From: Haloferax gibbonsii ATCC 33959
GTDB taxonomy: Archaea > Halobacteriota > Halobacteria > Halobacteriales > Haloferacaceae
NCBI RefSeq assembly: GCF_000336775.1
Contig: NZ_AOLJ01000028.1
Coordinates: 1 to 64,000 of the forward strand
Length of the DNA: 64,000 nucleotides
Direction of reading: 5' to 3'
Position numbers and translations under genes: made by a program. Below the pieces are notes generated by a model that made no database searches, was not told the DNA's origin, and saw only the letters and a program-made list of their open reading frames with translations. Within the stretch, counting starts at the first letter, position 1, and each line of letters begins with the position of its first letter. Below, piece after piece: positions 1 to 64,000 of the stretch.

Positions 1-62
1 AGCCAGGAGATTCCGCCGGGCTCATAACCCGGAGATCGGTAGTTCAAATCTACCTCCCGCTA
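1..62 (+). tRNA. tRNA-Met (CAU), initiator-type, 5' truncated by window edge
   Basis: The anticodon stem-loop around position 22-26 reads CATAA after GGGCT and is closed by a 5-bp GC-rich stem. It is followed by a T-arm (GGTAG, loop TTCAAAT, CTACC) and the 3' acceptor strand ending CTCCCGCTA. The GGGCUCAUAACCC anticodon arm with three GC pairs is typical of archaeal initiator tRNA. About 14 nt of the 5' end (acceptor strand and start of the D-arm) lie before the window. No CCA is encoded. Confidence 0.9.
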
Positions 63-85
63 TTCTCCTGAAAACTACACCCCAA

Positions 86-107
86 GCAGCGCGTTTCATC
101 GCGCTGC
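86..107. other. 8-bp perfect hairpin downstream of tRNA-Met
   Basis: GCAGCGCG at 86-93 pairs perfectly with CGCGCTGC at 100-107 around a 6-nt loop, 24 nt after the tRNA 3' end. It could mark the 3' end of the tRNA transcript, but no T-run follows, so a terminator role is uncertain. Confidence 0.4.
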
Positions 108-137
108 GGCGGCCCGTCTTCCGTGATAATCGCAACA

Positions 138-199
138 GGTAGTTTGAACCAGAGAATCGAGCGAAGCGAGATTCGCGTCGTTCAAATCTACCTCCCGCC
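138..199 (+). repeat. Displaced partial copy of the tRNA-Met T-arm/3' end (att-like)
   Basis: Positions 180-198 repeat the last part of the tRNA (42-60) exactly over 19 bp. The 5' half of the T-stem (GGTAG) recurs at 139-143, separated from the 3' half by about 35 nt that contain GAGCGAAGCGAG flanked by GAATC/GATTC. Duplicated tRNA 3' ends are the usual footprint of integrase-mediated insertion. No integrase gene is visible nearby, so this would be an old remnant. The following 170 nt up to the next gene hold nothing I recognise. Confidence 0.5.
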
Positions 200-368
200 A
201 TGGTTTTGCCGACCGCAACTCCTGAGCGCCGAGTCTCGGCTCGGCGCGGCCCACGAGGTCGGCCTCATAGCCAGTCAGTCGAACTAGTGAGCAGCGCTTC
301 AGGTTGTGAGTGAGGCCGCTTTCCCCGACGATTAAGAGAAGACCGGGTTCGGAGAGGAGACTGACAAC

Positions 369-1199
369 TCAGTAATCGGCCGACTTACCGCGTTTCTCGG
401 CGACGACCGACCCGACTGCGGACCGCAACGTCTCCCAGTCGACGCGGCCGTTGTCGAGTCGAACGTACTCCTCGCGCACGATACTCTCGAACACGCGTGC
501 GTGAACCTCGGCGGTCGTGGGCGATTGGGACGTTTCGACGGCTTCGACGGCGCGGCCGACTCGGGCGTCGGTGACGAGGTCGTCGGCGAGTTCCGCTGGC
601 TCGCCTCGTATCGGCTCGTGGTCGCGTCTCTCGTCGACGGCGGTGTCTTCGACGAGTGCGCGTCCACCGCGTCGGTTCTCGATGACGACACCCGCGGCGG
701 GTCCGGCGTACCACGCTGATTCGGGGATGTCGAGTCGCTCCGGGTGGAAATCCCGAACGTTCAGTTCCTTCTGGAAGGTGTTCAGCGGCGTCAGACCCAG
801 GCGTTCGAACACCTGCTCGGCTTTGTCGATGGGGAGCAGTCGCTCCTTGGCCCCGCTCCAGATGGTCCAGCCGAGAAATGCCGGGATTCGCTCCCAGTCG
901 TAGTCGATACCGACATTGCACGGTGCCACGCCGAAGAAGACGTACGCTCCCGGCTCGTCGACCGCGTCGTGGAACGCGTCGCGGTCGAACCGCTCTCGAA
1001 CGTGCCGAACGGCGGATTCGTACGGCGGAGGCACGTCGTCGAAGACTCGGTCTCGGTCGCCGAACAGTAGACGCCCCGACGGTTCCATCTGAAACCGCAA
1101 CCGGAGACCAGCGACGTACTCACGGAGCCACAGGTGACCGCTCGACAGCAACTCGTCGGCAGCGTCTCCGAGATGAGGCGTCGGTAGATACGGTTGCAT
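369..1199 (-). CDS. RNA ligase-family-like protein with degenerate active site
   Basis: A 276-residue protein whose layout follows the small haloarchaeal RNA-ligase/nucleotidyltransferase family. It has a motif I region at 27-31, a motif III region with FFGVAP then IDYDWERIPAFLG at 88-110, and motif IV AAGVVIEN at 168-175. Each residue expected to be catalytic is changed. Motif I reads EYVAG where EKVDG is expected, so the adenylated Lys and the Asp are missing. The motif III Glu is Val, and the motif IV EGVV is AGVV. Adenylyl transfer is therefore unlikely and the protein may have become an RNA-binding or structural relative. The start at 1199 is chosen because homology begins at MQPYLPTP; the longer reading (to 1292) adds low-quality residues. 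Family assignment rests on remembered motifs, not a search. Confidence 0.65.
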   Translation of the reverse strand: MQPYLPTPHLGDAADELLSSGHLWLREYVAGLRLRFQMEPSGRLLFGDRDRVFDDVPPPYESAVRHVRERFDRDAFHDAVDEPGAYVFFGVAPCNVGIDYDWERIPAFLGWTIWSGAKERLLPIDKAEQVFERLGLTPLNTFQKELNVRDFHPERLDIPESAWYAGPAAGVVIENRRGGRALVEDTAVDERRDHEPIRGEPAELADDLVTDARVGRAVEAVETSQSPTTAEVHARVFESIVREEYVRLDNGRVDWETLRSAVGSVVAEKRGKSADY

Positions 1200-1528
1200 G
1201 AGTGATTCGTTCCACGACGAGAGGGATAGTCTTGGGTGTGCGCTCTGGCATCTCACTCGCCGCGTGCCGCCCTTCGAGCCGCATGGGAGCACGTCGTCGT
1301 AGACTGCCTAGAGGGTCGAGCCGCGAATGATAAATTTTGTATCGCGCTATATGGTTTATCCTCTACTCTCGGAGAATAACCGACAAATTGCTAATCCTCG
1401 TTGTCTCCTGCCGACAACGACGCAACAAATATAGACAATTTTCGGATACTTCTCGTCTCTCACTCGAAATCGGAGCTCACAGAATCAGCGAGGGGTCGGT
1501 GTTCGATGTTCTCCCGGCAGCTGACCGG

Positions 1529-2554
1529 TCAGATTCGCCAGTTCAGCGAGAACGAGTCGTTCGTCGCGGTATCGTTCGTGGCAGTACCGTTCGTCGTCCC
1601 GTTCGTGGAGTTCGAAGTGGCCTTCGTCTGCTCGGCCGGCGTTCCCGTGTCTGCCGTGACAGTTCCGCTCGTCAGTTCGCCCAGCGGGGCCTGAATGGCA
1701 TAGCTCGGCGTCTCGACCTGAATCGTGCTCTGGGCGTCGACCTGTACGAACTTCAGTTCAAGCGTGTACGAGCCGTCGGATTCGATTTCGGTCGCTTCGA
1801 CCTGGTCGGTCTGCGGGTGGAACGCCCACGCCGTCTCACCGGCGTCGAGGCGGCTCGTCTCGCCTTCGATAGTCCGAACCGTGTAATCCCGGCTCGTGTC
1901 GGACCCCGCAAGCGGGTAGTTGCGGTCGAGCCACGCCTGGTATCCCTCGTCGATGGCGTACACGTTCTCGAAGCCGGTCGCGAGCAGCATCGCCGCCCGG
2001 AGCGACGACAGGTGGTGCGGGCAGTGGCAGTAGGTCACCACGCGGTCCGCCTCGTTCCAGTCGTCCGTGGGGTCGAGCGTCCGCCCGTCCGGTGCGGGGC
2101 TGAGCACGGAGCCGAAGACGTGGGAGACCTCGTATCCGGTCTCGCTGCGGGCGTCGACGAAGCGCGCCTCCCCGCGCGCGTACCAGTAGTACGCGTCCTC
2201 GATGGGTACGAGCGGAACTTCGACGGTCACGTCGTGCACCTCTCGCGTGAGCGTATCGTAGGAGCTCGTGTCGATGGACCGCTCTTCCGGCACGGTGTCG
2301 AACTCAGGCGGGTAGCCGTCCGAAGGTTTGGGGTCTTGCGGTAGGTCGTCGCCCTCGCGGGGTCCTCGCATCCGGTCTTCGGGCGCGGCCGTCGTCGTTT
2401 GCGTCGTCGTCTGCGTCGCGTTCGCGGTGGTCGTCTGGGTCGACGTGGACGGCGTCGATTCGGGGGACCCGCTCGAACAGCCCGCGAGCCCGGCAATCGT
2501 CGCTGCACCGGTCAACTGAAGGAACCGTCTGCGGCTCGACTGTCGTTCTGTCAT
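1529..2554 (-). CDS. Rhodanese-domain Tat lipoprotein
   Basis: A 341-residue exported protein. The N-terminus has a twin-arginine stretch (SRRRFLQLTG) and a lipobox GLAGC at about residue 27, then a Thr-rich linker of about 30 residues. A rhodanese fold follows (DAYYWYARGEARFVDAR, then YCHCPHHLS with the candidate nucleophilic Cys, then GFENVYAIDEGYQAWLDRNYPL). A beta-rich C-terminal extension ends in an Asn/Thr-rich tail with several N-glycosylation sequons. The likely role is sulfur transfer or redox sensing on the outer face of the membrane; the substrate is unknown. A GTG three bases upstream (2557) is an alternative start. A TATA-like box about 27-36 nt upstream suggests a leaderless transcript. 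The 330 bp between this gene and the next downstream gene is AT-richer and carries no ORF I trust. Confidence 0.85.
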   Translation of the reverse strand: MTERQSSRRRFLQLTGAATIAGLAGCSSGSPESTPSTSTQTTTANATQTTTQTTTAAPEDRMRGPREGDDLPQDPKPSDGYPPEFDTVPEERSIDTSSYDTLTREVHDVTVEVPLVPIEDAYYWYARGEARFVDARSETGYEVSHVFGSVLSPAPDGRTLDPTDDWNEADRVVTYCHCPHHLSSLRAAMLLATGFENVYAIDEGYQAWLDRNYPLAGSDTSRDYTVRTIEGETSRLDAGETAWAFHPQTDQVEATEIESDGSYTLELKFVQVDAQSTIQVETPSYAIQAPLGELTSGTVTADTGTPAEQTKATSNSTNGTTNGTATNDTATNDSFSLNWRI

Positions 2555-2580
2555 CACCCATCCGTACTGACCAGTAGTGG

Positions 2581-2592
2581 TTTATTATATAC
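2581..2592 (-). promoter_or_regulatory. TATA box of the rhodanese lipoprotein gene
   Basis: The minus strand reads TATATAATAAACC and is centred about 30 nt before the ATG at 2554, the position expected for a leaderless haloarchaeal transcript. Confidence 0.6.
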
Positions 2593-2671
2593 AGAGTAAG
2601 CGCTGTGCGCCCTTACTCGCGTGGAAAGGCGGGCTACGAGTGACGGGCGTATCGTGCCGCTAAACCGCCGT

Positions 2672-2959
2672 TCACGCGGTCTGCTTGAGATACCGCTTCT
2701 CCCAGCGGCGGCGCGTCTCGACCGCTTCGCGGCCCTCGTCGGTCAGCGAGTACTCGTTGGTCCGTCCGTTCTTGCTCCCTTTGTGGACGAGGTCTTTGTC
2801 GACGAGTTCGTTCAGGTTCGTGTACACGCGGCCCGTGAGCAGGTCGCGCCCCTGCGTCTTTTCGAGTTCGGTCTTGATGGTCTGTCCAGAGGAGTCGCTC
2901 ATTCCTCGCACAACGAACAGCAAATCGCGTTGAATCGCGGTTAATTCGTGTACGCACAT
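2672..2959 (-). CDS. PadR-family winged-helix transcriptional regulator
   Basis: A 95-residue protein fitting the short (s1) PadR class. It opens with an N-terminal helix (ELTAIQRDLLFVVRGM). A winged helix follows with GQTIKTELEKTQGRDLLTGRVYTNLNELVDKDLVHKG and the typical NEYSLTDEGREAVETRR wing, ending in a short C-terminal helix. Such proteins bind DNA as dimers and usually repress targets in response to small molecules or redox. The ATG at 2959 gives the conserved N-terminus; an upstream GTG at 2971 is less likely. A palindrome lies about 50 nt upstream. The gene is transcribed away from glmM and need not control the polysaccharide genes. Confidence 0.88.
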   Translation of the reverse strand: MCVHELTAIQRDLLFVVRGMSDSSGQTIKTELEKTQGRDLLTGRVYTNLNELVDKDLVHKGSKNGRTNEYSLTDEGREAVETRRRWEKRYLKQTA

Positions 2960-3005
2960 AGGGGATGCCACGGGCGCACCCTACATGAACTTCGGAGATA
3001 GTTGT

Positions 3006-3027
3006 GGTTCTAAAGAACCCCTAGAAC
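3006..3027. promoter_or_regulatory. Nested inverted repeat upstream of padR-like gene (candidate operator)
   Basis: GGTTCT AA AGAACC (3006-3019) is a perfect 6-2-6 palindrome, and GTTCTA (3007-3012) also pairs with TAGAAC (3022-3027). It sits 47-68 nt before the PadR start codon, a plausible autoregulatory site. The rest of the 2960-3248 gap shows no gene. Confidence 0.4.
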
Positions 3028-3248
3028 GTGTGAAACGGTCGTTTCTCGGAGTTCGCTCTCAGCACCGACGGCGACCGCGCGAATAGACACATCATAAACG
3101 GGGGTCGCTCCGACCGCTCGAACGCGCGAAACCACGCGGACCCGGACGAACGCGCCATCGTTCCGCGACTGCCGACCAGCGGACGCCGGGCGATAGCCGA
3201 CCCGCCAACTGCGCCCTCTCGGGAGCGAACGCCCCGACCCAGCGGTTC

Positions 3249-3269
3249 CTTACTCATCCCATAGTAAGG
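3249..3269 (+). promoter_or_regulatory. CTTA/ATAATAA-type promoter of glmM
   Basis: CTTA (3249-3252), 7 nt, then CATAGTAAGG. The last A of ATAGTAA (3267) is 27 nt before the ATG at 3294, so the transcript should be leaderless. It is one of 19 matching sites in the window. Confidence 0.75.
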
Positions 3270-3293
3270 AACCCCGCCGCCCACGTGCGGAGT

Positions 3294-4619
3294 ATGTTTG
3301 GAACGAGCGGCGTTCGCGGTGCCGTCGGCGAAGACGTGACGGCTGAAGTGGCGCTCTGTATCGGAAGGGCGCTCGGTAGCGAGGTCACCGGGCGCGTCGT
3401 CGTCGGTCGCGACGCGCGCGAAAGCGGAACGATGCTCGAACACGCACTCGTCGCCGGGCTTCTGGAGTGCGGAATCGACGTACTCCGACTCGGAACCCTG
3501 CCGACGCCGTCTATCGCCCGCGCCGTCGAGTGGTTCGACGCCGACGCCGGTGCCGTCATCACCGCCTCGCACAACCCGCCGACCGACAACGGGGTGAAGC
3601 TCTGGACCGCGTCCGGCCGGGCGTTCGATTCGGCCCAGCGCGCCGCCATCGAGCGCCGTATCGAAGACGAGGACTACGAACTCGCCGCGTGGGACGGCGT
3701 CGGAACCGAGCGACACCGAAGCATCGAAAACCGCCACCGCGACGCGCTCAAATCGAGCGTCGACCTCGAAAACCCCTGTTCGGTCGTCGTCGACATCGGC
3801 AACGGAACGGGGCGGCTCACGGCGGACGCGCTCTCGGACCTCGGCTGTACGGTGTCGACGCTCAACGGCCAGCGCGACGGTCGATTCCCCGCCCGCCCGA
3901 GCGAACCGACCGACGAGACGCTTCGCGGGCTCAAGTCCCACGTCGCCGCGACCGACGCGGACCTCGGTATCGCCCACGACGGGGACGCAGACCGGATGAT
4001 GGCCGTCGACGGCGACGGGAACTTCGTCGACGGCGACGCGCTCCTCGCCCTGTTCGGGCGCGAGGCCGCGTCAGAAGGCGACCGAATCGCCGTTCCGGTG
4101 AACACGAGCCTCGCCGTCGACGACGCGGTCGCGACCGTCGGTGCGGACGTGGTCCGGACGCGCGTGGGCGACGTGTTCGTCGCCGAGCGGTGCGCCGAGC
4201 CGGGCGTCGTCTTCGGCGGCGAGCCCTCCGGGGCGTGGATTTGGGCCGACGAGACGCCCTGTCCCGACGGCCCGCTCGCGGCGTGCAAACTCGTCGAGTT
4301 CGTCTCGCGGCGCGGCCCGTTGGCCGACCTCGTGGACGATATCGACGCCTACCCGCTTCGCCGCGAGAGCGTCGAGACGAGCGACAAAGCGGGCGTCCTC
4401 GAACGCGTCGAAGCGGCGGTGCGCGAGGAGTACGACGACATCGACGACCGCGACGGGCTCCGCGTCGAGACCGACGACGGGTGGTTCCTCGTCCGGGCGA
4501 GCGGAACGCAACCGCTCGTGCGAGTCACCGCCGAAGGTCGGACGGAAGCGGCGACCGACCGGCTGTTCGACGAGGCGCTGGCGCTCGTCGAGTCTCGAAT
4601 CGGCCCCGTCCGTACCTGA
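3294..4619 (+). CDS. glmM: Phosphoglucosamine mutase
   Basis: A 441-residue alpha-D-phosphohexomutase, full length, with all four signature loops. FGTSGVRG is at residues 2-9 and the phosphoserine loop TASHNP at 90-95 (Ser92 catalytic). The metal loop DGDADR is at 229-234, the sugar loop GGEPSG at 308-313, and the phosphate loop RASGTQP at 401-407. It should convert glucosamine-6-phosphate to glucosamine-1-phosphate between GlmS and GlmU, both encoded in this window. A phosphomannomutase activity cannot be excluded from sequence. The ATG at 3294 is preferred over the GTG at 3285 because homology starts at MFGTSG and the promoter box is correctly spaced. A degenerate paralog lies at 54.3 kb. 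Confidence 0.88.
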   Translation: MFGTSGVRGAVGEDVTAEVALCIGRALGSEVTGRVVVGRDARESGTMLEHALVAGLLECGIDVLRLGTLPTPSIARAVEWFDADAGAVITASHNPPTDNGVKLWTASGRAFDSAQRAAIERRIEDEDYELAAWDGVGTERHRSIENRHRDALKSSVDLENPCSVVVDIGNGTGRLTADALSDLGCTVSTLNGQRDGRFPARPSEPTDETLRGLKSHVAATDADLGIAHDGDADRMMAVDGDGNFVDGDALLALFGREAASEGDRIAVPVNTSLAVDDAVATVGADVVRTRVGDVFVAERCAEPGVVFGGEPSGAWIWADETPCPDGPLAACKLVEFVSRRGPLADLVDDIDAYPLRRESVETSDKAGVLERVEAAVREEYDDIDDRDGLRVETDDGWFLVRASGTQPLVRVTAEGRTEAATDRLFDEALALVESRIGPVRT

Positions 4620-4832
4620 ACCGGGGGGTCGACCCGGACCTCGAACGTCGGTTCCTCCGGTACGACGAACGCTACTTCGGTTACACGCTCAGGTTCACCA
4701 CCGAGTGACGCGACCGGAGAGGCAACTTCGCTCCCGCGTAGAATTGGAGTATCGAAATTGGGTGGCCAGCGAATGGGTGACACGCCCACAAATCAGCCGA
4801 ATTCAGTGCGGTAGTTGTCCGCATGGATATAA

Positions 4833-4880
4833 AAAGACTGGATATGTGAAGGCACGGTGTTTCTCCGTTTTATGACGTTC
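4833..4880 (+). promoter_or_regulatory. Upstream block shared with the 26.8 kb beta-helix gene
   Basis: AAAG..CTG..A.ATGTGAAG followed, at identical spacing, by TATGACGTTC matches 26744-26791 without gaps (16 of 19 at the left end and 7 of 7 in GACGTTC). A TTTTAT box at 4868-4873 lies at the TATA position relative to the ATG at 4897. The remainder of the 4620-4896 gap shows nothing else. Confidence 0.5.
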
Positions 4881-4896
4881 AGTAAATCGGATACAA

Positions 4897-6264
4897 ATGA
4901 ACGCGGAATTTACTCGTCGCACCTTCCTCACCGCCGCCGGCGGACTCGCGCTGCTCGGAACTGTCGGAACTCGGAACGCCGCAGCGGGGTTCTCGCCGGG
5001 CGTCGTCGGAACCGCACCGTACCTCAGTGACCGACTCTACCCGACGATGGGCACCGACGATTCGAACCCGACGCTCGTCGTCTACGTGAACTTCCTGTCG
5101 GGCTCCTCGCAGTACTTCGTTCAGCACAACCTCGAAGACGTCGTCCGCGAGTACGTCCTGACGGGCGACCTCAACCTCGAAGTCCGACTCCTCTCGTACA
5201 AGCCCGACGCCATCGACACCTACCTCGTCGGCGACGACGAGGGCGAAGCCCGCGCCGCCCGCGCCGCCCACGGCGTCTGGGACGTCGAACCGGAGAACTT
5301 CTGGCGGTTCTTCGAGTTCATGTTCTGGAACTTCACGACCAAGACGTACACCCACGCTCGGTTGGAATCCTACATGGACCTCGCGGGTGTCCGAAACATC
5401 ACGAAAATCGCCAACCGCGCCTACGAAGACCGCTACGACAGCCTCGTCCGCTCGGCGACCGACGAGGCCGGCCGCTACGGCATCTCGGGCGTGCCGCGAG
5501 TTCGCCTGCTTCGAGACCACAAGGACGGAAACTACGGCGACATCCTCGGCTGGGTTCGGACCCGTCTCGACCGGGTCAACGCGGGGTCGGTACGCACCCA
5601 CTCGCTCCTTCCGGGAACGAACTACGAGACGCCCGTCCACGTCATCGACTCCGGAAGGCCCGGCCCGACGGCGTTCGTCGTCGGCGGTATCCACGGCGAG
5701 GAGCCGCAGGGCTACCGCGCGGCGGACCAACTCAGGCATCTCCGCCCGACCGGCGGCAAGCTCGTCGTCGTCCCCTACGCGAACGCGCCCGCAATCAGTA
5801 TCGGGGCCAGATACACTGAAGACGGCGACCTAAACCGGCAGTTCCCCACCGGAGCGGAACCCACGTCCCGGCTCGCGCGGGCGCTCTGGGACGAACTCGT
5901 CTCGCACGACCCCGACGTCGTCGTCGACCTTCACAGCTCCAGCGGCATCTACAAGCACGACGGAAAAGTCGGCCAGGCGGTCTTCCCGACTCGCGCGACC
6001 CCGATGAACGCCGCAAGCGCGTGCGACTACGTCAACGAGCAGTACATCGACCCCTCGGAGTACCCGTCGTACTACGACTTCGACTGCGGGAACTCCCTCG
6101 ACGGCTCTCGTCCGCTCTTCATCCACAAGGTGTACGGCGACCTGCACCTCCCCGGCTACATCGTCGAGACGACCCGCAAGGGGACGACCCTCGAAGACGC
6201 CGTGACGTGGGAAGTCGCCGTCGCCCGCGACCTGCTCTGGCAACACGGCGTCTACCACGGGTGA
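4897..6264 (+). CDS. Tat-exported thioredoxin-fold / aspartoacylase-type metallohydrolase fusion
   Basis: A 455-residue protein with a Tat signal (TRRTFLTAAGG, ending near AAAG at 31). Residues 48-225 form a DsbA/thioredoxin-like domain homologous to the lipoprotein encoded at 11.6 kb (shared YPT-GT, VY-x(11)-FV, GDL, VWDVEPENFW, GVPRVRLL). The active-site Cys position is occupied by SGSS, so redox chemistry is unlikely. Residues 235-455 form an AstE/AspA (M14-like) zinc hydrolase: GGIHGEEPQG (His266, Glu269), LNRQFP (312-317), DLHSSSG (His346) and YIVETT (catalytic Glu near 424). It could cleave an N-acyl or amide bond in a surface glycan or peptide. The fusion is unusual. It lacks the CTTA-type promoter of its neighbours. 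Confidence 0.75.
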   Translation: MNAEFTRRTFLTAAGGLALLGTVGTRNAAAGFSPGVVGTAPYLSDRLYPTMGTDDSNPTLVVYVNFLSGSSQYFVQHNLEDVVREYVLTGDLNLEVRLLSYKPDAIDTYLVGDDEGEARAARAAHGVWDVEPENFWRFFEFMFWNFTTKTYTHARLESYMDLAGVRNITKIANRAYEDRYDSLVRSATDEAGRYGISGVPRVRLLRDHKDGNYGDILGWVRTRLDRVNAGSVRTHSLLPGTNYETPVHVIDSGRPGPTAFVVGGIHGEEPQGYRAADQLRHLRPTGGKLVVVPYANAPAISIGARYTEDGDLNRQFPTGAEPTSRLARALWDELVSHDPDVVVDLHSSSGIYKHDGKVGQAVFPTRATPMNAASACDYVNEQYIDPSEYPSYYDFDCGNSLDGSRPLFIHKVYGDLHLPGYIVETTRKGTTLEDAVTWEVAVARDLLWQHGVYHG

Positions 6265-6333
6265 CCGGCTACGGCTGAACCACTACGACGCGCCTAACGC
6301 GACGAACTCGCCGAAAACCGCCGACAACGACCG

Positions 6334-6354
6334 CTTATCTCGCGTATAATAACG
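6334..6354 (+). promoter_or_regulatory. CTTA/ATAATAA-type promoter of glmU
   Basis: CTTA (6334-6337), 7 nt, then TATAATAACG. The box ends 27 nt before the ATG at 6379. Confidence 0.78.
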
Positions 6355-6378
6355 CCCGTCGTTCGACTACGGCGGGGT

Positions 6379-7560
6379 ATGCAAGCGATTCTACTGGCGG
6401 CCGGACGCGGCACGCGAATGCGCCCGCTGTCGAACGAGGTTCCGAAACCGATGCTGACCGTGGCCGGACGGCCAATCGTCGGCCACACCGCCGCGGCGGC
6501 GGTCGAAGCCGGTGCCGACGAACTCGTCATGGTCGTCGGCTACGGCCAAGAGACGGTGCGCGAGCACTTCGGCTCGTCCTACCGCGGCGTCCCGGTCTCG
6601 TACGTCGAACAGGACGAACAGCAGGGGACCGCAGACGCGGTTCGCGCAGCCAAGGAGCACATCGACGGCGCGTTCGCCGTCCTCTACGGCGACAACCTCT
6701 ACGACCCCGCCGGAATCGACGCCCTGTTCGACGCGGCACCGAGCATCGCGTCGGTCCGCGTCCCGAACCCCTCCAACTACGGCGTGTTGAACGTCAGCGA
6801 CGGTGCGGTGGCGGAAATCGTCGAGAAACCCGACGCCCCGCAGAACGACCTCGTCAACGCCGGCGCGTACGTGTTTCCCGCCGAGGCCCGCGACATGCTC
6901 GACGTCCCGCTGAGCGAGCGCGGCGAGCGCGAACTCACCGACGTTCTCGACCGGGTCATCGACCGGTTCAACGTCTCGCCGGTGACGCTCGACCGCTGGA
7001 TGGACGTTGGACGCCCGTGGGAGCTCCTCGAAGCCAACGAGTGGAAGCTCGGAACGTTCGACCGCCGCGTCGACGGCGACGTGAGCGACGACGCCACGGT
7101 CCAAGGCGACGTGGTCGTCGAGGAGGGGGCGACCGTCAGAGACGGCTCCGTCGTCGAGGGGCCCGCCTACATCTCGGCGGGCGCGACGGTCGGACCGAAC
7201 GCGTACGTTCGCGGGTGCACGTTCGTCGGACCCGACGTCCACGTCGGCCACGCGGTCGAAATCAAAAACAGCGTCCTCCTCGCGGAGACGAGCGTCGGCC
7301 ACCTCTCGTACGTCGGCGACAGCGTCGTCGGCCGCCGCGTCAACCTCGGCGCGGGGACGAACGTCGCCAACCTCCGCCACGACGGCGAGGCCGTCTCCGT
7401 GACGGTCAAAGGCGAACGTGTCTCGACCGGCCGCCGAAAGTTCGGCGCGGTCGTCGGCGACGACGCGAAGACCGGCATCAACACGGCGCTCAACGCCGGG
7501 GTGAAACTCTCCGAAGGCGCTCGTACCATGCCCGGCGAGACCGTGTCGACCGACCGATAA
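6379..7560 (+). CDS. glmU: Bifunctional sugar-1-phosphate nucleotidylyltransferase/acetyltransferase (GlmU-type)
   Basis: A 393-residue protein. The N-terminal Rossmann-like nucleotidyltransferase begins ILLAAGRGTRMRPLSNEVPKPM (pyrophosphorylase signature) and continues with QGTADAVRAA, YGDNLY and EIVEKPDAP. From about residue 235 a left-handed beta-helix of hexapeptide repeats follows (VQGDVVVEEGATV, AYISAGATVGPNAYVRGC, NLGAGTNVANLRHD, TGINTALNAGVKL). This is the archaeal GlmU layout, which acetylates glucosamine-1-phosphate and couples it to UTP to give UDP-GlcNAc, the precursor for the dehydrogenases encoded at 17.7-20.4 kb. Nucleotide specificity (UTP or dTTP) cannot be read with certainty. 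It is monocistronic and faces the asparagine-synthase-like gene. Confidence 0.86.
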   Translation: MQAILLAAGRGTRMRPLSNEVPKPMLTVAGRPIVGHTAAAAVEAGADELVMVVGYGQETVREHFGSSYRGVPVSYVEQDEQQGTADAVRAAKEHIDGAFAVLYGDNLYDPAGIDALFDAAPSIASVRVPNPSNYGVLNVSDGAVAEIVEKPDAPQNDLVNAGAYVFPAEARDMLDVPLSERGERELTDVLDRVIDRFNVSPVTLDRWMDVGRPWELLEANEWKLGTFDRRVDGDVSDDATVQGDVVVEEGATVRDGSVVEGPAYISAGATVGPNAYVRGCTFVGPDVHVGHAVEIKNSVLLAETSVGHLSYVGDSVVGRRVNLGAGTNVANLRHDGEAVSVTVKGERVSTGRRKFGAVVGDDAKTGINTALNAGVKLSEGARTMPGETVSTDR

Positions 7561-7567
7561 CGCGACG

Positions 7568-7582
7568 GGTCGCTCTTTTTCC
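7568..7582 (+). terminator. T-tract downstream of glmU
   Basis: A run of five T residues (7576-7580) after a GC-rich stretch, 16 nt past the glmU stop codon. Archaeal termination commonly uses such T-tracts. No strong hairpin is evident. Confidence 0.35.
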
Positions 7583-7729
7583 GCTCGTTTACTCCCGTAG
7601 GTCACGCGCTGTCGATGCCGGCACCGGCACCGACACCAACACCCGCAGGTGTCGATGTCTGGATGGGGCGACTGCGGGGCCGGCGGGCGCGTCGTCGAGA
7701 CGGACTGACGGGAAGAAGAGCTGCGGAGT

Positions 7730-9439
7730 TCAGGAGTCGGTGAGCATCCGCACCGGCGGACACAGCACGTCGTTGGGGGTGAGGACGCTGTCGTCGTCCG
7801 CGGCGTTCATCCACGTGGTGATGTCGTTGATTCGGAGCTTGACCCTGACCGGAAGCTCGTGGATGCTCGGGTAGCCGGGGAACAGTTTGCGGTCGAGTTC
7901 GTTCCGGTCGTACTGCGCCTCCATGTCGGGCCACGGCGAACTGAACGGCTCGATACCGGGGACTTTCCGGCGGACGAACTTCTCGATTTGGTTCTTCCTG
8001 AACGAGTTGTGCGGTCTGTCCGGCGGCCGGTGGCGGAAGATATCCGGGTTGAGTTTCCGCATCGCCGCCATCATCGTGTTCGTGTTGCGCTTTTCGGGCG
8101 GGGTCTTCAGGTGCCAGTCGATGAGTTCGGCGTCGGCGGCGACGAACGACTCGATGTAGTTGTCCGATAGCTCGAAGTGGAACGGGACCGACGGCTGGTT
8201 TTGGATTCCGATGAGTTCGATACTGTCGTAGACGTTGTCGTATCGGTCCGACCACTTGTCGAGTTGCTCGTCGACGACGTCGTCGATGAACTCCATGCTC
8301 GTGTCGAACTCGTCGTAACACTCGGGGAAGACGTGGTCGCACGCCGGGTGGTAGCCGAACTTCGACGACAGCACCTCGGCGGGGTCCGGGTCGGGGTCCA
8401 GACCCTGCAACGGGAACCGATTACCGAACACTTCGACGACGTTCTGTGGGAGGAAATGTCCGCGGAGGAACGTGTCGAAGAGCAGTCCGTGAAAGACGGT
8501 GTCGGCGTCCATCGTTTCGTCGCAGCCCGCGTGGTGGACGTGGACCGACTCGCGCGTGCCGAGCGAGTACTCGATGACGTCCTCGTCGACGTTGATGTAG
8601 TCGTCGTCGGGGACGAGCGTCTCGTGGTCGGCACCGTACTGGTTCGCGATGTTCCGGGCGACTTCGACTTCGGGGTGGTCGGCCGCGCCGAGCGTGTAAC
8701 AGACGTCGATGTCGGGGTGCTGGGCGACGATTGCCCGCGAGTCGTAGCCGCCGCTCAGGAGCACGCCCTGTTTGCCGGGGAAGTTCGACCGGCGGGCTAT
8801 CGCCCGTTCGAGGCGCGCCGCGAGCTCGTCGACGTAGTCGAACTCGTCTGGGTCGGCGGGGTCGTAGACGAACCGGGAGAGCGTCCCCGACTCGTCGGCG
8901 GTGAAGTAGCCGTCGAACGGGATACAACTGAGTCGGCTGTAGACCGTCCGCTCGTCGACGACGACCCCCATATGGATGTATTCGAGGAGGCCGCGGGTGT
9001 CGACTTCCAGCCCGGTTGCCGCCGAGAGGACGCGCTGTGGGTTCGTGCCGAACACCCGCCCGTCGGGCGTGTCGGTGTAGAAACACTGCCACGTGCGGGC
9101 GGGGTCTGAGGCGACTACCGCGTCGCCGTCGAGTTCGACGAACACGAGGAACGACCCGTTGAGTTCACCGAACGCGTCGGCTCCGACCGCGGCGTACCGT
9201 TCGAAGGCGTACTCCGCGGTCGGGGTCGAAACGTCGTCGGGGGAGAACGCCTCGCCCCAGACGATACAGCTCCCTCGCTCGTCTCGATACGTCGATGAGC
9301 GTCCCGGGAACCCGAGTGCGGGGTCGCGGATAGCGACGGTCGCGCGCTCGCCGTCGGCGACCCAGTCGAAGCTCGACCGAGACGCGAGGTCGTCGAAGGC
9401 CCCGTCGTCGTCGAGGACGCCAAACAGTTCTTTGTTCAT
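7730..9439 (-). CDS. Asparagine-synthase-like protein lacking the glutaminase nucleophile
   Basis: A 569-residue protein of the asparagine synthetase superfamily. The N-terminal half resembles the Ntn glutaminase domain (GELNGSFLVFVELDGDAVVASDPARTWQCFYT, RVFGTNPQRVLSA) but begins MNKELF instead of MC, so the catalytic Cys2 is absent. The C-terminal half has the ATP pyrophosphatase motif SGGYDS (229-234). It probably adenylates a carboxylate and transfers an amine from a source other than glutamine, as in beta-lactam synthetase relatives or exopolysaccharide-associated AsnB homologues. It lies 24 nt downstream of glmS on the same strand and is probably cotranscribed from the promoter at 11.45 kb. 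The substrate is unknown; amidation of a uronic acid is one possibility. Confidence 0.75.
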   Translation of the reverse strand: MNKELFGVLDDDGAFDDLASRSSFDWVADGERATVAIRDPALGFPGRSSTYRDERGSCIVWGEAFSPDDVSTPTAEYAFERYAAVGADAFGELNGSFLVFVELDGDAVVASDPARTWQCFYTDTPDGRVFGTNPQRVLSAATGLEVDTRGLLEYIHMGVVVDERTVYSRLSCIPFDGYFTADESGTLSRFVYDPADPDEFDYVDELAARLERAIARRSNFPGKQGVLLSGGYDSRAIVAQHPDIDVCYTLGAADHPEVEVARNIANQYGADHETLVPDDDYINVDEDVIEYSLGTRESVHVHHAGCDETMDADTVFHGLLFDTFLRGHFLPQNVVEVFGNRFPLQGLDPDPDPAEVLSSKFGYHPACDHVFPECYDEFDTSMEFIDDVVDEQLDKWSDRYDNVYDSIELIGIQNQPSVPFHFELSDNYIESFVAADAELIDWHLKTPPEKRNTNTMMAAMRKLNPDIFRHRPPDRPHNSFRKNQIEKFVRRKVPGIEPFSSPWPDMEAQYDRNELDRKLFPGYPSIHELPVRVKLRINDITTWMNAADDDSVLTPNDVLCPPVRMLTDS

Positions 9440-9463
9440 TGTGGGTGGCTGGTCTCAGTGAGG

Positions 9464-11272
9464 TTATTCGACCGTGACACTCTTCGCGAGGTTTCGCGGC
9501 TTGTCTATCTCGCGGTCCAACTCGGTCGCGCAGTAGTACGACAGGAGCTGCAGCTGGACGTTCGCGAGGAGGTTCGCACAGACGGGATGCCTGTCGGGAA
9601 CGTAGAGCTGTTCGTCCGCGGTGTCCATTATCTGATGGTCCGACGGACCGAGAGCGACGATGGGCGCACCGCGGGTCTTCGCCTCCTCGGCGTTTGTCAC
9701 CGTCTTGCCGCTGCCGTCAGTACAGACCGCGAAGATGGGCGTTCGGTCGGTGACGAGCGCCAGCGGGCCGTGTTTGAGCTCGCCGGACGCGAACCCCTCC
9801 GCGTGCTCGTAGGTGATCTCCTTGAACTTGAGCGCGCCCTCCTTGGCCACCGAACAGCCGAGCCCGCGGCCGATGAAGAAGTACGCGTTCATGTCGAGGT
9901 ACTCGCGCGCGAGCCGCTTGGCGTCGCTCGTCTGGAGCACCTGTTCGACGGCGTCGGGGAGTTCGGCCATATCGGAGACGAGCCGGTCGAGGTTGTCGGC
10001 GGGAACGCCGGAGTCGACGATATCGGAGAGGTGCTGGCTGAGAAGCGTGAGGACCGCCGCCTGCGACGAGAACGTCTTCGTGGCGGCCACGCCGATTTCG
10101 GGGCCGGCGCGGATGTAAACCGGTTCGTCGGCCTCGCGGGCGGCGGTCGACTGCACGACGTTCGTCACCGCGAGCGTCTCGACGCCCTCCTCGTTGACCT
10201 GCCGAAGCGCGCTGAGCGTGTCCGCCGTCTCGCCGCTCTGGGTGACCGCGATGAACAGCGTGTTGTCCGTCAGCGACCCCGTCGTCAGGTCGTACTCGCT
10301 CGCGCGAATCGCGCGCGCCGGAACGTCACAGCGGTTCAGGAGGCTCGCACCGAACAGCGCGGCGTGGTACGACGTGCCACAACCGACGAGTTGGACGGAG
10401 TCGACGTCCGAGAGGTCGGTCTCGATGTCGAGGTCGATATCGCCCGCCTCCGGGTCGAGACGCCCTTCGAGCGTCTTCTGGAGCGAGGTCGGTTGCGTGT
10501 GAATCTCCTTGAGCATGAAGTGGTCGAACTGCCCCTTTCCGGTCTCGTCGGGGTTCCAGTCGACCGTCTCGACTTCGCGCCGCACCGTCTCGTCGTCCTC
10601 GTCGGTGATGTCGACGCCGTCGGCGCGGACCTCGACGGTGTCGCCGTCTTCGAGGTAGACGACGTTTCGCGTGTGGTCGAGGAAGGCGGGCACGTCGCTG
10701 GCGAGATAGTAGCTGTTCTCGTCGACGCCGAGGACGAGCGGCGACCCCTGGCGGGCGGCGTAGATGGAGTCGTTGCCGTCGACGACGACCGCGATGGCGT
10801 AGCTCCCTTCGAGCGCGTCGACCGCGCGCTCGAACGCCGCCAGCGGCTCGTTTCCGCGGTCGAGGTAGTGGCTGACGAGGTTCGGAATGACCTCGGTGTC
10901 GGTGTCGCTCGTGAACTCGAATCCCTCCGCTTCGAGGGACTCTTTGAGCGTCGCGTAGTTCTCGATGATGCCGTTGTGGACCGCGGCGACCTGATTCGTC
11001 TGGTTCGTATGCGGGTGCGCGTTCTCGTCGGTCGGCGGCCCGTGGGTGCTCCATCGCGTGTGGCCGATACCGAGGGTCGCGCTCGATTCGACCCCGTCGA
11101 TGGTGTCCTTGAGGTCGGAAACTTGCCCCGAGCACTTCCACACGTCGAGTCCCGAGCCGTTTTTCACCGCGATACCGGCGGAGTCGTAGCCGCGGTACTC
11201 CAGTTTCTCGAGTCCGGTCACGAGCGGGCTGATAGCCCGCTTCTCACCGACGTGAGCGATGATTCCGCACAT
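9464..11272 (-). CDS. glmS: Glutamine--fructose-6-phosphate aminotransferase (isomerizing)
   Basis: A 602-residue protein. The N-terminal class II glutaminase domain begins MCGIIAHVGEKRA with Cys2 as nucleophile and contains TRWSTHG. Two SIS domains follow (GCGTSYHAA, TQSGETADTL, GRGLGCSVAKEGALKFKEITYEHAEGF) and the C-terminus ends DKPRNLAKSVTVE. It converts fructose-6-phosphate and glutamine to glucosamine-6-phosphate, the first step toward UDP-GlcNAc. The ATG at 11272 is fixed by the need for Cys2. A good Shine-Dalgarno (GGAGG) lies 9 nt upstream, inside a short upstream ORF, so the transcript is led rather than leaderless. It is first of the glmS/asparagine-synthase-like pair. Confidence 0.95.
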   Translation of the reverse strand: MCGIIAHVGEKRAISPLVTGLEKLEYRGYDSAGIAVKNGSGLDVWKCSGQVSDLKDTIDGVESSATLGIGHTRWSTHGPPTDENAHPHTNQTNQVAAVHNGIIENYATLKESLEAEGFEFTSDTDTEVIPNLVSHYLDRGNEPLAAFERAVDALEGSYAIAVVVDGNDSIYAARQGSPLVLGVDENSYYLASDVPAFLDHTRNVVYLEDGDTVEVRADGVDITDEDDETVRREVETVDWNPDETGKGQFDHFMLKEIHTQPTSLQKTLEGRLDPEAGDIDLDIETDLSDVDSVQLVGCGTSYHAALFGASLLNRCDVPARAIRASEYDLTTGSLTDNTLFIAVTQSGETADTLSALRQVNEEGVETLAVTNVVQSTAAREADEPVYIRAGPEIGVAATKTFSSQAAVLTLLSQHLSDIVDSGVPADNLDRLVSDMAELPDAVEQVLQTSDAKRLAREYLDMNAYFFIGRGLGCSVAKEGALKFKEITYEHAEGFASGELKHGPLALVTDRTPIFAVCTDGSGKTVTNAEEAKTRGAPIVALGPSDHQIMDTADEQLYVPDRHPVCANLLANVQLQLLSYYCATELDREIDKPRNLAKSVTVE

Positions 11273-11273
11273 G

Positions 11274-11393
11274 TTAGCGTCCCTCCGAGGACTGCGAGAC
11301 ACGCGCGGTCCCGGTCGTCGTTGGCTGTGGTCGGTTCAGGGCGGACGGGGCGGAGGTGTTCGACTCCCCCCGGTGTTGTTTCTGATGTGTCAT
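11274..11393 (-). CDS. Short ORF at the head of the glmS operon (39 residues)
   Basis: The ATG at 11393 opens a 39-codon frame rich in Ser, Thr, Gln and Pro whose TAA lies one base before the glmS ATG. It starts about 32 nt downstream of the transcription start predicted from the promoter at 11449-11470. The glmS Shine-Dalgarno lies within its last codons. It resembles a leader ORF translationally coupled to glmS. I know no homologue, and the protein itself may be unimportant. Confidence 0.35.
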   Translation of the reverse strand: MTHQKQHRGESNTSAPSALNRPQPTTTGTARVSQSSEGR

Positions 11394-11448
11394 GGTTTGT
11401 GGGGTCAGCGGCTTGGGCTGTCCGTGAAACCACGATACGGAGAAGCGG

Positions 11449-11470
11449 CCATTACTATAGACGCGCTAAG
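11449..11470 (-). promoter_or_regulatory. CTTA/ATAATAA-type promoter of the glmS operon
   Basis: The minus strand reads CTTA (11470-11467), 7 nt, then TATAGTAATGG. Predicted transcription start is near 11425, giving a leader of about 150 nt before glmS. Confidence 0.72.
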
Positions 11471-11595
11471 GGACGGCGGCGACTCCACAACCGAAGCAAG
11501 CGCGTCGCTGTCGTGCGGTTTCTCGGAAACGTGGCATCGGCGGGTCGAACGACGAATTAGGCACCGAACAGGCCGCAGAGCGCGCGCCGAAACGC

Positions 11596-11616
11596 CTTAC
11601 ACGGCCGATAATAATG
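11596..11616 (+). promoter_or_regulatory. CTTA/ATAATAA-type promoter of the thioredoxin-fold lipoprotein gene
   Basis: CTTA (11596-11599), 7 nt, then GATAATAATG. The box ends 26 nt before the ATG at 11640, which fixes the start. Confidence 0.8.
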
Positions 11617-11639
11617 CCGTTCACGCCCAGGTGTGGAGT

Positions 11640-12641
11640 ATGGTTGACCGAGAGACAGACAGACGGAGTATTCTCAAACTATCCGGCGTCGCGGCCATCG
11701 CCTCGCTGAGCGGTTGTGCGAGCTTCGCCAAGGAGGCGAACACCGGCGGGGCGGACACGCCGACGGGGCAGCCGGAACAGCAGACGACGACCGCGCAGCC
11801 CGAGACGCGGACGGCCGCGGGCAACGAGACCGACGCGAACGCGTCCGTCGAGATGCGTCCGAAGACGGTGTCCGACCCGTCGTTCGAGCTCCAGACGGGC
11901 GCGCTCCCGTCGTTGCAGACCGACGCGCGGTATCCGACCATCGGAACGGCCGACACGACGGTGACCGTTTACGGGAGCTGGAAGTGCCCGTACACCCAGG
12001 AGTTCGTGCGACGGCAGTTCGGCGGGTTGGTCGAGGACTTCGTCGCGACCGGCGACCTCTCCATCGAGTTCCGGAACGTGGCGTACATGGACGGCGAGCC
12101 GTACCTCGGGCCGGACGCGCCCCGGGCGAGCGAAGCCGGGCTCGCGGTCTGGAACATCGACCCCGAGTCGTTCTGGACGTACTTCTCCTACGTCTTCGCG
12201 AACCAGCCGCAGGAGCGTCGCGACTGGGCGACGACCGAGAATCTCGTCCGATTCGCCGAGGCGGCGGACGCGAACGGCATCGACCAGATTCGGCGGGCGA
12301 TTCGGTCGCGCGCGTACGCCCAGAGCGTCCAGCTGTCCGCCGACAGCGCGGCCGAACTCGACATCACGACCGTCCCCCGAGTCGCCTCCGACGGCGGGGT
12401 GACGGCACCGACGGTCGACCCCGAAGCGACGAGGGAACAACTCGAACGGGCCGCGAACGGCGGGTCGACGTTCGGCGGAACGACGACCGAGAACAACTCC
12501 ACGTTCGGCGGGAACTCGACTGAGAACGGCACCTCGTTCGGGTCGTCGGCCGGCGGAAACGAGACCGGAACGGCGAACAACAGTTCGACGACGTTCGGAA
12601 CCAACGAGACGACCGAGTCGGACGACGACGACGCGTTCTAG
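11640..12641 (+). CDS. Tat lipoprotein with DsbA/thioredoxin-like domain
   Basis: A 333-residue protein. The signal has a twin-arginine (DRRSILKLSG) and a lipobox SLSGC (Cys26), then a Thr/Gln-rich linker to about residue 95. The thioredoxin-fold domain (about 98-265) has SWKCPYTQEF with a single active-site Cys (116) instead of CXXC, and a TVPRV cis-Pro loop. The tail (about 270-333) is a low-complexity run of (S/T)FG(G/S/T) units with Asn-Ser/Thr sequons and a final acidic DDDD. It is homologous to the N-terminal domain of the 4.9 kb fusion protein, which has no Cys. The role may be a thiol sensor or a chaperone for secreted glycan enzymes. The start is set by the promoter spacing. Confidence 0.8.
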   Translation: MVDRETDRRSILKLSGVAAIASLSGCASFAKEANTGGADTPTGQPEQQTTTAQPETRTAAGNETDANASVEMRPKTVSDPSFELQTGALPSLQTDARYPTIGTADTTVTVYGSWKCPYTQEFVRRQFGGLVEDFVATGDLSIEFRNVAYMDGEPYLGPDAPRASEAGLAVWNIDPESFWTYFSYVFANQPQERRDWATTENLVRFAEAADANGIDQIRRAIRSRAYAQSVQLSADSAAELDITTVPRVASDGGVTAPTVDPEATREQLERAANGGSTFGGTTTENNSTFGGNSTENGTSFGSSAGGNETGTANNSSTTFGTNETTESDDDDAF

Positions 12642-12661
12642 TTCTTCCCGGCGCTGCCGCG

Positions 12662-12676
12662 GTCCGATTTTTCGGT
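12662..12676 (+). terminator. T-tract downstream of the lipoprotein gene
   Basis: Five consecutive T (12668-12672) between GC-rich flanks, about 27 nt after the stop codon. It is a weak archaeal-type terminator candidate. Confidence 0.3.
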
Positions 12677-12756
12677 GTGAGGCCGTCCGGTCGCTGTGAG
12701 ACGCAGATAGCTCGTTGACGGAGATGCACGCCCGCCACCAGTGATTTCCGCGAGAA

Positions 12757-13224
12757 TCAGTTGATTACGTAGCTGTATTCGAACTCCTCGGATTCGTTGA
12801 TTGTGATTCCGCTCTGGAGGAGTCCGGCGTTGAGAGTAACGGGTCTCTCGAAGGAACTCCCGTTCATCGTGGCCGTGACGTCGTAGGTGTTCTCCTGACC
12901 GGTCAGCGTAGCCACGTGGCGCTTTGCCCCCGCATCGAGGTCGACCGTGTCGTTGTAGACTACGGTCGACTCGTTGCTGATTACGAGGTAGACGCTCTTG
13001 CTGGAGTGAGCTTCGTTCTCAAGGACGAACGGCACGCGTTCGGCTCGCGGGACAGTTGTCGGTTGTGTGGTGGCCGGGGCTGTCGTGGTTGCCGTGGTTG
13101 TCGCTGTCGCTGCCTGTGTCGTAGCTGTTGGCGATGCAGTAGTCGTTGTCTGCCCAGTCGTTGCACACCCGGCAAAGACGACGAGGCACACGACCACGAG
13201 CGTCTGGAGGGACAATCGTCGCAT
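12757..13224 (-). CDS. Small secreted lipoprotein, unknown function
   Basis: A 155-residue protein with an N-terminal hydrophobic segment and a lipobox FAGC (Cys near 20). A Thr/Ala-rich linker of about 40 residues follows, then a compact beta-rich domain (about 65-155) with sequons such as NES and NGS. The domain pattern (lipid anchor, mucin-like stalk, small beta-sandwich) suggests a cell-surface display or binding protein. The start at 13224 is chosen because the signal begins there; a longer frame to 13341 adds unlikely sequence. No canonical promoter box was found at -27. The family is not recognised. Confidence 0.65.
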   Translation of the reverse strand: MRRLSLQTLVVVCLVVFAGCATTGQTTTTASPTATTQAATATTTATTTAPATTQPTTVPRAERVPFVLENEAHSSKSVYLVISNESTVVYNDTVDLDAGAKRHVATLTGQENTYDVTATMNGSSFERPVTLNAGLLQSGITINESEEFEYSYVIN

Positions 13225-13457
13225 TCTGATAGATATGTTACTCGTTCCGCCGTATGCTTTGTGTGCTCTCGAATCGCGTGACGGCACAGAGGACAAGAAC
13301 ATCCACTGAAGGAGTTCAACCGACCTGTGTAGCCTTTTCAAGGCCGCTAAAACAGCTCTTCACGAAATCCCGAGACGTACCGCTTCACCGCCCGCGTCAC
13401 AACGAGAACACCCGACGCGAACACCGCGACAAAAAAGAACGACGGCGAGCTGGACGG

Positions 13458-15425
13458 TCAGTTAGCGCCGGGGAGCGAACAGATGGTTACCTCGCCGTTC
13501 GCGTAGACGTAGTTCGTCGTCGGCGGACAGACCTCGGTCTTCGACGGGTCGAGGTTCGTAGCCACGTCCTGTTCGTTCGGGAAGTACGAGGCGCTCTGCG
13601 ATTGGTACTCCCGATAGGCCGTTATCCCCTGCGGGACCGGCCTGCCCTCTTCGGCCGGTAACGGTTCGGCCGGATACGCGTTCGTCCGCTCCCAGACCGT
13701 CCCGTACGGCAGGTCGGTGTAGAGTTCGCCGCCCCGTTGCGACGAGCGGGCCGACTCGTACGTGTCGATGGCGGCGAGTTCCTGTTCGGTGTACGAGAGC
13801 CGTTCGTGCTGGTCCGGGAACGCGGGGCTGTCCATCGCGCCGTCGTTCGACATGAGCATCACGTTCGGGTAGACGAGCACGAACAGGAGCAGGATGACGC
13901 CGACCACCTTGAGCGAGGTCCGGTTCGCGAGGTGTCGGAACCCGAGGACGCCGATGATGGCGAGGAGGGCGTAGAGGTACGCGAACCAGCGACCGGGGAC
14001 GAAGCTCTCGATACCGACGAGCGGCAGCCCGAGCACGACGAACAGCATCGCCACGATAGCGCCGACGAACGTGTACGTCGTCTGCGTCGCCCGCGAGCGG
14101 TTGAGCACCGTGAGACACCCGATGAGACCCGCGAAGACGAGCATGAGGAACCCGGCTTCGGTGACGTACGTCGAGAGCTGCGAGAGGAACGTCTGACCGG
14201 CCGAACCGGCCGCACCGGACGCGCCGGCAGACCCGCCGCTACCGCCCACGCCCTGGAGGAACCCGGCGTTGAACAGGTTCAACACGAGGTAGTTGATGAC
14301 CGTTTCGAGGAAGGTGTCTCCCTGATACGGCGTCAGCGACCACGTGAAGACGATGAGTCCGAGGTTGAACCCGACGAGCCCCGCGAGGTTCACGGGGCTG
14401 GAGCCGCCGCCCGAGAACGAAAGCGGGTCGGGGTCCTCGGTGAAGAAGTCGAACCGGAGCAACACCTGCGCGACGAACCCCGCGAAGAGGAGCACCAACA
14501 TGATGAACGACGACACCTGGTGGGTGAGGATGACGGCGGTGCTGAACAGGACGAGCAGGCCGAAGTCGCGCCACCGCTCGCTGGCGTGGGTTATCCGCAC
14601 GAGGCAGTACAGACACGCGAGGAAAAACAGCAGTCCGAGGCTCGTCGGGATGAGGTGGATGCCCCAGCGGACGACCTGGTCGCCCATCGCGTACAGCGCG
14701 CCGGCGGCGAGCGCCCACCGGAGCGGGACGAGCAGTCGCGCGGTTCCGTAGACTAAAATCGGGACGAGCGGCATCGCGACGCCGACCGAGAGGTACAGCG
14801 CGTTCCGAAGCGACAGGTCGAGGAGGTGCGTCGACGCCGCCGTGAGAAGGTGGAACAGCGGCGACGCGTAGTACTTGATGTCGTTGATGGCAGACAGCGA
14901 GTCCGCCCGAAGAATCATCTGGACGAACGTCGTGTGCGACCAGATGTCGATTCCGATGTAACCCGGCGCGGTGTAGAGCGCGGCGAACCGGACGACGAAC
15001 GAGTACACGAGAATCTCCGCGAGGAAGACGCTCGGCCGCAGTTCGTCGTCCGGGGCGAGCAGTATCTGCCCGAGGAGGAGCGCGCCGACGACGCCGCCGA
15101 CGTCCATGAACAGGACGCTTCGTTCGCCCTGAACGACTGCGAGGACGACCATGACGGCGAGGCCGAAGAAGACGCCGGCCGAGATGAGTCGCACGAGCGA
15201 CGGCGCGAGCGTCGGGAGGCCGTCCGTGGTCCCCCTCCCGCGGGCGGCCGCGAGATAGAGGAGACTGCCGACGCCGAGGAGTATCGGGAGCGTCACGATG
15301 AAAATCTGCGACGAGAGGAACCGCAGCGGGAACAACGCGAGCGCGAGCACGACCCCGAGGCCCGCCGCGAGCACGTCGAGCTCGACTCGTCGCAATCGGT
15401 CGAATATCGATGAGAGCATCGTCAT
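13458..15425 (-). CDS. Polytopic membrane protein, GT-C glycosyltransferase-like
   Basis: A 655-residue protein with about 13 hydrophobic segments in the first 550 residues and an extracellular C-terminal region of about 120 residues. After the first membrane segments comes GYIGIDIWSHTTFVQMI, an acidic loop in the place where GT-C enzymes carry their DxD/ED catalytic motif. A Gly/Ala/Ser-rich loop (GVGGSGGSAGASGAAGS) sits mid-protein. It probably transfers sugars from a lipid carrier on the outer face, or acts as a polysaccharide polymerase. It lies 33 nt downstream of the ATP-grasp gene and is likely cotranscribed. The 234 bp beyond its 3' end hold no convincing gene. An alternative ATG is two codons in, at 15419. 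Confidence 0.65.
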   Translation of the reverse strand: MTMLSSIFDRLRRVELDVLAAGLGVVLALALFPLRFLSSQIFIVTLPILLGVGSLLYLAAARGRGTTDGLPTLAPSLVRLISAGVFFGLAVMVVLAVVQGERSVLFMDVGGVVGALLLGQILLAPDDELRPSVFLAEILVYSFVVRFAALYTAPGYIGIDIWSHTTFVQMILRADSLSAINDIKYYASPLFHLLTAASTHLLDLSLRNALYLSVGVAMPLVPILVYGTARLLVPLRWALAAGALYAMGDQVVRWGIHLIPTSLGLLFFLACLYCLVRITHASERWRDFGLLVLFSTAVILTHQVSSFIMLVLLFAGFVAQVLLRFDFFTEDPDPLSFSGGGSSPVNLAGLVGFNLGLIVFTWSLTPYQGDTFLETVINYLVLNLFNAGFLQGVGGSGGSAGASGAAGSAGQTFLSQLSTYVTEAGFLMLVFAGLIGCLTVLNRSRATQTTYTFVGAIVAMLFVVLGLPLVGIESFVPGRWFAYLYALLAIIGVLGFRHLANRTSLKVVGVILLLFVLVYPNVMLMSNDGAMDSPAFPDQHERLSYTEQELAAIDTYESARSSQRGGELYTDLPYGTVWERTNAYPAEPLPAEEGRPVPQGITAYREYQSQSASYFPNEQDVATNLDPSKTEVCPPTTNYVYANGEVTICSLPGAN

Positions 15426-15458
15426 GTATGAGCTGAGAGTTGTGTCGAAGGAAGTCCG

Positions 15459-16562
15459 TCAGATTGTGGTCGGGTCCGTATTGGGGCCGTAAAACACGTC
15501 CTGCCAGTCGCGGGTCACGTGGGTTCCCCACTCGATGTCGAGTTCGGGAAGCTCACGGTCCATCGCGTACTGCACGCTGAGCGCGGGGATGTTGGCTCCC
15601 GCACCGACCGAAGCGGTGACCGACCGGGAGATTCGCGGGTGGACGTCGACGAGTTTCGGCGTCCCGTCGGCGGTGTATTTGAACCGGAACGTGGCGTTGT
15701 ACTCCAACCCGAAGAGCGAACAGAGCTCGTGCGTGTCCCGGAGGAGCTCCGGGTCCTTTTCGACGGTGCCGACGAACGAGGTGTCGTCGCAGGTCGCGGC
15801 GTGCGACCGTGAGACGAGAACCGGCGTCTCGTCGTCCCGGACGAGGGCGTCCACGGTGTACTCCTCGCCGGGGAGATGCTCCATCACGATGAGTTCGGGG
15901 AACTGGACTGTCTCCTGGAGGACGGGAAGCACGTCGTCCAGCGTCGTCACGGTGCTGTTCGGTTTCTGGTTCAACAGCGCGTTGAACCGGTCCATGTCCG
16001 GGTCGAGGACGCGAAAGCAGCGCCTGTCGTTGCTGACGGGGGGCTTGAAGCAGACGCGGCGGTCGGGGTAGCCGAGCGCGTGGACCGCGTCGAGAAACTC
16101 GTCGAACGAGGAGACGCGGTAGAACTCGGGTGCCATCGGATGGGCCTGCTTGACGAGTTCGTCGTACAGCCGCCCTTTGTCTCTGGTAATCGAGAGCGAC
16201 TGGGGCGAGACGGCCATCACTTCGATACCCTCGCTCTCGAAGGCGGGCTTCGCCTCGGAGAGGGCCTCGACTTCCGCCGCGTTGAGGGGGAAAATCACGT
16301 CGGCGTTCTCGCGGCGCGCGACCGAACGCAGCTCGGAGACGAACGCGTCGGCGTCGCCGGCGGGGACCGTCTCCGCCGTGTCGACGAGGCTGAAGCCGTA
16401 GGCGTCCGGGTCCGTATCGACGCCGACGATGTGGGCGTCGAACGCGTCGGCCCGGCGAATCGCCTTGATGATACCCGAAGCGCCGAAGGTACCGGCACCG
16501 GTCACCAGCACGGTCACATCGCCGTCCCGGCTCGACGGTCGGACTGTATCCAGCAGTGTCAT
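15459..16562 (-). CDS. ATP-grasp enzyme (carbamoyl-phosphate-synthase-like)
   Basis: A 367-residue protein. An N-terminal pre-ATP-grasp Rossmann-like domain (VTVLVTGAGTFGASGIIKAIRR) precedes an ATP-grasp fold with FYRVSSFDEFLDAVHALGYPDRRVCFKPP. The region PELIVMEHLPGEEYTVDALV and the metal-binding TPKLVDVHPRISRS follow. Members ligate a carboxylate to an amine or thiol. Next to glycan genes, a role in attaching an amino acid or amide to a sugar acid is plausible but unproven. It starts leaderless from the box at 16588-16608 and precedes the GT-C-like gene. Confidence 0.82.
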   Translation of the reverse strand: MTLLDTVRPSSRDGDVTVLVTGAGTFGASGIIKAIRRADAFDAHIVGVDTDPDAYGFSLVDTAETVPAGDADAFVSELRSVARRENADVIFPLNAAEVEALSEAKPAFESEGIEVMAVSPQSLSITRDKGRLYDELVKQAHPMAPEFYRVSSFDEFLDAVHALGYPDRRVCFKPPVSNDRRCFRVLDPDMDRFNALLNQKPNSTVTTLDDVLPVLQETVQFPELIVMEHLPGEEYTVDALVRDDETPVLVSRSHAATCDDTSFVGTVEKDPELLRDTHELCSLFGLEYNATFRFKYTADGTPKLVDVHPRISRSVTASVGAGANIPALSVQYAMDRELPELDIEWGTHVTRDWQDVFYGPNTDPTTI

Positions 16563-16587
16563 CGAGACGAGACAGACACCAACGGCC

Positions 16588-16608
16588 CCTTATTATATAG
16601 CAGATAAA
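16588..16608 (-). promoter_or_regulatory. CTTA-class promoter (TTTA variant) of the ATP-grasp gene
   Basis: The minus strand reads TTTA, 7 nt, then TATAATAAGG. The box ends 28 nt before the ATG at 16562. Confidence 0.68.
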
Positions 16609-16703
16609 AGGCGTGAACCGTCGAAAATCGACGTGTTCGTCCGGGTACGACCCGGCCGGTAAACGAGCGAGAAACGCGCGTTCGAGAGGCGATTCGACGG
16701 CCG

Positions 16704-17729
16704 CTACTCGACGGCCGCGAGAACCCGTTCGACGATGACGTCCGTCGCGTCCACGTTCTCTTCGAGGAGCCGCTGCCGACGGGACTCCCAGTCGGCGTCG
16801 GTCGACCGCAGGATGTCGACCGCCCGGTCCGCGGCGCGTTCGTTCCGGTGCTCGCCGTGGTAGCCGAACAGCAGGTCGAACGAGGCGAGGTCGCGCATGA
16901 GCCCGGGGTTCGCGCTGTGGACGTAGACGGTCGGCGTCCCGAGCACGGCGCTCTCGGAGGCCATCGTCCCGCTCTCGCCGACGAAGAGGTCGGCGTACGC
17001 GAGCACGTGGTGGATGAGGTGCGGGTCGATGGTGATGGCGTACCCTTCGAGTTCGGGCGGGAGCGCGTCGTCCTCTGCGGAGATGAGTACCGTCGCGCCC
17101 GCGTCTTCGAGGCGACCGACGAGGTCGGTGAGGCCGTCGAGGCCCTCGTCGCCGATATCGTGCGCCGCGCCCCAACTGACCAACCTGACGACCGCGTACG
17201 TGTCGTCGGCGTCGACCGGCAGGCCGTCGAGCGCCGCCGGGTCGGGGTCGAACCGGTCGGGGTGGAGGTACGCGAGTTCGTGGTAACTCGGGTACCGGTG
17301 GTGGTTCGAACCGGCGTCGTCGCGGTAGCACTTCGGGGTGGCGACCTCGTCGGCGAAGGGGAACGTCAGCGCGTTCGAGAGCGTCGCGTGCTCCGTGTCG
17401 GTGAAGACGACGCACTCGGCGCCAACGAGTTTCGCGACGTGGGCGGCCTCGAACCCGCCGATGGAGGCGACGACGTCCGGGTCGATATCCCGCGCGGCGC
17501 GGAAGAGTCGGTACTCGATACCGAGCGTCGAGAGCGCGACGCCGGCCAGCGAATCGCCGCGGGAGCCGACGACCTCGTAGTCGATTCCGTACTCGTCGAG
17601 GAGGTCCACGGCGACGTCCTTGTCGAGGGCGCGAACGTGGACCTCGTGGCCGCGGGCCTCGAACTCGTCGATGGCGTGCTTGAAGAAGTGAACGTGCGCG
17701 GGGTGCTGAATCGTGATGAGGATGTCCAT
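16704..17729 (-). CDS. DUF354 family protein, GT-B/2-epimerase-like
   Basis: A 341-residue protein beginning MDILITIQHPAHVHFFKHAIDEFEARGHEV, the hallmark opening of DUF354. It has a Rossmann-type N-domain (DVVASIGGFEAAHVAKLVGAECVVFTDTEHA) and a C-domain with LFVGESGTMASESAVLGTPTVYV, resembling the donor-binding half of GT-B transferases and UDP-GlcNAc 2-epimerases. It follows the first dehydrogenase gene by 10 nt in the same operon. It could be a glycosyltransferase or a WbpI-type epimerase converting a Glc- to a Man-configured sugar. Confidence 0.8.
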   Translation of the reverse strand: MDILITIQHPAHVHFFKHAIDEFEARGHEVHVRALDKDVAVDLLDEYGIDYEVVGSRGDSLAGVALSTLGIEYRLFRAARDIDPDVVASIGGFEAAHVAKLVGAECVVFTDTEHATLSNALTFPFADEVATPKCYRDDAGSNHHRYPSYHELAYLHPDRFDPDPAALDGLPVDADDTYAVVRLVSWGAAHDIGDEGLDGLTDLVGRLEDAGATVLISAEDDALPPELEGYAITIDPHLIHHVLAYADLFVGESGTMASESAVLGTPTVYVHSANPGLMRDLASFDLLFGYHGEHRNERAADRAVDILRSTDADWESRRQRLLEENVDATDVIVERVLAAVE

Positions 17730-17739
17730 CGGCGGTGTC

Positions 17740-19026
17740 TCAGAGCTGCGCGTAGTGGAAGCCGCGCTCGTCGGCCTCGTCGGCGTCGAACACGTCGGCC
17801 ACGTCTATCATGACCGGGTCGGACCCGAGCGCGGCGGCCATCTCGTTGAGGTCGTAGTCGGCGAACTCCTCGTGGCCGGTCGCCACGACGACGCCGTCGT
17901 AGGCGTCGAAGTCGACCGACTCGACCACGTCGATGTCGAAGACCGCCCGCGACTCGTCGGGGTCGGCGTGGGGGTCGTAGCCGACGCAATCGACGTGGAA
18001 CTCGTCGAGTTTCTCTATCATCGTGCTCACGTCGGAGCTGCGGATGTCGCCGACCCCCGGCTTGTAGGCGAGTCCGAGGACGAGCAGTCGCGTATCTTGG
18101 AGGACGCGGCCCGACTCGTTGATGGTCTTGACCGCCTTGCGGGCGGCGTGGACCGGGACGTACTCGTTGATTTCGCGCGCCTGCAACACGAGTTTCGGCG
18201 AGAAGCCCTCGCGCTTGGAGCGGTAGGTGAGGTAGAACGGGTCGACGGGGATGCAGTGGCCGCCGACGAACCCCGGCGAGTAGCCGTCGTGGAAGTTCCA
18301 CTTCGTCCCCGCGGCCTCCAGTACGTCCTTGGTCGTGAGCCCCATGTGGTCGCACGCGACGGCCAGCTCGTTGACGAGCGCGATGTTCATGTCGCGCTGG
18401 ACGTTCTCGATGACCTTCGACGCCTCCGCCGTCTCGATGTCGGGCGCGCGGTGGATGCCGGCGTCGACGATGCTCCCGTAGAGGTCGGCGAGGCGCTCGC
18501 GGACCGCCTCGGAGTCGGCACCGACCACCTTGACCACGTCCTTGACGCTCCGCCCGGTGTCGCCGGGCGACGCGCGCTCCGGCGAGTAGCCGACGAACAC
18601 GTCCTCGCCGACGGCGAGGTCGGACTCGGATTCGAGCGCGGGCACGACGACGGACTCGGTCGCCCCCGGATAGACGGTGGATTCGAGGACGACGGTCGTC
18701 CCCGGAGAGACGTGCCGACCGATAGTCTCGGCCGCGGATTCGACGAACTTGAGGTCGGGATTCTCCATGCTGTCGACCGGGGTCGGGACCGTCACGATGA
18801 CGAAGTCCGCGTCCGAGATGTGCGTCGCGTCCGTCGTGAACAGCACGTCGGAGGCCGCGACGCCCTCGTCGGTCACGTCGCCGGTGGGGTCCGTCCCCGC
18901 CGAGAGCGTCGAGACCTTGTCGGGGTCGACGTCGTAGCCGATGACCGACTTCCCGGCGCGGTCGAACTCGATGGCCAGCGGCAGGCCGACGTAGCCGAGG
19001 CCGACGACGCAGACGGTGTCAGTCAT
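17740..19026 (-). CDS. Nucleotide sugar 6-dehydrogenase (WbpA/WbpO/TviB type)
   Basis: A 428-residue UDP-sugar dehydrogenase with the full three-domain layout. The NAD-binding Rossmann motif VVGLGYVGLPLA is at the N-terminus, then TVPTPVD and ESTVYPGAT. The catalytic Cys lies in GFVGGHCIPVDPFYL (about residue 258), and the C-domain has LGLAYKPGVGDIRSS. It should oxidise UDP-GlcNAc, or UDP-GalNAc, to the 6-uronate with two NAD+. Its start overlaps the stop of the upstream dehydrogenase gene by 8 nt, so translation is likely coupled. It is the best candidate for the first step of the diacetamido-uronate pathway. Confidence 0.92.
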   Translation of the reverse strand: MTDTVCVVGLGYVGLPLAIEFDRAGKSVIGYDVDPDKVSTLSAGTDPTGDVTDEGVAASDVLFTTDATHISDADFVIVTVPTPVDSMENPDLKFVESAAETIGRHVSPGTTVVLESTVYPGATESVVVPALESESDLAVGEDVFVGYSPERASPGDTGRSVKDVVKVVGADSEAVRERLADLYGSIVDAGIHRAPDIETAEASKVIENVQRDMNIALVNELAVACDHMGLTTKDVLEAAGTKWNFHDGYSPGFVGGHCIPVDPFYLTYRSKREGFSPKLVLQAREINEYVPVHAARKAVKTINESGRVLQDTRLLVLGLAYKPGVGDIRSSDVSTMIEKLDEFHVDCVGYDPHADPDESRAVFDIDVVESVDFDAYDGVVVATGHEEFADYDLNEMAAALGSDPVMIDVADVFDADEADERGFHYAQL

Positions 19027-20407
19027 GGAGACCGATTCCCTCGTAGTCGACTCGTTCGTGGTCGCGGTACTCCGTCGCGGCCTGCCGGCCGTCGACGAAG
19101 ACGACCGGGCGGTCGTCGTCGGCGAAGGCGGGAACGTCGAGGTGGTCGAACGACTCGTGGGCCGTCACGAGGACGATGGCGTCCGCGGACAGGTCGTCGC
19201 TCGTCACGCCGCGCATGACCGTCGCGCCGGCCTCCTCGAAGACGGCGGTGTCGTCGAGGATGGGGTCGGTGGCGACCACGTCCGCGCCCGCTTCGTCGAG
19301 GTGTTCGACGACGGGGAGCGCCGGCGTCTTGCGAATCTCCTCGACGCCGGCGCGGTACGTGAGACCGAGGACGAGAACGGTCGCGTCCTCGGGGGCGACG
19401 CCCTGCGCCGCCAGTCGGTCGAGCGCCGCCTGCGCGGTGACGTGCGGCATCTCGTCGTTGACGGCGCGAGCCGTCTCCATGAGCGGCGACCCCGTCTCGA
19501 ACTCGTTGATGAGGAACTGCGGGTAGTACGGGATGCAGTGGCCGCCGACGCCCGCGCCGGGCGTGTGAATCTCGCAGAACGGTTGGGTGTTGGCCACGTC
19601 GATGGCCTCGGTCACGTCGATTTCGAACTCGCCCGCGTGGGTCGCGAGTTCGTTGGCGAGCGCGATGTTCACGTCGCGGTAGACGCCCTCGAACACCTTG
19701 ACCGCCTCCGCGGTCGTCGTGTCCGAGACGGTGATGACCTCGTTCGAGGATATCTGGTCGTAGACGAGCGACGCGGCGCGGGCGCTCTCGTCGTCGGCGC
19801 CGCCGACGACCTTCGGGTACGCCCCGCGGATGTCCTTCAGCGCGCGCCCGGAGGCGGTCCGCTCGGGGCAGAACGCGAGGCCGAACTCGCCGAGCGAGAG
19901 GCCGCTCTCGGATTCGAGAAGCGGGAGGAGCGCGTCGCGACAGGAGCGCGGCGGGAGCGTCGATTCGAAGACGACGAGGTCGCCCTCGTCGAGACCCTTC
20001 CCGATGTCTCTGGCGACCGCCTCGATGACCGAGAGGTCCGGCCGGCCCGCCTCGTCGACGAGCGTCGGGACGATGACCACGTGAATGCTCGCCTCGGCGG
20101 CGACCTCGCGCGGTTCCGTGTTGGCGACGAGCGCGCCGTCCTCGACGAGTTCCTCGACGAGGTCGTCGAGCCCGGGTTCGCCGACGATGTGGTTCCGTCC
20201 GGCGTTTATCTCGCGGACGACGTCGGTGTCGATGTCCGCGCCGGTGACGTTGCCGGTGGTCTCGGCGTAGACGGAGGCGAGCGGCAGCCCCATCTTGCCG
20301 AGGCCGTAGACGCCGACCGGCACGTCGCCGGACGTGAGCGCGGCTATCTGTTCGTCTTCGGAGCGTTCGGAGCCGTAGATGGTCGTGACTGAAGATTGCG
20401 TGCTCAT
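19019..20407 (-). CDS. Second nucleotide sugar dehydrogenase (WecC-like)
   Basis: A 462-residue protein with a 30-residue N-terminal extension before VGVYGLGKMGLPLASVY. It continues VIVPTLVDEAGRPDL, FESTLPPRSC, VGGHCIPYYPQFLINEF (catalytic Cys) and LGLTYRAGVEEIRKTP. It differs clearly from the adjacent dehydrogenase and is closer to the UDP-ManNAc dehydrogenase group. Two adjacent dehydrogenases imply two uronic acids, or a Glc- and Man-configured pair. The start at 20407 is supported by the ATGA overlap with the acetyltransferase. The same frame stays open to 21121, but that part is antisense to conserved genes and is not counted. Confidence 0.88.
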   Translation of the reverse strand: MSTQSSVTTIYGSERSEDEQIAALTSGDVPVGVYGLGKMGLPLASVYAETTGNVTGADIDTDVVREINAGRNHIVGEPGLDDLVEELVEDGALVANTEPREVAAEASIHVVIVPTLVDEAGRPDLSVIEAVARDIGKGLDEGDLVVFESTLPPRSCRDALLPLLESESGLSLGEFGLAFCPERTASGRALKDIRGAYPKVVGGADDESARAASLVYDQISSNEVITVSDTTTAEAVKVFEGVYRDVNIALANELATHAGEFEIDVTEAIDVANTQPFCEIHTPGAGVGGHCIPYYPQFLINEFETGSPLMETARAVNDEMPHVTAQAALDRLAAQGVAPEDATVLVLGLTYRAGVEEIRKTPALPVVEHLDEAGADVVATDPILDDTAVFEEAGATVMRGVTSDDLSADAIVLVTAHESFDHLDVPAFADDDRPVVFVDGRQAATEYRDHERVDYEGIGLHD

Positions 20408-20985
20408 ATGGTGTTCGCTCCCTGGAGTTTCGCCGGGAGTGGGCGGTGTTCGGCGGGCGTTCCGACCGCGAGCGTCTCCGGCGGAACGTCCTCGGTGACG
20501 GTCGCGCCGGCGGCGACGAACGCGTTCTCGCCGACGGTCACGCCGGGGAGGATGGTCGCGTTCCCGCCGACCGAGACGCCGTCTTCGAGCGTCGGCCCGG
20601 TCATCTCGACGTCCTGCCGGACCGGATACGGGTCGTTCGTGAGCACCGCGCCCGGCCCGACGAACACGTCGTCGCCGATGTGCGTGTGAGTCGGAACGTA
20701 AACGCGGGTCTGGAGACTCACGTTCGACCCGATGGTCGTGGTGCCGTCGATGACGGTGTCGGTGCCGACGACGACGTTGTCGCCGATTCGGGTGTCTTCG
20801 CGGACGAGCGCGTCGTGACCGGTGACGAAGCCGTCGCCGATGGTCACGTCGCTGTAGACGATGGTCCCCGAGCGGATTCGGGCGTCGTCGCCGACGATCG
20901 TCTGCTGTGAGTCGTCGCCGGCCGGGTACCCGAGGGTGACGTCGTCGTCTATCTCGCAGTTTGAGCCCGTGACGTACAGGTTCAT
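20404..20985 (-). CDS. Left-handed beta-helix N-acetyltransferase (WbpD-like)
   Basis: A 193-residue protein built of hexapeptide repeats throughout (VTIGDGFVTGHDALVREDTRIGDNVVVGTDTVIDG, VSLQTRVYVPTHTHIGDDVFVGPGAVLTNDP, VSVGGNATILPGVTVGENAFVAAGATVTEDVPPETLAVGTPA). Length and pattern match WbpD, which acetylates the 3-amino group of UDP-GlcNAc(3NH2)A, and other sugar O/N-acetyltransferases. The catalytic His is probably in PTHTHIGD. It overlaps by 4 nt with genes on both sides and is the first enzyme gene of the operon. Confidence 0.85.
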   Translation of the reverse strand: MNLYVTGSNCEIDDDVTLGYPAGDDSQQTIVGDDARIRSGTIVYSDVTIGDGFVTGHDALVREDTRIGDNVVVGTDTVIDGTTTIGSNVSLQTRVYVPTHTHIGDDVFVGPGAVLTNDPYPVRQDVEMTGPTLEDGVSVGGNATILPGVTVGENAFVAAGATVTEDVPPETLAVGTPAEHRPLPAKLQGANTI

Positions 20986-21110
20986 GTCTGAGCCGGATCG
21001 GCGGTCGTCTCGTCCTCGCCGGAGGGCGACCCGTCGCCGTCCGACCGGAGGGTGGTTGCGAGCACGAACAGTGCGACGAGCGCCGCGAGGAGTTTGGTTT
21101 TGGTGCGCAT
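20982..21110 (-). CDS. 42-residue small membrane protein at operon head
   Basis: The ATG at 21110 opens a 42-codon frame. It encodes a basic N-terminus (MRTKTK), a 15-residue hydrophobic segment (LLAALVALFVLATTL) and a hydrophilic acidic tail rich in Ser, Asp, Glu and Thr. Its TGA overlaps the acetyltransferase ATG (ATGA), the mark of a real coupled gene. It is the first ORF after the CTTA-type promoter at 21171-21192, with a leader of about 37 nt. Function is unknown; it may be a small membrane-anchored partner of the sugar-modifying complex. Confidence 0.6.
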   Translation of the reverse strand: MRTKTKLLAALVALFVLATTLRSDGDGSPSGEDETTADPAQT

Positions 21111-21170
21111 GTGTTGGTCACGCCGCGGACCGTGTGGCCCGCGATTCGAAACGGAGGTCACGCGAAGCGG

Positions 21171-21192
21171 CCATTATTATCGGGACGATAAG
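21171..21192 (-). promoter_or_regulatory. CTTA/ATAATAA-type promoter of the acetyltransferase-dehydrogenase operon
   Basis: The minus strand reads CTTA (21192-21189), 7 nt, then GATAATAATGG: a perfect consensus match. It drives at least five genes (21110 down to 16704). The 21193-21415 gap shows a weaker CTTA-N7-GCTAAG site at 21327 and no ORF. Confidence 0.8.
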
Positions 21193-21415
21193 CCCGCAGA
21201 CGCCCCGAGACGGCGGGAAACGAGTCGTTCCGGCCGTGCGAACGCTCACCAACCGGCGTCGGAATTCCTCGATTTTTCGGAGCGTCACCCCCGGAGCGCC
21301 GCCGTCGACGCAGTCAGTCATCCGCCCTTATCAGACCGCTAAGCCGCTCTTTCGCCCGATTTCGAGCGTGAACGGTCGCGGCCATTTTTCAACACGGCCT
21401 GTCAAGGCGCGAGTG

Positions 21416-22507
21416 ATGAAGTCGTCTACCCGTCTTTGGACACTCGACGTACTCCTCGTCGTCGCGGGGTCTATCGCCGCGCTCGCGGTGGTCATGCTCG
21501 ACCTCTCCGGGTCCGTCGTCCGGAGTCTGTTCGTCGTGCCGCTCATCGTCCTCTACCCGGGATACGCGCTCCTCGCCGCGGTGTTCCCGGAACGGCGGTC
21601 GGACGTCGAGTCCGACACCTTGGGCGACGAGTCGGCGCTGACGCGACCGACGCGTCACACCGCCGGACTGCTCTACTCCGTTCGACTGGTCCTCTCGGCG
21701 GCGTTGAGCCTCGCGCTCGTCGCCGCGGTCGCGCTCGTCACCAACCTCGTCGGACAGGGATTCGACGCGAGCATCGTCGCGCTCGGCGTGTTCGGCGTGA
21801 CGATGTTGTTCACCGCGGTCGCCGTCGCCCGGCGCATGCTGCTGCCCCCGGACGTGCGGGCCGGAGCCCCGCCGCTCAGTACCGTCCTCGGGAGCGTGGC
21901 GTCGACCGCCGGAGCGGTCACGTCCCCGCTTTCCTCCGAGTCGCGGAGTTCGCCCGTCTCGCTCGCCGTCAACCTCCTCGTGGTCGTGAGCGTCGTCGCG
22001 TTCCTCAGCAGCGTCGGGTTCGCGATGGTCGAGACGCAGGCACCCGAGTCGGACTTCACCGAAGCGTACCTCGTGACCCAAAACGGGTCGGACTACGAGG
22101 CCAGCGGCTACCCCCAGCAGCTCAGTCCGGGGGAGTCGGTCCCGGTGACGCTGGCGCTGGAGAACCACGAACACGAGTCGACGACGTACACGGTCGTCAC
22201 GGAGCTGCAGCGGCTCGACAGGACGCCGAACGGGACGCGAGTGGTCGAAGAACGCGAACTCGACCGAACGCGAGCGTCGGTCGGGGACAACGAGACCGCC
22301 TACGTCCAACAGGACGTTCGACCGACGATGTCCGGCGAGTCGCTCCGACTCGTCTATCACGTCTACAAAGGTGACGCTCCGGACGATGCGAACCGCGAGA
22401 ACTCGTATCGGACCGTCCAACTGGTCGTTTCGGTCAGTGACGGTGGCGGCGGTGACAACACCGCGCAACTCGGTCGGCCGGATTCGATTGGGGGGGCCTC
22501 GGCCTGA
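21416..22507 (+). CDS. DUF1616 family membrane protein
   Basis: A 363-residue protein. The opening RLWTLDVLLVVAGSIAALAVVML followed by VRSLFVVPLIVLYPGYALLAAVFPER is typical of DUF1616. About five membrane helices lie in the first 210 residues. An extracellular beta-sandwich follows (FTEAYLVTQNGSDYEASGYP, then alternating strands) of the CARDB-like kind. Such proteins commonly sit in archaeal surface-glycan clusters; the molecular role is unknown. Its stop overlaps the next gene by one base. The start is the first ATG of the conserved region; the frame is open further upstream without coding character. Confidence 0.82.
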   Translation: MKSSTRLWTLDVLLVVAGSIAALAVVMLDLSGSVVRSLFVVPLIVLYPGYALLAAVFPERRSDVESDTLGDESALTRPTRHTAGLLYSVRLVLSAALSLALVAAVALVTNLVGQGFDASIVALGVFGVTMLFTAVAVARRMLLPPDVRAGAPPLSTVLGSVASTAGAVTSPLSSESRSSPVSLAVNLLVVVSVVAFLSSVGFAMVETQAPESDFTEAYLVTQNGSDYEASGYPQQLSPGESVPVTLALENHEHESTTYTVVTELQRLDRTPNGTRVVEERELDRTRASVGDNETAYVQQDVRPTMSGESLRLVYHVYKGDAPDDANRENSYRTVQLVVSVSDGGGGDNTAQLGRPDSIGGASA

Positions 22508-23076
22508 TGTGGCCGTGGGAGCATCTCGTCTTCGGCTACGTGCTGTACTCCCTCGCGAACCGCGCCGCGTGGGGCCCGCCAATGGGTGACGCGGCCGGCG
22601 TCACCCTCGCGCTGATGACGCAGGTTCCCGACCTCGTGGACAAGCCGCTGTCGTGGACGCTCGGCGTCGTCGCGACGGGGTACGGCCCGGCGCACTCGCT
22701 CCTCGTCGGCGCACCGCTCGTCGGACTCCTCGCGGGGGCGCTCTGGACGCGGAACAGGGCGAAGCTCGCGGTCGCCGCGGTCGCCGGGTACGGGTCGCAC
22801 CTCGTCGGCGACGTGCTCGCGCTCCGGGCGAACGGGCCCAACGTCGGGCGGGTGCTCTGGCCGGTCGCGCCGCGGGAGCCGTACTCGAACGACCTCGGCT
22901 TCGTCCAGCGGTTCGCAGAGTACTTCCAGACGTTCCTCTATCAGATGCTGAGCCCCGAGAACACGGGGCTCGTCGTCGGTTACGCGGCCGTCTTCGGGGC
23001 GGTCGTCCTGCTGTGGGTGCTCGACGGAACGCCGGGGCTTCGGTGGGCCCGCCGCGCCGCCGACCTGCGCCGCTGA
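22507..23076 (+). CDS. YdjM-family membrane metal-dependent hydrolase
   Basis: A 189-residue polytopic protein with the family's conserved His/Asp pattern: WEHLVFGYVLYS at the start, GPAHSLLV in the middle and GYGSHLVGDVLA after it. These are the presumed metal ligands within membrane helices. It overlaps the DUF1616 stop (TGATG), so the two are translationally coupled. The family (PF04307) includes LexA-regulated inner-membrane proteins; the substrate is unknown, with phospholipid or lipid-linked substrates suggested. Confidence 0.8.
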   Translation: MWPWEHLVFGYVLYSLANRAAWGPPMGDAAGVTLALMTQVPDLVDKPLSWTLGVVATGYGPAHSLLVGAPLVGLLAGALWTRNRAKLAVAAVAGYGSHLVGDVLALRANGPNVGRVLWPVAPREPYSNDLGFVQRFAEYFQTFLYQMLSPENTGLVVGYAAVFGAVVLLWVLDGTPGLRWARRAADLRR

Positions 23077-23196
23077 TTCGCGGTCCGTCTTGTAACGGAT
23101 GACGAGAATATAATTTGACAAAAGCGACCCTGAGCAACAGTTGCATCCCTAATCAACGCCGTAAAGGGACATTCTGTTTGAATAATACGATAAACG

Positions 23197-23205
23197 CTAA
23201 AAATA
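23197..23205 (+). promoter_or_regulatory. TATA box of the first beta-helix gene
   Basis: CTAAAAATA ends 32 nt before the ATG at 23237, within an AT-richer 160-nt intergenic stretch. It is a conventional box, unlike the CTTA class. Confidence 0.5.
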
Positions 23206-23236
23206 CTCATTACACAGAGGCAGAGACGTTCTCTCG

Positions 23237-24754
23237 ATGCGGAATCAGCGCGCAGAAGAGCGCAGGAGGACAGTCTCTCGGAGACAGCTACTGAAGGGCA
23301 TCGGCGGGGCGGCCGCGGCCGTTTCGTTCGCCGGGACGGCATCGGCCGACGGCGACGACGACTGGTACAACGTCGTCGACGAGGGGGCCGACCCGACCGG
23401 CGGGGAGTCTATCAGCCCGGTCTTAGACGACATTCAGTGCGACGACGGCACGGTTCTGTATTTCCCGGAAGGCGAGTATCTCATGGACGACGCGTTCCGT
23501 CACGTCGATTTTCGGGGGTTCGAACTGCGGGGGGATAACGCGACTATCGTCCCGGCCGCCGACTACGACGGCAGGTGGTTGTTCAAGTTAGGAACGTTCG
23601 AGCAACCGGGGGAAGACCTGGTCGTCGAGGGCTTCGAGTTCGACTTTACCGCCGACGACACGGGGCTTCGCGTCGTCCAAGCGCAGGTCAGAGACGACCT
23701 CCTCGCGAGGGACCTCTCCGTCGTCGGCCAGCACGACAGCGGGAAGTACGGCCCGTTCGCGTTCGACGTCACCGACGCGTCGGGTATCGGCACCGTCCAG
23801 AACATCAGGATTCCCGACGGCGGCGAGTTCTCGGACAACACGCCGGGCGACATCGACGTGGGGCCCACGGGAATCATCGTGTCGCCGTACCACGACGGCA
23901 AGCTCTGGGTGCGCGACTGCGAGGTCGGCGCCTGGCCCGACAACGGCCTCTACTGTTCGACCGAGGGCGGTCGCGTCGTCGTCGACGGGGGCGTGTTCAA
24001 GAACAGCAACATCTCCAACATCCGGCTCTCGGGCGATTACAGCTCGATTCACGGCGCGACCGTCATCGTGGACGACCGCCGCACCGACGACACGAACCAG
24101 CGGGGCATCCGACTCGACGGCGGCGCGTACAACTGGATAGACGACACCGTCGTCCGAATCGACGAGCCGAACGGGCGCGCCATCAGCGTCCAGAACGACG
24201 TCGAGTGGGCGCGGATTCAGAACTCGAGCGTCATCGTCAACGGAGACGTGCCGACGAAAGCGGTCACCGTCTCGCCGGGGGCCGGGAGAATCGATATCAT
24301 CAACACCGATATCGAGTTCAACACCAGCGGTCACGCGCTCGTCGTGGGCGGACCGAGCAGCGCCGACGCGGACCCGGTCTACGTTCTCAAGTCGAGCGTC
24401 GGCGGCTCCGGCGACGGGTCGAGCGGTCGGCACGCGGTCCGACTCGAACGGGGGAACTGCACGCTCGACCGCTTCGACGTCGAGCAGACCGGCGGCGACT
24501 ACCGGCGCGCGGTCAAGGTACTCGGCGACGGCAGCACGTTCGTCTGGGGTGACTACGACACGAGCCACATTCCGCTGGTCAACGACGCCGACGGGACGAC
24601 GTTCCGCGGCATCACCTCCGAATCGCACGACGACTACGAGGGAATGAAAGTCATCGACGGCTCGACCGGCGTCGACGTCGCCGAGTCGGTGATTCACAAC
24701 GGCGTCTGGGAGTACGGCGACGTCGACGTCGCGTACGACGGAAACTGGTTCTGA
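23237..24754 (+). CDS. Tat-secreted right-handed parallel beta-helix protein
   Basis: A 505-residue protein with a Tat signal (VSRRQLLKGIGG, cleavage near TASA at about 36). The mature part starts YNVVDEGADPTGGESISPVLDD, the usual N-cap of pectate-lyase-like proteins, then shows repeating short beta-strand coils (PEGEYLMDDAF, GFEFDFTADDTGLRVVQAQV, SNIRLSGDYSSIHGATVIVDD). It probably binds or cleaves an extracellular polysaccharide. It is paralogous to the 26.8 kb gene over its full length (shared VVD-GADP, FDF-A--TG-R-V-A-V, DNGLY, QRGIRLD, SPGAGR/TPGAGR). The pair brackets an HTH-10 regulator and a glycosyltransferase. Confidence 0.82.
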   Translation: MRNQRAEERRRTVSRRQLLKGIGGAAAAVSFAGTASADGDDDWYNVVDEGADPTGGESISPVLDDIQCDDGTVLYFPEGEYLMDDAFRHVDFRGFELRGDNATIVPAADYDGRWLFKLGTFEQPGEDLVVEGFEFDFTADDTGLRVVQAQVRDDLLARDLSVVGQHDSGKYGPFAFDVTDASGIGTVQNIRIPDGGEFSDNTPGDIDVGPTGIIVSPYHDGKLWVRDCEVGAWPDNGLYCSTEGGRVVVDGGVFKNSNISNIRLSGDYSSIHGATVIVDDRRTDDTNQRGIRLDGGAYNWIDDTVVRIDEPNGRAISVQNDVEWARIQNSSVIVNGDVPTKAVTVSPGAGRIDIINTDIEFNTSGHALVVGGPSSADADPVYVLKSSVGGSGDGSSGRHAVRLERGNCTLDRFDVEQTGGDYRRAVKVLGDGSTFVWGDYDTSHIPLVNDADGTTFRGITSESHDDYEGMKVIDGSTGVDVAESVIHNGVWEYGDVDVAYDGNWF

Positions 24755-24830
24755 GCCGCGACGGTCGGTCCCGAGTCGACTCCGCGTCGCGGCGGGCGCG
24801 GCTACCTTCTCACCGCTCGCCCGGACGGAG

Positions 24831-25502
24831 TCACGGCGACAGGGTCGCCTCGATGAGTCGCGAGATGGCCCGACGAATCCGCTGTGAGACCCCCGACTTG
24901 GAGATGCCGAGGATGGCTGCGAGTTCGCCCTGCGAGGACCGCCGCGGAACCTCGAAATAGCCGTGTTCGTGGGCGACGAGAAGCGCCTCGCGCTGTCCCG
25001 GGAGGAGCGCCGTCTCGGAGCCCACGTCGGTGTCGCGGGCGACGTGGAGGCGCTTTACCCGGAAGGAGATGTCGTTGTCGTGGTAGTGTTCTTGGACGCG
25101 GTGCAGCGTCGAGTGAGCGGGGAGGTGCATCTGGATGGACCACCTGCCGTCCTCGTGTCGAACGGAGATGACTCGAACGCCCATCTCGGTCGAGGACGGG
25201 GGAATCAGGCGGACGCCGCTCCCGAAGAGGACGCGAAACCGGCGGTCGGAGCCGACGGAGCCGAGGAAATCCGCCTCTATCACGGTCGGGTCGACGACGA
25301 GGGACGCCCCGACTGAATCGACGGGACCCTGTTCGACGACGACGAACGCGCAGTCCCAGCCGAAGCCCTCGGTCGGTTGAAATTCGAGTTCGACCGGCCC
25401 CCGGTGTCCCGTGACGAACGACGAGAGAATCAGCCTCGGGTCCTCGAGCGTTATCTCCAAGTATATCGGTCGAGCGTCGTCGCCCCTGCGGTCCTCGTGC
25501 AT
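24831..25502 (-). CDS. HTH-10 (bacterio-opsin activator-type) transcriptional regulator
   Basis: A 223-residue protein. Residues 1-155 form the Bat-like N-terminal sensor region (IYLEITLEDPRLILSSFV and following). The C-terminal HTH-10 domain (about 163-220) reads LLPGQREALLVAHEHGYFEVPRRSSQGELAAILGISKSGVSQRIRRAISRLIEATL. It starts leaderless from its own CTTA-class promoter, so it may belong to, or control, the same regulon. A second HTH-10 protein with the same promoter type is at 46.1 kb. Confidence 0.88.
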   Translation of the reverse strand: MHEDRRGDDARPIYLEITLEDPRLILSSFVTGHRGPVELEFQPTEGFGWDCAFVVVEQGPVDSVGASLVVDPTVIEADFLGSVGSDRRFRVLFGSGVRLIPPSSTEMGVRVISVRHEDGRWSIQMHLPAHSTLHRVQEHYHDNDISFRVKRLHVARDTDVGSETALLPGQREALLVAHEHGYFEVPRRSSQGELAAILGISKSGVSQRIRRAISRLIEATLSP

Positions 25503-25527
25503 CGCCTGTTGTTCGATAATCGGAACG

Positions 25528-25548
25528 GGTTATTATGCGGATGATAAG
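25528..25548 (-). promoter_or_regulatory. CTTA/ATAATAA-type promoter of the HTH-10 regulator
   Basis: The minus strand reads CTTA (25548-25545), 7 nt, then CATAATAACC. The box ends 28 nt before the ATG at 25502. Confidence 0.78.
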
Positions 25549-25605
25549 CGTCTGTGGCCGCGTCTCAGCGGATTCGCTCCCGTACCTGTCGGCGGGTTGT
25601 GAGCA

Positions 25606-25626
25606 ACTACGATGCCCATAATAACG
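25606..25626 (+). promoter_or_regulatory. CTTA-class promoter (ACTA variant) of the GT2 gene
   Basis: ACTA, 7 nt, then CATAATAACG. The box ends 42 nt before the ATG at 25666, implying a leader of about 15 nt. Confidence 0.6.
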
Positions 25627-25665
25627 ACACCGAAACGTCCACAGTTCGGTAGGACTCCGACTACA

Positions 25666-26694
25666 ATGTACAAAGACAACTCAATCGCCGTCGTCGTGCC
25701 GGCCTACAACGAAGCGGGCTACGTCGGGGACGTCATCGACACCCTCCCCTCGTTCGTCGACCTGGCCTACGTCGTCGACGACGGGTCGACAGACGGGACG
25801 TGGGACGAAATCGTGACGCACGCCGACGCGTTCAACGAGGACCACACCCCCGAAGCGACGGCGTACGACGACGTGGTCGTCCCGATTCAACACGAGGAGA
25901 ACCGCGGGGTCGGCGGCGCGCTCAAGACGGGCTACCTCCACGCGCTGGAAGACGAAGTCGACATCACGGCCGTCCTCGGCGGCGACGGGCAGATGAACCC
26001 CGACGAGCTGGCGAAGTACCTCGACCCCATCGCGGAGGGCGACGCCGACTACGCGAAGGGCAACCGGTTCATGGAGCAGTCGGACCTCGACGCCATGCCG
26101 GGCTATCGACTCGTCGGCAACTCCATCCTCTCGTACCTGACGAAGTTCGCCAGCGGCTACTGGAAGACGATGGACCCGCAGAACGGCTACACCGCGATTT
26201 CCCACGAGGCGCTGCGGCAGGCCGACATCGAGAACATGTACGAGTACTACGGCTACTGCAACGACCTGCTCGTCAAACTCAACGCCGAGAACCTCCGCGT
26301 CGCGGACATCGCCTGCTCCGCGGAGTACCTCTACGACGACGACTGGAAGAGCCACATCAACTACGGCGAGTACGTCCCCCGCGTCTCGGGCATGCTGCTC
26401 CGGAACTACTTCTGGCGGCTGAAAAACAAGTACATGCTCCGCGACTTCCACCCGCTCGCGGCGTTCTACTACCTCGGAACCGTCATCGCGGGCGTCGCGG
26501 CCATCGGCCTCATCGGCTCGGGGCTGACGGGTGGCGGTGACGGCGACTCACGCGGCCTCGGCAGCTGGGCGATCGGTCTCCTCTTCGGAATCACGTTCCT
26601 GCTTTTCGGCACGGTCCTCGACCACGACGACAACGAAGCGCTCGAGATTCGGGTCGACGACGACACCTACGAGACCGAGGTTCCGAGCGAGTAA
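25666..26694 (+). CDS. Family 2 glycosyltransferase with C-terminal membrane segments
   Basis: A 342-residue GT-A enzyme of the dolichol-phosphate-mannose-synthase type. It has IAVVVPAYNEAGYVGDVIDTLPSFVDLAYVVDDGSTDGT at the N-terminus, NRGVGGALKTGYLHAL, and the metal-binding GGDGQMNPDEL. FNG-type DPQNGYTAISHEAL and two C-terminal membrane helices (about 270-325) follow. It probably charges a polyprenyl phosphate or extends a lipid-linked glycan at the cytoplasmic face. The ATG at 25666 is preferred because the upstream ATG at 25612 precedes the promoter box. Confidence 0.88.
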   Translation: MYKDNSIAVVVPAYNEAGYVGDVIDTLPSFVDLAYVVDDGSTDGTWDEIVTHADAFNEDHTPEATAYDDVVVPIQHEENRGVGGALKTGYLHALEDEVDITAVLGGDGQMNPDELAKYLDPIAEGDADYAKGNRFMEQSDLDAMPGYRLVGNSILSYLTKFASGYWKTMDPQNGYTAISHEALRQADIENMYEYYGYCNDLLVKLNAENLRVADIACSAEYLYDDDWKSHINYGEYVPRVSGMLLRNYFWRLKNKYMLRDFHPLAAFYYLGTVIAGVAAIGLIGSGLTGGGDGDSRGLGSWAIGLLFGITFLLFGTVLDHDDNEALEIRVDDDTYETEVPSE

Positions 26695-26743
26695 CCCGGA
26701 TGGAATCGGGGGCCGAAGGCCGCCGAAATCCGCGGGCACACTT

Positions 26744-26791
26744 AAAGGCTGAACATGTGAAGCCGGGAACGTTCGTGAGTATACGACGTTC
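26744..26791 (+). promoter_or_regulatory. Upstream block shared with the 4.9 kb fusion gene
   Basis: It matches 4833-4880 without gaps, including AAAG..CTG, ATGTGAAG and GACGTTC at identical spacing. It ends 9 nt before the ATG at 26800. Both genes encode Tat-exported proteins. Confidence 0.5.
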
Positions 26792-26799
26792 TTGGTTGT

Positions 26800-28428
26800 A
26801 TGAGATTCACGCAATCTGACGATACCGACGCGAATGACTCCCGCGGCCCGAAGTTCACGCGGCGCTCGTATCTCCTCGGAGCCGTCGGCACCCTCGCGGT
26901 CGGAAGCTACCTGTCGCACCCCGTCAACAGCGTCGAGGCGAACGCGATGAGCGTCGACGTTCCGCAGGCGTACCTCGACCGGTTCTCGAACGTCGTCAAC
27001 GTCGTCGATGCGGGGGCCGACCCGAAGGGCATCGAACCCATCGACGACGTGCTCTCGCGGCACGTCGCGGACGACACGCTCCTCGTCTTCCCGGAGGGTC
27101 GATACCTGATGCACAGGCAACTCCGAAAGACCGGGTTCGAGAACCTCGGGTTCTACGGGCCGAACGCGACGCTCACGCACGGCCGAATCGACGCCATCGA
27201 CAGCAACGTCGTCACCGAAGGCGAGTTTACCGGTGCGGCCCGGTTCTTCCGGCTCGGCGTCATCTACGCCCCCGGCAAGGACCTCCTCTTCGAGGGGTTC
27301 ACGTTCGATTTCAGCGCCCCGCAGACCGGGATTCGGGCCGTCGAGGCCTACGTCACGGACGGGCTCGAAGTCCGCGACATCACCATCGCGGGCGAACACG
27401 ACACCGGAACTCTCGGCCCGGCGCTGTTCAGCGTGACCACCGCCGGCGGGACCGGCACCGTCGAGCGGTTCAGCGCGCCCGACGGCGCGGCGTTCACGAA
27501 AGACACCATCGGCGACATCACCCTCGGCCCCACCGGGATACTCATCGACCCGAACAGCGCGGGGACGCTCCGCTTCGTCGACTGCGAACTCGGTCGGTTC
27601 CCGGACAACGGGCTGTACGTCTCCGGGTCGAAGGGCGTCGTCCACGTGGAGGGCGGGACGTACAAGAACAGCACCGTCTCGTCGATTCGACTCAAAGGGT
27701 ACGGCAGCAGTATCCGCGGCGCGACGGTCGTCATCGACGAACTCGTCCCCGGCATCAGCCAGCGCGGCATCCGCCTCGACGACGGGGCCGACCTCCGCAT
27801 CGAAGACACCACCATCGAGGTCACGGGCTCCGCGGAGAACGCCATTCGCATCCTCGACGACGCACAGACATCGGTCATCGAGAACTGCAGCATCGTCCTC
27901 AACGACGACGAGGGCTGTGCGCGCGGCATTCAGGTGACTCCCGGCGCGGGTCGCCTCGAAGTCCTCGACACGACCATCGACATCCACGGGTCGAACTTCG
28001 CCATCTACCTCCAGGGCGACAACGCCCCGGAGGACCCGATGGTGCTCGTCAAGAACGTCACCATCACCGGCTCGGCACCCGGCGACGGCCAGCGCGAGGC
28101 GATTCGCGTCGAGCGCGCGAACGCCCGGTTCGAGAACCTGACCGTCCACCAACCCGGCGAGAGCTACCGACGCTGCGCCGAGATTCTCGCGGACGACGCC
28201 CTGTTCGTCGGCGGGACCTACGAGGCGACGCACCACCCTTTCATCAACAAGGGCAACCGGACGCGCTTCGACGGCATCACCGCGCGGTCCCTCAGCGGGC
28301 GACAAGCCATGAAACTGTACTCGCAGGGGACCGACGTGGTCGTCATGGACTCGGTGCTCTACGGCGGCTACATCGACGGCGGCGCGGAGGGGTTCGTCGT
28401 CGACAACACCGAACTGCCACCCGTCTGA
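26800..28428 (+). CDS. Tat-secreted parallel beta-helix protein (paralog)
   Basis: A 542-residue protein with a Tat signal (FTRRSYLLGAVGTLAVGSYL). The beta-helix domain begins near VVNVVDAGADPKGIEPIDDVLSRHV and runs to the C-terminus through coils such as YLMHRQLRKTGFENLGFYG, SSIRGATVVIDE and GISQRGIRLDDGADLRIEDT. It is a full-length paralog of the 23.2 kb product. Putative roles are glycan lyase, epimerase or adhesive coat protein; catalytic residues cannot be assigned by eye. It sits between two glycosyltransferase genes. Confidence 0.82.
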   Translation: MRFTQSDDTDANDSRGPKFTRRSYLLGAVGTLAVGSYLSHPVNSVEANAMSVDVPQAYLDRFSNVVNVVDAGADPKGIEPIDDVLSRHVADDTLLVFPEGRYLMHRQLRKTGFENLGFYGPNATLTHGRIDAIDSNVVTEGEFTGAARFFRLGVIYAPGKDLLFEGFTFDFSAPQTGIRAVEAYVTDGLEVRDITIAGEHDTGTLGPALFSVTTAGGTGTVERFSAPDGAAFTKDTIGDITLGPTGILIDPNSAGTLRFVDCELGRFPDNGLYVSGSKGVVHVEGGTYKNSTVSSIRLKGYGSSIRGATVVIDELVPGISQRGIRLDDGADLRIEDTTIEVTGSAENAIRILDDAQTSVIENCSIVLNDDEGCARGIQVTPGAGRLEVLDTTIDIHGSNFAIYLQGDNAPEDPMVLVKNVTITGSAPGDGQREAIRVERANARFENLTVHQPGESYRRCAEILADDALFVGGTYEATHHPFINKGNRTRFDGITARSLSGRQAMKLYSQGTDVVVMDSVLYGGYIDGGAEGFVVDNTELPPV

Positions 28429-28440
28429 GACGAACGAGAG

Positions 28441-28461
28441 CTTACCGACCCGATAATCATG
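28441..28461 (+). promoter_or_regulatory. CTTA/ATAATAA-type promoter of the GT4 gene
   Basis: CTTA (28441-28444), 7 nt, then GATAATCATGG. The box ends 31 nt before the ATG at 28490. Confidence 0.72.
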
Positions 28462-28489
28462 GGGGTCGGTACGCAACTGCGGGTAACGC

Positions 28490-29722
28490 ATGGACCACGA
28501 CCGACTGGCCGACAAGGACCTCCTCGTCGTCTCACACGGCTACAAACACTTCGTCAAGTCGCAGGTCGACGTGCTCGCGGAGTACTTCGATTCCGTCACC
28601 GTCTGCGTCAGGTACAACTGGTTCGCCGACGTGGCGTCTCGCCTCCCCGTGAGCGGCGGCGAGGGGTTCGGAAAGGACGCCAAAATCGCCACGACGAACG
28701 TGCCGGACAACGTGCACGTCATCGAGACGCCGCTTTTGTACCTCCCGGTCGACGCGCAGCGCGAGCACCTCCTCGGACAGCAACACGCCCGGAAAGTCCG
28801 CAAGAAACTGGCGGACCACCCCGTCTCGTTCGACTTGATTCACTGCCACATGACGTGGACCTCGGGGTACGTGGGCGCGCGCCTGAAGGAGGAACTCGGT
28901 ATCCCGTACGTCCTCACCGTCCACGCCAACCGCGACTGGTTCGAAACGCAGCTCGCCTCCGACAACGCCCGGCTGAAGCGGGCGTGGACCGACGCCGACC
29001 GACTCGTTCGCGTCAACCGACGCGACCGCTCGAAACTGGACCCCTACAACGGCGACGTGGTCCACGTTCCGAACGGCTACGACACCGACGCGTTCGAGCG
29101 CGTCTCCACCGTCGCGGCCCGCGAGCGACTCGGCGTCGACGACGACGCGCCCGTCGTGTTCGCGCTCGGGACGCTGAAACCGCGGAAGGGCTTCCAACAC
29201 CTGCTGCGAGCGATGACGCGGGTTCACGAGTCCGAACCGGAGGCGCGGCTCGTCATCGGCGGGCAGGGCGGCATGCGCGACGAACTCGAATCGCTCGCGG
29301 GCGAACTCGGCATCGACGACCGGACCGACCTGCTCGGCTACGTCGACTCGGAGACGCTCAACGACTGGATGAACGCGGCCGACGTGTTCGTCCTCCCGAG
29401 CTACAGCGAGAGCTTCGGCGTCGTCCAACTGGAGGCGATGGCCTGCGGGACGCCCGTCGTCGCGACCAAAAACGGCGGAAGCGAAGAGGTCGTCACGAGC
29501 GACGACTACGGCACCCTCGTCGAGGGACCGGAGTCGCACGACGAACTCGCCGACGCCGTCGTCGATGCCCTCCGCGGGCCGTGGGACGCGGACGCCATTC
29601 AGGCGTACGCGAACGAGTTCACGTGGGAGAACGTCTGCGAGGAGATTGCCGACCTCTACGTCGAAGTCCTCGGCGAGGCCGAATCCGAGGCCGAGCGACA
29701 GACCGTTACCGCCGCGCAGTAA
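28490..29722 (+). CDS. Family 4 glycosyltransferase
   Basis: A 410-residue GT-B enzyme. The acceptor half has FDLIHCHMTWTSGYVGARL and TVHANRDWFET. The donor half has VPNGYDTDAFE, ALGTLKPRKGFQHLLRAM, LVIGGQGGMRDELE and the retaining E-x7-E motif ESFGVVQLEAMACGTPVVAT. It is cytoplasmic and probably adds a hexose to the lipid-linked or polymer glycan. It ends convergently with the flippase gene 107 nt away. Confidence 0.9.
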   Translation: MDHDRLADKDLLVVSHGYKHFVKSQVDVLAEYFDSVTVCVRYNWFADVASRLPVSGGEGFGKDAKIATTNVPDNVHVIETPLLYLPVDAQREHLLGQQHARKVRKKLADHPVSFDLIHCHMTWTSGYVGARLKEELGIPYVLTVHANRDWFETQLASDNARLKRAWTDADRLVRVNRRDRSKLDPYNGDVVHVPNGYDTDAFERVSTVAARERLGVDDDAPVVFALGTLKPRKGFQHLLRAMTRVHESEPEARLVIGGQGGMRDELESLAGELGIDDRTDLLGYVDSETLNDWMNAADVFVLPSYSESFGVVQLEAMACGTPVVATKNGGSEEVVTSDDYGTLVEGPESHDELADAVVDALRGPWDADAIQAYANEFTWENVCEEIADLYVEVLGEAESEAERQTVTAAQ

Positions 29723-29829
29723 GGCGACGAAACGAGAGCCGGGTCCCGCTATCTGTTTCTATTCGGTTGACGACCCGCGTAGCACTCGGGACCCGACAGT
29801 CGGCGTCGAAAGAAAATCGAAACGGTCCG

Positions 29830-32415
29830 TTAGCGCGCGCTTCGACCGGCGAGCGCAACGATTCCGACGAACAGAACCGAGTGGAACCACGGCGACCCGC
29901 CGAGCGGAGACGACTGCAAATCGAGCCACTCGGCCGCCGAAAGCGGTTGCGCCATCAGGAGCGTCGACCCGCTGTCGGTCGTGTTCGACGTCGTCGTGGT
30001 CTCGGTCGTGTCGGTCGTCGTCGCGGTATCGGTCGTGGTCGTGTCAGTCGTCGTTGTCGTGTCGGCCGTGGTCTCGGTGTCCGTGGAAGTTGTCGTGGTG
30101 TTCGTGGTCGTAGTTGTCGTCGTGTCTGTGGTCGTCTCCGTCGTGGTTGTCGTCGTGTCTGTGGTCGTCTCCGTCGTGGTTGTCGTCGCGGTATCGGTCG
30201 TCTCTGTCGTTGTCGTGGCCGTGTCGGTCGTCGTAGTCGTCGCGTCTGTGGTCGTCGTTTCCGTGTCAGTCGTTGTCGTTGTCTCGGTCGTCGTGGTGGT
30301 GTCCGTCGTCGTCGGTGACGAAGTCGTCGTCGTCGTTGTCGTCGTGTTGTTCGACGGTGTCTCCGTCGCCGTCGACGTCGAGGTGGTCGTTGTCGTCGTG
30401 TTGTTCGTCGGCGTCTCGGTCGTCGTCGGTGACGAGGTGGTCGTCGTGTTGTTCGTCGGCGTCTCGGTCGCCGTCGGCGACGCGGTCGTCGTCTGGTCGT
30501 CGCTGTCATCGCCGTCGTCGTCATCGTCGTCGTCACCGCCCCAGAGCCAGCCGCCGCCGTCGTCCGACTCGGTCGTCGTCGTGTTCGACGGCGGACTGGT
30601 CGTGTTCGTCGTCGTCGCCGTCTCGGTCGTCTGCGTGGCAGTCTCGGTCGCCGTCGTCGTCGCCGGCGTGTCGGTCGTCGGCATCGGCGTGTCGGTGACG
30701 GGGGTGGTGTTGTTCACCTGCGGCACCGGCGAGTCGCCGTCGACCGAGGGAGCGATGCCGACGCTCGGGACGCCGACGGCGAGCGCGACGCCGGAGAGCG
30801 AAAGCAGGATACCGGCGACGAGAAGGACGCGTTGCAGCGTGTTTTTGTGCCGGTCGGTCCAGGACTCGTCGCCCCACGCGGGACTCCCGGCGTCGCCGCT
30901 GGCACCGCCGCGACGGGCGCGTATCGCGGTGGCGCGGGAACCGACCGGGTCGGGAAGCGAACTCAGCAGGTCCAACGCCTCGTCGGCGTCCACGGCCCCG
31001 ACCACGAACGCCACCGTCACGAAGACGAGGAAGCCGACGGCCGGGACGACGACCAGCGCGAGGAGACTGCTCTCGATGGTCATCGAGAGCAGGAAGATTG
31101 GCACCCCGGAGATGAACCCCGTCGCGAGCACTCGCACGAGTCGCGCGTCGGAAAACGGCTTGAACCCGAGGTAGCGCGCGCTGGCGAGATTGAACACCGG
31201 GAGCGAGGAGTACCCGATGGTCGTCGCCACGGCGGCCCCGAGAATGCCGTGACGCGGGATGAGAACCACGTTCAAGATGATGTTCAGAACCGCCGCGGCG
31301 CCGGTCGCTGCGATGAGCGGCTTCATGTCGGCCTTCGCGTGGCTGATTGCGAGGATGGGCCGAACGACCGCGAAGCCGATAGTCCCCGGGAGCAGGATGA
31401 GAAGCGGCGTGACGACGGGCATCGACCCCGAACCGAGGTACAGCGGGACGAAGTCCTTCGCGAGCGCTGCCAGCCCGAGCGACAGGAGGACGATGACGAG
31501 CATCCCGTAGCGGGTGACGCGGGAGGCGATTTCGTTTATCTGGTCGATTCGTTCGTCCGCCCACAGGTCCGAGACGGACTGGACGAGCATCGACTGAATC
31601 GACCGGGGGATGACCCAGAGGAACTGGCTGATGACCAGCGCGGACTTGTAGTAACCGACGCGCGTCTCCGTGACGTGGGACGCCAGCATCAGCACGTCGA
31701 CGTGGTACATCGACGTGAGAAACAGCATGTAGACCACCGAGAGGTGGTTGAAACTGAACAGCTCCTTCGTCGGGAATTCCCGCGGCGTCGTGCTGAAGAT
31801 GCCGCGAAGCGAGACGTTCTTGCGGACCCACCACAGCGCGAGGAGCGCGACGAGGCTGTTGACGACGATGAGGCCGACCATCAGCCCCCCGATTTCGTAC
31901 CCGAGGTAGGCGATGCCGATGAGCGCGAGCCGGGTTCCGACCTTGTTGAACACCCGAAGCGGCTCCGAGAGGTGCTCCTGTTTGAGCCCCATCAGGGACC
32001 GACGGGCGTACTCGCGGAACTGCGTCGCGATGGTGAGCCCGGCGAGACCGTAGAAGCCGACGACGTACTCCGGGCCGAGGAATCGGGTGACCACGCCGAA
32101 CCGCGCGGCGGCGGCGAAGGCGAGCGCGGTCAGCACCGCGAGGACCGTCCCGAGACGGAAGTAGTAGCCGAACACGTGCGTCTGCCAGTCCGAAATCGAG
32201 CGGTCTTCGGCGAGGAACTTCCGGGCACCGCTGTTGATGCCGGAACTCATCAAGATAGTCGAGATGCCGAAGACCGCGGTGAGCGTGCCGTAGCGACCGT
32301 ACAGTTCGAACCCGAGCGTCGTGATGAGAAGCGGCGTGAGCACCACCGAGGACAGCACGATGAAGATGCGCCCCCCGAAGATGGAGAGGAACGCGGTGAC
32401 CATGTTCCGCTTCAT
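29830..32415 (-). CDS. Oligosaccharide flippase with giant Thr-rich (mucin-like) C-terminal extension
   Basis: An 861-residue protein. Residues 1 to about 490 are a polysaccharide-transport (MATE/MOP, RfbX-type) flippase with about 12-14 membrane helices (MVTAFLSIFGGRIFIVLSSVVLTPLL, SRVTRYGMLVIVLLSLGLAALAKDFVPLYLG). An extra helix lies near 540-563. Residues about 567-813 are low complexity: TTT, ETT and NTT repeats with an Asp-rich island (GGDDDDDDDGDDSDD) and many sequons. A final 48 residues end in a hydrophobic stretch (SVLFVGIVALAG) and RSAR. The flippase core is standard; the tail is not part of the family. It would form a heavily O/N-glycosylated stalk outside the cell. A TTTATCTATG box near 32520 suggests a leader of about 85 nt. 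Confidence 0.8.
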   Translation of the reverse strand: MKRNMVTAFLSIFGGRIFIVLSSVVLTPLLITTLGFELYGRYGTLTAVFGISTILMSSGINSGARKFLAEDRSISDWQTHVFGYYFRLGTVLAVLTALAFAAAARFGVVTRFLGPEYVVGFYGLAGLTIATQFREYARRSLMGLKQEHLSEPLRVFNKVGTRLALIGIAYLGYEIGGLMVGLIVVNSLVALLALWWVRKNVSLRGIFSTTPREFPTKELFSFNHLSVVYMLFLTSMYHVDVLMLASHVTETRVGYYKSALVISQFLWVIPRSIQSMLVQSVSDLWADERIDQINEIASRVTRYGMLVIVLLSLGLAALAKDFVPLYLGSGSMPVVTPLLILLPGTIGFAVVRPILAISHAKADMKPLIAATGAAAVLNIILNVVLIPRHGILGAAVATTIGYSSLPVFNLASARYLGFKPFSDARLVRVLATGFISGVPIFLLSMTIESSLLALVVVPAVGFLVFVTVAFVVGAVDADEALDLLSSLPDPVGSRATAIRARRGGASGDAGSPAWGDESWTDRHKNTLQRVLLVAGILLSLSGVALAVGVPSVGIAPSVDGDSPVPQVNNTTPVTDTPMPTTDTPATTTATETATQTTETATTTNTTSPPSNTTTTESDDGGGWLWGGDDDDDDDGDDSDDQTTTASPTATETPTNNTTTTSSPTTTETPTNNTTTTTTSTSTATETPSNNTTTTTTTTSSPTTTDTTTTTETTTTTDTETTTTDATTTTTDTATTTTETTDTATTTTTETTTDTTTTTTETTTDTTTTTTTNTTTTSTDTETTADTTTTTDTTTTDTATTTDTTETTTTSNTTDSGSTLLMAQPLSAAEWLDLQSSPLGGSPWFHSVLFVGIVALAGRSAR
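29979..30715. repeat. Low-complexity GTC/GTCGTC repeat tract (codes Thr-rich stalk)
   Basis: About 735 bp of near-repeats built from GTCGTC, GTGTCGGTC and GTCGTGTTGTTCGTCGGCGTCTC units. They lie inside the flippase coding frame and encode Thr/Glu/Asp/Asn. The tract is in frame throughout, so it is expressed sequence rather than a CRISPR or intergenic satellite. Its length is probably variable between strains. Confidence 0.85.
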
Positions 32416-32545
32416 TCACACCACCCGTCGGCGTCGCTCTCGCCGGGCTTCCTCGCCGGCGCGACGCGCGGGGACCAACGTCGTATCGGCCGCGGACCAC
32501 CTGCTGTTCGGTGATTCGTGTACATAGATAAACGAACGCGGGAGA

Positions 32546-33586
32546 TTAGTCGGAAGACGCTATCTCGATAGAGACCGAGTCGCCGTTCTTGAGGTAGTAG
32601 TCGGTCGGGTCGACGGACTCGCCGTTGACGGTGACGTTCGCAGTCGCGTTGTCACCGTCACCGTCGTACGCGTAGGTCGTTCCGTTGTAGGTGACGCCCT
32701 CGTCGGTCATGTTGATGCCGTCGAGCGTCGACATGCCGTAGGCGAGCGTGACGTGCGCCGAGTGCGCGTGCCACGGGTTCGCGTGACCGCCTTCGAAGTG
32801 GAAGTGGTCGTTGTGACCCGCCTGCTGGTACTTGTCGCGGCTGAAGTCGAGCCGTTCACCGTCGACGGTGAAGTCGATAGTTCCGTGGACGTGGAACTGT
32901 TCCGGCGGGATGTACTCGCCGGGAGTGGTGACGTTCGAGTCGTCGGTCACGACGAGCACCCACACCTTGTCGTCCGATTCGAGCGTGTACTCCTCGGGGT
33001 CGACCTCGTGGCTGTCGACGCGGTAGATGAGTTTCGTCCCGTTTTCGGACTCCTCGAAGGTCTCGCCGTCGTAGGACAGCGTCGACTCGGTGGCGTCGAC
33101 GTCGGCCGCGTCGAGCGCCGCCGCGAGCGTCGTGCTCTCGTTGGTGTGCCACGAGTCGACGTCGCTCATGTGGACCGGCGCGTCCTCGTCGAGGTCCTCC
33201 GTGAGACTCACGCGCTCGCCGGCGACCACGACGGCCATCTGCCCGGCGTACGCCGCGTCGACCGACGACTCGTCACTGGTGTTCGCAGCCGAGTCGTGGC
33301 TGTGTGAGTCGTGGTCGGTGTCGGACTCGGAGTCGGAATCCGACGACTCGTTCGTCGCGTCCGCGGCCGTCGTCTCCGCGGCCGTCGCGTCGTCCGAAGA
33401 CGCCGTGTCGTTCGCGGTTCCCTCGACGTCTGAATCCGTCATCTCCGTCGTTTCGGCGGTTTCGTTCGCCGCGGTCGTGTCTCCCGCGTCGCCGCCCGCG
33501 AATGACGAACAACCCGCTGTCGTCATCAAGAGCGCGACGAGGAGGGCGATACTCGCACGTTTCAGTGTCTTGGATGGGATATCCAT
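32546..33586 (-). CDS. His-rich surface lipoprotein with duplicated domain
   Basis: A 346-residue protein with a signal and lipobox TTAGC (Cys26). A long Asp/Thr/Ser-rich acidic stalk follows (about 30-110), then two related domains. The first contains HMSDVDSWHTNESTTLAAAL, YDGETFE and EVDPEEYTLESDDKVWVLV. The second contains HFHFEGGHANPWHAHSAHVTLAYG, YNGTTYAY and SVDPTDYYLKNGDSVSIEI, with the FHVHG segment between them. The dense His clusters suggest binding of a transition metal such as Cu, Zn or Ni outside the cell. The family is not recognised. The ATG at 33586 was chosen for its signal peptide. Confidence 0.7.
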   Translation of the reverse strand: MDIPSKTLKRASIALLVALLMTTAGCSSFAGGDAGDTTAANETAETTEMTDSDVEGTANDTASSDDATAAETTAADATNESSDSDSESDTDHDSHSHDSAANTSDESSVDAAYAGQMAVVVAGERVSLTEDLDEDAPVHMSDVDSWHTNESTTLAAALDAADVDATESTLSYDGETFEESENGTKLIYRVDSHEVDPEEYTLESDDKVWVLVVTDDSNVTTPGEYIPPEQFHVHGTIDFTVDGERLDFSRDKYQQAGHNDHFHFEGGHANPWHAHSAHVTLAYGMSTLDGINMTDEGVTYNGTTYAYDGDGDNATANVTVNGESVDPTDYYLKNGDSVSIEIASSD

Positions 33587-33620
33587 CTCGAACTCGAACG
33601 AGACATCACGGCCACCCACC

Positions 33621-33640
33621 GTTATTATCGACCACGTAGT
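33621..33640 (-). promoter_or_regulatory. CTTA-class promoter (ACTA variant) of the His-rich lipoprotein gene
   Basis: The minus strand reads ACTA, 7 nt, then GATAATAACGG. The box ends 36 nt before the ATG at 33586. It is divergent from the site at 33646 only 6 bp away. Confidence 0.6.
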
Positions 33641-33645
33641 GGCGG

Positions 33646-33666
33646 CTTACCGGGCGGATAATTAGT
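33646..33666 (+). promoter_or_regulatory. CTTA/ATAATAA-type promoter of the DUF4129-DUF58 operon
   Basis: CTTA (33646-33649), 7 nt, then GATAATTAG. Predicted start is near 33691, giving a leader of about 37 nt that carries GGAGGT (33715-33720) before the ATG at 33728. Confidence 0.7.
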
Positions 33667-33727
33667 ATGAGCGGGGGCGGGTCTACACCCATCGTGATAC
33701 GCCTCGACACCCGCGGAGGTCGGTCGG

Positions 33728-34555
33728 ATGGACAGTGACGCGCTCGTCACGCTCGGACTGGCTCTCGTGTGTCTGTTCGCCGTCGGGTCGGCGGCCGGGT
33801 CCCTCGAATCGGCGGTCGACTCCTCGCCGAGCGAGGCGATCGACCTCGATTACTCCTCGCTCCCGCTCGACAAGGGCGACGCCAACGACATCAAGCGCGA
33901 ATACCAGACGCTGACGGACAACCCGAGCCAGCAGGAACACGGCGGCGAGCAGTCGTCGCAGTCGGGACAGTCTAGCGCGAGCGGCCCTGACGACGGTGAC
34001 GACGACTCCACGTCCGACAGTTCGACAGACAGTTCGGACGCCCAGCGCGACCAATCTTCGGGGTCGAACGAGACGCCGGGCGAGCGGGACGGGCTAGAGG
34101 CGCTCATCGATGCCCTGCTCGCGCTTCTCTCGCGTCTCGTCGAACTGGTCGTCGGAGTCGTCGCGGTGGTCGCCCTCGCGCTCGTCGCTCGGTATCGAGA
34201 CCGCATCGCGGCGCGACTGTCGCCGATAGTCGCTCGCTTCCGCGGGGGCGAGTCTCCGGCGGAAGAGCGCGCCGGAGGCGGGTTCGATGCGCCGCCCGAA
34301 CCGCAGAACGAGGTCACCGAAGCGTGGTACGAGATGGTCGAGCGCCTCCGGCTCGACGACCGTCAGTTGCTCACGCCGCGAGAGCGGGCGGCAATCGCCC
34401 GCGAGAACGGGGCCGACGCGAACTCGGTGTGGTCGCTCACGGAGCTGTTCGAAGAGGTCAGGTACGGCGGCGCGCCGGTGACCGAAGACCGACGCCGCCG
34501 CGCGAGGGAGTGTCTCGAACGGCTCGGCCCGTCCGGGGGGCGAGACCAGTCGTGA
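33728..34555 (+). CDS. DUF4129 domain membrane protein
   Basis: A 275-residue protein. The order is signal/first helix (residues 7-25), a disordered Ser/Asp/Gln-rich extracellular stretch, a second helix (about 128-155), and a cytoplasmic C-terminal DUF4129 helical domain (NEVTEAWYEMVERLRLDDRQLLTPRERAAIARENGA). DUF4129 proteins accompany transglutaminase/DUF58/MoxR modules. A Shine-Dalgarno (GGAGGT) lies 8 nt before the ATG. Its stop overlaps the next start (GTGA). Confidence 0.82.
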   Translation: MDSDALVTLGLALVCLFAVGSAAGSLESAVDSSPSEAIDLDYSSLPLDKGDANDIKREYQTLTDNPSQQEHGGEQSSQSGQSSASGPDDGDDDSTSDSSTDSSDAQRDQSSGSNETPGERDGLEALIDALLALLSRLVELVVGVVAVVALALVARYRDRIAARLSPIVARFRGGESPAEERAGGGFDAPPEPQNEVTEAWYEMVERLRLDDRQLLTPRERAAIARENGADANSVWSLTELFEEVRYGGAPVTEDRRRRARECLERLGPSGGRDQS

Positions 34556-35133
34556 ACCGCCGAAAGATGCTGTTCGGACTCCTCGGACTCGGCTGCCTCG
34601 CCGTCGGGACGGTCGCACGCGGGACGGTCCTCCCGATGGCATCGCTCGTCTCCGAGGCGGGCGGCGACTACGTCCTCGTGGCCGCGCTCTCGGGAGTCGC
34701 GCTGCTCGCGTCGCTGCCGGTCATCGCCTCCGGCCGGGAGAGCGAACTGCGGCAGGCCGACACGCCGGACCCGGAAGTTCCCGCTCGGGTCCCGCCCGCG
34801 GGGCGCGAGTTCGACGAGACGGTTCGGGGATGGGACTATCGGACGCCCGTTCTCGGCGACAGCGCCCGGCAGCGAGTGAAAACGCGGCTCCGAACGGCGG
34901 CCGTCGAGGCGGTGATGCGCGAGCGGAACTGCGGTCGAAGCCGCGCGCGTCAGCTCGTTCGACGCGGCGAGTGGACCGACGACGCCGAGGCGGCGTCGTT
35001 CCTCGGGGGTCCGAAACGGTCGACGCTCGCCACCGCGGTCGCCGCGCTTCGGCGACGACAGACGCCCGCCGAGTTCCGCGCCCGGCGGACCGCCGAGGCC
35101 GTCTACGCGGTCGATGGAGGGACGGACCGGTGA
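34552..35133 (+). CDS. Two-helix membrane protein of the DUF58 operon (DUF7269-like)
   Basis: A 193-residue protein with a GTG start overlapping the upstream stop. Two membrane helices (about 5-25 and 39-60) are followed by a cytoplasmic helical domain rich in Arg (ARQRVKTRLRTAAVEAVMRERNCGRSRARQLVRRGEWTDD). I believe this is the haloarchaeal family named DUF7269, always found between DUF4129 and DUF58 genes. The function is unknown, probably an assembly or scaffold subunit. It ends in another GTGA overlap. Confidence 0.72.
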   Translation: MNRRKMLFGLLGLGCLAVGTVARGTVLPMASLVSEAGGDYVLVAALSGVALLASLPVIASGRESELRQADTPDPEVPARVPPAGREFDETVRGWDYRTPVLGDSARQRVKTRLRTAAVEAVMRERNCGRSRARQLVRRGEWTDDAEAASFLGGPKRSTLATAVAALRRRQTPAEFRARRTAEAVYAVDGGTDR

Positions 35134-36392
35134 CGACGCCACAACAGACGAACCGCTGGCGCGGCGTCGTCGCCGTCGCGCTCGTCGTCGCGGCCGCCGG
35201 GCTACTGGCGAAGCGACAGGAACTCCTCTTGCTCTCGACGGTCGGCGTCGTCTTCGCGGCGTACCACCGGACCGTCCCGATGCCGACGCCGAATCTCACC
35301 CTCGACCGCCGGGTCGACACCGCCGCACCGGCGAGCGGCGACGAGGTCGAAATCGAAGTCGCGGTGACGAACGAGGGCGACGAGACGCTGTACGACTGCC
35401 GGGTCGTCGACGGCGTTCCCCCGGCGCTCTCCGTCACGGACGGCCCGGCGAGGTGCGGGATGGTGCTTCGCCCCGGCGAGACGCGGACGTTCTCGTACGC
35501 CGTCGAAGCCGAGCGCGGGCGGCACGCGTTCGACGACGCGACCGCCATCGTCCGCGACCCCAGCGGCGACAGGGAGGTCGAACTCGACGTGCGCGCCGCG
35601 GACGAGACGGAACTCGACTGCACGACCGAGATTACGAAGCCGCCGCGTCGGTCACAGACGCTCGACACCGTCGGCAGCGTCGCCGCGAACGGGACGGGCT
35701 CGGGCATCGAGTTCCAACAGACGCGGTCGTACCGCCGCGGCGACCCGGTCAGCCAAATCGACTGGAAGCGGTACGCCGCTTCGGGTGAGTTGACGACCGT
35801 CGACTTCAGGGAAGAGCAAGCGGCGTCAATCCTCGTCCTCGTCGACGCGCGGGCGGTCGCCTACAGTGGCCCGCCCGGGGAGACGCACGCCGTCGACGCC
35901 GGGGCGTCCGCCGCGGCTCAGTTGACGACTGCCCTGCTGAACGGCCGGAACCACGTCGGCCTCGCCGCGCTCTCGGCCGAAGACTGCTTCCGAGCGCCGG
36001 GCGCGGGGCGGGAACACCGACTCCGGTTGCGGAAACTGCTTTCGAGGCACTCGGCGTTCGCCGCGAGTCCGACGGACACGGACGACCCAGTCGACGAACA
36101 GGTCGAATCGTACCTCGGTCGGCTCGGCGAACAGACGCAGATTCTCTTCGTCTCGCCGCTCTGCGACGACACCGCCGTCGAAGTTGCGCGCCGGTTCGAC
36201 GGGCACGGCCACGCGGTCACGGTCGTCTCCCCGGACGCGACGGCGAACGAGACGCCCGGCGAGCGCTTGGCGGCCGCAGAGCGCCGGAATCGGTTGCGGG
36301 CGCTCCGGCAGGTCGGTATCCCCGTCATCGATTGGTCGCTCGACGACCCGCTCGCGCTCGCAATCGACGCACAGCGGGGGGTTCGGCTGTGA
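35130..36392 (+). CDS. DUF58 family protein (MoxR-associated, vWA-like)
   Basis: A 420-residue protein with a GTG start in the GTGA overlap. Two N-terminal helices precede a CARDB-like beta-sandwich (ASGDEVEIEVAVTNEGDETLYDCRVVDG). The DUF58 core has the diagnostic YRRGDPVSQIDWKRYAASGELTTVDFREEQ, and a degenerate vWA fold follows (SILVLVDARAVAY). DUF58 proteins are membrane-anchored clients or partners of MoxR AAA+ chaperones. The cognate MoxR is encoded convergently just downstream. Confidence 0.9.
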   Translation: MTTPQQTNRWRGVVAVALVVAAAGLLAKRQELLLLSTVGVVFAAYHRTVPMPTPNLTLDRRVDTAAPASGDEVEIEVAVTNEGDETLYDCRVVDGVPPALSVTDGPARCGMVLRPGETRTFSYAVEAERGRHAFDDATAIVRDPSGDREVELDVRAADETELDCTTEITKPPRRSQTLDTVGSVAANGTGSGIEFQQTRSYRRGDPVSQIDWKRYAASGELTTVDFREEQAASILVLVDARAVAYSGPPGETHAVDAGASAAAQLTTALLNGRNHVGLAALSAEDCFRAPGAGREHRLRLRKLLSRHSAFAASPTDTDDPVDEQVESYLGRLGEQTQILFVSPLCDDTAVEVARRFDGHGHAVTVVSPDATANETPGERLAAAERRNRLRALRQVGIPVIDWSLDDPLALAIDAQRGVRL

Positions 36393-37072
36393 ACGGGGAG
36401 ATAACCAGACGGCCGGCGCGGCTCAGCGCGGCGCTGTCGTTGTTCGCCGCCGCGCTGTCCGTCTCGCTCGTGAACACCGGCGCGTCGACCGGGACGTTCG
36501 TCGCCGTGGTCGGCCTCGTCGTCGCGATGGAGGGCGCACACCGGTTCCGAACGGGGCAGCGACTGCTCGGGACTGCCGGACTGCTCGTCGGCGTCCTCGT
36601 CGCGACGGGCGGTGCGGGCCTCGCCGTATCGAGCGCCACCGGCCAGTCACAGCTCATCGAGGCCGGACTCGGACTCTTCGGCGTGTTCTGCCTCGGACTC
36701 GGCGTGCTTCCCCTTCGCGGAGCCGGGTCGCGCGGACTGAGTAAACTCGGCTGCGCGTCGGTCCTCTTGGCTGTCGTCGCCGGCGGGCTGTTCCAGACGG
36801 CCGACGCCGTGGCCCTGCTCGTCGCGTGCGCGGCGCTCGTCGTCTCGTGGGACGCCGCGGAGAACTCGGTGACGGTGGGCGAGCAACTCGGCCGGGAGGC
36901 GAAGACGTGGACCGTCGAGGCGGCCCATTTCGGCGGGACGGCGCTCGTCGGGGGCGTCGCGGTCGGTGCCGGGCTCGTGGTTCGCGACCTCGGGACGCCC
37001 GGTCTGCCGCTTCACGCGGTCGCGTTCGTGCTCGTCGCCTTGGTCTTTCTCACGCTCGCTCTCCACGACTGA
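36389..37072 (+). CDS. Polytopic membrane protein of the DUF58 operon (DUF7519-like)
   Basis: A 227-residue protein with a GTG start in a GTGA overlap and six to seven hydrophobic helices. A short charged loop (DAAENSVTVGEQLGREAKTW) precedes the last two. It is the conserved last member of haloarchaeal DUF4129/DUF58 operons, which I recall as DUF7519; the function is unknown. Its 3' end overlaps the 3' end of the opposite-strand moxR gene by 23 bp. Confidence 0.72.
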   Translation: MNGEITRRPARLSAALSLFAAALSVSLVNTGASTGTFVAVVGLVVAMEGAHRFRTGQRLLGTAGLLVGVLVATGGAGLAVSSATGQSQLIEAGLGLFGVFCLGLGVLPLRGAGSRGLSKLGCASVLLAVVAGGLFQTADAVALLVACAALVVSWDAAENSVTVGEQLGREAKTWTVEAAHFGGTALVGGVAVGAGLVVRDLGTPGLPLHAVAFVLVALVFLTLALHD

Positions 37073-38018
37073 CCGTCGGGACGGAGACTTCGGCGAGCAC
37101 GTCGTCGACGAGTTGGCTCCGCTCGACGTTGTCGACCGTCGCCTCGGCGGTCGGAACGATTCGGTGGGCGACCGTCGCGTGGACGACGGCTTTCACGTCG
37201 TCCGGAATGACGAAGCTCCGGCCGTGGACCGCGGCCGTCGCGCGGACGACCTCGAACAGCCGCTGACAGCCGCGCGGCGAGACGCCGACCGCGACGCGGG
37301 GGTTCTCCCGGGTCGCGCGAACGATGTCGACGATGTACTGTTTTATCTCGCCGTCGACGCGGACCGTCTCCGGGACGCGCTGCATCTCGCGGACGCGGTC
37401 CGTCGAGAGGACCGAAGAGACCGTCGGCGTGGGCTCATCGCGCGCGTCGCGGCGGTCGAGCAGTTCCAGTTCGCCCTCCTCGTCCGGGTAGCCGAGGCTG
37501 TCTTTGACGAGAAATCGGTCTTTCTGCGCTTCGGGCAGGGGGAACGTTCCCTCCCCCTGTTCGACCGGGTTCTGCGTGGCGATGACGAAAAACGGGTCCG
37601 GGAGCGGGTGCGTCTCGCCGTCGACGGTCACCTGCCCCTCGGCCATCGCTTCGAGGAGCGCGGCCTGCGTCTTCGGCGAGGCGCGGTTGATCTCGTCGGC
37701 GAGGACGACGTTCGCGAACAGCGGGCCCTCGCTGAACTCGAACGACCGGTCTCGCTCGTCGAACACGTACGTCCCGGTCACGTCGGCGGGGAGGAGGTCC
37801 GGCGTGAACTGGATTCGGCTAAACGAGAGGCCGAGCGCCGTGGCGAAGCTCTGTGCGGTCAGCGTCTTTCCCGTGCCGGGAACGTCTTCGAGGAGGACGT
37901 GTCCCTGCGAGAGCGCTCCGGTGAGGATGCGCCGAAGGACGGCTCGGTCCACGACGACTGACCGAGCTATCTCGTCGAGAACGCGCGTGCTGTGGTCGTG
38001 GAGTTCGCGGACGTCCAT
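37050..38018 (-). CDS. MoxR-family AAA+ ATPase
   Basis: A 322-residue protein. Walker A is EDVPGTGKT, Walker B VVLADEINRA, then sensor 1 IATQNPVEQGEGTFPLPEAQKDRF and a helical lid domain (VGVSPRGCQRLFEVVRATAAVHGR). It is complete for ATP hydrolysis. MoxR proteins act as chaperones that activate or mature partners, usually with DUF58/vWA proteins. It is transcribed towards the DUF58 operon from its own leaderless CTTA-type promoter, unlike the usual same-strand order. Confidence 0.93.
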   Translation of the reverse strand: MDVRELHDHSTRVLDEIARSVVVDRAVLRRILTGALSQGHVLLEDVPGTGKTLTAQSFATALGLSFSRIQFTPDLLPADVTGTYVFDERDRSFEFSEGPLFANVVLADEINRASPKTQAALLEAMAEGQVTVDGETHPLPDPFFVIATQNPVEQGEGTFPLPEAQKDRFLVKDSLGYPDEEGELELLDRRDARDEPTPTVSSVLSTDRVREMQRVPETVRVDGEIKQYIVDIVRATRENPRVAVGVSPRGCQRLFEVVRATAAVHGRSFVIPDDVKAVVHATVAHRIVPTAEATVDNVERSQLVDDVLAEVSVPTVSRGERA

Positions 38019-38040
38019 ACTCCGGAGTCAGCCCAGCCGG

Positions 38041-38062
38041 CCATTATTATGCGATAGGTAAG
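38041..38062 (-). promoter_or_regulatory. CTTA/ATAATAA-type promoter of moxR-like gene
   Basis: The minus strand reads CTTA (38062-38059), 7 nt, then CATAATAATGG. The box ends 26 nt before the ATG at 38018. Confidence 0.8.
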
Positions 38063-38080
38063 CGCGCCACCGACCCGCGC

Positions 38081-38101
38081 GTTACCTGCTCGATAATAAT
38101 G
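38081..38101 (+). promoter_or_regulatory. CTTA-class promoter (GTTA variant) of the GT2 gene
   Basis: GTTA (38081-38084), 7 nt, then GATAATAATG. The box ends 35 nt before the ATG at 38134. It is divergent from the moxR site 19 bp away. Confidence 0.75.
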
Positions 38102-38133
38102 CGCCCCCGACGGAGAGTAAGAGGCGATACCCG

Positions 38134-39048
38134 ATGCCGACAGTGAGCGTCATCATCCCCACGTACAACCGCGCGGACGACATCCCGCGCGCCATCGACA
38201 GCGCGCTCGACCAGACGCTGTCGGACGTTGAGGTCATCGTCGTCGACGACGCCTCCACGGACGACACAGCGTCGGTCGTCACCGCCTACGACGACCCGAG
38301 AGTGAACTACCTCGTCCACGAGACGAATCAGGGTGGAAGCGCCGCCCGGAACACCGGAATCGAGGTCGCGACCGGCGACTACATCGCGCTCCTCGATTCC
38401 GACGACGAGTGGGCAGAGACGAAGCTCGAACGGCAGGTCGAGACGCTCGAACGACGGTCCGACGAGTGGGTCGCCGCGTACTGCGGGACGATGATTCTCG
38501 ACGACGCGGACGCCAACCCGCTCGTGGAGCGCGTCAAGTCCGTCCTCGGAACACACGACTCCCGAGAAGGGGCGGAAGGCGGCGAGGAACTCATCAAGGA
38601 GATTCTCATGGAGAACCTCCACACCAGCGCGGGCTCGACGCTCGTCGTCGAGTCCGAGGTGGTCGAGCGAATCGGCGGGTTCGACGAGTCGTTCGACCGC
38701 TACCAGGACACGGAGTTCCTCATCCGCGTCCTGAAGGAGGGAAAACTCGCCTACGTCGACGAACCCCTGTTGCGGCGGTACCCCTCCGGCGGACCGAGCG
38801 CGGACGCCGTCCGGCGGGCCAACGCGCACTTCCTCAAGACGTTCGCCGAGGAGGTCGTCGAGTTAGAGACCCGCGGCTACGACGTCACCGGCACCCACCA
38901 GTACGCGCTCGCCGCGCAGTACCTCCGCGAGGGACGGTTCGACGCGGGACTGGCGTACCTGCGCGCGGGCTCGACACCCGGGCCGGCGCAGCTCCCCGGT
39001 CTCGTCTACAGCGTCGTCAGAGGCGTTCAGAACAGAGTGAGCGCGTAA
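38134..39048 (+). CDS. Family 2 glycosyltransferase
   Basis: A 304-residue GT-A enzyme. The sequence runs TVSVIIPTYNRADDIPRAIDSALDQTLSDVEVIVVDDASTDDT, then GGSAARNTGIEVATGDYIALLDSDDEWAETKLE with the DxD-like metal motif (DSDDEW). The acceptor region follows with GGFDESFDRYQDTEFLIRVL, carrying the catalytic Asp. It is soluble and cytoplasmic. It likely adds one sugar of the surface glycan and is monocistronic. Confidence 0.9.
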   Translation: MPTVSVIIPTYNRADDIPRAIDSALDQTLSDVEVIVVDDASTDDTASVVTAYDDPRVNYLVHETNQGGSAARNTGIEVATGDYIALLDSDDEWAETKLERQVETLERRSDEWVAAYCGTMILDDADANPLVERVKSVLGTHDSREGAEGGEELIKEILMENLHTSAGSTLVVESEVVERIGGFDESFDRYQDTEFLIRVLKEGKLAYVDEPLLRRYPSGGPSADAVRRANAHFLKTFAEEVVELETRGYDVTGTHQYALAAQYLREGRFDAGLAYLRAGSTPGPAQLPGLVYSVVRGVQNRVSA

Positions 39049-39103
39049 CGCGGGGTGGAAGCCGGGGAAAACCGAGTCGAAACGACGAGACGACCGCGAG
39101 GGG

Positions 39104-40441
39104 TCACTCGTCGAACGGCGACCCCGCACCCTCGGGCATCGACCCCTCTTCGGCGACGATGTTCTGTCGGCCGACAGAGATCTTCTCCACCGTTCCGAAC
39201 TCGTCCATGCTCGAAAGCAGTCGGCTGACCTTCGATTTCGACCAGCCCGTCTGCTCGACGATTTTACTCTGGTAGACCCAGCCGCCGTTGTCGCGGAGCA
39301 GTTGAATGACTTTGTCCTCGTCGGTCAAGACGGGCTGTGACGACTGCTGGAGTTCGTCTCGGTCGAACTCCGGCGGCGTCGATGGCGAGTCCGATTCGTC
39401 GTCTCCGTCGTCCGTTTCGGCCCCGGCCGGCTCGAACAGTTGCGGCGCGGACACCGGTGCTTCGAGCTGGTACTTCGACGAGGCGAGGAACCAGCGGCCG
39501 CCGACGGCGACGACTCCGAGCAGCGTCCCGCCGGTGAACACGAGCATCGGAGTCGTGCTGCCGTCGGTGGGCTCCGTTCCGAGCTTCCGCTCTAGCCCGT
39601 CGTTCAGCCCGTCGCCGTCCGTGTCGGGGTCGACGGGGTCGGTCCCGTGTTCGTACTCGTACCCGTCGTCCAGTCCGTCGCCGTCCGTGTCGGCGGTGCT
39701 GTCGTTCGGCGGCGTCCCGAGTCGCATCTCGACGCCGTCGGGGATGCCATCACCGTCCGTGTCGGGGTCCGTCGGGTCCAGCGAGTTCGACAGTTCGGCC
39801 GCGTCGTTCAGTCCGTCGCCGTCCGTGTCCGGGTCCGTCGGGGACGTCCCGTAATTTTTCACCTCGGCCCCGTCTTGGAGGCTGTCCTTATCCGTGTCCA
39901 TAAGGAACATCGAGGTGTTGTTGGACAGTTCGTTCGCGTTGCTGAGTTTGTCGCCGTCGACGTCGCCATCTTTCTGGAGTATCGTGATATTGACCGTGTC
40001 GCTGGCAATCTGCTCTGACTGCCCCGGGAAACTGTTCCAGAGGACGACGGAGACGTTGCTCGAGCCCTCGAACTCCGAGAGGGATTCGTACGAGAACTCG
40101 ACGGTCTGCGTGCCGGACGAGATGCCCTTATCGGTGCAGTCGACCCGGTAGCCGCTCTCGTTTCTCACACACACCTCGTAGATGTTCGACTCGTTCGGGG
40201 CGTCGAACTCGACCGATAGCGTGTTGCTTTCGGACGCCCAGAGGAACGTCGACTCCCGCGACCGGTCGACCGGAACCGTGTTCGTGAACGCCCCTTCGAT
40301 GGACGTTTCGTTGGTCGTCTCTTCGTCCATTGCCATCACCGGTGCGGTCGTCTCTTCGTCCATCGCCATCACCGGTGCGGGAAGGACCGCGCCCGTGAGA
40401 ACGAGCGCGACCAGAACGAACACCACGCGGGCATACGACAT
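39104..40441 (-). CDS. Transmembrane one-component regulator: extracellular TSP3-like Ca-binding repeats, cytoplasmic winged helix
   Basis: A 445-residue protein. The signal peptide (1-26) is followed by a tandemly duplicated APVMAMDEETT segment. A beta-rich ectodomain spans 45-157. Thrombospondin type 3/dockerin-like repeats with DxDxDGxxD loops (DPDTDGDGLND, DTDGDGLDDG) occupy 158-285. One membrane helix (about 298-320) leads to an acidic linker, and a cytoplasmic winged-helix domain lies at 373-432 (KVIQLLRDNGGWVYQSKIVEQTGWSKSKVSRLLSSMDEFGTVEKI). The wHTH matches what I recall as DUF7343. It could sense Ca2+ or surface glycan and regulate genes directly. A GAGGTGA Shine-Dalgarno-like element lies 13 nt upstream. 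Confidence 0.85.
   Translation of the reverse strand: MSYARVVFVLVALVLTGAVLPAPVMAMDEETTAPVMAMDEETTNETSIEGAFTNTVPVDRSRESTFLWASESNTLSVEFDAPNESNIYEVCVRNESGYRVDCTDKGISSGTQTVEFSYESLSEFEGSSNVSVVLWNSFPGQSEQIASDTVNITILQKDGDVDGDKLSNANELSNNTSMFLMDTDKDSLQDGAEVKNYGTSPTDPDTDGDGLNDAAELSNSLDPTDPDTDGDGIPDGVEMRLGTPPNDSTADTDGDGLDDGYEYEHGTDPVDPDTDGDGLNDGLERKLGTEPTDGSTTPMLVFTGGTLLGVVAVGGRWFLASSKYQLEAPVSAPQLFEPAGAETDDGDDESDSPSTPPEFDRDELQQSSQPVLTDEDKVIQLLRDNGGWVYQSKIVEQTGWSKSKVSRLLSSMDEFGTVEKISVGRQNIVAEEGSMPEGAGSPFDE
40319..40384. repeat. 33-bp tandem duplication in the regulator signal region
   Basis: Two adjacent copies of a 33-bp unit, identical but for one base, encode APVMAMDEETT twice at the signal-peptide cleavage area. 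The unit is an exact multiple of three, so the frame is kept. Confidence 0.85.
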
Positions 40442-40765
40442 GGTTATCGGAGAGTCACCTCGATTCGGGCGCGTCGGCTCGGGGGCGACGTGACGTTCGC
40501 TCGGCTCGCGGGAGACCATTGGGAGACTCCACCGAGTGCTCGCGAACGAAGAGGGCGCACGTCTGAAATCATTGGGGCCAATTTTGCGCTGTATCGATGA
40601 TTCTAGTTCAACAATATGAATCTCACGGCCTGTTATGACAGCTGGGCAGTAGCTACCTATCTGGATAGTTCGAGTCGAGAGACGGATAAATCACCCTCGA
40701 TATAGCGGGTACTTAGGTCGGAACCAGACGAACGGCGTACGTTGCGCGATAGAACTCGAAGAGCG
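40442..40765. other. Intergenic region without a gene
   Basis: 324 bp between the TSP3-wHTH gene and the membrane-HTH gene. It is AT-richer from 40560 to 40730, with several TATA-like stretches but no ORF with coding character and no CTTA-class site. Confidence 0.5.
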
Positions 40766-41368
40766 TTATTCCTCGTCGCCCGTCTCAAAATTGTCGAGAA
40801 CCTGCCAGAACGTGAGCGCCGTGTAGACGCTCATGACCGCGAGCGCGACGAGGAGGTGAGGGATGGAGCCGAACCCGAAGAGTCCGAGTCCGGATGCGCC
40901 GATAAAGAGCGTACTCAGCCCCGAGACGGAGAGATAGTACGCCCCCCACGGTCGCTCGGACTCGACGTCCGTCTCGTCGTCGTCATCGTCGGGGAGTTCG
41001 AGGTGCGCCGCGAGCTCGTTTGCGAGGGGCGTCTTCTCGACGATACCCCTGCTCTGATTGTAGTCGATGACGCCCTCTTCGTCGAGTTTCGGGAGGTGCG
41101 CTTGGTAGAGGGCGATATAGACGCGCTGGCGCTGGTCGGACATCAACGCCTGAACGGTCGTATCGTGCTCCCACGCGGCGACCTGCTCCGCGATGTCCCG
41201 CATCTGAACCGGTCCTTCGCGGTCGCGCAGGTATTCGAGAACCTTCCGACGGCGCTCGTTCTGGAGCAGGTGGTATATCTCGTCTTTCCCAAGTTCCGTG
41301 TTCTGCTCGGCCGCATTCGTATGCTGGTCGATGAGCGCGCTTTCGGTACCGTTCACTTGAGTGGTCAT
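40766..41368 (-). CDS. Membrane-anchored HTH protein (DUF7344-like)
   Basis: A 200-residue protein. The N-terminal winged-helix-type domain (about 25-115) reads KDEIYHLLQNERRRKVLEYLRDREGPVQMRDIAEQVAAWEHDT, then YIALYQAHLPKLDEEGVIDYNQSRGIVEKTP. After an acidic linker (DDDDDETD) come two C-terminal membrane helices (about 145-190). This is the common haloarchaeal DUF7344 layout, a candidate membrane-tethered regulator. A conventional TATA box lies at -27. Confidence 0.85.
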   Translation of the reverse strand: MTTQVNGTESALIDQHTNAAEQNTELGKDEIYHLLQNERRRKVLEYLRDREGPVQMRDIAEQVAAWEHDTTVQALMSDQRQRVYIALYQAHLPKLDEEGVIDYNQSRGIVEKTPLANELAAHLELPDDDDDETDVESERPWGAYYLSVSGLSTLFIGASGLGLFGFGSIPHLLVALAVMSVYTALTFWQVLDNFETGDEE

Positions 41369-41391
41369 GCTCGCTCCAACCGTTACTGTGG

Positions 41392-41401
41392 CCCCAAATA
41401 A
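41392..41401 (-). promoter_or_regulatory. TATA box of the membrane-HTH gene
   Basis: The minus strand reads CTTTATTTGG, ending about 25 nt before the ATG at 41368. It is a standard haloarchaeal TATA box. Confidence 0.6.
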
Positions 41402-41630
41402 AGCGTCAACACCGTCCCGGATTTTCCGAACTGTTGTGAAAACCCGACCGGAATCAAGGCATATTGCAGCAGTTTAGTGACTGTTTCAGACCGTTTCACC
41501 GGCGTATAATCGCAAGACATCGGCTTTGTTGCCTATTTGACAACAGTCGAGAAGCGCCCGATAGCAATTCAGCGAAAACCCGATTGTTGATCCAGCAAAG
41601 GCACGTGATAAGCCCGATAAAGCTCGTGTT

Positions 41631-42620
41631 TCAGTCGACCGTGGAGGTCAGTCGGGCCCCGCCGTCGAGGGTTTCTCGTGCAGCCTCGTCGAGGTCCTTC
41701 GTCAGCTTCAACACCCGAAGCCCCTGCTCGCCGTCCACGACGGGCTCCGTACCGGTCGAGGCGGCGTTCGCGAACGACCGCAGTTCGCTCTGTAGGGGCT
41801 CGACCTGTTCGACCGCGAGCGTCTCCACGAAGTTCTCGTGGCGGTGGCGGACGAGCGACTCGTCGTCGATGTACGAGGGGACCGACGAGCGGTGAATCTC
41901 GATGTTCTGTTCGATGTAGTCGATCTTCACGCGGCAGTCGGCCGCCGAGATGGTGAGGCCGCGGACTTTCTCTTGGGTGACGCGGCTCGTCGTGAGCGAC
42001 GCCGTCACTCCGGAGTCGAACGCGAGGTTCGCGTTCGCGTGGCTGCAGTCCGGCGTTCCCACGGCGTCGTACGAGTCGACCGCGCCGTCGACGATGTCGA
42101 GGACGATGTCGAGGTCGTGAATCATCAGGTCCATCACGACCGTGTCGTCGATGGCGCGGTCGACGGGCGGCCCGAGTCGCTCGGTCGAGACCGCGTGGAT
42201 GTCGAGGTCGTCGACGAGGTCGCGGAGGGCGCGAACCGCCGGGTTGAACCGCTCGATGTGACCGACCTGCAACACGAGGTCCCGCTCGTCGGCGATGTCG
42301 ACGAGTTCCTGTCCGTTCTCGGGGTCTTCGACGAACGGTTTCTCGACGAGGACGTGAACGTCCGATTCGAGGGCGCGCTTCGCGTTCTCGTAGTGGAACT
42401 GCGTCGGCACGACGACGGAGACGATGTCCGCCGCGTCGAGGAGGTCGTCCATCGACCGCGCGGTCGTCCCGTAGTCGTTCGCGACGGACTCGGCCCGGTC
42501 GCCGTCGACGTCGAAGACGCCGACGAGCGCCGTGTCGCCCAGTTCGTCGTACACCCGGGCGTGGTTCTGTCCCATGCTCCCGACGCCGATGACGCCGGCC
42601 GCGACGGTGTCGTCAGTCAT
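41631..42620 (-). CDS. Gfo/Idh/MocA family oxidoreductase (WbpB-like)
   Basis: A 329-residue protein with the N-terminal Rossmann motif GVIGVGSMGQNHARVY and the conserved EKPF sequence (VHVLVEKPFVEDPENG), whose Lys is part of the active site. HIERFNPAVRAL and the C-terminal sheet domain (MDLMIHDLDIVLDIV) follow. It overlaps the aminotransferase gene by 8 nt. The neighbouring DegT gene and the distal dehydrogenase and acetyltransferase make a WbpB role (3-oxidation of UDP-GlcNAcA) the best guess. The ATG at 42620 begins the fold; the longer frame is antisense to the neighbour. Confidence 0.87.
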   Translation of the reverse strand: MTDDTVAAGVIGVGSMGQNHARVYDELGDTALVGVFDVDGDRAESVANDYGTTARSMDDLLDAADIVSVVVPTQFHYENAKRALESDVHVLVEKPFVEDPENGQELVDIADERDLVLQVGHIERFNPAVRALRDLVDDLDIHAVSTERLGPPVDRAIDDTVVMDLMIHDLDIVLDIVDGAVDSYDAVGTPDCSHANANLAFDSGVTASLTTSRVTQEKVRGLTISAADCRVKIDYIEQNIEIHRSSVPSYIDDESLVRHRHENFVETLAVEQVEPLQSELRSFANAASTGTEPVVDGEQGLRVLKLTKDLDEAARETLDGGARLTSTVD

Positions 42621-43755
42621 CGGACGCCTCCGCGGTGGACGCGCGAGTGCCGGCCGGAGGGACGATGGTGACCTCGTCTCGGAGGACGGTCCCGACTCGC
42701 TCGACCTCCGCTTCGGTGAGGCTTGGGTGTACCGGGATGGAGAGAGCCTGCTCTGCGACCCGTTCGGCGACGGGCGCACGGGCGTCGAGGAAGTCGTAGG
42801 CGGGCTGGTCGTGGATGCACCGCGGATAGTAAATCCCGCACCCGATGCCGCGTTCGTCCAGCTGTTCGACGACCGAGTCGCGGTTGCCGACCCGAATCGT
42901 GTACTGGTGGTACGAGTGGTCGAACCCGTCGGGGACCGTCGGCGTCGCCGCGTCCGTGTCGGCCAACAGCTCGTCGAGTCGCGCCGCGTTCGAGCGACGG
43001 TTCTCGATGAAGCCGGGCAGGCGTTCGAGTTGGGCGCGACCCATCGCGGCCGCGACGCTCGTCATCCGGAAGTTGTGACCGAGCGAGACGTGACGGTACC
43101 CGTCGGTCTCCCGGCCGTGGTTGACGAAGCTCGCGGCGTTCTGTGCGACGGTCTCGTCGTCGGTGACGACCATCCCGCCTTCGCCGGTGGTCATGTTCTT
43201 CGTCGGATAAAACGAGAAGCTCGCGGCGTCGCCGAGCGACCCGACCGGCGTGTCGAAGTACTCGGCACCGTGGGCCTGCGCCGCGTCTTCGACGAGAGCC
43301 ACGTCGTAGTCGTCGGCGATGTCGCGGAGTTCGCCCATCGGCGCGGGGAGGCCGTAGAGGTGGACGACGACCATCGCCTGCACGTCCGAGTCGAGCGATT
43401 CGAGGGTCGCTTCGACCCGCTCGGGGTCGAGGTTGAACGTCTCGGGGTCGATGTCCGCGAACACCGGCTCGGCACCGGCGAACCGAATCGCGTTCGCCGT
43501 CGCGACGAACGAGAAGGGCGTCGTCAAGACGCGGTCGCCGGGGCCGACGCCGACCGCTTCGAGCGCCGTGTGCAGCGCGGTGGTCCCGTTCGACGTGGCG
43601 ACGCCGTGGTCGGCGTCGCAGTAGTCCGCGAACTCGGACTCGAACGTCCGTACCTCGGGGCCGTCCGCGATCATGCCCGACTCGACGACGGACTCGATGC
43701 GGTCGAGTTCTTCGTCACCGAGAACCGGGGAGGCGATACTGATGTCTCCAGTCAT
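42613..43755 (-). CDS. DegT/DnrJ/EryC1/StrS sugar aminotransferase (WbpE-like)
   Basis: A 380-residue PLP enzyme. Key features are SNGTTALHTALEAVGVGPGDRVLTTPFSFVATANAI, EDAAQAHGAEY and the Schiff-base Lys in SFYPTKNMTTGEGGMVV. NFRMTSVAAAMGRAQLERL and a YHQYTIRV C-domain follow. It transfers an amino group from glutamate to a keto-sugar nucleotide, here probably the 3-keto intermediate made by the downstream oxidoreductase. It follows a 29-codon ORF with an ATGA overlap. The promoter is 140 nt upstream. Confidence 0.92.
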   Translation of the reverse strand: MTGDISIASPVLGDEELDRIESVVESGMIADGPEVRTFESEFADYCDADHGVATSNGTTALHTALEAVGVGPGDRVLTTPFSFVATANAIRFAGAEPVFADIDPETFNLDPERVEATLESLDSDVQAMVVVHLYGLPAPMGELRDIADDYDVALVEDAAQAHGAEYFDTPVGSLGDAASFSFYPTKNMTTGEGGMVVTDDETVAQNAASFVNHGRETDGYRHVSLGHNFRMTSVAAAMGRAQLERLPGFIENRRSNAARLDELLADTDAATPTVPDGFDHSYHQYTIRVGNRDSVVEQLDERGIGCGIYYPRCIHDQPAYDFLDARAPVAERVAEQALSIPVHPSLTEAEVERVGTVLRDEVTIVPPAGTRASTAEASDD

Positions 43756-43841
43756 CGGCGTCGTCCTCCGCGCGTCGGAGCAGCCGCGCCGTGAAGCGCC
43801 GAACAGTCGCGTCGATAGTCGCTTGGGTGTGTGCGTCTCAT
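43752..43841 (-). CDS. Short leader-like ORF (29 residues) before the aminotransferase
   Basis: The ATG at 43841 opens a 29-codon Arg-rich frame whose TGA overlaps the aminotransferase ATG (ATGA). It begins about 27 nt after the predicted transcription start. GGAGG, the likely ribosome site of the aminotransferase, lies inside it. It is probably a coupling or leader ORF rather than a functional protein. Confidence 0.3.
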   Translation of the reverse strand: MRRTHPSDYRRDCSALHGAAAPTRGGRRR

Positions 43842-43891
43842 AGCATGTCCTGCGGTCCTGCGACCGCTGTCGAGTGCCAGACACCAGGAAC

Positions 43892-43913
43892 CCATTATTA
43901 TGGTTTAGATAAG
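43892..43913 (-). promoter_or_regulatory. CTTA/ATAATAA-type promoter of the aminotransferase-oxidoreductase operon
   Basis: The minus strand reads CTTA (43913-43910), 7 nt, then CATAATAATGG. Predicted start is near 43868, giving a leader of about 113 nt. Confidence 0.78.
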
Positions 43914-43970
43914 CCCACAGCGCCACTGAAGCGTCGATTCCAGCGATTCAGTGGGGCGGGACACCGTAGT

Positions 43971-43980
43971 TTTATTTTTA
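43971..43980 (+). promoter_or_regulatory. TATA box of the second membrane-HTH gene
   Basis: TTTATTTTTA ends 25 nt before the ATG at 44005. It is a conventional TATA box, not the CTTA class. Confidence 0.6.
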
Positions 43981-44004
43981 TAGATTACATAGTCGAGCAC
44001 GTCA

Positions 44005-44613
44005 ATGGCACCATCGTGGGCACCGGGCGGCCCCGACGACACCGGAGAGCAACCTGGACCATCACTCGACGACAGACCCGGTCTCGGCGGTGTCACCGAA
44101 TCTCGACGACGGGACACCATCGTTTCGCTCGTGAACGAGCGTTCCGAGACGCCGTACACCGTCGGCGAGCTGACCGTCGCGCTCTCGGAGTGGTTCCAAG
44201 ACGAGACGGACGGGATGGTCCCGACGGACGAGGAGATACACAGCGTGCTCTTCGACTTCGACCTGCCGCGACTCGACGCCGACGGTCGTCTCGTCTTCCA
44301 CCGCGAGACCGGGCGCGTCTTTTCGCCGACCCACGACGGTGCCCACGCGACTCGCGCGTCGAGCGAGCTGAACGCGGGTTCGACCGTCGATAACGCGGGA
44401 GACACGAACCGCGGTTCGGTCGCGCCCGAGCCGACTGACGACCGAGTGACGGTCTCGCGAAAGCGGTTAGTGAACGTCGCCGTCATCCTGGTTGGCGTCG
44501 CCGGCGTCGCCGTCACCGCATCGAGCGTGAGTCCACTGGACACGTCTTTCGCCCTCGTCCCCGCCGCGCTCGTCGTCCTCTTTTTCGGCTATCGCGCGCT
44601 CACCGAGGAGTGA
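44005..44613 (+). CDS. Membrane-anchored HTH protein (second DUF7344-like)
   Basis: A 202-residue protein. A Pro/Gly-rich N-terminus precedes a winged-helix-like domain (about 33-115: SRRRDTIVSLVNERSETPYTVGELTVALSEWF, then VLFDFDLPRLDADGRLVFHRETGRV). A linker and two C-terminal membrane helices (about 155-198) follow. It has the same architecture as the 40.8 kb gene but is divergent in sequence. It is a probable membrane-tethered regulator, divergent from the aminotransferase operon. Confidence 0.8.
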   Translation: MAPSWAPGGPDDTGEQPGPSLDDRPGLGGVTESRRRDTIVSLVNERSETPYTVGELTVALSEWFQDETDGMVPTDEEIHSVLFDFDLPRLDADGRLVFHRETGRVFSPTHDGAHATRASSELNAGSTVDNAGDTNRGSVAPEPTDDRVTVSRKRLVNVAVILVGVAGVAVTASSVSPLDTSFALVPAALVVLFFGYRALTEE

Positions 44614-44812
44614 CGCCAGCGAATCCCTGAGCAGTCGAACGGTTCGTCTCGCGGCACTATTTCGCTCGGCTTACCGAGGCTGTAACGCCGGCCGACGCCG
44701 AGCCGACCGCAGAGAGTTCGGTGAAGTGACAACAGGATATTATGAATGCGCCGTCTGTTCCGTTTCAGTTACAGCCTGAATAAGGATATGCCGATGCGCA
44801 CAATCCACGACC

Positions 44813-44896
44813 ATGCCTCGTGGACACGTAACAAGCGGGACAGAGACGCCGAGCGGGACAGAGACGCCAATCGCTGCCCCTGAGGAGGTTCGGTAG
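44813..44896 (+). CDS. Short ORF (27 residues) with in-frame tandem repeat
   Basis: The ATG at 44813 opens a 27-codon frame containing SGTETP twice, encoded by an 18-bp tandem repeat at 44834-44868. It stops 3 nt before the ATG of the next small gene, whose GGAGG ribosome site lies within its last codons. An alternative overlapping frame from 44788 is also open, so the coding frame is uncertain. Confidence 0.25.
   Translation: MPRGHVTSGTETPSGTETPIAAPEEVR
44834..44868 (+). repeat. 18-bp tandem repeat, two copies
   Basis: AGCGGGACAGAGACGCC repeats with one G spacer at 44834-44851 and 44852-44868. The unit is a multiple of three and sits inside the short ORF. Confidence 0.8.
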
Positions 44897-44899
44897 GCG

Positions 44900-45061
44900 A
44901 TGCTCACGGGAGAATTCGCCGCGGTGAGCGCACTGTTCGTCGGCCTCGCGGTCGTCACGTCGGGGTTGGGCCACGTGAACCGCGTCGGACCGTCGTACGT
45001 CCGAGCGCGCCAGCTCGTGTTCCTGTTCATGCTGTTCGGGACGGTCACGCTCGCGCTGTGA
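44900..45061 (+). CDS. 53-residue small membrane protein
   Basis: The ATG at 44900 is preceded by GAGGAGG about 12 nt upstream. The product has two hydrophobic segments (FAAVSALFVGLAVVTSGLG and LVFLFMLFGTVTLAL) separated by a basic loop (RVGPSYVRARQ), which predicts a two-helix hairpin. It is convergent with the wHTH gene. It resembles haloarchaeal small membrane proteins that accompany HTH regulators, but I cannot assign a family. Confidence 0.5.
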   Translation: MLTGEFAAVSALFVGLAVVTSGLGHVNRVGPSYVRARQLVFLFMLFGTVTLAL

Positions 45062-45186
45062 ATCGCGACAGTGGGACTTCGCCCGGTCCGCAATCGAGTC
45101 TCACGTCGGCGTCCTCGTCGCGTCTGTGCGCGGGGGCGCGCCCTCACGGCACGCTCCACGGCGAGTCGACCGAGCGGTCGAATCGG

Positions 45187-45666
45187 CTACTCGTCGTCCT
45201 GCGGGAGGACGACGCACTTCCCCGACCCGAGTTGGAAGCGCTCGATTCGCCCCTGCGTCTCCATCCGACACAGCGTTCGGCTGATCGTGGAGTCGGACCA
45301 CCGCGTCCGCTCGACCAACTGCGACTGCGGCAGTCGGCCGCCCTCGACGATGAGCAGTTGAAGGATTCGGCGCTCGGAGTTGAGCAGTTCGGGGTCGACG
45401 CCGAGAAGCCCGTGATTCGCGTCGGGGGCGGACGACACGTATCTCTCTGAATACGGGGACGCGTCCACCGAATCAGTGGTCGGTTGCCCACCGTTTCTGC
45501 GGCCGGAGCGGTTCGAGAGGGACACAACGAGGCGGATGAACGCGTGCCAGTAGGCCGCGAAACGCGAGGCGATGGCTCGTCGATACCCGAGCGCACCACC
45601 TCCCGCTCCGGTGGTGCCCGCCGCGGTCCCGGCCAAGTGGGTGTCGTCGTTACTGCGGTCCGCCAT
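45187..45666 (-). CDS. Winged-helix regulator related to the TSP3-wHTH protein
   Basis: A 159-residue protein. A poorly conserved N-terminus contains a weakly hydrophobic stretch (AIASRFAAYWHAFIRLVVSL), possibly membrane-associated. The C-terminal wHTH (about 95-152: ERRILQLLIVEGGRLPQSQLVERTRWSDSTISRTLCRMETQGRIERFQLG) matches the cytoplasmic domain encoded at 39.1 kb in length and key residues. It probably binds DNA. A TACAAAAAG box lies at the expected -27. Confidence 0.82.
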   Translation of the reverse strand: MADRSNDDTHLAGTAAGTTGAGGGALGYRRAIASRFAAYWHAFIRLVVSLSNRSGRRNGGQPTTDSVDASPYSERYVSSAPDANHGLLGVDPELLNSERRILQLLIVEGGRLPQSQLVERTRWSDSTISRTLCRMETQGRIERFQLGSGKCVVLPQDDE

Positions 45667-45688
45667 AGCTCACTATCTGTTCCTCATC

Positions 45689-45697
45689 TTTTTGTAC
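45689..45697 (-). promoter_or_regulatory. TATA box of the wHTH gene
   Basis: The minus strand reads TACAAAAAG, centred about 26 nt before the ATG at 45666. Confidence 0.55.
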
Positions 45698-46050
45698 GTG
45701 TTACCAACGTGGTTAGGGATGCGTTCTGTGTCATAGATTGCGGTAACGGTACTCGGCTGGTTCGGTCGCCGGATAGCCGGCGGCTCGTCGATGTCGATGT
45801 CGATATCGAGGGCGGGAACGAGTGCCCGTCGCGCCGAGCGTTCGACGGCGGTGGAAGCGCCGGGACGTGGGACGCAACCGATGGGACGCGCAGGTCCCGG
45901 AGCCGACAGAACAGAGCGCGCAGTCGGTCGTGGGACCGACTGCTCGGCGAGGGGTCACAGCGTACGACTCTGTCGTTCACACCGAGTACTCATTCCAACA
46001 GTTGTTACCTCGACTAGACCCCTCGTCTTATCGGTTGCAAGTGCAAGCAA
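45698..46050. other. Intergenic region without a gene
   Basis: About 350 bp between the two regulator genes. It contains a GTCGAT microrepeat near 45788-45812 but no ORF with coding character, no CTTA-class site and no RNA gene I recognise. Confidence 0.45.
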
Positions 46051-46719
46051 CTAATAGGGGAGACTCGGAGGTGGCCGCTCGACGAGCGCCCTCCGAATCA
46101 GCCGCTCGTGACCGCGTCGGAGTCGCTGCGAGGTCGCCTGGTGGGTGACACCGAACGCGTTCGAGAGCTCCCTGATACCCGAATCGCGGGGAACGCTGTA
46201 GTACCCCTGTCGGAACGCGGTGACGAGGGTGCGGTACTGCCGGTCGGTCAGCCCGAACCGCGTCGGGTCCTCGAGGTTCTCGGGCGACCGAAGCCGTTCG
46301 ACGTCGAACTCCGTTCCGGTGCGTCGCCATCCGTCGCCGAGCGACCCGATCGAGTCGCGGTCGTGGGCGAAGACGCGGACCACCCACTCACCGTCTCGGC
46401 CGTGGGCGTCGAGAACGCTGAGGCCGCCGTCGACGAACAGTTGCATGAACTCGTCGGCGAGCGGTCTGAGGCTCAGGCGGTAGACGCCGCCGTGGGACGA
46501 CGGGGCGAACGGTGCGACCGACCCGACGCTCGGGTCGTCACGAAGCGACGACGCAATCTGCGCTGGGTCGTCACTCCGGACCCACAGCAGCGGCGAGAGC
46601 GTGGGCCCATCGAGTTGCACGGAGCGAACCAGACGCGCCTCGGTGATGGAACTGCGTGAGAGGACATCATCGAGAACGAACGCGGACGCCGGGATTCGAA
46701 GTGTAATGATGGCGCTCAC
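46051..46719 (-). CDS. HTH-10 (bacterio-opsin activator-type) regulator, GTG start
   Basis: A 222-residue protein. The N-terminal sensor region runs SAIITLRIPASAFVLDDVLSRSSITEARL to about residue 155. The C-terminal HTH-10 domain is FGLTDRQYRTLVTAFRQGYYSVPRDSGIRELSNAFGVTHQATSQRLRRGHERLIRRALV. No ATG precedes the conserved start. The GTG at 46719 lies 27 nt after the CTTA-class box, which fixes it as a leaderless GTG start; the longer frame to 46926 runs through the promoter. It is a candidate regulator of the region. Confidence 0.85.
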   Translation of the reverse strand: MSAIITLRIPASAFVLDDVLSRSSITEARLVRSVQLDGPTLSPLLWVRSDDPAQIASSLRDDPSVGSVAPFAPSSHGGVYRLSLRPLADEFMQLFVDGGLSVLDAHGRDGEWVVRVFAHDRDSIGSLGDGWRRTGTEFDVERLRSPENLEDPTRFGLTDRQYRTLVTAFRQGYYSVPRDSGIRELSNAFGVTHQATSQRLRRGHERLIRRALVERPPPSLPY

Positions 46720-46743
46720 GACCGACCACAGGAACCGCCCGGA

Positions 46744-46764
46744 CCTTATTATCCGGGCGGTAAG
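46744..46764 (-). promoter_or_regulatory. CTTA/ATAATAA-type promoter of the second HTH-10 gene
   Basis: The minus strand reads CTTA (46764-46761), 7 nt, then GATAATAAGG. The box ends 27 nt before the GTG at 46719. Confidence 0.78.
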
Positions 46765-46766
46765 GG

Positions 46767-47600
46767 TTACGCGTCGGCGGACCGGCGGCCGACGAGCCAA
46801 TCGCCGAACGCGACGCTGCCGACTCCGAGGACGACGCCGGCGACGACGTCGGTCCCCCAGTGAATCCCGAGGTACATCGTCGAGAAGGCGACCGCGGCGG
46901 CGAGCACCGACGCGACGACGGCCCACGCGGGGTACGTCTCCCGCGTCCGAATCGCAATCGCCGCCGCCGAGACCGAAAGCGACGTGTGAAGCGACGGGAA
47001 CACGTTCGTGTTCACGTTCACCTCGCCGGTGAGTATCTGCGTCTGCGGGTAGGTGCTGTACAGAAGCGACTCGACCTGTCCCGGCAGGAGGTTACGGGGA
47101 CCGTAGGAGATAAACAGGACGTAGCAGGTCAGGCCGATGGCGTAGTTCGCCGCGTACGTGACCGCGGTGAGTTTCAGCGGTCGCTCGTCGGCCGCCGCGA
47201 AGTACGCGACGAACGGGAACGTGAGCAGGAAGACGTACCCCGAGAGGTACACGGTCGAGAGGACGGCGGTGAGCGCCGGCGTCGCGAGCGACTGAACGTG
47301 CTGGACGAAGTTCCCCTCGATAGCGTAGATGACGCCGGTGGCGTTCCAGCCCAGCGCCCACGACACTTCCGGGCCGACGCCGCGGGCGACCTTGTTCACG
47401 AGGAGAACGACCGCCAGCAGACCGAGGTACGGCGCGGCCTCGCGCAAGCGGTCGCTCCCCGACCCGCACGCCGCCGCGAGACGCGACGGGCCGACGATAG
47501 CGAGCGTTGCGAGCGCCAACGCGACAGCCGCGCCGCCGAGCACGCGGGCGAGAACCGCGACGAGCGGTGAGAAGCCTATCGAGGACTGAGCGGAAATCAT
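46767..47600 (-). CDS. PAP2-superfamily membrane phosphatase / phosphotransferase
   Basis: A 277-residue protein with about seven membrane helices. The PAP2 active-site motifs are in the last third: PSLHTSLSVSAAAIA (catalytic His) and STMYLGIHWGTDVVAGVVLG (nucleophilic His and Asp). An upstream YGPRNLLPGQ resembles the Ipt1/Aur1 subgroup. It probably dephosphorylates polyprenyl pyrophosphate, recycling the glycan carrier, or transfers a lipid-linked head group. It overlaps the upstream binding-protein gene by ATGA. Confidence 0.85.
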   Translation of the reverse strand: MISAQSSIGFSPLVAVLARVLGGAAVALALATLAIVGPSRLAAACGSGSDRLREAAPYLGLLAVVLLVNKVARGVGPEVSWALGWNATGVIYAIEGNFVQHVQSLATPALTAVLSTVYLSGYVFLLTFPFVAYFAAADERPLKLTAVTYAANYAIGLTCYVLFISYGPRNLLPGQVESLLYSTYPQTQILTGEVNVNTNVFPSLHTSLSVSAAAIAIRTRETYPAWAVVASVLAAAVAFSTMYLGIHWGTDVVAGVVLGVGSVAFGDWLVGRRSADA

Positions 47601-49495
47601 TCTTGAATGAGGAGGTCGCCGTCGCCCGAGTAGGCGTATCCCGCGTCTTCGAACACCGACCGCGCTCGCTCCGCGTCGAGCGTGCCGGTCCCCGAGTCGC
47701 CGACGAACTCGAGTTCGGACACGGCCTCGTCCCACGCATCACCCGCTGGGACGTACGTCGTCGCGACCAGCGGTGACGACGCCGGTTCGGTCTCGCCGTC
47801 GAACACCGAATCCACGAGGAACTCGCGGTCGACGAGCCGGGCGACCGCCCGTCGGAACCGGGGGTTCATGAACGGCGGCCGTCGGTGGTTGTAGCCGACG
47901 TGATAGCACCACTCGGGCCGGCTGGTGCGAACGGAGATTCCGGGTTCGTCCGCCGCGGCCGCCCTCGAATCGGCCGACAGCGAGTTCGCCGTCGCGTCGA
48001 CGGCGTCGGTCGCGAGCAGTTCGACGGCGGCGCCGTCGGAGGGAACGACGTCGAACCGCAGCGAGTCGAACGAGAAGCCGCCGTCGAACCGGGACAGTCG
48101 GCCGTCGAGCGCGTCGTCGGCGAGGAAGTGGTCCTCGAACGGTTCCATCGAAACCGACTCTCTGGCCGTCGTTCCCGTCACGCGGAGCGGTCCGCTTCCG
48201 ACCGGGTCGAGGTTGTTCCGGACGAGCGCCTCGGTGACGTGGCCGCCGTCGAGCCACGAGGCGCTCGTCGGGCGGGCGAACGGCTCCCAGACGTGTTCGG
48301 GGAGCACCGGAATCGTCAGCGCGCGCGCCGCGACCGGTTCGCTCACGTCGCCGAACCGAATCGTCACCTCGCGGTCGGACGCGGCGTCGACCGACTCGAC
48401 GAGCGAGGCGCGGCCGCGGTATCGCGGCGACGGGACCGGCTGGTCGAGCGAGCCGAGTGCCGTGTCGGAGATGAACCGGAAGGTGAACGCCACGTCCGCC
48501 GCCGTTATCGGCTCGCCGTCGTGCCACGCGAGGTCGTCGCGGAGCCGGACCGAAAGCGTCGTATCGTCCCCGTCGGCCCACTCCCACGACGCGGCCATCC
48601 ACGGCCGCATCCGGTCGTAGACCGGACGACCCAACGAGTCGTAGACGAGGTCGAGGAGCGTCCCGTCCGACCGAAACGGCGTCGAAAGCGGGTTGAGGTT
48701 CTCCGTCGGACGCGAGTCGCCTATCGTCATTCGGAGTTCGTTTTCGGGGGTCGGTTCGTCGGTCGTCGTCGCGGGCGTCGAGGTCGGGGCGGGCGTCGAG
48801 GTCGTCGCTGACGTCGACTGCTCGGTCGGGGCGGGCGTCGCCGACGGCGTGACCGTCGACTCGGTCCGCGAGGCGGTCGCCGTGGTGGTGACAGCCCTCG
48901 CACCGAGGTATCCCGTGAGGCTGTGGATTCCAACGCCGTCGGGCCAGTCGACCCGCACCGGCCGCGTCGCCTGAGCCGGGGCGGGGGCCGCGACGGGCGT
49001 GAACGGTTGGGCCTCCACGACGCGCCGTTGAATCTCCGCGAGCGTCGCGGCGCGGACGGAACCGGTCTCGGTCCGCTGTCGCTCCAGAAGCGAGTCCAAC
49101 GACAGGTCGCCGTATCCGAACGGGTTTTGCCAGCCGCGGCCCGGACCGTAGCGAGAGTGGAGCAGGGGACGGAGGAAGTCCGGGTCGCGCCGGAGCAGCA
49201 GCCGGGAGACGTAGATATCGAAGTCGTGGTTCGAGAGCACGTCGCGGAGGAGTTCCTCCCGGCTCATCGGGACCACGGTCGCCGCGACGCCGACCGTCTG
49301 GAGGCGGGTGGCGAGGTAGCGGGCGAGCCTCGTCGCCGTCGCGTCGGTGTCCGCGGGAACGGTCTTGATAGAGAGCGAAAGCGGCGTCCGCTCGTCGCGC
49401 GAGACCGTCGATTCGAGCTGCCGGACGCACCCGCTGGTCAGGCCCGCGCCTGCGAGCGCCAAAACCGACCGTCTAGAGAGCCGTGTTGATGACAT
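47597..49495 (-). CDS. Circularly permuted family 5 (oligopeptide-type) solute-binding lipoprotein
   Basis: A 632-residue protein with a Tat-like signal (LSRRSVLALAG) and lipobox TSGC (Cys23). Residues 37-200 correspond to the C-terminal lobe of family 5 binding proteins: LSIKTVPADTDATATRLARYL, FDIYVSRLLLRRDPDFLRPLLHSRYG, NPFGYGDLSLDSLLERQR, QRRVVEAQPFTPV. A Thr/Ser/Pro linker (about 202-252) follows. Residues 255-632 are the family's N-terminal part: TENLNPLSTPF, LLDLVYDSLGRPVYD, WHDGEPITAADVAFTFRF, ending DAERARSVFEDAGYAYSGDGDLL. In ordinary members that last sequence immediately precedes the segment found here at residue 37. No permease or ATPase genes adjoin it. Confidence 0.85.
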   Translation of the reverse strand: MSSTRLSRRSVLALAGAGLTSGCVRQLESTVSRDERTPLSLSIKTVPADTDATATRLARYLATRLQTVGVAATVVPMSREELLRDVLSNHDFDIYVSRLLLRRDPDFLRPLLHSRYGPGRGWQNPFGYGDLSLDSLLERQRTETGSVRAATLAEIQRRVVEAQPFTPVAAPAPAQATRPVRVDWPDGVGIHSLTGYLGARAVTTTATASRTESTVTPSATPAPTEQSTSATTSTPAPTSTPATTTDEPTPENELRMTIGDSRPTENLNPLSTPFRSDGTLLDLVYDSLGRPVYDRMRPWMAASWEWADGDDTTLSVRLRDDLAWHDGEPITAADVAFTFRFISDTALGSLDQPVPSPRYRGRASLVESVDAASDREVTIRFGDVSEPVAARALTIPVLPEHVWEPFARPTSASWLDGGHVTEALVRNNLDPVGSGPLRVTGTTARESVSMEPFEDHFLADDALDGRLSRFDGGFSFDSLRFDVVPSDGAAVELLATDAVDATANSLSADSRAAAADEPGISVRTSRPEWCYHVGYNHRRPPFMNPRFRRAVARLVDREFLVDSVFDGETEPASSPLVATTYVPAGDAWDEAVSELEFVGDSGTGTLDAERARSVFEDAGYAYSGDGDLLIQE

Positions 49496-49533
49496 GTACG
49501 GGAGGGCAGGTAACTGTCTTCGAGCGCGGTGTC

Positions 49534-49553
49534 GTTATTATCCGGGGGCTAAG
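49534..49553 (-). promoter_or_regulatory. CTTA/ATAATAA-type promoter of the permuted binding-protein operon
   Basis: The minus strand reads CTTA (49553-49550), 7 nt, then GATAATAAC. The box ends 40 nt before the ATG at 49495. Confidence 0.75.
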
Positions 49554-49558
49554 AGCGC

Positions 49559-51028
49559 CTAGATACCCAAGAAAAGCGGCCACGCGAACAGGAGCAGCCA
49601 CAGGCAGACGGCCGCCGAAAGCGCCGCTCGGCGGGGTTCCGACGACTCGAAGTGACGGCGGCCGGCGACGGCGAGAACCCCGAGGGCAACGAGCACGGCG
49701 AACCGGTGGAGGACGACTTCGACCGGGACGACGGCGACTCCTATCATCGCGAAGTCGGCGACGAGACCCGTCCCGTAGCCGACGAACGCGGTGCCGAACC
49801 ACAGTTCCGACGAGTACCCCCGCGGCAGGCGAGCGGCGAGGACGGCCGGCGCGAGCGCGAACACCGGAAAGAGCAGTCCGGCGACGACCTTCGGGTGGTT
49901 CGGAACGACGCGTTCGAGCCCGAGTGCGGCCGAGCGGACCAAAACCGGGAGCGCGACGAGTGCGACCGCGAGCGCGACGACGCGCTGGAATCGGTCGTCG
50001 GCGAGCCGCGACCAGCGGAGGCGCTCGACGAGCGCGCCGAGTTCGTCTCGGCGAGTGGCGAGCGCGGCGAGTCCACCGACGGCGACGAAGCCGACGGCGA
50101 GCATGGACAGGACGGTTCCGACGCCCGCCGGCCCCGTCTGCGGCGTATCGAGTACCGAGGGGGTGTCGTCGCGTTCGGAGCCGGCGCGCTCTGCGGCCTC
50201 GTCTCTGCCTGTCGCCGACCCGACGCTCGCGGGGCGACGCGCGTCGTCTCTCGGGAGCGTCGAGAGTTGCGGCGGCCCGAGTTCGACGACCGACACCCAG
50301 CCGTCGGCGTCGATGATGCCGCCGTTGGCGAACCGCTCGCGACGAACGTCGACGACGGTCGGGCGGCGCATCAGGTCGCGTTCGACGGCGTGTTGCGGGC
50401 CGGCGAGGCTCGTCACCGTGTGGCGAAGCCGGAACCAGTCCCAGTAGTCTCGGTGGGCCTGAATCGCCGTCCACGAGTCGTCCGGCGTCCCGCCGCCGTA
50501 CAGTCGGAGGTGAGTTCGGCTCCCGAAGTACGTCCCGTCGTGGAGCTGCATCGACTCCGCAATCCACAGCCCGCCCGAGTCCGCGGTGTCGACGAAGGTA
50601 AACCGGTCCGCGCCCGTGGCCGACCCCCACGGGGAGGCCGGCTCGTCGGTGGGGGCCTGTTCGGTGGACGCCTGTTGCCACGACTCGTTCGTCTCGTCCC
50701 ACGTCGCGTCGCGCGAGTACAGGAGCAGCGAGCGGACCCGCGCGGGGTTCCCCTCGACGACGACGTTCACCGGGAGCGTCAGCGCGTCAAACGACCGGTC
50801 TCGGCTGGTGAACGGCCAGAGCCGGTCCCCCCGGTCGCCGACCGGGACCAGCCGAACGTCGTCGGCAGATTTCGGACCGTTCGGTGCCGACTCGGCCGTC
50901 GCGGCCGTCGAAGCGCCCCCGTTCGCGCCGAAATCGACGACGCTCGCGGTCGGCACCGCTGTCGTCGCCAACAGGAGGACGACACCGAGGACGACGAGGC
51001 TCTCGGCCGCCCCGAGACGAGACGCCAT
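49559..51028 (-). CDS. Large membrane protein with LssY-like extracellular domain
   Basis: A 489-residue protein. An N-terminal signal helix is followed by an extracellular domain (about 55-235) with LPVNVVVEGNPARVRSLLLYS, FVDTADSGGLWIAESMQLHDGTYFGSRTHLRLYGGG and HRDYWDWFRLRHTVTSLAG. It recalls the LssY C-terminal domain. Then come one helix (about 305-325) and five to six C-terminal helices. LssY proteins often pair with PAP2 phosphatases, and one lies two genes downstream here. The domain call is from memory and tentative. Confidence 0.55.
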   Translation of the reverse strand: MASRLGAAESLVVLGVVLLLATTAVPTASVVDFGANGGASTAATAESAPNGPKSADDVRLVPVGDRGDRLWPFTSRDRSFDALTLPVNVVVEGNPARVRSLLLYSRDATWDETNESWQQASTEQAPTDEPASPWGSATGADRFTFVDTADSGGLWIAESMQLHDGTYFGSRTHLRLYGGGTPDDSWTAIQAHRDYWDWFRLRHTVTSLAGPQHAVERDLMRRPTVVDVRRERFANGGIIDADGWVSVVELGPPQLSTLPRDDARRPASVGSATGRDEAAERAGSERDDTPSVLDTPQTGPAGVGTVLSMLAVGFVAVGGLAALATRRDELGALVERLRWSRLADDRFQRVVALAVALVALPVLVRSAALGLERVVPNHPKVVAGLLFPVFALAPAVLAARLPRGYSSELWFGTAFVGYGTGLVADFAMIGVAVVPVEVVLHRFAVLVALGVLAVAGRRHFESSEPRRAALSAAVCLWLLLFAWPLFLGI

Positions 51029-51053
51029 TGTGTCGTCTACCCGCCCTCGGGAC

Positions 51054-51074
51054 CCTAATTATTCCGTGCGTAAG
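51054..51074 (-). promoter_or_regulatory. CTTA/ATAATAA-type promoter of the LssY-like gene
   Basis: The minus strand reads CTTA (51074-51071), 7 nt, then AATAATTAGG. The box ends 28 nt before the ATG at 51028. Confidence 0.7.
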
Positions 51075-51121
51075 GTCCGAGTGGACGGATTCCGCGTCGG
51101 TGGCCACGAGCCCACCCGCGG

Positions 51122-51142
51122 TTTAGCACCCGGATAGTAAGA
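51122..51142 (+). promoter_or_regulatory. CTTA-class promoter (TTTA variant) of the arylsulfotransferase-like gene
   Basis: TTTA (51122-51125), 7 nt, then GATAGTAAGA. The box ends 28 nt before the ATG at 51168. It is divergent from the site at 51054-51074. Confidence 0.72.
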
Positions 51143-51167
51143 CCGTCAACCCACGGACGACTACGCA

Positions 51168-52520
51168 ATGGTCGAGCGGACGCATCTGCGAGTCGCCGCG
51201 GCAGTCGCCCTCCTCGTCTGCGCGGGTATCGTCGGGGCCGCGTACCTGAGCCGACCGACCTCGGCGGTGACGGACGCGACCGGCGAGAGCGCACGGGTCG
51301 CGCCCGCGAACGGGACGACGGTCATCGCGACCGACTCGAACACGTGGCTCGGACGAGAGAGCGACGGCCCGCGAGCGAACGCCGAACTCGTCGCGTTCGG
51401 TGCCGACGGAGAGCGGCAATACTACGACGATACCCACACCCGCTACTGGGACGTCGACCCCGTCGAGGGGACGAACGCGACGGTCGAGTACCTCTACGCG
51501 GACCACCTGACACCCGAAGAGTGCGGCGGCGAGAGCGCGTGCACGCGAAACGGCATCGAGCGCGTGAACCTCACCACCGGGAGCGTCGAGGGGATTTACA
51601 GTCGCGTGACCGCCGGGAAGCACTCGACGCGGTGGCACGACGGCGACAGACTGAGCGATTCGACGTACGTCGTCGCCGACATCGCCGCTGACCGCGTGTT
51701 CGTCGTGAACACGACGACGGACATCGTCGAGTGGTCGTGGGACGCGCAGGCGGCGTTCGACCCCGCGACGACCGGCGGGCCGTACCCGTCCGATTGGACC
51801 CACCTCAACGACGTCGAGGTGCTCGAAAGCGGGCTCATTCAGGTCAGCCTCCGCAACCACGACAGAGTGGTGTACCTCGACCGCGAGACCGGCCTCGTCG
51901 AGAACCGGACGCTCGGAAACGGGTCTCACGGCGTCCTCTACGAGCAACACAACCCCGATTACATCGAGAACCCGGACGGCGACGACGCCGTCCTCGTCGC
52001 CGATTCGGAGAACAACCGCCTCGTCGAATACCGCGACACCGGTGGCGAGTGGGTTCGCTCGTGGGTCTGGCAGGACAAGCGACTCCAGTGGGCGCGAGAC
52101 GCCGACAGACTCCCGAACGGCCACACGCTCGTGACGGACTCGAACGGCAACCGCGTGTTCGAACTGGACGAGACCGGCGAGGTCGTCTGGAGCGTCCCCG
52201 TCGCGTTCCCCTACGAGGCCGAGCGCCTCGGGACCGGCGACGAGAGCGCTGGCGGTCCGCCGGCACACGAACTCGGCCTCCGGAATCGGACGGCCGGCGG
52301 CTCGACGGTCGGAGACGGCGGCCCGTCTCAGTCGTCGGTACTCCCCGGACCGGTCGTGAACGCCGTCTACTACGTCCTCCCGCGGTGGATGGGCGTCACA
52401 GAGCTGCTGGTGTCCTGTCTCGGGCTCGCCGTCGGAGCCCTGTGGGCCATCGCCGAACTGCGGTGGCTCCCGTACCGCGTCTCGCTCACGAACCCCGTCT
52501 CGCTTCGAAAGCGGAGGTGA
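51168..52520 (+). CDS. Arylsulfotransferase-like beta-propeller membrane protein
   Basis: A 450-residue protein with an N-terminal signal anchor. The six-bladed propeller of the ASST-like family (PF14269 type) shows DWTHLNDVEVLESGLIQVSLRNHDRVVYLDRETG, HGVLYEQHNPDYI, VLVADSENNRLVEY and RLPNGHTLVTDSNGNRVFELDETGEVVWS. Two hydrophobic segments near the C-terminus (about 400-437) anchor it. Conserved His residues of the family are visible (WTHLND, SHGV). It may sulfate a surface glycan, or only bind. It is followed 10 nt later by a GT-C gene, forming an operon. Confidence 0.8.
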   Translation: MVERTHLRVAAAVALLVCAGIVGAAYLSRPTSAVTDATGESARVAPANGTTVIATDSNTWLGRESDGPRANAELVAFGADGERQYYDDTHTRYWDVDPVEGTNATVEYLYADHLTPEECGGESACTRNGIERVNLTTGSVEGIYSRVTAGKHSTRWHDGDRLSDSTYVVADIAADRVFVVNTTTDIVEWSWDAQAAFDPATTGGPYPSDWTHLNDVEVLESGLIQVSLRNHDRVVYLDRETGLVENRTLGNGSHGVLYEQHNPDYIENPDGDDAVLVADSENNRLVEYRDTGGEWVRSWVWQDKRLQWARDADRLPNGHTLVTDSNGNRVFELDETGEVVWSVPVAFPYEAERLGTGDESAGGPPAHELGLRNRTAGGSTVGDGGPSQSSVLPGPVVNAVYYVLPRWMGVTELLVSCLGLAVGALWAIAELRWLPYRVSLTNPVSLRKRR

Positions 52521-52530
52521 GAGCTACTCC

Positions 52531-54234
52531 ATGAACTCAACGACCGACGACACGGCGAACGGCCTCGACCCCGCGGCACCGGGCCGCGCGAACGCGTTCA
52601 CCGACGGCGTTCCCGGCCTCGGCCGCGAGAGCCACGCGTGGTTCGCCCTCGCCCTCGTCGCCGGACTCGTCGTCTCGGTGACGTACGTGGCGACCCACGA
52701 CTACCCGGCCTACGGGTCCGGGCTGTACCTCGAAATCGCCGAGCAGATTCGGACCGGCGGCTACGCGCTCCCGACTTCGATTCCGTACTACGACGGCGGG
52801 ATTCCGTTCGCGTACCCGCCCCTTCAGTTCTACGCGGTCGCGCTCCTGACCGACCTCGGCGTCTCGGGAACGACGCTCAGCCTCGTCCTCCCGGCCGTGG
52901 TGACGGTACTCTACCTCGTTCCGTACTACGGAATCGCGCTCGAACTCCTCCCCACGCGGCGGCAGGCGGGGGTCGCGACGGCGATTCTCGCGGTCGCTCC
53001 ACCGGTCCTGCAGTGGCACCTCTCGGCCGGCGGCATCGTCCGCGCGTCCGCGTTCTTTCTGTCTCTCTGCGGGGTTTACGTCGGGGCGAGGCTGTTCCGC
53101 CGCGGCACCCGGCGGCCGCTGTGGGTCGGCTCCGGCGTCATCTGCTTCGGACTGACCGTCCTCTCGCACCCGACGTACACCGTGTTTTTCGGAGTCAGTT
53201 GGCTCGTCCTCTACGCGATGCTCGACCGAACGCTGCCCGGGCTCCTCAGCGGTGCCGCGGTGGCTCTCGGGGGACTCGTCCTCGCCGCGCCGTGGTGGGC
53301 CAACGTCGTCACCACTCACGGCGTCGGGGCCTTCGTGGGTGCGGCGGGCAGTCACAGCGGTATCGCCGGCGGCGTCGGTCGGCTCCTCGACCAGTTCGTC
53401 TACCCGCTGGACCCGACCGTCGTCACGGTGTTCTTCCTCGCGAGCTTCGCCGCCGCGGGCGTGCTCGTCTCTCGGAGGACGTTCACGCTGCCGCTTTGGC
53501 TCTTCGTCTGCGCGTACGTCATCGGGAAGGAGCGCTTCCAGTTCGTCGCCGGCGCGATGATGATTTCGACGGTGCTTTTCGGCGTCGTCGTGCCGCGGCT
53601 GACCGACGGCGTTCGCGGGTCGCTCGACAACCGGCAGTTGATGGCCTCGTCGCTGGTCGTGGTCCTCGTCGTCGGGACGAGCCTCGGCGGGTTCTACGCC
53701 GCGAGCGGCCTCGGCGCGGCACACCACGGCAGTCCGAGTCTCCCCTCGTTCATGGACGACGACGACCGAGAGGCCATGGAGTGGGCGAGAAACGACACCG
53801 ACGCGAACGCGTCGTTCGTCGTGCTCTCGGACGCGGCCGAGTGGTTCCCGCACCACGCGAAGCGGACGATGCTCGTGGGCCCGTGGGGGGTCGAATGGAA
53901 GAGCCCCGACAGGTACTACGACCAGATTTCGGCGTTCAAAACGGCGAGCACCTGCGAGAACGCGACCTGCGTGACCGCGTCGATGGAGTCCGTCGACGCC
54001 TCGCCCGACTACCTGTACGTCCCCCGCGGGACGTACACCGTCCGGGGGCTCGAAGAAGACGGGACCGAGCGACTTCGCACCTCGCTCGCGGACAGTTCCC
54101 GGTATCGACGAGTCTACGGAAACGACGGGGTCGTGGTGTACGAGGTCGTGTCGGGCGATACCGACGCCTCGACGACCGAACCCGCCGTTTTGTCGGACGC
54201 TAAGCGACGCCGACCGGGATTATCCGGCCGATAG
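52531..54234 (+). CDS. GT-C-type membrane glycosyltransferase
   Basis: A 567-residue protein with about 11 membrane helices in the first 410 residues and an extracellular C-terminal domain of about 155 residues. The first loop after helix 1 contains ATHDYPAYGSGLYLEIAEQIRTGG, with acidic residues placed as in GT39/GT83 enzymes, and GGIPFAYPPLQFY. It probably uses a polyprenyl-phosphate sugar on the outer face. It is cotranscribed with the arylsulfotransferase-like gene. Confidence 0.75.
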   Translation: MNSTTDDTANGLDPAAPGRANAFTDGVPGLGRESHAWFALALVAGLVVSVTYVATHDYPAYGSGLYLEIAEQIRTGGYALPTSIPYYDGGIPFAYPPLQFYAVALLTDLGVSGTTLSLVLPAVVTVLYLVPYYGIALELLPTRRQAGVATAILAVAPPVLQWHLSAGGIVRASAFFLSLCGVYVGARLFRRGTRRPLWVGSGVICFGLTVLSHPTYTVFFGVSWLVLYAMLDRTLPGLLSGAAVALGGLVLAAPWWANVVTTHGVGAFVGAAGSHSGIAGGVGRLLDQFVYPLDPTVVTVFFLASFAAAGVLVSRRTFTLPLWLFVCAYVIGKERFQFVAGAMMISTVLFGVVVPRLTDGVRGSLDNRQLMASSLVVVLVVGTSLGGFYAASGLGAAHHGSPSLPSFMDDDDREAMEWARNDTDANASFVVLSDAAEWFPHHAKRTMLVGPWGVEWKSPDRYYDQISAFKTASTCENATCVTASMESVDASPDYLYVPRGTYTVRGLEEDGTERLRTSLADSSRYRRVYGNDGVVVYEVVSGDTDASTTEPAVLSDAKRRRPGLSGR

Positions 54235-54239
54235 TAAAC
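54219..54239 (+). promoter_or_regulatory. CTTA-class promoter (ATTA variant) of the phosphohexomutase-like gene
   Basis: ATTA (54219-54222), 7 nt, then GATAGTAAAC. The box ends 26 nt before the ATG at 54263. It lies inside the 3' end of the preceding GT-C gene. Confidence 0.68.
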
Positions 54240-54262
54240 ACCCCTCGGGCGGACAGTGGGGT

Positions 54263-55597
54263 ATGTTCGCACCATCACGAATCCGCGGTTCGTACGGGAC
54301 GCAGGTGACCGCGAAACTCGCCCTCAAAGCCGGTCGCGCCCTCGCCGGAACGGGCGACGAAATCGTCGTGGGCCACGACCCGAGCGACAGCGCTCGCCTC
54401 CTCGCTGACGCGGTCGCGACCGGGGTCTGCGAGTGCGGCGGCACCGTCCACCGACTCGGGCCGGTGGCGAGCCCGACCGTCTCTCACGGGGTGCGGCGAC
54501 TCGGCGGCGACGCCGGCGTGGCGGTGACGACCGTCAGCGACCCCGCCGAGGACACCGGGCTGAAACTGTTCGACGACGACGGCTCGCGCCTCTCGTGGGA
54601 GCGACAGAGCAGGGTCGTCCGCCGGGTCAACGGCTCGTCGGCCGAGGTCGCCCCGTGGGACGAAATCGGCGAGGAACGTCGCTGGGACGACGCCGCGGCA
54701 CATCACCTCGACCACCTCTGCGAGGGGCGAACTTCGGTCTCCGACACGCGCGTCGTGGTCGACGTCGGCGAGCGGGACGACGACATCATGGCCGACGCGC
54801 TCGACCGACTCGGCTGCGACGTCGAGCGCCTCGACGGAACCGCGGACGACTCGTTTCCGCGCCGTCGGGTCGCCTCGGGCGACGACGCGTGCGGGACGCT
54901 CCGCCGAGCGGTCGCGGCCTCGGACGCCGATATCGGTCTGGCTCACGACGCCGACGCGGACCGCCTCGTGGCCGTCGACGAGACCGGCGAGGTCGTCGGC
55001 GGAGACGCGCTCCTCGCGCTGTTCGCGCGAGAGACGGTCCGCGATGCGGACGGGGACGCCCGCGTCGCCGTGCCGCTGGAGGCGAGCCGTCGCATCGGAG
55101 AGGTCGTCTCCGACGCGGGGGGAAGCATCGTCCGGGTCGAGATGGACGGGATTCCGGGGTCCGGACCGGCGGCGGACGCGGACGTCGTCTTCGGCGGCGA
55201 GCCGAGCGGCGTCTACCAGTGGCCGGCCGAGTCGCCCTGTCCGGACGCGACGCTCTCGGCGATTCGCCTCGCGCGGCTCGTCGACGAGGGGGCGGCGCTC
55301 TCCGAACAGGCGGGCGACGTGGCGGCGTACCCGCTGTTTTTCGACTCGTTCGCGGTCGACAACTGCGCCCGCGAGATGACGCGGCTCGCGACGGAGTGTC
55401 AGGCGCGCTTCGACGACGTTCGGACCGACGACGGCATCTTCGTCGACCGCGGCGACGCGTGGTTCGTCGTCAGGGCGAGCCGAACCGAGCGCGTCCTTCG
55501 CGTGACCGTCGAAGGGACGTCCCGGAACAGCGCGAAGCGGCTGTTCGACGCGGTTCGGGAGCTCGTGTCCGACGAGAAAGCGACGCTCACAGCCTGA
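54263..55597 (+). CDS. Phosphohexomutase-family pseudoenzyme (GlmM paralog)
   Basis: A 444-residue protein, colinear with the GlmM at 3.3 kb over its whole length. FGTSGVRG has become FAPSRIRG (2-9). The catalytic ASHNP loop is TVSDP (90-94), so the phosphorylated Ser aligns with Val91, with a Ser one position later. The metal loop DGDADR is DADADR. The sugar loop GGEPSG is kept. The phosphate loop RASGT is RASRT. Standard mutase activity looks improbable, while substrate binding may persist. It could act as a regulator or sensor of hexosamine phosphate. It has its own leaderless CTTA-class promoter, so it is an expressed gene and not decaying DNA. Confidence 0.85.
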   Translation: MFAPSRIRGSYGTQVTAKLALKAGRALAGTGDEIVVGHDPSDSARLLADAVATGVCECGGTVHRLGPVASPTVSHGVRRLGGDAGVAVTTVSDPAEDTGLKLFDDDGSRLSWERQSRVVRRVNGSSAEVAPWDEIGEERRWDDAAAHHLDHLCEGRTSVSDTRVVVDVGERDDDIMADALDRLGCDVERLDGTADDSFPRRRVASGDDACGTLRRAVAASDADIGLAHDADADRLVAVDETGEVVGGDALLALFARETVRDADGDARVAVPLEASRRIGEVVSDAGGSIVRVEMDGIPGSGPAADADVVFGGEPSGVYQWPAESPCPDATLSAIRLARLVDEGAALSEQAGDVAAYPLFFDSFAVDNCAREMTRLATECQARFDDVRTDDGIFVDRGDAWFVVRASRTERVLRVTVEGTSRNSAKRLFDAVRELVSDEKATLTA

Positions 55598-55601
55598 CCG
55601 A

Positions 55602-55686
55602 ACCCGCACCCATACCCGTACCCCACCTGCACCCACACCCGTACCCCACCCGCACCCACACCCGTACCCCACCCGCACCCGAACCA
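55602..55686. repeat. 24-bp GC-rich tandem repeat, about 3.5 copies
   Basis: Imperfect 24-bp units built of ACCCGCACC, CACACCCGTACC and CCACC follow directly after the mutase-like stop codon. The minus strand carries more than eight runs of GGG separated by 2-5 nt, a strong G-quadruplex pattern. The tract separates the polysaccharide region from ordinary genes and may act as a transcription or replication block. Confidence 0.85.
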
Positions 55687-55726
55687 ACACCGCTCGTCGG
55701 CGACCGCGCGGGTGGGCACAACACAC

Positions 55727-55734
55727 ATATCGGC
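55727..55734 (+). promoter_or_regulatory. TATA-like box of the SprT-like gene
   Basis: ACATATCG ends about 27 nt before the GTG at 55760 and supports that start over the upstream GTG at 55712. Confidence 0.45.
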
Positions 55735-55759
55735 TCGCTCCGAACCACGGCCCGAAACC

Positions 55760-56356
55760 GTGGGACACGAAGACGGGAGCCTCGGCGGGTACGACGCTAT
55801 CGAGACCGGCGACGAGCTGGTGAGCTGGTCGCGGACGTACTGCCGCCGCGCGGCGAGCCACTACGACTTCACCGTGGACTTACACCGCGTCCGATGGGAA
55901 GTGTCTACTCGCGCGAAACGGCGGGCTGCGGCCGTGAAGACACCGAGCGTCGACGACGCGAGGGTCGGGGAGCCGAGGCGGTGGACCGGCACGTCGTCGC
56001 AATCGGCCGAACTCGACGCCGCGCCCACGTGTACCATGTCGCTGTCGTGGCGGGCGTTCGAGTCGTTCGACCGCGAGGAATGGACGGCGACGCTCCGGCA
56101 CGAACTCGTCCACGTCGAGCAGTTTCAGGCGTTCGGCGCGACCGACCACGGCCCGGCGTTCAAGCGCCGCGCCGAGGCGGTCGACGCGCCGGTCCGCGTC
56201 CGCCGGTTCGCGGAGCCGAAGTACACCCTCACCTGCGAGGCCTGCGGCGCGGACGTCGCCTACCGCTACCGCGAGTGCAAACTGGTCCGCGAGTCGGCCG
56301 CCTATCGCTCCGCCTGCTGCGAAGCGCCGCTCGACTGCAGAGAGCGCGAAGAGTAG
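55760..56356 (+). CDS. SprT-like zinc metalloprotease-domain protein
   Basis: A 198-residue protein. A helical N-domain (YDAIETGDELVSWSRTYCRRAASHYDF) precedes the HExxH active site TLRHELVHVEQFQAFGATDHGPAFKRRAEAV. A C-terminal zinc ribbon has CEACGADVAYRYRECK and CCEAPLDC. The architecture matches SprT/Spartan-like proteins, which cleave DNA-bound proteins in eukaryotes; the archaeal role is unproven. It is unrelated to the glycan genes. Confidence 0.85.
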   Translation: MGHEDGSLGGYDAIETGDELVSWSRTYCRRAASHYDFTVDLHRVRWEVSTRAKRRAAAVKTPSVDDARVGEPRRWTGTSSQSAELDAAPTCTMSLSWRAFESFDREEWTATLRHELVHVEQFQAFGATDHGPAFKRRAEAVDAPVRVRRFAEPKYTLTCEACGADVAYRYRECKLVRESAAYRSACCEAPLDCREREE

Positions 56357-56388
56357 CGGGCGAAAACCACGTTCCGAGCGGCGAACGA

Positions 56389-56583
56389 CTACCGACTCGG
56401 CGGGTGCGCCCGGGCCTCCCGAATCGCCACGAACGCGACGACGAGGACGAACACGAGCGCCAGGAAGAACTCGACGCCGGGAACGGTTCCGGCGACGGCC
56501 CAAACGTACACGTCCTCCGCACCGAGGATGACGAACAGTCCGAGGAGAATCACCACGCCGGTTCGACCGATGCCGAGTCTCAT
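56389..56583 (-). CDS. 64-residue two-helix membrane protein
   Basis: The ATG at 56583 gives MRLGIGRTGVVILLGLFVILG, a first helix. A second helix (FFLALVFVLVVAFVAIRE) follows, then a short charged tail. A CTTATG box at 56610-56615 lies at -27, giving a leaderless start; the longer frame to 56661 runs through it. No family is recognised. It is convergent with the SprT-like gene. Confidence 0.6.
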   Translation of the reverse strand: MRLGIGRTGVVILLGLFVILGAEDVYVWAVAGTVPGVEFFLALVFVLVVAFVAIREARAHPPSR

Positions 56584-56639
56584 ACGTTCGTCTTGCCACC
56601 GCGACAACATAAGCCTTGGATTCGACTGCCGGCCCGCGA

Positions 56640-56840
56640 GACGGTCGGTATTGCCCACCAATACAAATACTGCACCGCAGCAGAGCGTCTCCCGAATTAG
56701 CTTTTCCGCTCAATCAGAAGCTGGGGTGACAATGCAATCATTCACGACCGATTCAAAAACATCCGAATAGGAAAGTCCGATAAATAAGAAATAGCGTTCA
56801 GCAATAATTTATATTGTTTGCAATACTATCTCGGCAGTTG
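56640..56840. other. AT-rich intergenic island
   Basis: About 200 bp of clearly AT-richer DNA in the 56584-56986 gap. It includes GATAAATAAGAAATAG and a partial palindrome CAATA..TT..ATTG near 56800-56815. No ORF is present. It could hold a distant promoter for the DUF1028 gene or be a relic of inserted DNA. Confidence 0.45.
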
Positions 56841-56986
56841 CGAACGGGAAGAGCGCCGAATCCGGTGCGAGACTCGACAGAGTCCTAACTGTTACGCCGC
56901 ACTCGGACACCACCCGCGTCTCCGTTCCGCCCCGCGAGAGGGAGAGTATTTACCGCGCGAGCGTGACCGAAACGCAGTACCGAACC

Positions 56987-57676
56987 ATGCGACACGTCCC
57001 AGGAACCTTCTCGATAGCGGCGCGCGACCCGGACGCGAACGTCTTCGGCGCGGCGGTGACGACCGGCACGGTCGCCGTCGGCGCGACCTGTCCCTACGTG
57101 AGCGCCGGCGGCGCGGCGGTCACGCAGTCGTACACGAAGACCGAACACGGCCGCGACGCGGTCGCCCGCGCGGAAGCCGGCGAGCGCATCGACGACGCCT
57201 TCGAATCCCTCCTCGACGCCGACGACCACGCCGCCTATCGGCAGGTCCACGGCGTCGGCGCGGCCGGCGAGTTCGCCTTCACCGGCGGCGAGTGCGTCTC
57301 GTGGGCCGGCCACCGCGTCGGCGACGACTACACCGTCGCGGGCAACATGCTCGCCGGCGAGGCGGTCGTCGAGGCGACCGCCGAAGCGTACGAGTCCGCC
57401 GACGGCGACATGGCCGACCGACTCGTCTCGGCGCTCGAAGCCGGCGAGGCGGCCGGCGGCGACGACCGCGGCGAGATGAGCGCCGCGGTGCTCGTCCACG
57501 CGCCGACGCCGGAGTTCTACCACAACCTCCGGGTCGACCTCTCCGACGAACCGGTGTCCGACCTCCGCGACCTGCTCGCGGAGGCGCGGCGCGCGAAAGA
57601 CCAGATTCGCCGCGAGACGGACGCGCAGTTCGGCGACTACCCCGACGAGATTCTCGACTTCGGCGTCAAGTACTGA
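56987..57676 (+). CDS. DUF1028 family protein (Ntn-hydrolase-like)
   Basis: A 229-residue protein with the DUF1028 pattern. It begins GTFSIAARDPDANVFGAAVTTGTVAVGATCPYVSAGGAAVTQSYT and continues QVHGVGAAGEFAFTGGECVSWAGHRVGDDYTVAGNMLAGEAVV. Members share the Ntn-hydrolase fold and often neighbour amino-acid or peptide catabolism genes, here a dipeptide transporter and an M20 hydrolase. The ATG at 56987 is chosen because TATTTA (56947-56952) lies 35 nt upstream; the GTG at 56963 would be too close to it. Confidence 0.88.
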   Translation: MRHVPGTFSIAARDPDANVFGAAVTTGTVAVGATCPYVSAGGAAVTQSYTKTEHGRDAVARAEAGERIDDAFESLLDADDHAAYRQVHGVGAAGEFAFTGGECVSWAGHRVGDDYTVAGNMLAGEAVVEATAEAYESADGDMADRLVSALEAGEAAGGDDRGEMSAAVLVHAPTPEFYHNLRVDLSDEPVSDLRDLLAEARRAKDQIRRETDAQFGDYPDEILDFGVKY

Positions 57677-57721
57677 ACCGGCTTCGGCGCTAAATACTGA
57701 GAAGAGACCGCGCGGGCGGAT

Positions 57722-59875
57722 TCAGTCCGAGTCGGCCGGACTGGTCTCCGCGCGCTTCGACGGCGTGATGAACGAGTCACGCTGGCTCATCTCCTCCTCC
57801 GAGAGGTGACAGGAGATGTAGTGGTCCGCGCCCCCGACCGATTCGAGCTCCGGGAGCTCCTGCTCGCAGACGTCGCCGATTTTCTTCGGACAGCGCGTCT
57901 GGAACGGACAGCCCGACGGTGGGTTGATGGGACTCGGAACGCTCCCCTCAAGCAAGATGCGGTCCGTCTCGCGGTCCGGGTTCGCGTGGGGGACCGCCGA
58001 CAGGAGGCTCTCCGTGTAGGGGTGGAACGGCGGCGAGAACACCTGCTCGATGCTCCCGAACTCCGCTATCTTCCCGAGGTACATCACGGCCACGCGGTCG
58101 CAGATGTGCCGGATGACGCCGATGTTGTGCGAGATGAACAGGAACGAGATGTTCTCGTCTTCCTGAATCTCGTTCAGGAGGTTGAGAATCTGCGCCTGCA
58201 CGCTCACGTCGAGCGCCGAGACGGGCTCGTCGCAGACGATGAGCTTCGGTTCGACGGCGAGCGCGTGCGCGATGGCGACGCGCTGTTGTTGTCCCCCGGA
58301 GAACTCGTGGGGGTACTTGCTCGCGGCGGCCCGCGACAGGCCGACGCGTTCGAGCAGGTCGCCAACTCGCTCGCGCTTTTCCTCGCCGGTGGCGATGCCG
58401 TGTTTCTCCATCGCGCGCCCGACGATTTGGCCCACGGTCTTCCGCGGGTTGAGCGAACTCTGAGGGTCCTGGAATATCATCTGCATCTCGCGGCGCAGAC
58501 TCCGAATCTCCGAGGAGCCGAGCTCGTGGAGCGGCTGTCCCTCGAAGTACACCTCGCCGTCGGTCGGTTCGAGGAGCCGGAGCGCGGTGCGAGCGACCGT
58601 GGACTTCCCGCAGCCGGACTCGCCGACGAGCCCGACGGTCTCGCCGGGATAGACGTCGAAGCTCACGTCGTCGACGGCCTTGACGTGCCGCCGTTCGACC
58701 GTCGGCAGGCCGCCGCCCTCCCACGAGAGGTGGACGTTGCCGAAGACGCCCTCGCCGGCGTTGAAGTACTTCTTCAGGTTCCGCACCTCGAACAGCGGCT
58801 CGCCGCTGCGGTCGATGTCGCGGCGGCCGGCCCCGGATTCGGGGACCGTGCTCTCCGAGAGGTCGAGGTCGGCGGCGTGGAGACACGCCGCGCGCGAGGA
58901 GTCGTCGCCGACGGAGTCGAGCGACGGGTCGCCGCCGGTCCGACACGCCTCGGTGGCGTGGGGACACCGCGGCGCGAAGTTACACCCGCTCGGGAGGTTC
59001 CCGAGGTCGGGCATCGCGCCGTCGAGCGTCGGCAGTTCGTCGTAGTCGGTGTCGACCTCCGGGATTGAGTCGATGAGCGCGCGGGTGTAGGGGTGTCGCG
59101 GGCGGTCGAACAGGTCGCCGAGTTCGGCCGTCTCCACGAGGTTCCCGGCGTACATCACGCCGACGTGGTCGCACGTCTGGGCGACGACGCCGAGGTTGTG
59201 GGTGATCATCAGCACGGCCGTCCCCTCGCGCTCCTGCATCTCGTTGAGCAGGTCGAGAATCTTCGCCTGCGTCGTCACGTCGAGCGCGGTGGTCGGCTCG
59301 TCGGCGATGATGAGGTCCGGCTCGCAGGAGAAGCCGATGGCGACGAGGACGCGCTGGCGCATCCCCCCGGAGAACTCGTGGGGGTAGTCGTCGATGCGTT
59401 CTTCCGCGTCGGGGATGCCGACGTCGTCCATCGATTCGATGGCGAGCTGGCGTGCCTCTGACTTGGAGACGTCCTGATGGCGGCGAATCGTCTCCGTGAT
59501 TTGCTCGCCGACGGTCATCACCGGGTTGAGCGACGACATCGGGTCCTGCGGAATCATCGCGATGCGGTTGCCGCGGATGTCGCGCATCTCGGCTTCCGTC
59601 TTCTGCAGGAGGTCTTCCCCGTTGAAGACGACCTGCCCGCCGGTGATTTCGCCGGGCGAGTCGATGAGGCGCATGAGCGACCGCGCCGTCACGGACTTGC
59701 CCGCGCCCGACTCGCCGACGAGACCCATGGTCTCGCCGCGGTCGAGCGAGAACGACACCTCGTTGGAGGCGACGATGGGGCCGGCGTCGGTGCGGAACTC
59801 GGTTCTGAGTCCGCGCACGTCGAGCAGCGGGCCGTCGTCGGCCTCGCGGTCGGTCGCGGTGGTTGGTGCGCTCAT
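57722..59875 (-). CDS. Fused dipeptide/oligopeptide ABC transporter ATPase (DppD-DppF type)
   Basis: A 717-residue protein with two complete ABC domains. The first has Walker [18 protein letters not shown], signature [12 protein letters not shown] and Walker B DLIIADEP. The second has [29 protein letters not shown] and KLIVCDEP. Each is followed by the Cys-containing oligopeptide-transporter C-terminal motif ([14 protein letters not shown] and [15 protein letters not shown]). The two subunits, separate in most bacteria, are fused as is common in haloarchaea. It is last in the operon and overlaps the permease by ATGA. Confidence 0.95.
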
Positions 59876-60771
59876 TCTATCGCCTCCACTTTGGGGTCGA
59901 GCACGTCACGCAGTCCGTCGCCGAGCATGTTGAACCCGACGACGGCGATGCCGATAGCCAACGCGGGGAACAGCAACATCCACGGCGCGGTCTCCATGAA
60001 GCCGCGACCGGTGTTAATCATCAGCCCCCACGACGGCCGCGGCGGCTGCGCGCCGAGGCCGAGGAACGACAGGCTCGCCTCCGCGAGGATGGCGAACGAG
60101 ACGTTCAGCGACCCCTGAACCAGCATGGGAGCCATGCAGTTCGGGAACACCTCGCTGAAGACGATGCGCGAGTCGCTCTCGCCGCGGGCGACGGCGGCCT
60201 CGACGTACGCCTCGTTGCGCTCGGCTAACGCCGCGCTCCGCGAGACGCGGGCGATGTACGGCGTGTAGACGAACGCCAAGGCGATGACGACGTTACTCAA
60301 CTCCGGGCCGAGGACGACGAGCAGGGTGAGCGCGAGCAACACCGGTGGGAACGCCATCGCGGCGTCCATGACGCGCATCAGTATCTCGTCGGTCAGGCCG
60401 CCGGCGTAACCGGCGACGACGCCGACGACCGCTCCGACCGCGAGCGCGCCGGAGATGGCTCCGAAGCCGACGTACAGCGAGATTCGGCTCCCCATGACGA
60501 CGCGGCTGAAGATGTCGCGGCCGAGGTCGTCGGTGCCGAACGGGTGTTCGACCGACGGGGCCTGCGAGCGGTCTTCGATGTTCGTCGCGTCGATGGGGTA
60601 CGGCGCGATAATCGGCGCGAAGATGGCGACGAGCACGAGCAGCACCACGATGGAGAAGCCGAGCATCGCCTTCGTGTTGCTGCGGAACTTCCGAACGAAC
60701 CGGGCGATGCGGTCGCGCTGTGACTGCGTGATGGTGAAGCGACCGCGGTCGGTCTCCTGTTCGGTCGCCAT
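59872..60771 (-). CDS. Dipeptide-type ABC transporter permease (DppC-like)
   Basis: A 299-residue permease with six helices. The conserved opening is [32 protein letters not shown], followed by [28 protein letters not shown]. The EAA loop is [28 protein letters not shown]. It forms the channel with the DppB-like subunit. It abuts the upstream gene by one base and the ATPase by ATGA. Confidence 0.93.
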
Positions 60772-61730
60772 CAGTCGTCACCTCCGTAGCGGATGCGCGG
60801 GTCGAAGTACGCGTACAGCAGGTCTGCGGCGAAGTTCGAGAACATGTAGATGAGTGCGACCACGAGGATGCACCCCTGAATCAGGGGGATATCGCGGCTC
60901 TGAATCGCGGTCAGCGTCAGCCGACCGATGCCGGGCCAGAAGAACACCTCTTCGAGCACGACGACCCCGCCGAACGCGTAGCTGAACTGGAACGCGATGA
61001 CCGTGATGACGGGGATGATTGCGTTCTTGAGCGCGTGTCTGAGGACGATGACCCGTTGGCTCATCCCCTTCGCACGCGCGAGATTGATGTACTCCTCGCT
61101 GAGAACCTCCAGCATCGACGACCGGGTCATCCGCATGATGTACGCGGTGAGCGCGAAGCCCATCGCCCCCGCGGGGAGGACGAGTCGCGTGAGCGACCCG
61201 ACGAGGTCCTCGCTCGGGGAGACGTACCCCCCGGTCGGAAAGAGGTTCAGCCAGACGGCGAACACCAGGATGAACACCAGTCCCCACAGGAATATCGGCA
61301 TCGAGATGCCGACGAAGGCGAACATCGAGGCGCTCACGTCGGGCGCTTCGTTCTGGTTGACGGCGGCGTAGACGCCGAGCGGGACCGACAGCACGACGGC
61401 GACGAGCGTCGCGGCGACGGCGAGCATCATCGACCGGGGCAGGCGCTCGGCGATGAGTTGCGCCACGGGCTCGCCGAATCGGAGCGATTCGCCCATGTTC
61501 CCCTGGAGGAGCCCGACGACCCAGTCGATGTACTGCACGTACAGCGGGCGGTTGAGTCCCAGTTGGGTTTGGAGCGCTTCGAGCGATTGTTCGGTCGCGT
61601 TGGGGCCCAAGATGAGCAGGGCCACGTCACCGGGCAGGATGTTGGTGACGGCGAAGGCGATGAGCGTGACGAAGAACAGCGTCACCGCCATGAACCCGAC
61701 GCGCCGAAAGACGTAGTTGTACATCGACAT
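60771..61730 (-). CDS. Dipeptide-type ABC transporter permease (DppB-like)
   Basis: A 319-residue permease with six helices. It opens YVFRRVGFMAVTLFFVTLIAFAVTNILPGDVA and has LGLNRPLYVQYIDWVVGLLQGNMGESL. The EAA-type loop is INLARAKGMSQRVIVLRHALKNAIIPV. It is 15 nt downstream of the binding-protein gene. An alternative ATG is two codons in. Confidence 0.93.
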   Translation of the reverse strand: MSMYNYVFRRVGFMAVTLFFVTLIAFAVTNILPGDVALLILGPNATEQSLEALQTQLGLNRPLYVQYIDWVVGLLQGNMGESLRFGEPVAQLIAERLPRSMMLAVAATLVAVVLSVPLGVYAAVNQNEAPDVSASMFAFVGISMPIFLWGLVFILVFAVWLNLFPTGGYVSPSEDLVGSLTRLVLPAGAMGFALTAYIMRMTRSSMLEVLSEEYINLARAKGMSQRVIVLRHALKNAIIPVITVIAFQFSYAFGGVVVLEEVFFWPGIGRLTLTAIQSRDIPLIQGCILVVALIYMFSNFAADLLYAYFDPRIRYGGDD

Positions 61731-61745
61731 TGTGTGGAATCTCTG

Positions 61746-63419
61746 TTAGCGGTCGAGCCAGTTGTCGCCGAACTGCAGCGTCGACCCGTCGGGCGCGCCG
61801 ATGTCGCCCTTGTACTGCGAGGCGGCTCCGTAGAGGCTCGGCTGCCACCACAGGAAGAGGTGGCCGGCGCGGTCCTCGTGGAGAATCTCCGTCGCCTGGT
61901 GGTAGAGCTCGGCGCGCTCCTGTTCGTCGTAGATGGTGCGCGCCTCCTCGACGAGCGCGTTGTAGTCCTCGTTCACCCAGTTGGTGAAGAAGAACGCCCC
62001 GTTGGGGTGCAGGAACTTGTAGAACGACACGTCGGGGTACCAGAGCGCGAGGTAGGAGCTCGTCGTCGCCTGGAAGTCGCGGTTGGAGTAGACGTCCGAG
62101 AGCCACGTGCTCCACGTGATCTGCTGGATTTCGAGGTTGATGCCGACCTCGGCGGCGTCGGCTGCGATGACCTCCGCGGCCTGCACCTGCGTCGGGTAGG
62201 ACTGCGGAATCTTGAACGTCGCCGTGAAGCCGTCGGACATGCCGGCGGCGTCGAGGTGCTCCTGTGCCTTGTCGAGGTCACGCGGGCGCGGTTCGATGTC
62301 CGGGTTGACCCACGGGCTGCCGGGCGTCGCCGGGGACGCCGTGGTCTGACCGGTGCCGTAGAGGGCCGCCTCGGCGACCTTCTCCTTGTCGATGGTGTAG
62401 TCGAGCGCGAGGCGGGCGTCCTTGTTGTCGAACGGAGCCACGTCGCAGTTCAGGCCGAGGTAGACGAGCGATTTCGGGAACTGCTTTTCGAACCGAACGT
62501 CGGGGGCCTGCTCGACGCGGGAGACGTCCTTCGGCGCGATGCCGTTGATGAAGTCGTACTCGCCGGCGAGGAACGACTGGAGGCGGACGCTCGGGTCCGG
62601 CACCTCGCTCTTGACGATGGTGTCGATGAACGGGCCGTCCTCGTCGGACGCGCCCCAGTAGTCCTCGTTGCGCGACATCGTGAACGAGGTCTCGATTTCG
62701 CGGCTCTCGAACACGTACGGGCCGGTCCCGATGGGTTCTTCGACCATGTCCTTCTCGGCGTTCTCGGCGGGCATGACCGACAGTTCCGCCGTCGCCATCT
62801 TCGCGAGGAACGGCGCGAAGGGTTCGGTGAGTTGGACTTCGAAGGTGTAGTCGTCGGGGGCGCGAAGCTCCTCGACGTAGTCGAAGAAGCCGGTGGCGAG
62901 GTAGTCGCCGTTCTGGACGCGCTCGTAGCTCGCCAGCACGTCCTCGGAGGTCATCTCCTTGCCGTTGTGGAAGGTGACGCCCTCCCGGAGGTTGAACGTC
63001 AGGACCGTGTTGTCGTCGGACTGCTCCATCGACTCCGCGAGGTGCGGCTGGATGGAGTAGTCGTCCTGCAGCGCGACGACTTCCTCGTAGATGTTCTCCA
63101 GAACGCGCTTGGAGGCCGCCGAGGTGTCGATGTGCGGGTCGAGCCCCTGCACCGGCACCGCGCCGCCCCACTGGAGCGTGCCGCCCTGCTTCCCGCCGCT
63201 CGCGGCGGTCGTGTCGGTGCTCTCCGTGTCGTCGCTTCCGCCCGAGGAACCCGAATCTTCGGTCGTGCTGTCGTCCGAACCGCCGCCCGTACACCCGGCG
63301 AGCGCCACCGCGCCGGTCGTCGCCGCCGCCCCGAGGAAGGTACGGCGGTCGAAACGACTGCGACGCGTGCCGTCGCCGGTGCTGTCGGAGGAGTCGCTCC
63401 CCTTGCCATTCTCTTGCAT
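61746..63419 (-). CDS. Family 5 solute-binding lipoprotein of the Dpp-type transporter
   Basis: A 557-residue protein with a Tat signal (FDRRTFLGAAATTGAVALAGC, lipobox Cys) and a Gly/Ser/Asp-rich linker. The canonical order of the family follows: VQGLDPHIDTSAASKRVLENIYEEV, FNLREGVTFHNGKEMTSEDVLASYERV, LAGEYDFINGIAPKDVSRV, then the C-lobe FKIPQSYPTQVQAAEVIAADAAEVGINLEIQ. The substrate is a peptide or similar. It contrasts with the permuted homologue at 47.6 kb. The ATG at 63419 is favoured by a TATA box at -27; the frame continues to 63473 without need. Confidence 0.92.
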   Translation of the reverse strand: MQENGKGSDSSDSTGDGTRRSRFDRRTFLGAAATTGAVALAGCTGGGSDDSTTEDSGSSGGSDDTESTDTTAASGGKQGGTLQWGGAVPVQGLDPHIDTSAASKRVLENIYEEVVALQDDYSIQPHLAESMEQSDDNTVLTFNLREGVTFHNGKEMTSEDVLASYERVQNGDYLATGFFDYVEELRAPDDYTFEVQLTEPFAPFLAKMATAELSVMPAENAEKDMVEEPIGTGPYVFESREIETSFTMSRNEDYWGASDEDGPFIDTIVKSEVPDPSVRLQSFLAGEYDFINGIAPKDVSRVEQAPDVRFEKQFPKSLVYLGLNCDVAPFDNKDARLALDYTIDKEKVAEAALYGTGQTTASPATPGSPWVNPDIEPRPRDLDKAQEHLDAAGMSDGFTATFKIPQSYPTQVQAAEVIAADAAEVGINLEIQQITWSTWLSDVYSNRDFQATTSSYLALWYPDVSFYKFLHPNGAFFFTNWVNEDYNALVEEARTIYDEQERAELYHQATEILHEDRAGHLFLWWQPSLYGAASQYKGDIGAPDGSTLQFGDNWLDR

Positions 63420-63446
63420 ACAGTCGCTCAAATCCGTTACTGTGTG

Positions 63447-63457
63447 ATAAAAATTGT
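63447..63457 (-). promoter_or_regulatory. TATA box of the Dpp-type transporter operon
   Basis: The minus strand reads AATTTTTATCA, ending about 28 nt before the ATG at 63419. It is a conventional box without CTTA at the expected distance. Confidence 0.6.
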
Positions 63458-63473
63458 GGTTATGTGAGTACAA

Positions 63474-63800
63474 TCCCCATATCGAGACGGTGAAAATGTA
63501 ATATCAGAGACTGTTCCGAGCGCCGAGCGCGATGGAACTGTAGAATGACCAATTCTATCCCGTCTCTATGCGTGATTACTCCACGTATGTCAACCCCCTC
63601 GTCGCAAACGACGGCCCGCATCGGCGTCCCGCAGGTCGCGACGACCGAACCGTCGCCGACGCGCGTCCTCGAACGTCGCCGATGTGCGCCCTCGAACGAC
63701 ACGGGCGGTGGGCAGAGTCCCAGAACCCACATCCAGCGCGCCGTGCCTGCTGATTTCGGGGAGTTCGCGGCCGCTCGGTACTGTCACGCATGTGACCGAA
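63474..63800. other. Intergenic region without a convincing gene
   Basis: The divergent gap between the transporter operon and the hydrolase. Short frames exist on both strands but show arginine-rich antisense composition and no start signals. I see no RNA gene or repeat. Confidence 0.45.
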
Positions 63801-63810
63801 TTCCAAACAG

Positions 63811-63818
63811 TAAAATAG
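63811..63818 (+). promoter_or_regulatory. TATA box of the M20 hydrolase gene
   Basis: TAAAATAG preceded by CCAAACA (BRE-like), ending 24 nt before the ATG at 63842. Confidence 0.55.
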
Positions 63819-63841
63819 GGTTAGTCACGAATCCGGGAACC

Positions 63842-64000
63842 ATGCGAGTCAATCAGCAGCGACTCCGCAGCGACATCGAGTCGAACGCGGAGTTCGGGGC
63901 CGTCCCGACGGACGAGGGTCGGGGGCGGACGGTCCTGAGCGGCAGCGAGGCGGACCGGCGGGCGAGAGAGTTCTTCTGCGAGCGCCTCCGGGACGCCGGT
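63842..64000 (+). CDS. M20-family Zn-dependent hydrolase (HyuC/allantoate amidohydrolase-like), 3' truncated by window edge
   Basis: Only the first 53 codons are in the window. The start MRVNQQRLRSDIESNAEFGAV followed by EGRGRTVLSGSEADRRAREFF is typical of N-carbamoyl-amino-acid/allantoate amidohydrolases in haloarchaea. The metal-binding residues lie beyond the window. It is divergent from the Dpp-type transporter, consistent with amide or peptide catabolism. Confidence 0.7.
   Translation, partial: MRVNQQRLRSDIESNAEFGAVPTDEGRGRTVLSGSEADRRAREFFCERLRDAG

Follow-up and report, generated by a model that had tools for sequence, protein, structure and literature searches.

What does a binding lipoprotein of the OppA/DppA type do when the two parts of its chain come in the wrong order and no transporter is encoded beside it? 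The question is raised by a gene in the stretch of 64,000 nucleotides of Haloferax gibbonsii ATCC 33959 DNA that was analysed here as a whole (the window). The window matches the H. gibbonsii plasmid pHGLR2, at 99% over the gene of this solute-binding protein (SBP). The first-pass annotation had described the product as a circularly permuted family 5 lipoprotein without a transporter, linked to a PAP2 phosphatase, and had taken it for a surface protein repurposed for sensing, or for holding a glycan or peptide.

The open reading frame is real and its coordinates are exact (Table 1). The Pfam family SBP_bac_5 (PF00496, E = 1.4e-46) aligns residues 296-626 of the SBP with profile positions 2-284 of 368; the canonical receptor at 61746-63473 of the same window matches positions 2-362, with its parts in the normal order, as had been said of it. 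A profile for residues 38-203, built from 48 homologues, gave significant matches to family 5 binding proteins only, and always toward their C-terminal ends, that is, in their C-terminal thirds (AppA, 1xoc, 370-495, E = 3e-8; 4qfk, 375-513; LpqW, 2grv, 410-482). Positions 230-587 of the full-length profile align with the N-terminal parts of solved family 5 proteins. In an AlphaFold2 model made with 51 homologues (mean pLDDT 82.5), residues 248-632 superpose on roughly the first 345 chain positions of family 5 proteins such as NikZ and AppA (Z about 20-22), and the N-terminal part, when folded separately (pLDDT 78), matched the final ~160 residues of these proteins (e.g., 337-498; Z about 9). 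LpqW was among both the fold and the profile matches. Since residues 40-203 correspond to the canonical C-terminus and residues 250-632 to the first ~345 residues, the halves stand in swapped order, and the SBP is confirmed as a circularly permuted family 5 (OppA/DppA/NikA) binding protein. The fold is complete: both lobes, all the main secondary structure elements and the typical motifs are present, just as in OppA, DppA, AppA and NikA. What sets the SBP apart from these proteins are its swapped parts, the anchor on the canonical C-terminal part, the lack of a permease and the PAP2 partner.

The second segment ends, as had been proposed, at the very point where the first should continue; the breakpoint, AGYAYSGDGDLLIQE, is common to the permuted proteins, and in those inspected the chain ends directly after AGYxxxxGxL. 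The Thr/Ser/Pro linker between the two parts is also there, but it is not an essential feature, since few family members besides those of Haloferax have a long one and in many the parts are joined by about 8 residues. If a tandem duplication had left a trace, the linker might have kept a second lipobox Cys; none of 65 homologues has one, and the idea was rejected. Upstream RNA structure gave no signal. In the family alignment, G22 and C23 of the lipobox are invariant and R8 and R9 are conserved at over 90%, which identifies the protein as a lipoprotein. The GWQNPFGY motif is specific to the family, with residues 121-126 invariant in 51 sequences.

Table 1. Coordinates of the SBP, its parts, its neighbours in the window and the tandem arrays of related loci.
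Feature	Position	Strand	Basis or remark
Circularly permuted family 5 solute-binding lipoprotein (SBP), 632 aa	47597-49495	-	ORF, Pfam, profiles, AlphaFold
Signal with twin Arg (R8 R9), lipobox ending at Cys23	49427-49495	-	Family alignment
Tether from lipid-modified Cys23 to first strand, 17 residues, Arg-rich, amphipathic in the family	49379-49429	-	Tether comparison
Residues 40-203, canonical C-terminal third, placed first	48887-49378	-	Profile and structure
Motif GWQNPFGY, residues 121-128, directly after the DPD acid site	49112-49135	-	Family alignment
Thr/Ser/Pro joining linker, residues 204-252	48740-48886	-	Linker comparison
Residues 253-632, canonical N-terminal two thirds, placed second, ending at the common breakpoint	47600-48739	-	Pfam, profile, structure
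PAP2_3 membrane protein, 277 aa, start codon overlapping the SBP stop codon	46767-47600	-	PAP2_3 profile; invariant GPRN, FPSLH, TxxLGIHWxxD
489-aa protein, about 6 predicted TM segments, no Pfam or NCBIfam match	49559-51028	-	Upstream of SBP, same strand
Arylsulfotransferase-like gene	51168-52520	+	Divergent, recurrent neighbour, weaker association
567-aa multi-TM protein	52531-54234	+	Divergent, recurrent neighbour, weaker association
Tandem SBP-PAP2 arrays	L132:5151-10576; also L029, L032, L035, L039, L055, L058, L061, L062

The permutation is conserved among haloarchaea. Bacterial and archaeal genomes, when scanned for the SBP, yielded 67 loci at 32-97% identity, nearly all of full length (L069 is cut by a contig end and L072 has four in-frame stops) and all in haloarchaea or their relatives, with homologues spanning at least 25 haloarchaeal genera. 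When the order was tested with HMMs, one for each half of canonical Haloferax receptors, the C part preceded the N part in every member tested of this PAP2-linked family. That an assembly or annotation error fused two gene pieces can be dismissed as practically negligible, since the same order is found in 67 independent loci over this range of identity and genera, in complete genomes and in two closed H. gibbonsii plasmids. The copy with the in-frame stops, in Halolamina pelagica CDK2 (L072:5971-8529), is frameshifted or decayed. Outside Halobacteria, a weak match (G335) covers the N-lobe part only and is probably in canonical order. The SBP-PAP2 pair is missing from several other Haloferax genomes and is thus accessory in the genus.

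Is the permutation the sign of repurposing that it had been taken for? Its wider distribution argues otherwise. The same genome encodes a second permuted receptor (P0002; L092:7489-9420, minus strand, contig C6), followed by DppB-like, DppC-like and fused two-domain DppD/F-like ATPase genes in a complete operon; of 242 genomes of the class, about 40 have a close relative of this receptor that matches over the full length at an identity of at least 43%. Permutation is also seen in all of twenty more distant haloarchaeal relatives (L134-L153), chosen because their matches were long though weak, and 19 of them adjoin permeases and ATPases. Among bacteria, where the spread is known from plasmid records only, six permuted receptors of Alphaproteobacteria (L123, L124, L125, L126, L154 and L159), two each from Nitratireductor and Roseomonas and one each from Ketogulonicigenium and Neorhizobium, adjoin permease genes, most of them in full importer operons and often beside M28 peptidase or hydantoinase genes. 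These receptors of Opp-type operons share with the SBP both the permutation and the breakpoint; unlike it, they have permeases and ATPases alongside and, in haloarchaea, long acidic tethers. Because permuted relatives sit in complete importer operons, permutation alone is no sign of repurposing, and the idea that it caused or marked the loss of the transporter was rejected. Two observations from this wider group may be added: the L126 receptor is divided between two annotated CDS, and a permuted receptor at L148:5659-7506 (plus strand) lacks both a permease gene and a PAP2 gene in flanks of about 5 kb and is possibly a third, independent orphan.

In a tree computed with the canonical order restored, the PAP2-linked family groups as a single clade (SH-aLRT 100), the transporter-linked permuted proteins group as a second (99), and the tree does not settle how the two are placed. 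A single clade of all permuted proteins was not rejected (p-AU 0.67) and had a slightly higher likelihood. Together with the common breakpoint, this favours, but does not prove, one old permutation behind all of the permuted receptors.

The lack of a transporter holds well beyond the window. There is no permease or ATPase gene adjacent to the SBP in the window itself, and a tblastn search with four permease queries in flanks of up to 6 kb found no permease at any of the 67 loci; the same queries succeed in 19 of the 20 distant permuted haloarchaeal loci, in L092 and in the bacterial loci checked. The link to PAP2 is likewise found across haloarchaea, with a PAP2 gene beside 88 of the 89 SBP family genes, mostly with its start no more than 40 bp downstream. 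In the window, the ATG of the PAP2 gene overlaps the SBP stop codon by 4 nt (47597-47600), which makes co-transcription of the two genes likely. The exceptions are one copy (L042) without a nearby PAP2 gene and some Natrinema loci, where two SBP genes go with one PAP2 gene. Among 145 genomes, queried for the SBP with the homologue from L030, 92 have both genes, none has the SBP alone, one (G128) has PAP2 alone and 52 have neither (Fisher p 6e-39, a value that is not corrected for the relatedness of the genomes). The pairs also seem to travel together: Natrialbaceae have tandem SBP-PAP2-SBP-PAP2 arrays, duplicated as cognate units, and in all 36 comparisons over nine double loci the SBP and the PAP2 are each nearest to the copy at the same position, so the cognate pairing has been kept. 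Distances among SBPs and among PAP2 proteins are correlated (r 0.91 over 79 pairs), in part through their common species history.

A further feature of the PAP2-linked SBPs is the tether between the lipobox Cys and the first strand. It measures 16-17 residues in each of the 78 unique sequences, is rich in Arg, shows hydrophobic spacing and has a mean net charge of +0.7; the corresponding values are a median of 49 residues and a net charge of -7.7 in the transporter-linked permuted relatives of haloarchaea, and 32 residues and -5 in the canonical paralogues. Of the repurposing proposed by the first-pass annotation, then, the part that ran through the permutation is not supported, and the move away from import is supported by the missing permease, the PAP2 gene beside nearly every copy, the co-occurrence and the fixed, Arg-rich tether.

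The partner itself is a PAP2_3 protein (PF14378 is matched by 20 of 20 partner proteins) in which the catalytic residues H205, H247 and D251 are invariant; the three invariant motifs listed in Table 1 suggest that it is probably an active enzyme. In comparisons with solved structures, its active-site region matches PgpB phosphatases (E = 3e-6) more strongly than AUR1 (9vj3, E = 0.011), and the label "Aur1-like" used here refers to the PAP2_3 family and the motif pattern. Phosphatase and transferase activity would both be compatible with the sequence, which cannot separate them.

There are other neighbours that recur, each at a minority of loci: the 489-aa membrane protein, the arylsulfotransferase-like gene, the 567-aa multi-TM protein and glmM/glmS. 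The 489-aa protein is found near about a third of the SBP family loci and is a possible operon mate of the SBP. On the plus strand of the window, the arylsulfotransferase-like, 567-aa multi-TM and phosphoglucosamine-mutase-like genes stand in a row (51168-55597), an arrangement that is conserved with glmM/glmS in Haladaptatus; this region is possibly a cluster for the sulfation or assembly of surface glycans. The recurrence of such neighbours hints at surface glycans.

We would put at roughly 0.5 the probability that the SBP serves as a membrane-docked, ligand-binding subunit of the Aur1-like PAP2 enzyme, working like the mycobacterial LpqW. By the order of its parts, the common breakpoint and the operon context, the SBP appears to descend from a permuted lineage in which most members serve ABC importers; the PAP2-linked branch has apparently lost its importer and is in an obligate pairing, observed as genetic linkage, with a PAP2_3 integral membrane enzyme. 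The lipid and the short, fixed, Arg-rich tether would hold the SBP, once exported by the Tat pathway, against the outside of the membrane, where it would sit on the PAP2 enzyme. A ligand would be bound between the lobes, and the opening and closing of the SBP could present a substrate to PAP2, or else gate the enzyme as it acts, as a phosphatase or phosphotransferase, on a lipid-linked substrate. Its role would be like that of LpqW in steering glycolipid synthesis, and not that of an import receptor. In a more specific version, offered as a tentative proposal, the SBP would be a receptor subunit dedicated to an archaeal Aur1-like PAP2 enzyme and gated by its ligand. The two genes would form a surface module that works without ATP, is passed on as a cassette among haloarchaea and answers an external ligand by remodelling lipid-linked head groups.

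Like the SBP, LpqW is an orphan lipoprotein of family 5 with ties to a pathway of membrane lipids or glycolipids (PMC10928101, PMC12421883), and it is known to steer glycolipid synthesis in mycobacteria (PMC10928101, PMC12421883, PMC3229680). Unlike the SBP, it has the canonical order, with its residues 410-482 corresponding to the N-terminal part of the SBP, and it regulates PIM/LAM synthesis; a PAP2 neighbour is not described in the three LpqW papers cited here. A second precedent is the inositol phosphorylceramide synthase Aur1-Kei1, whose PAP2-type catalytic subunit requires the regulatory subunit Kei1 (PMC10287731). The proposed SBP-PAP2 complex would resemble it in combining a PAP2-type enzyme, here with an Aur1-like active-site region, with a second subunit. 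Kei1 is not known to have a binding-protein fold.

Three other functions have to be weighed. The SBP could be an orphan importer receptor that passes its ligand to an ABC permease encoded elsewhere, with PAP2 as a metabolic neighbour, for example one that frees the ligand from a phosphorylated or lipid-linked form. Such import is possible, given that the SBP has retained the whole fold with a DPD acid site like the pocket of importer receptors; permuted relatives do work with importers, haloarchaea have many spare Opp transporters, and in Pseudomonas aeruginosa several receptors are served by one DppBCDF permease (PMC4206461). However, the canonical Opp operon that lies 10 kb away in the window (57722-63473) already has its own canonical receptor, and with no permease at any of the 67 loci, a near-perfect co-occurrence with PAP2 and a short, fixed tether unlike that of importer receptors, we regard this function as unlikely.

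We also find it improbable that the SBP is a surface sensor, a role close to the view of the first-pass annotation. It would then bind an external peptide or glycan and report on the condition of the envelope, and PAP2 would be its effector or an unrelated, co-expressed enzyme. An orphan receptor with conserved surface anchoring and recurrent surface-glycan neighbours would fit such a role. Those neighbours, however, are present at only about a third of the loci, PAP2 alone among the neighbours checked recurs at nearly every locus, and a recurring signalling gene was not found in the annotated loci examined. Lastly, the SBP might be a degenerate receptor that has lost ligand binding and merely stabilises or localises PAP2 as a scaffold. 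The fixed tether and the pairing with PAP2 fit a scaffold equally well, and LpqW-type proteins may work without a transported ligand, but the motifs GWQNPFGY, DPD and WHDGxPxTAxDV in the region of the cleft are strongly conserved, which suggests that the binding site has been maintained and makes a mere scaffold very doubtful.

The natural circular permutation of the OppA/DppA family seems to be undescribed in the open-access literature, where we found no account of permuted family 5 receptors; subscription journals lay outside this search, and an earlier description is possible. No solved permuted chain was among the PDB matches listed for the transporter-linked receptors P0002 and L123, all of which are in canonical order, and no NCBIfam model for the permuted group scored above its cut-off. 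The group is nevertheless sizeable in haloarchaea and Alphaproteobacteria, where annotation pipelines label its members as plain substrate-binding proteins and Pfam matches only part of the chain. Permuted receptors offer a natural test of which features count when a two-lobed receptor docks to a permease. The SBP-PAP2 pair, for its part, occurs in roughly two thirds of the sampled haloarchaeal genomes. It provides a tangible system of two genes in which the receptor fold has apparently shifted from import to the control of a membrane lipid enzyme.
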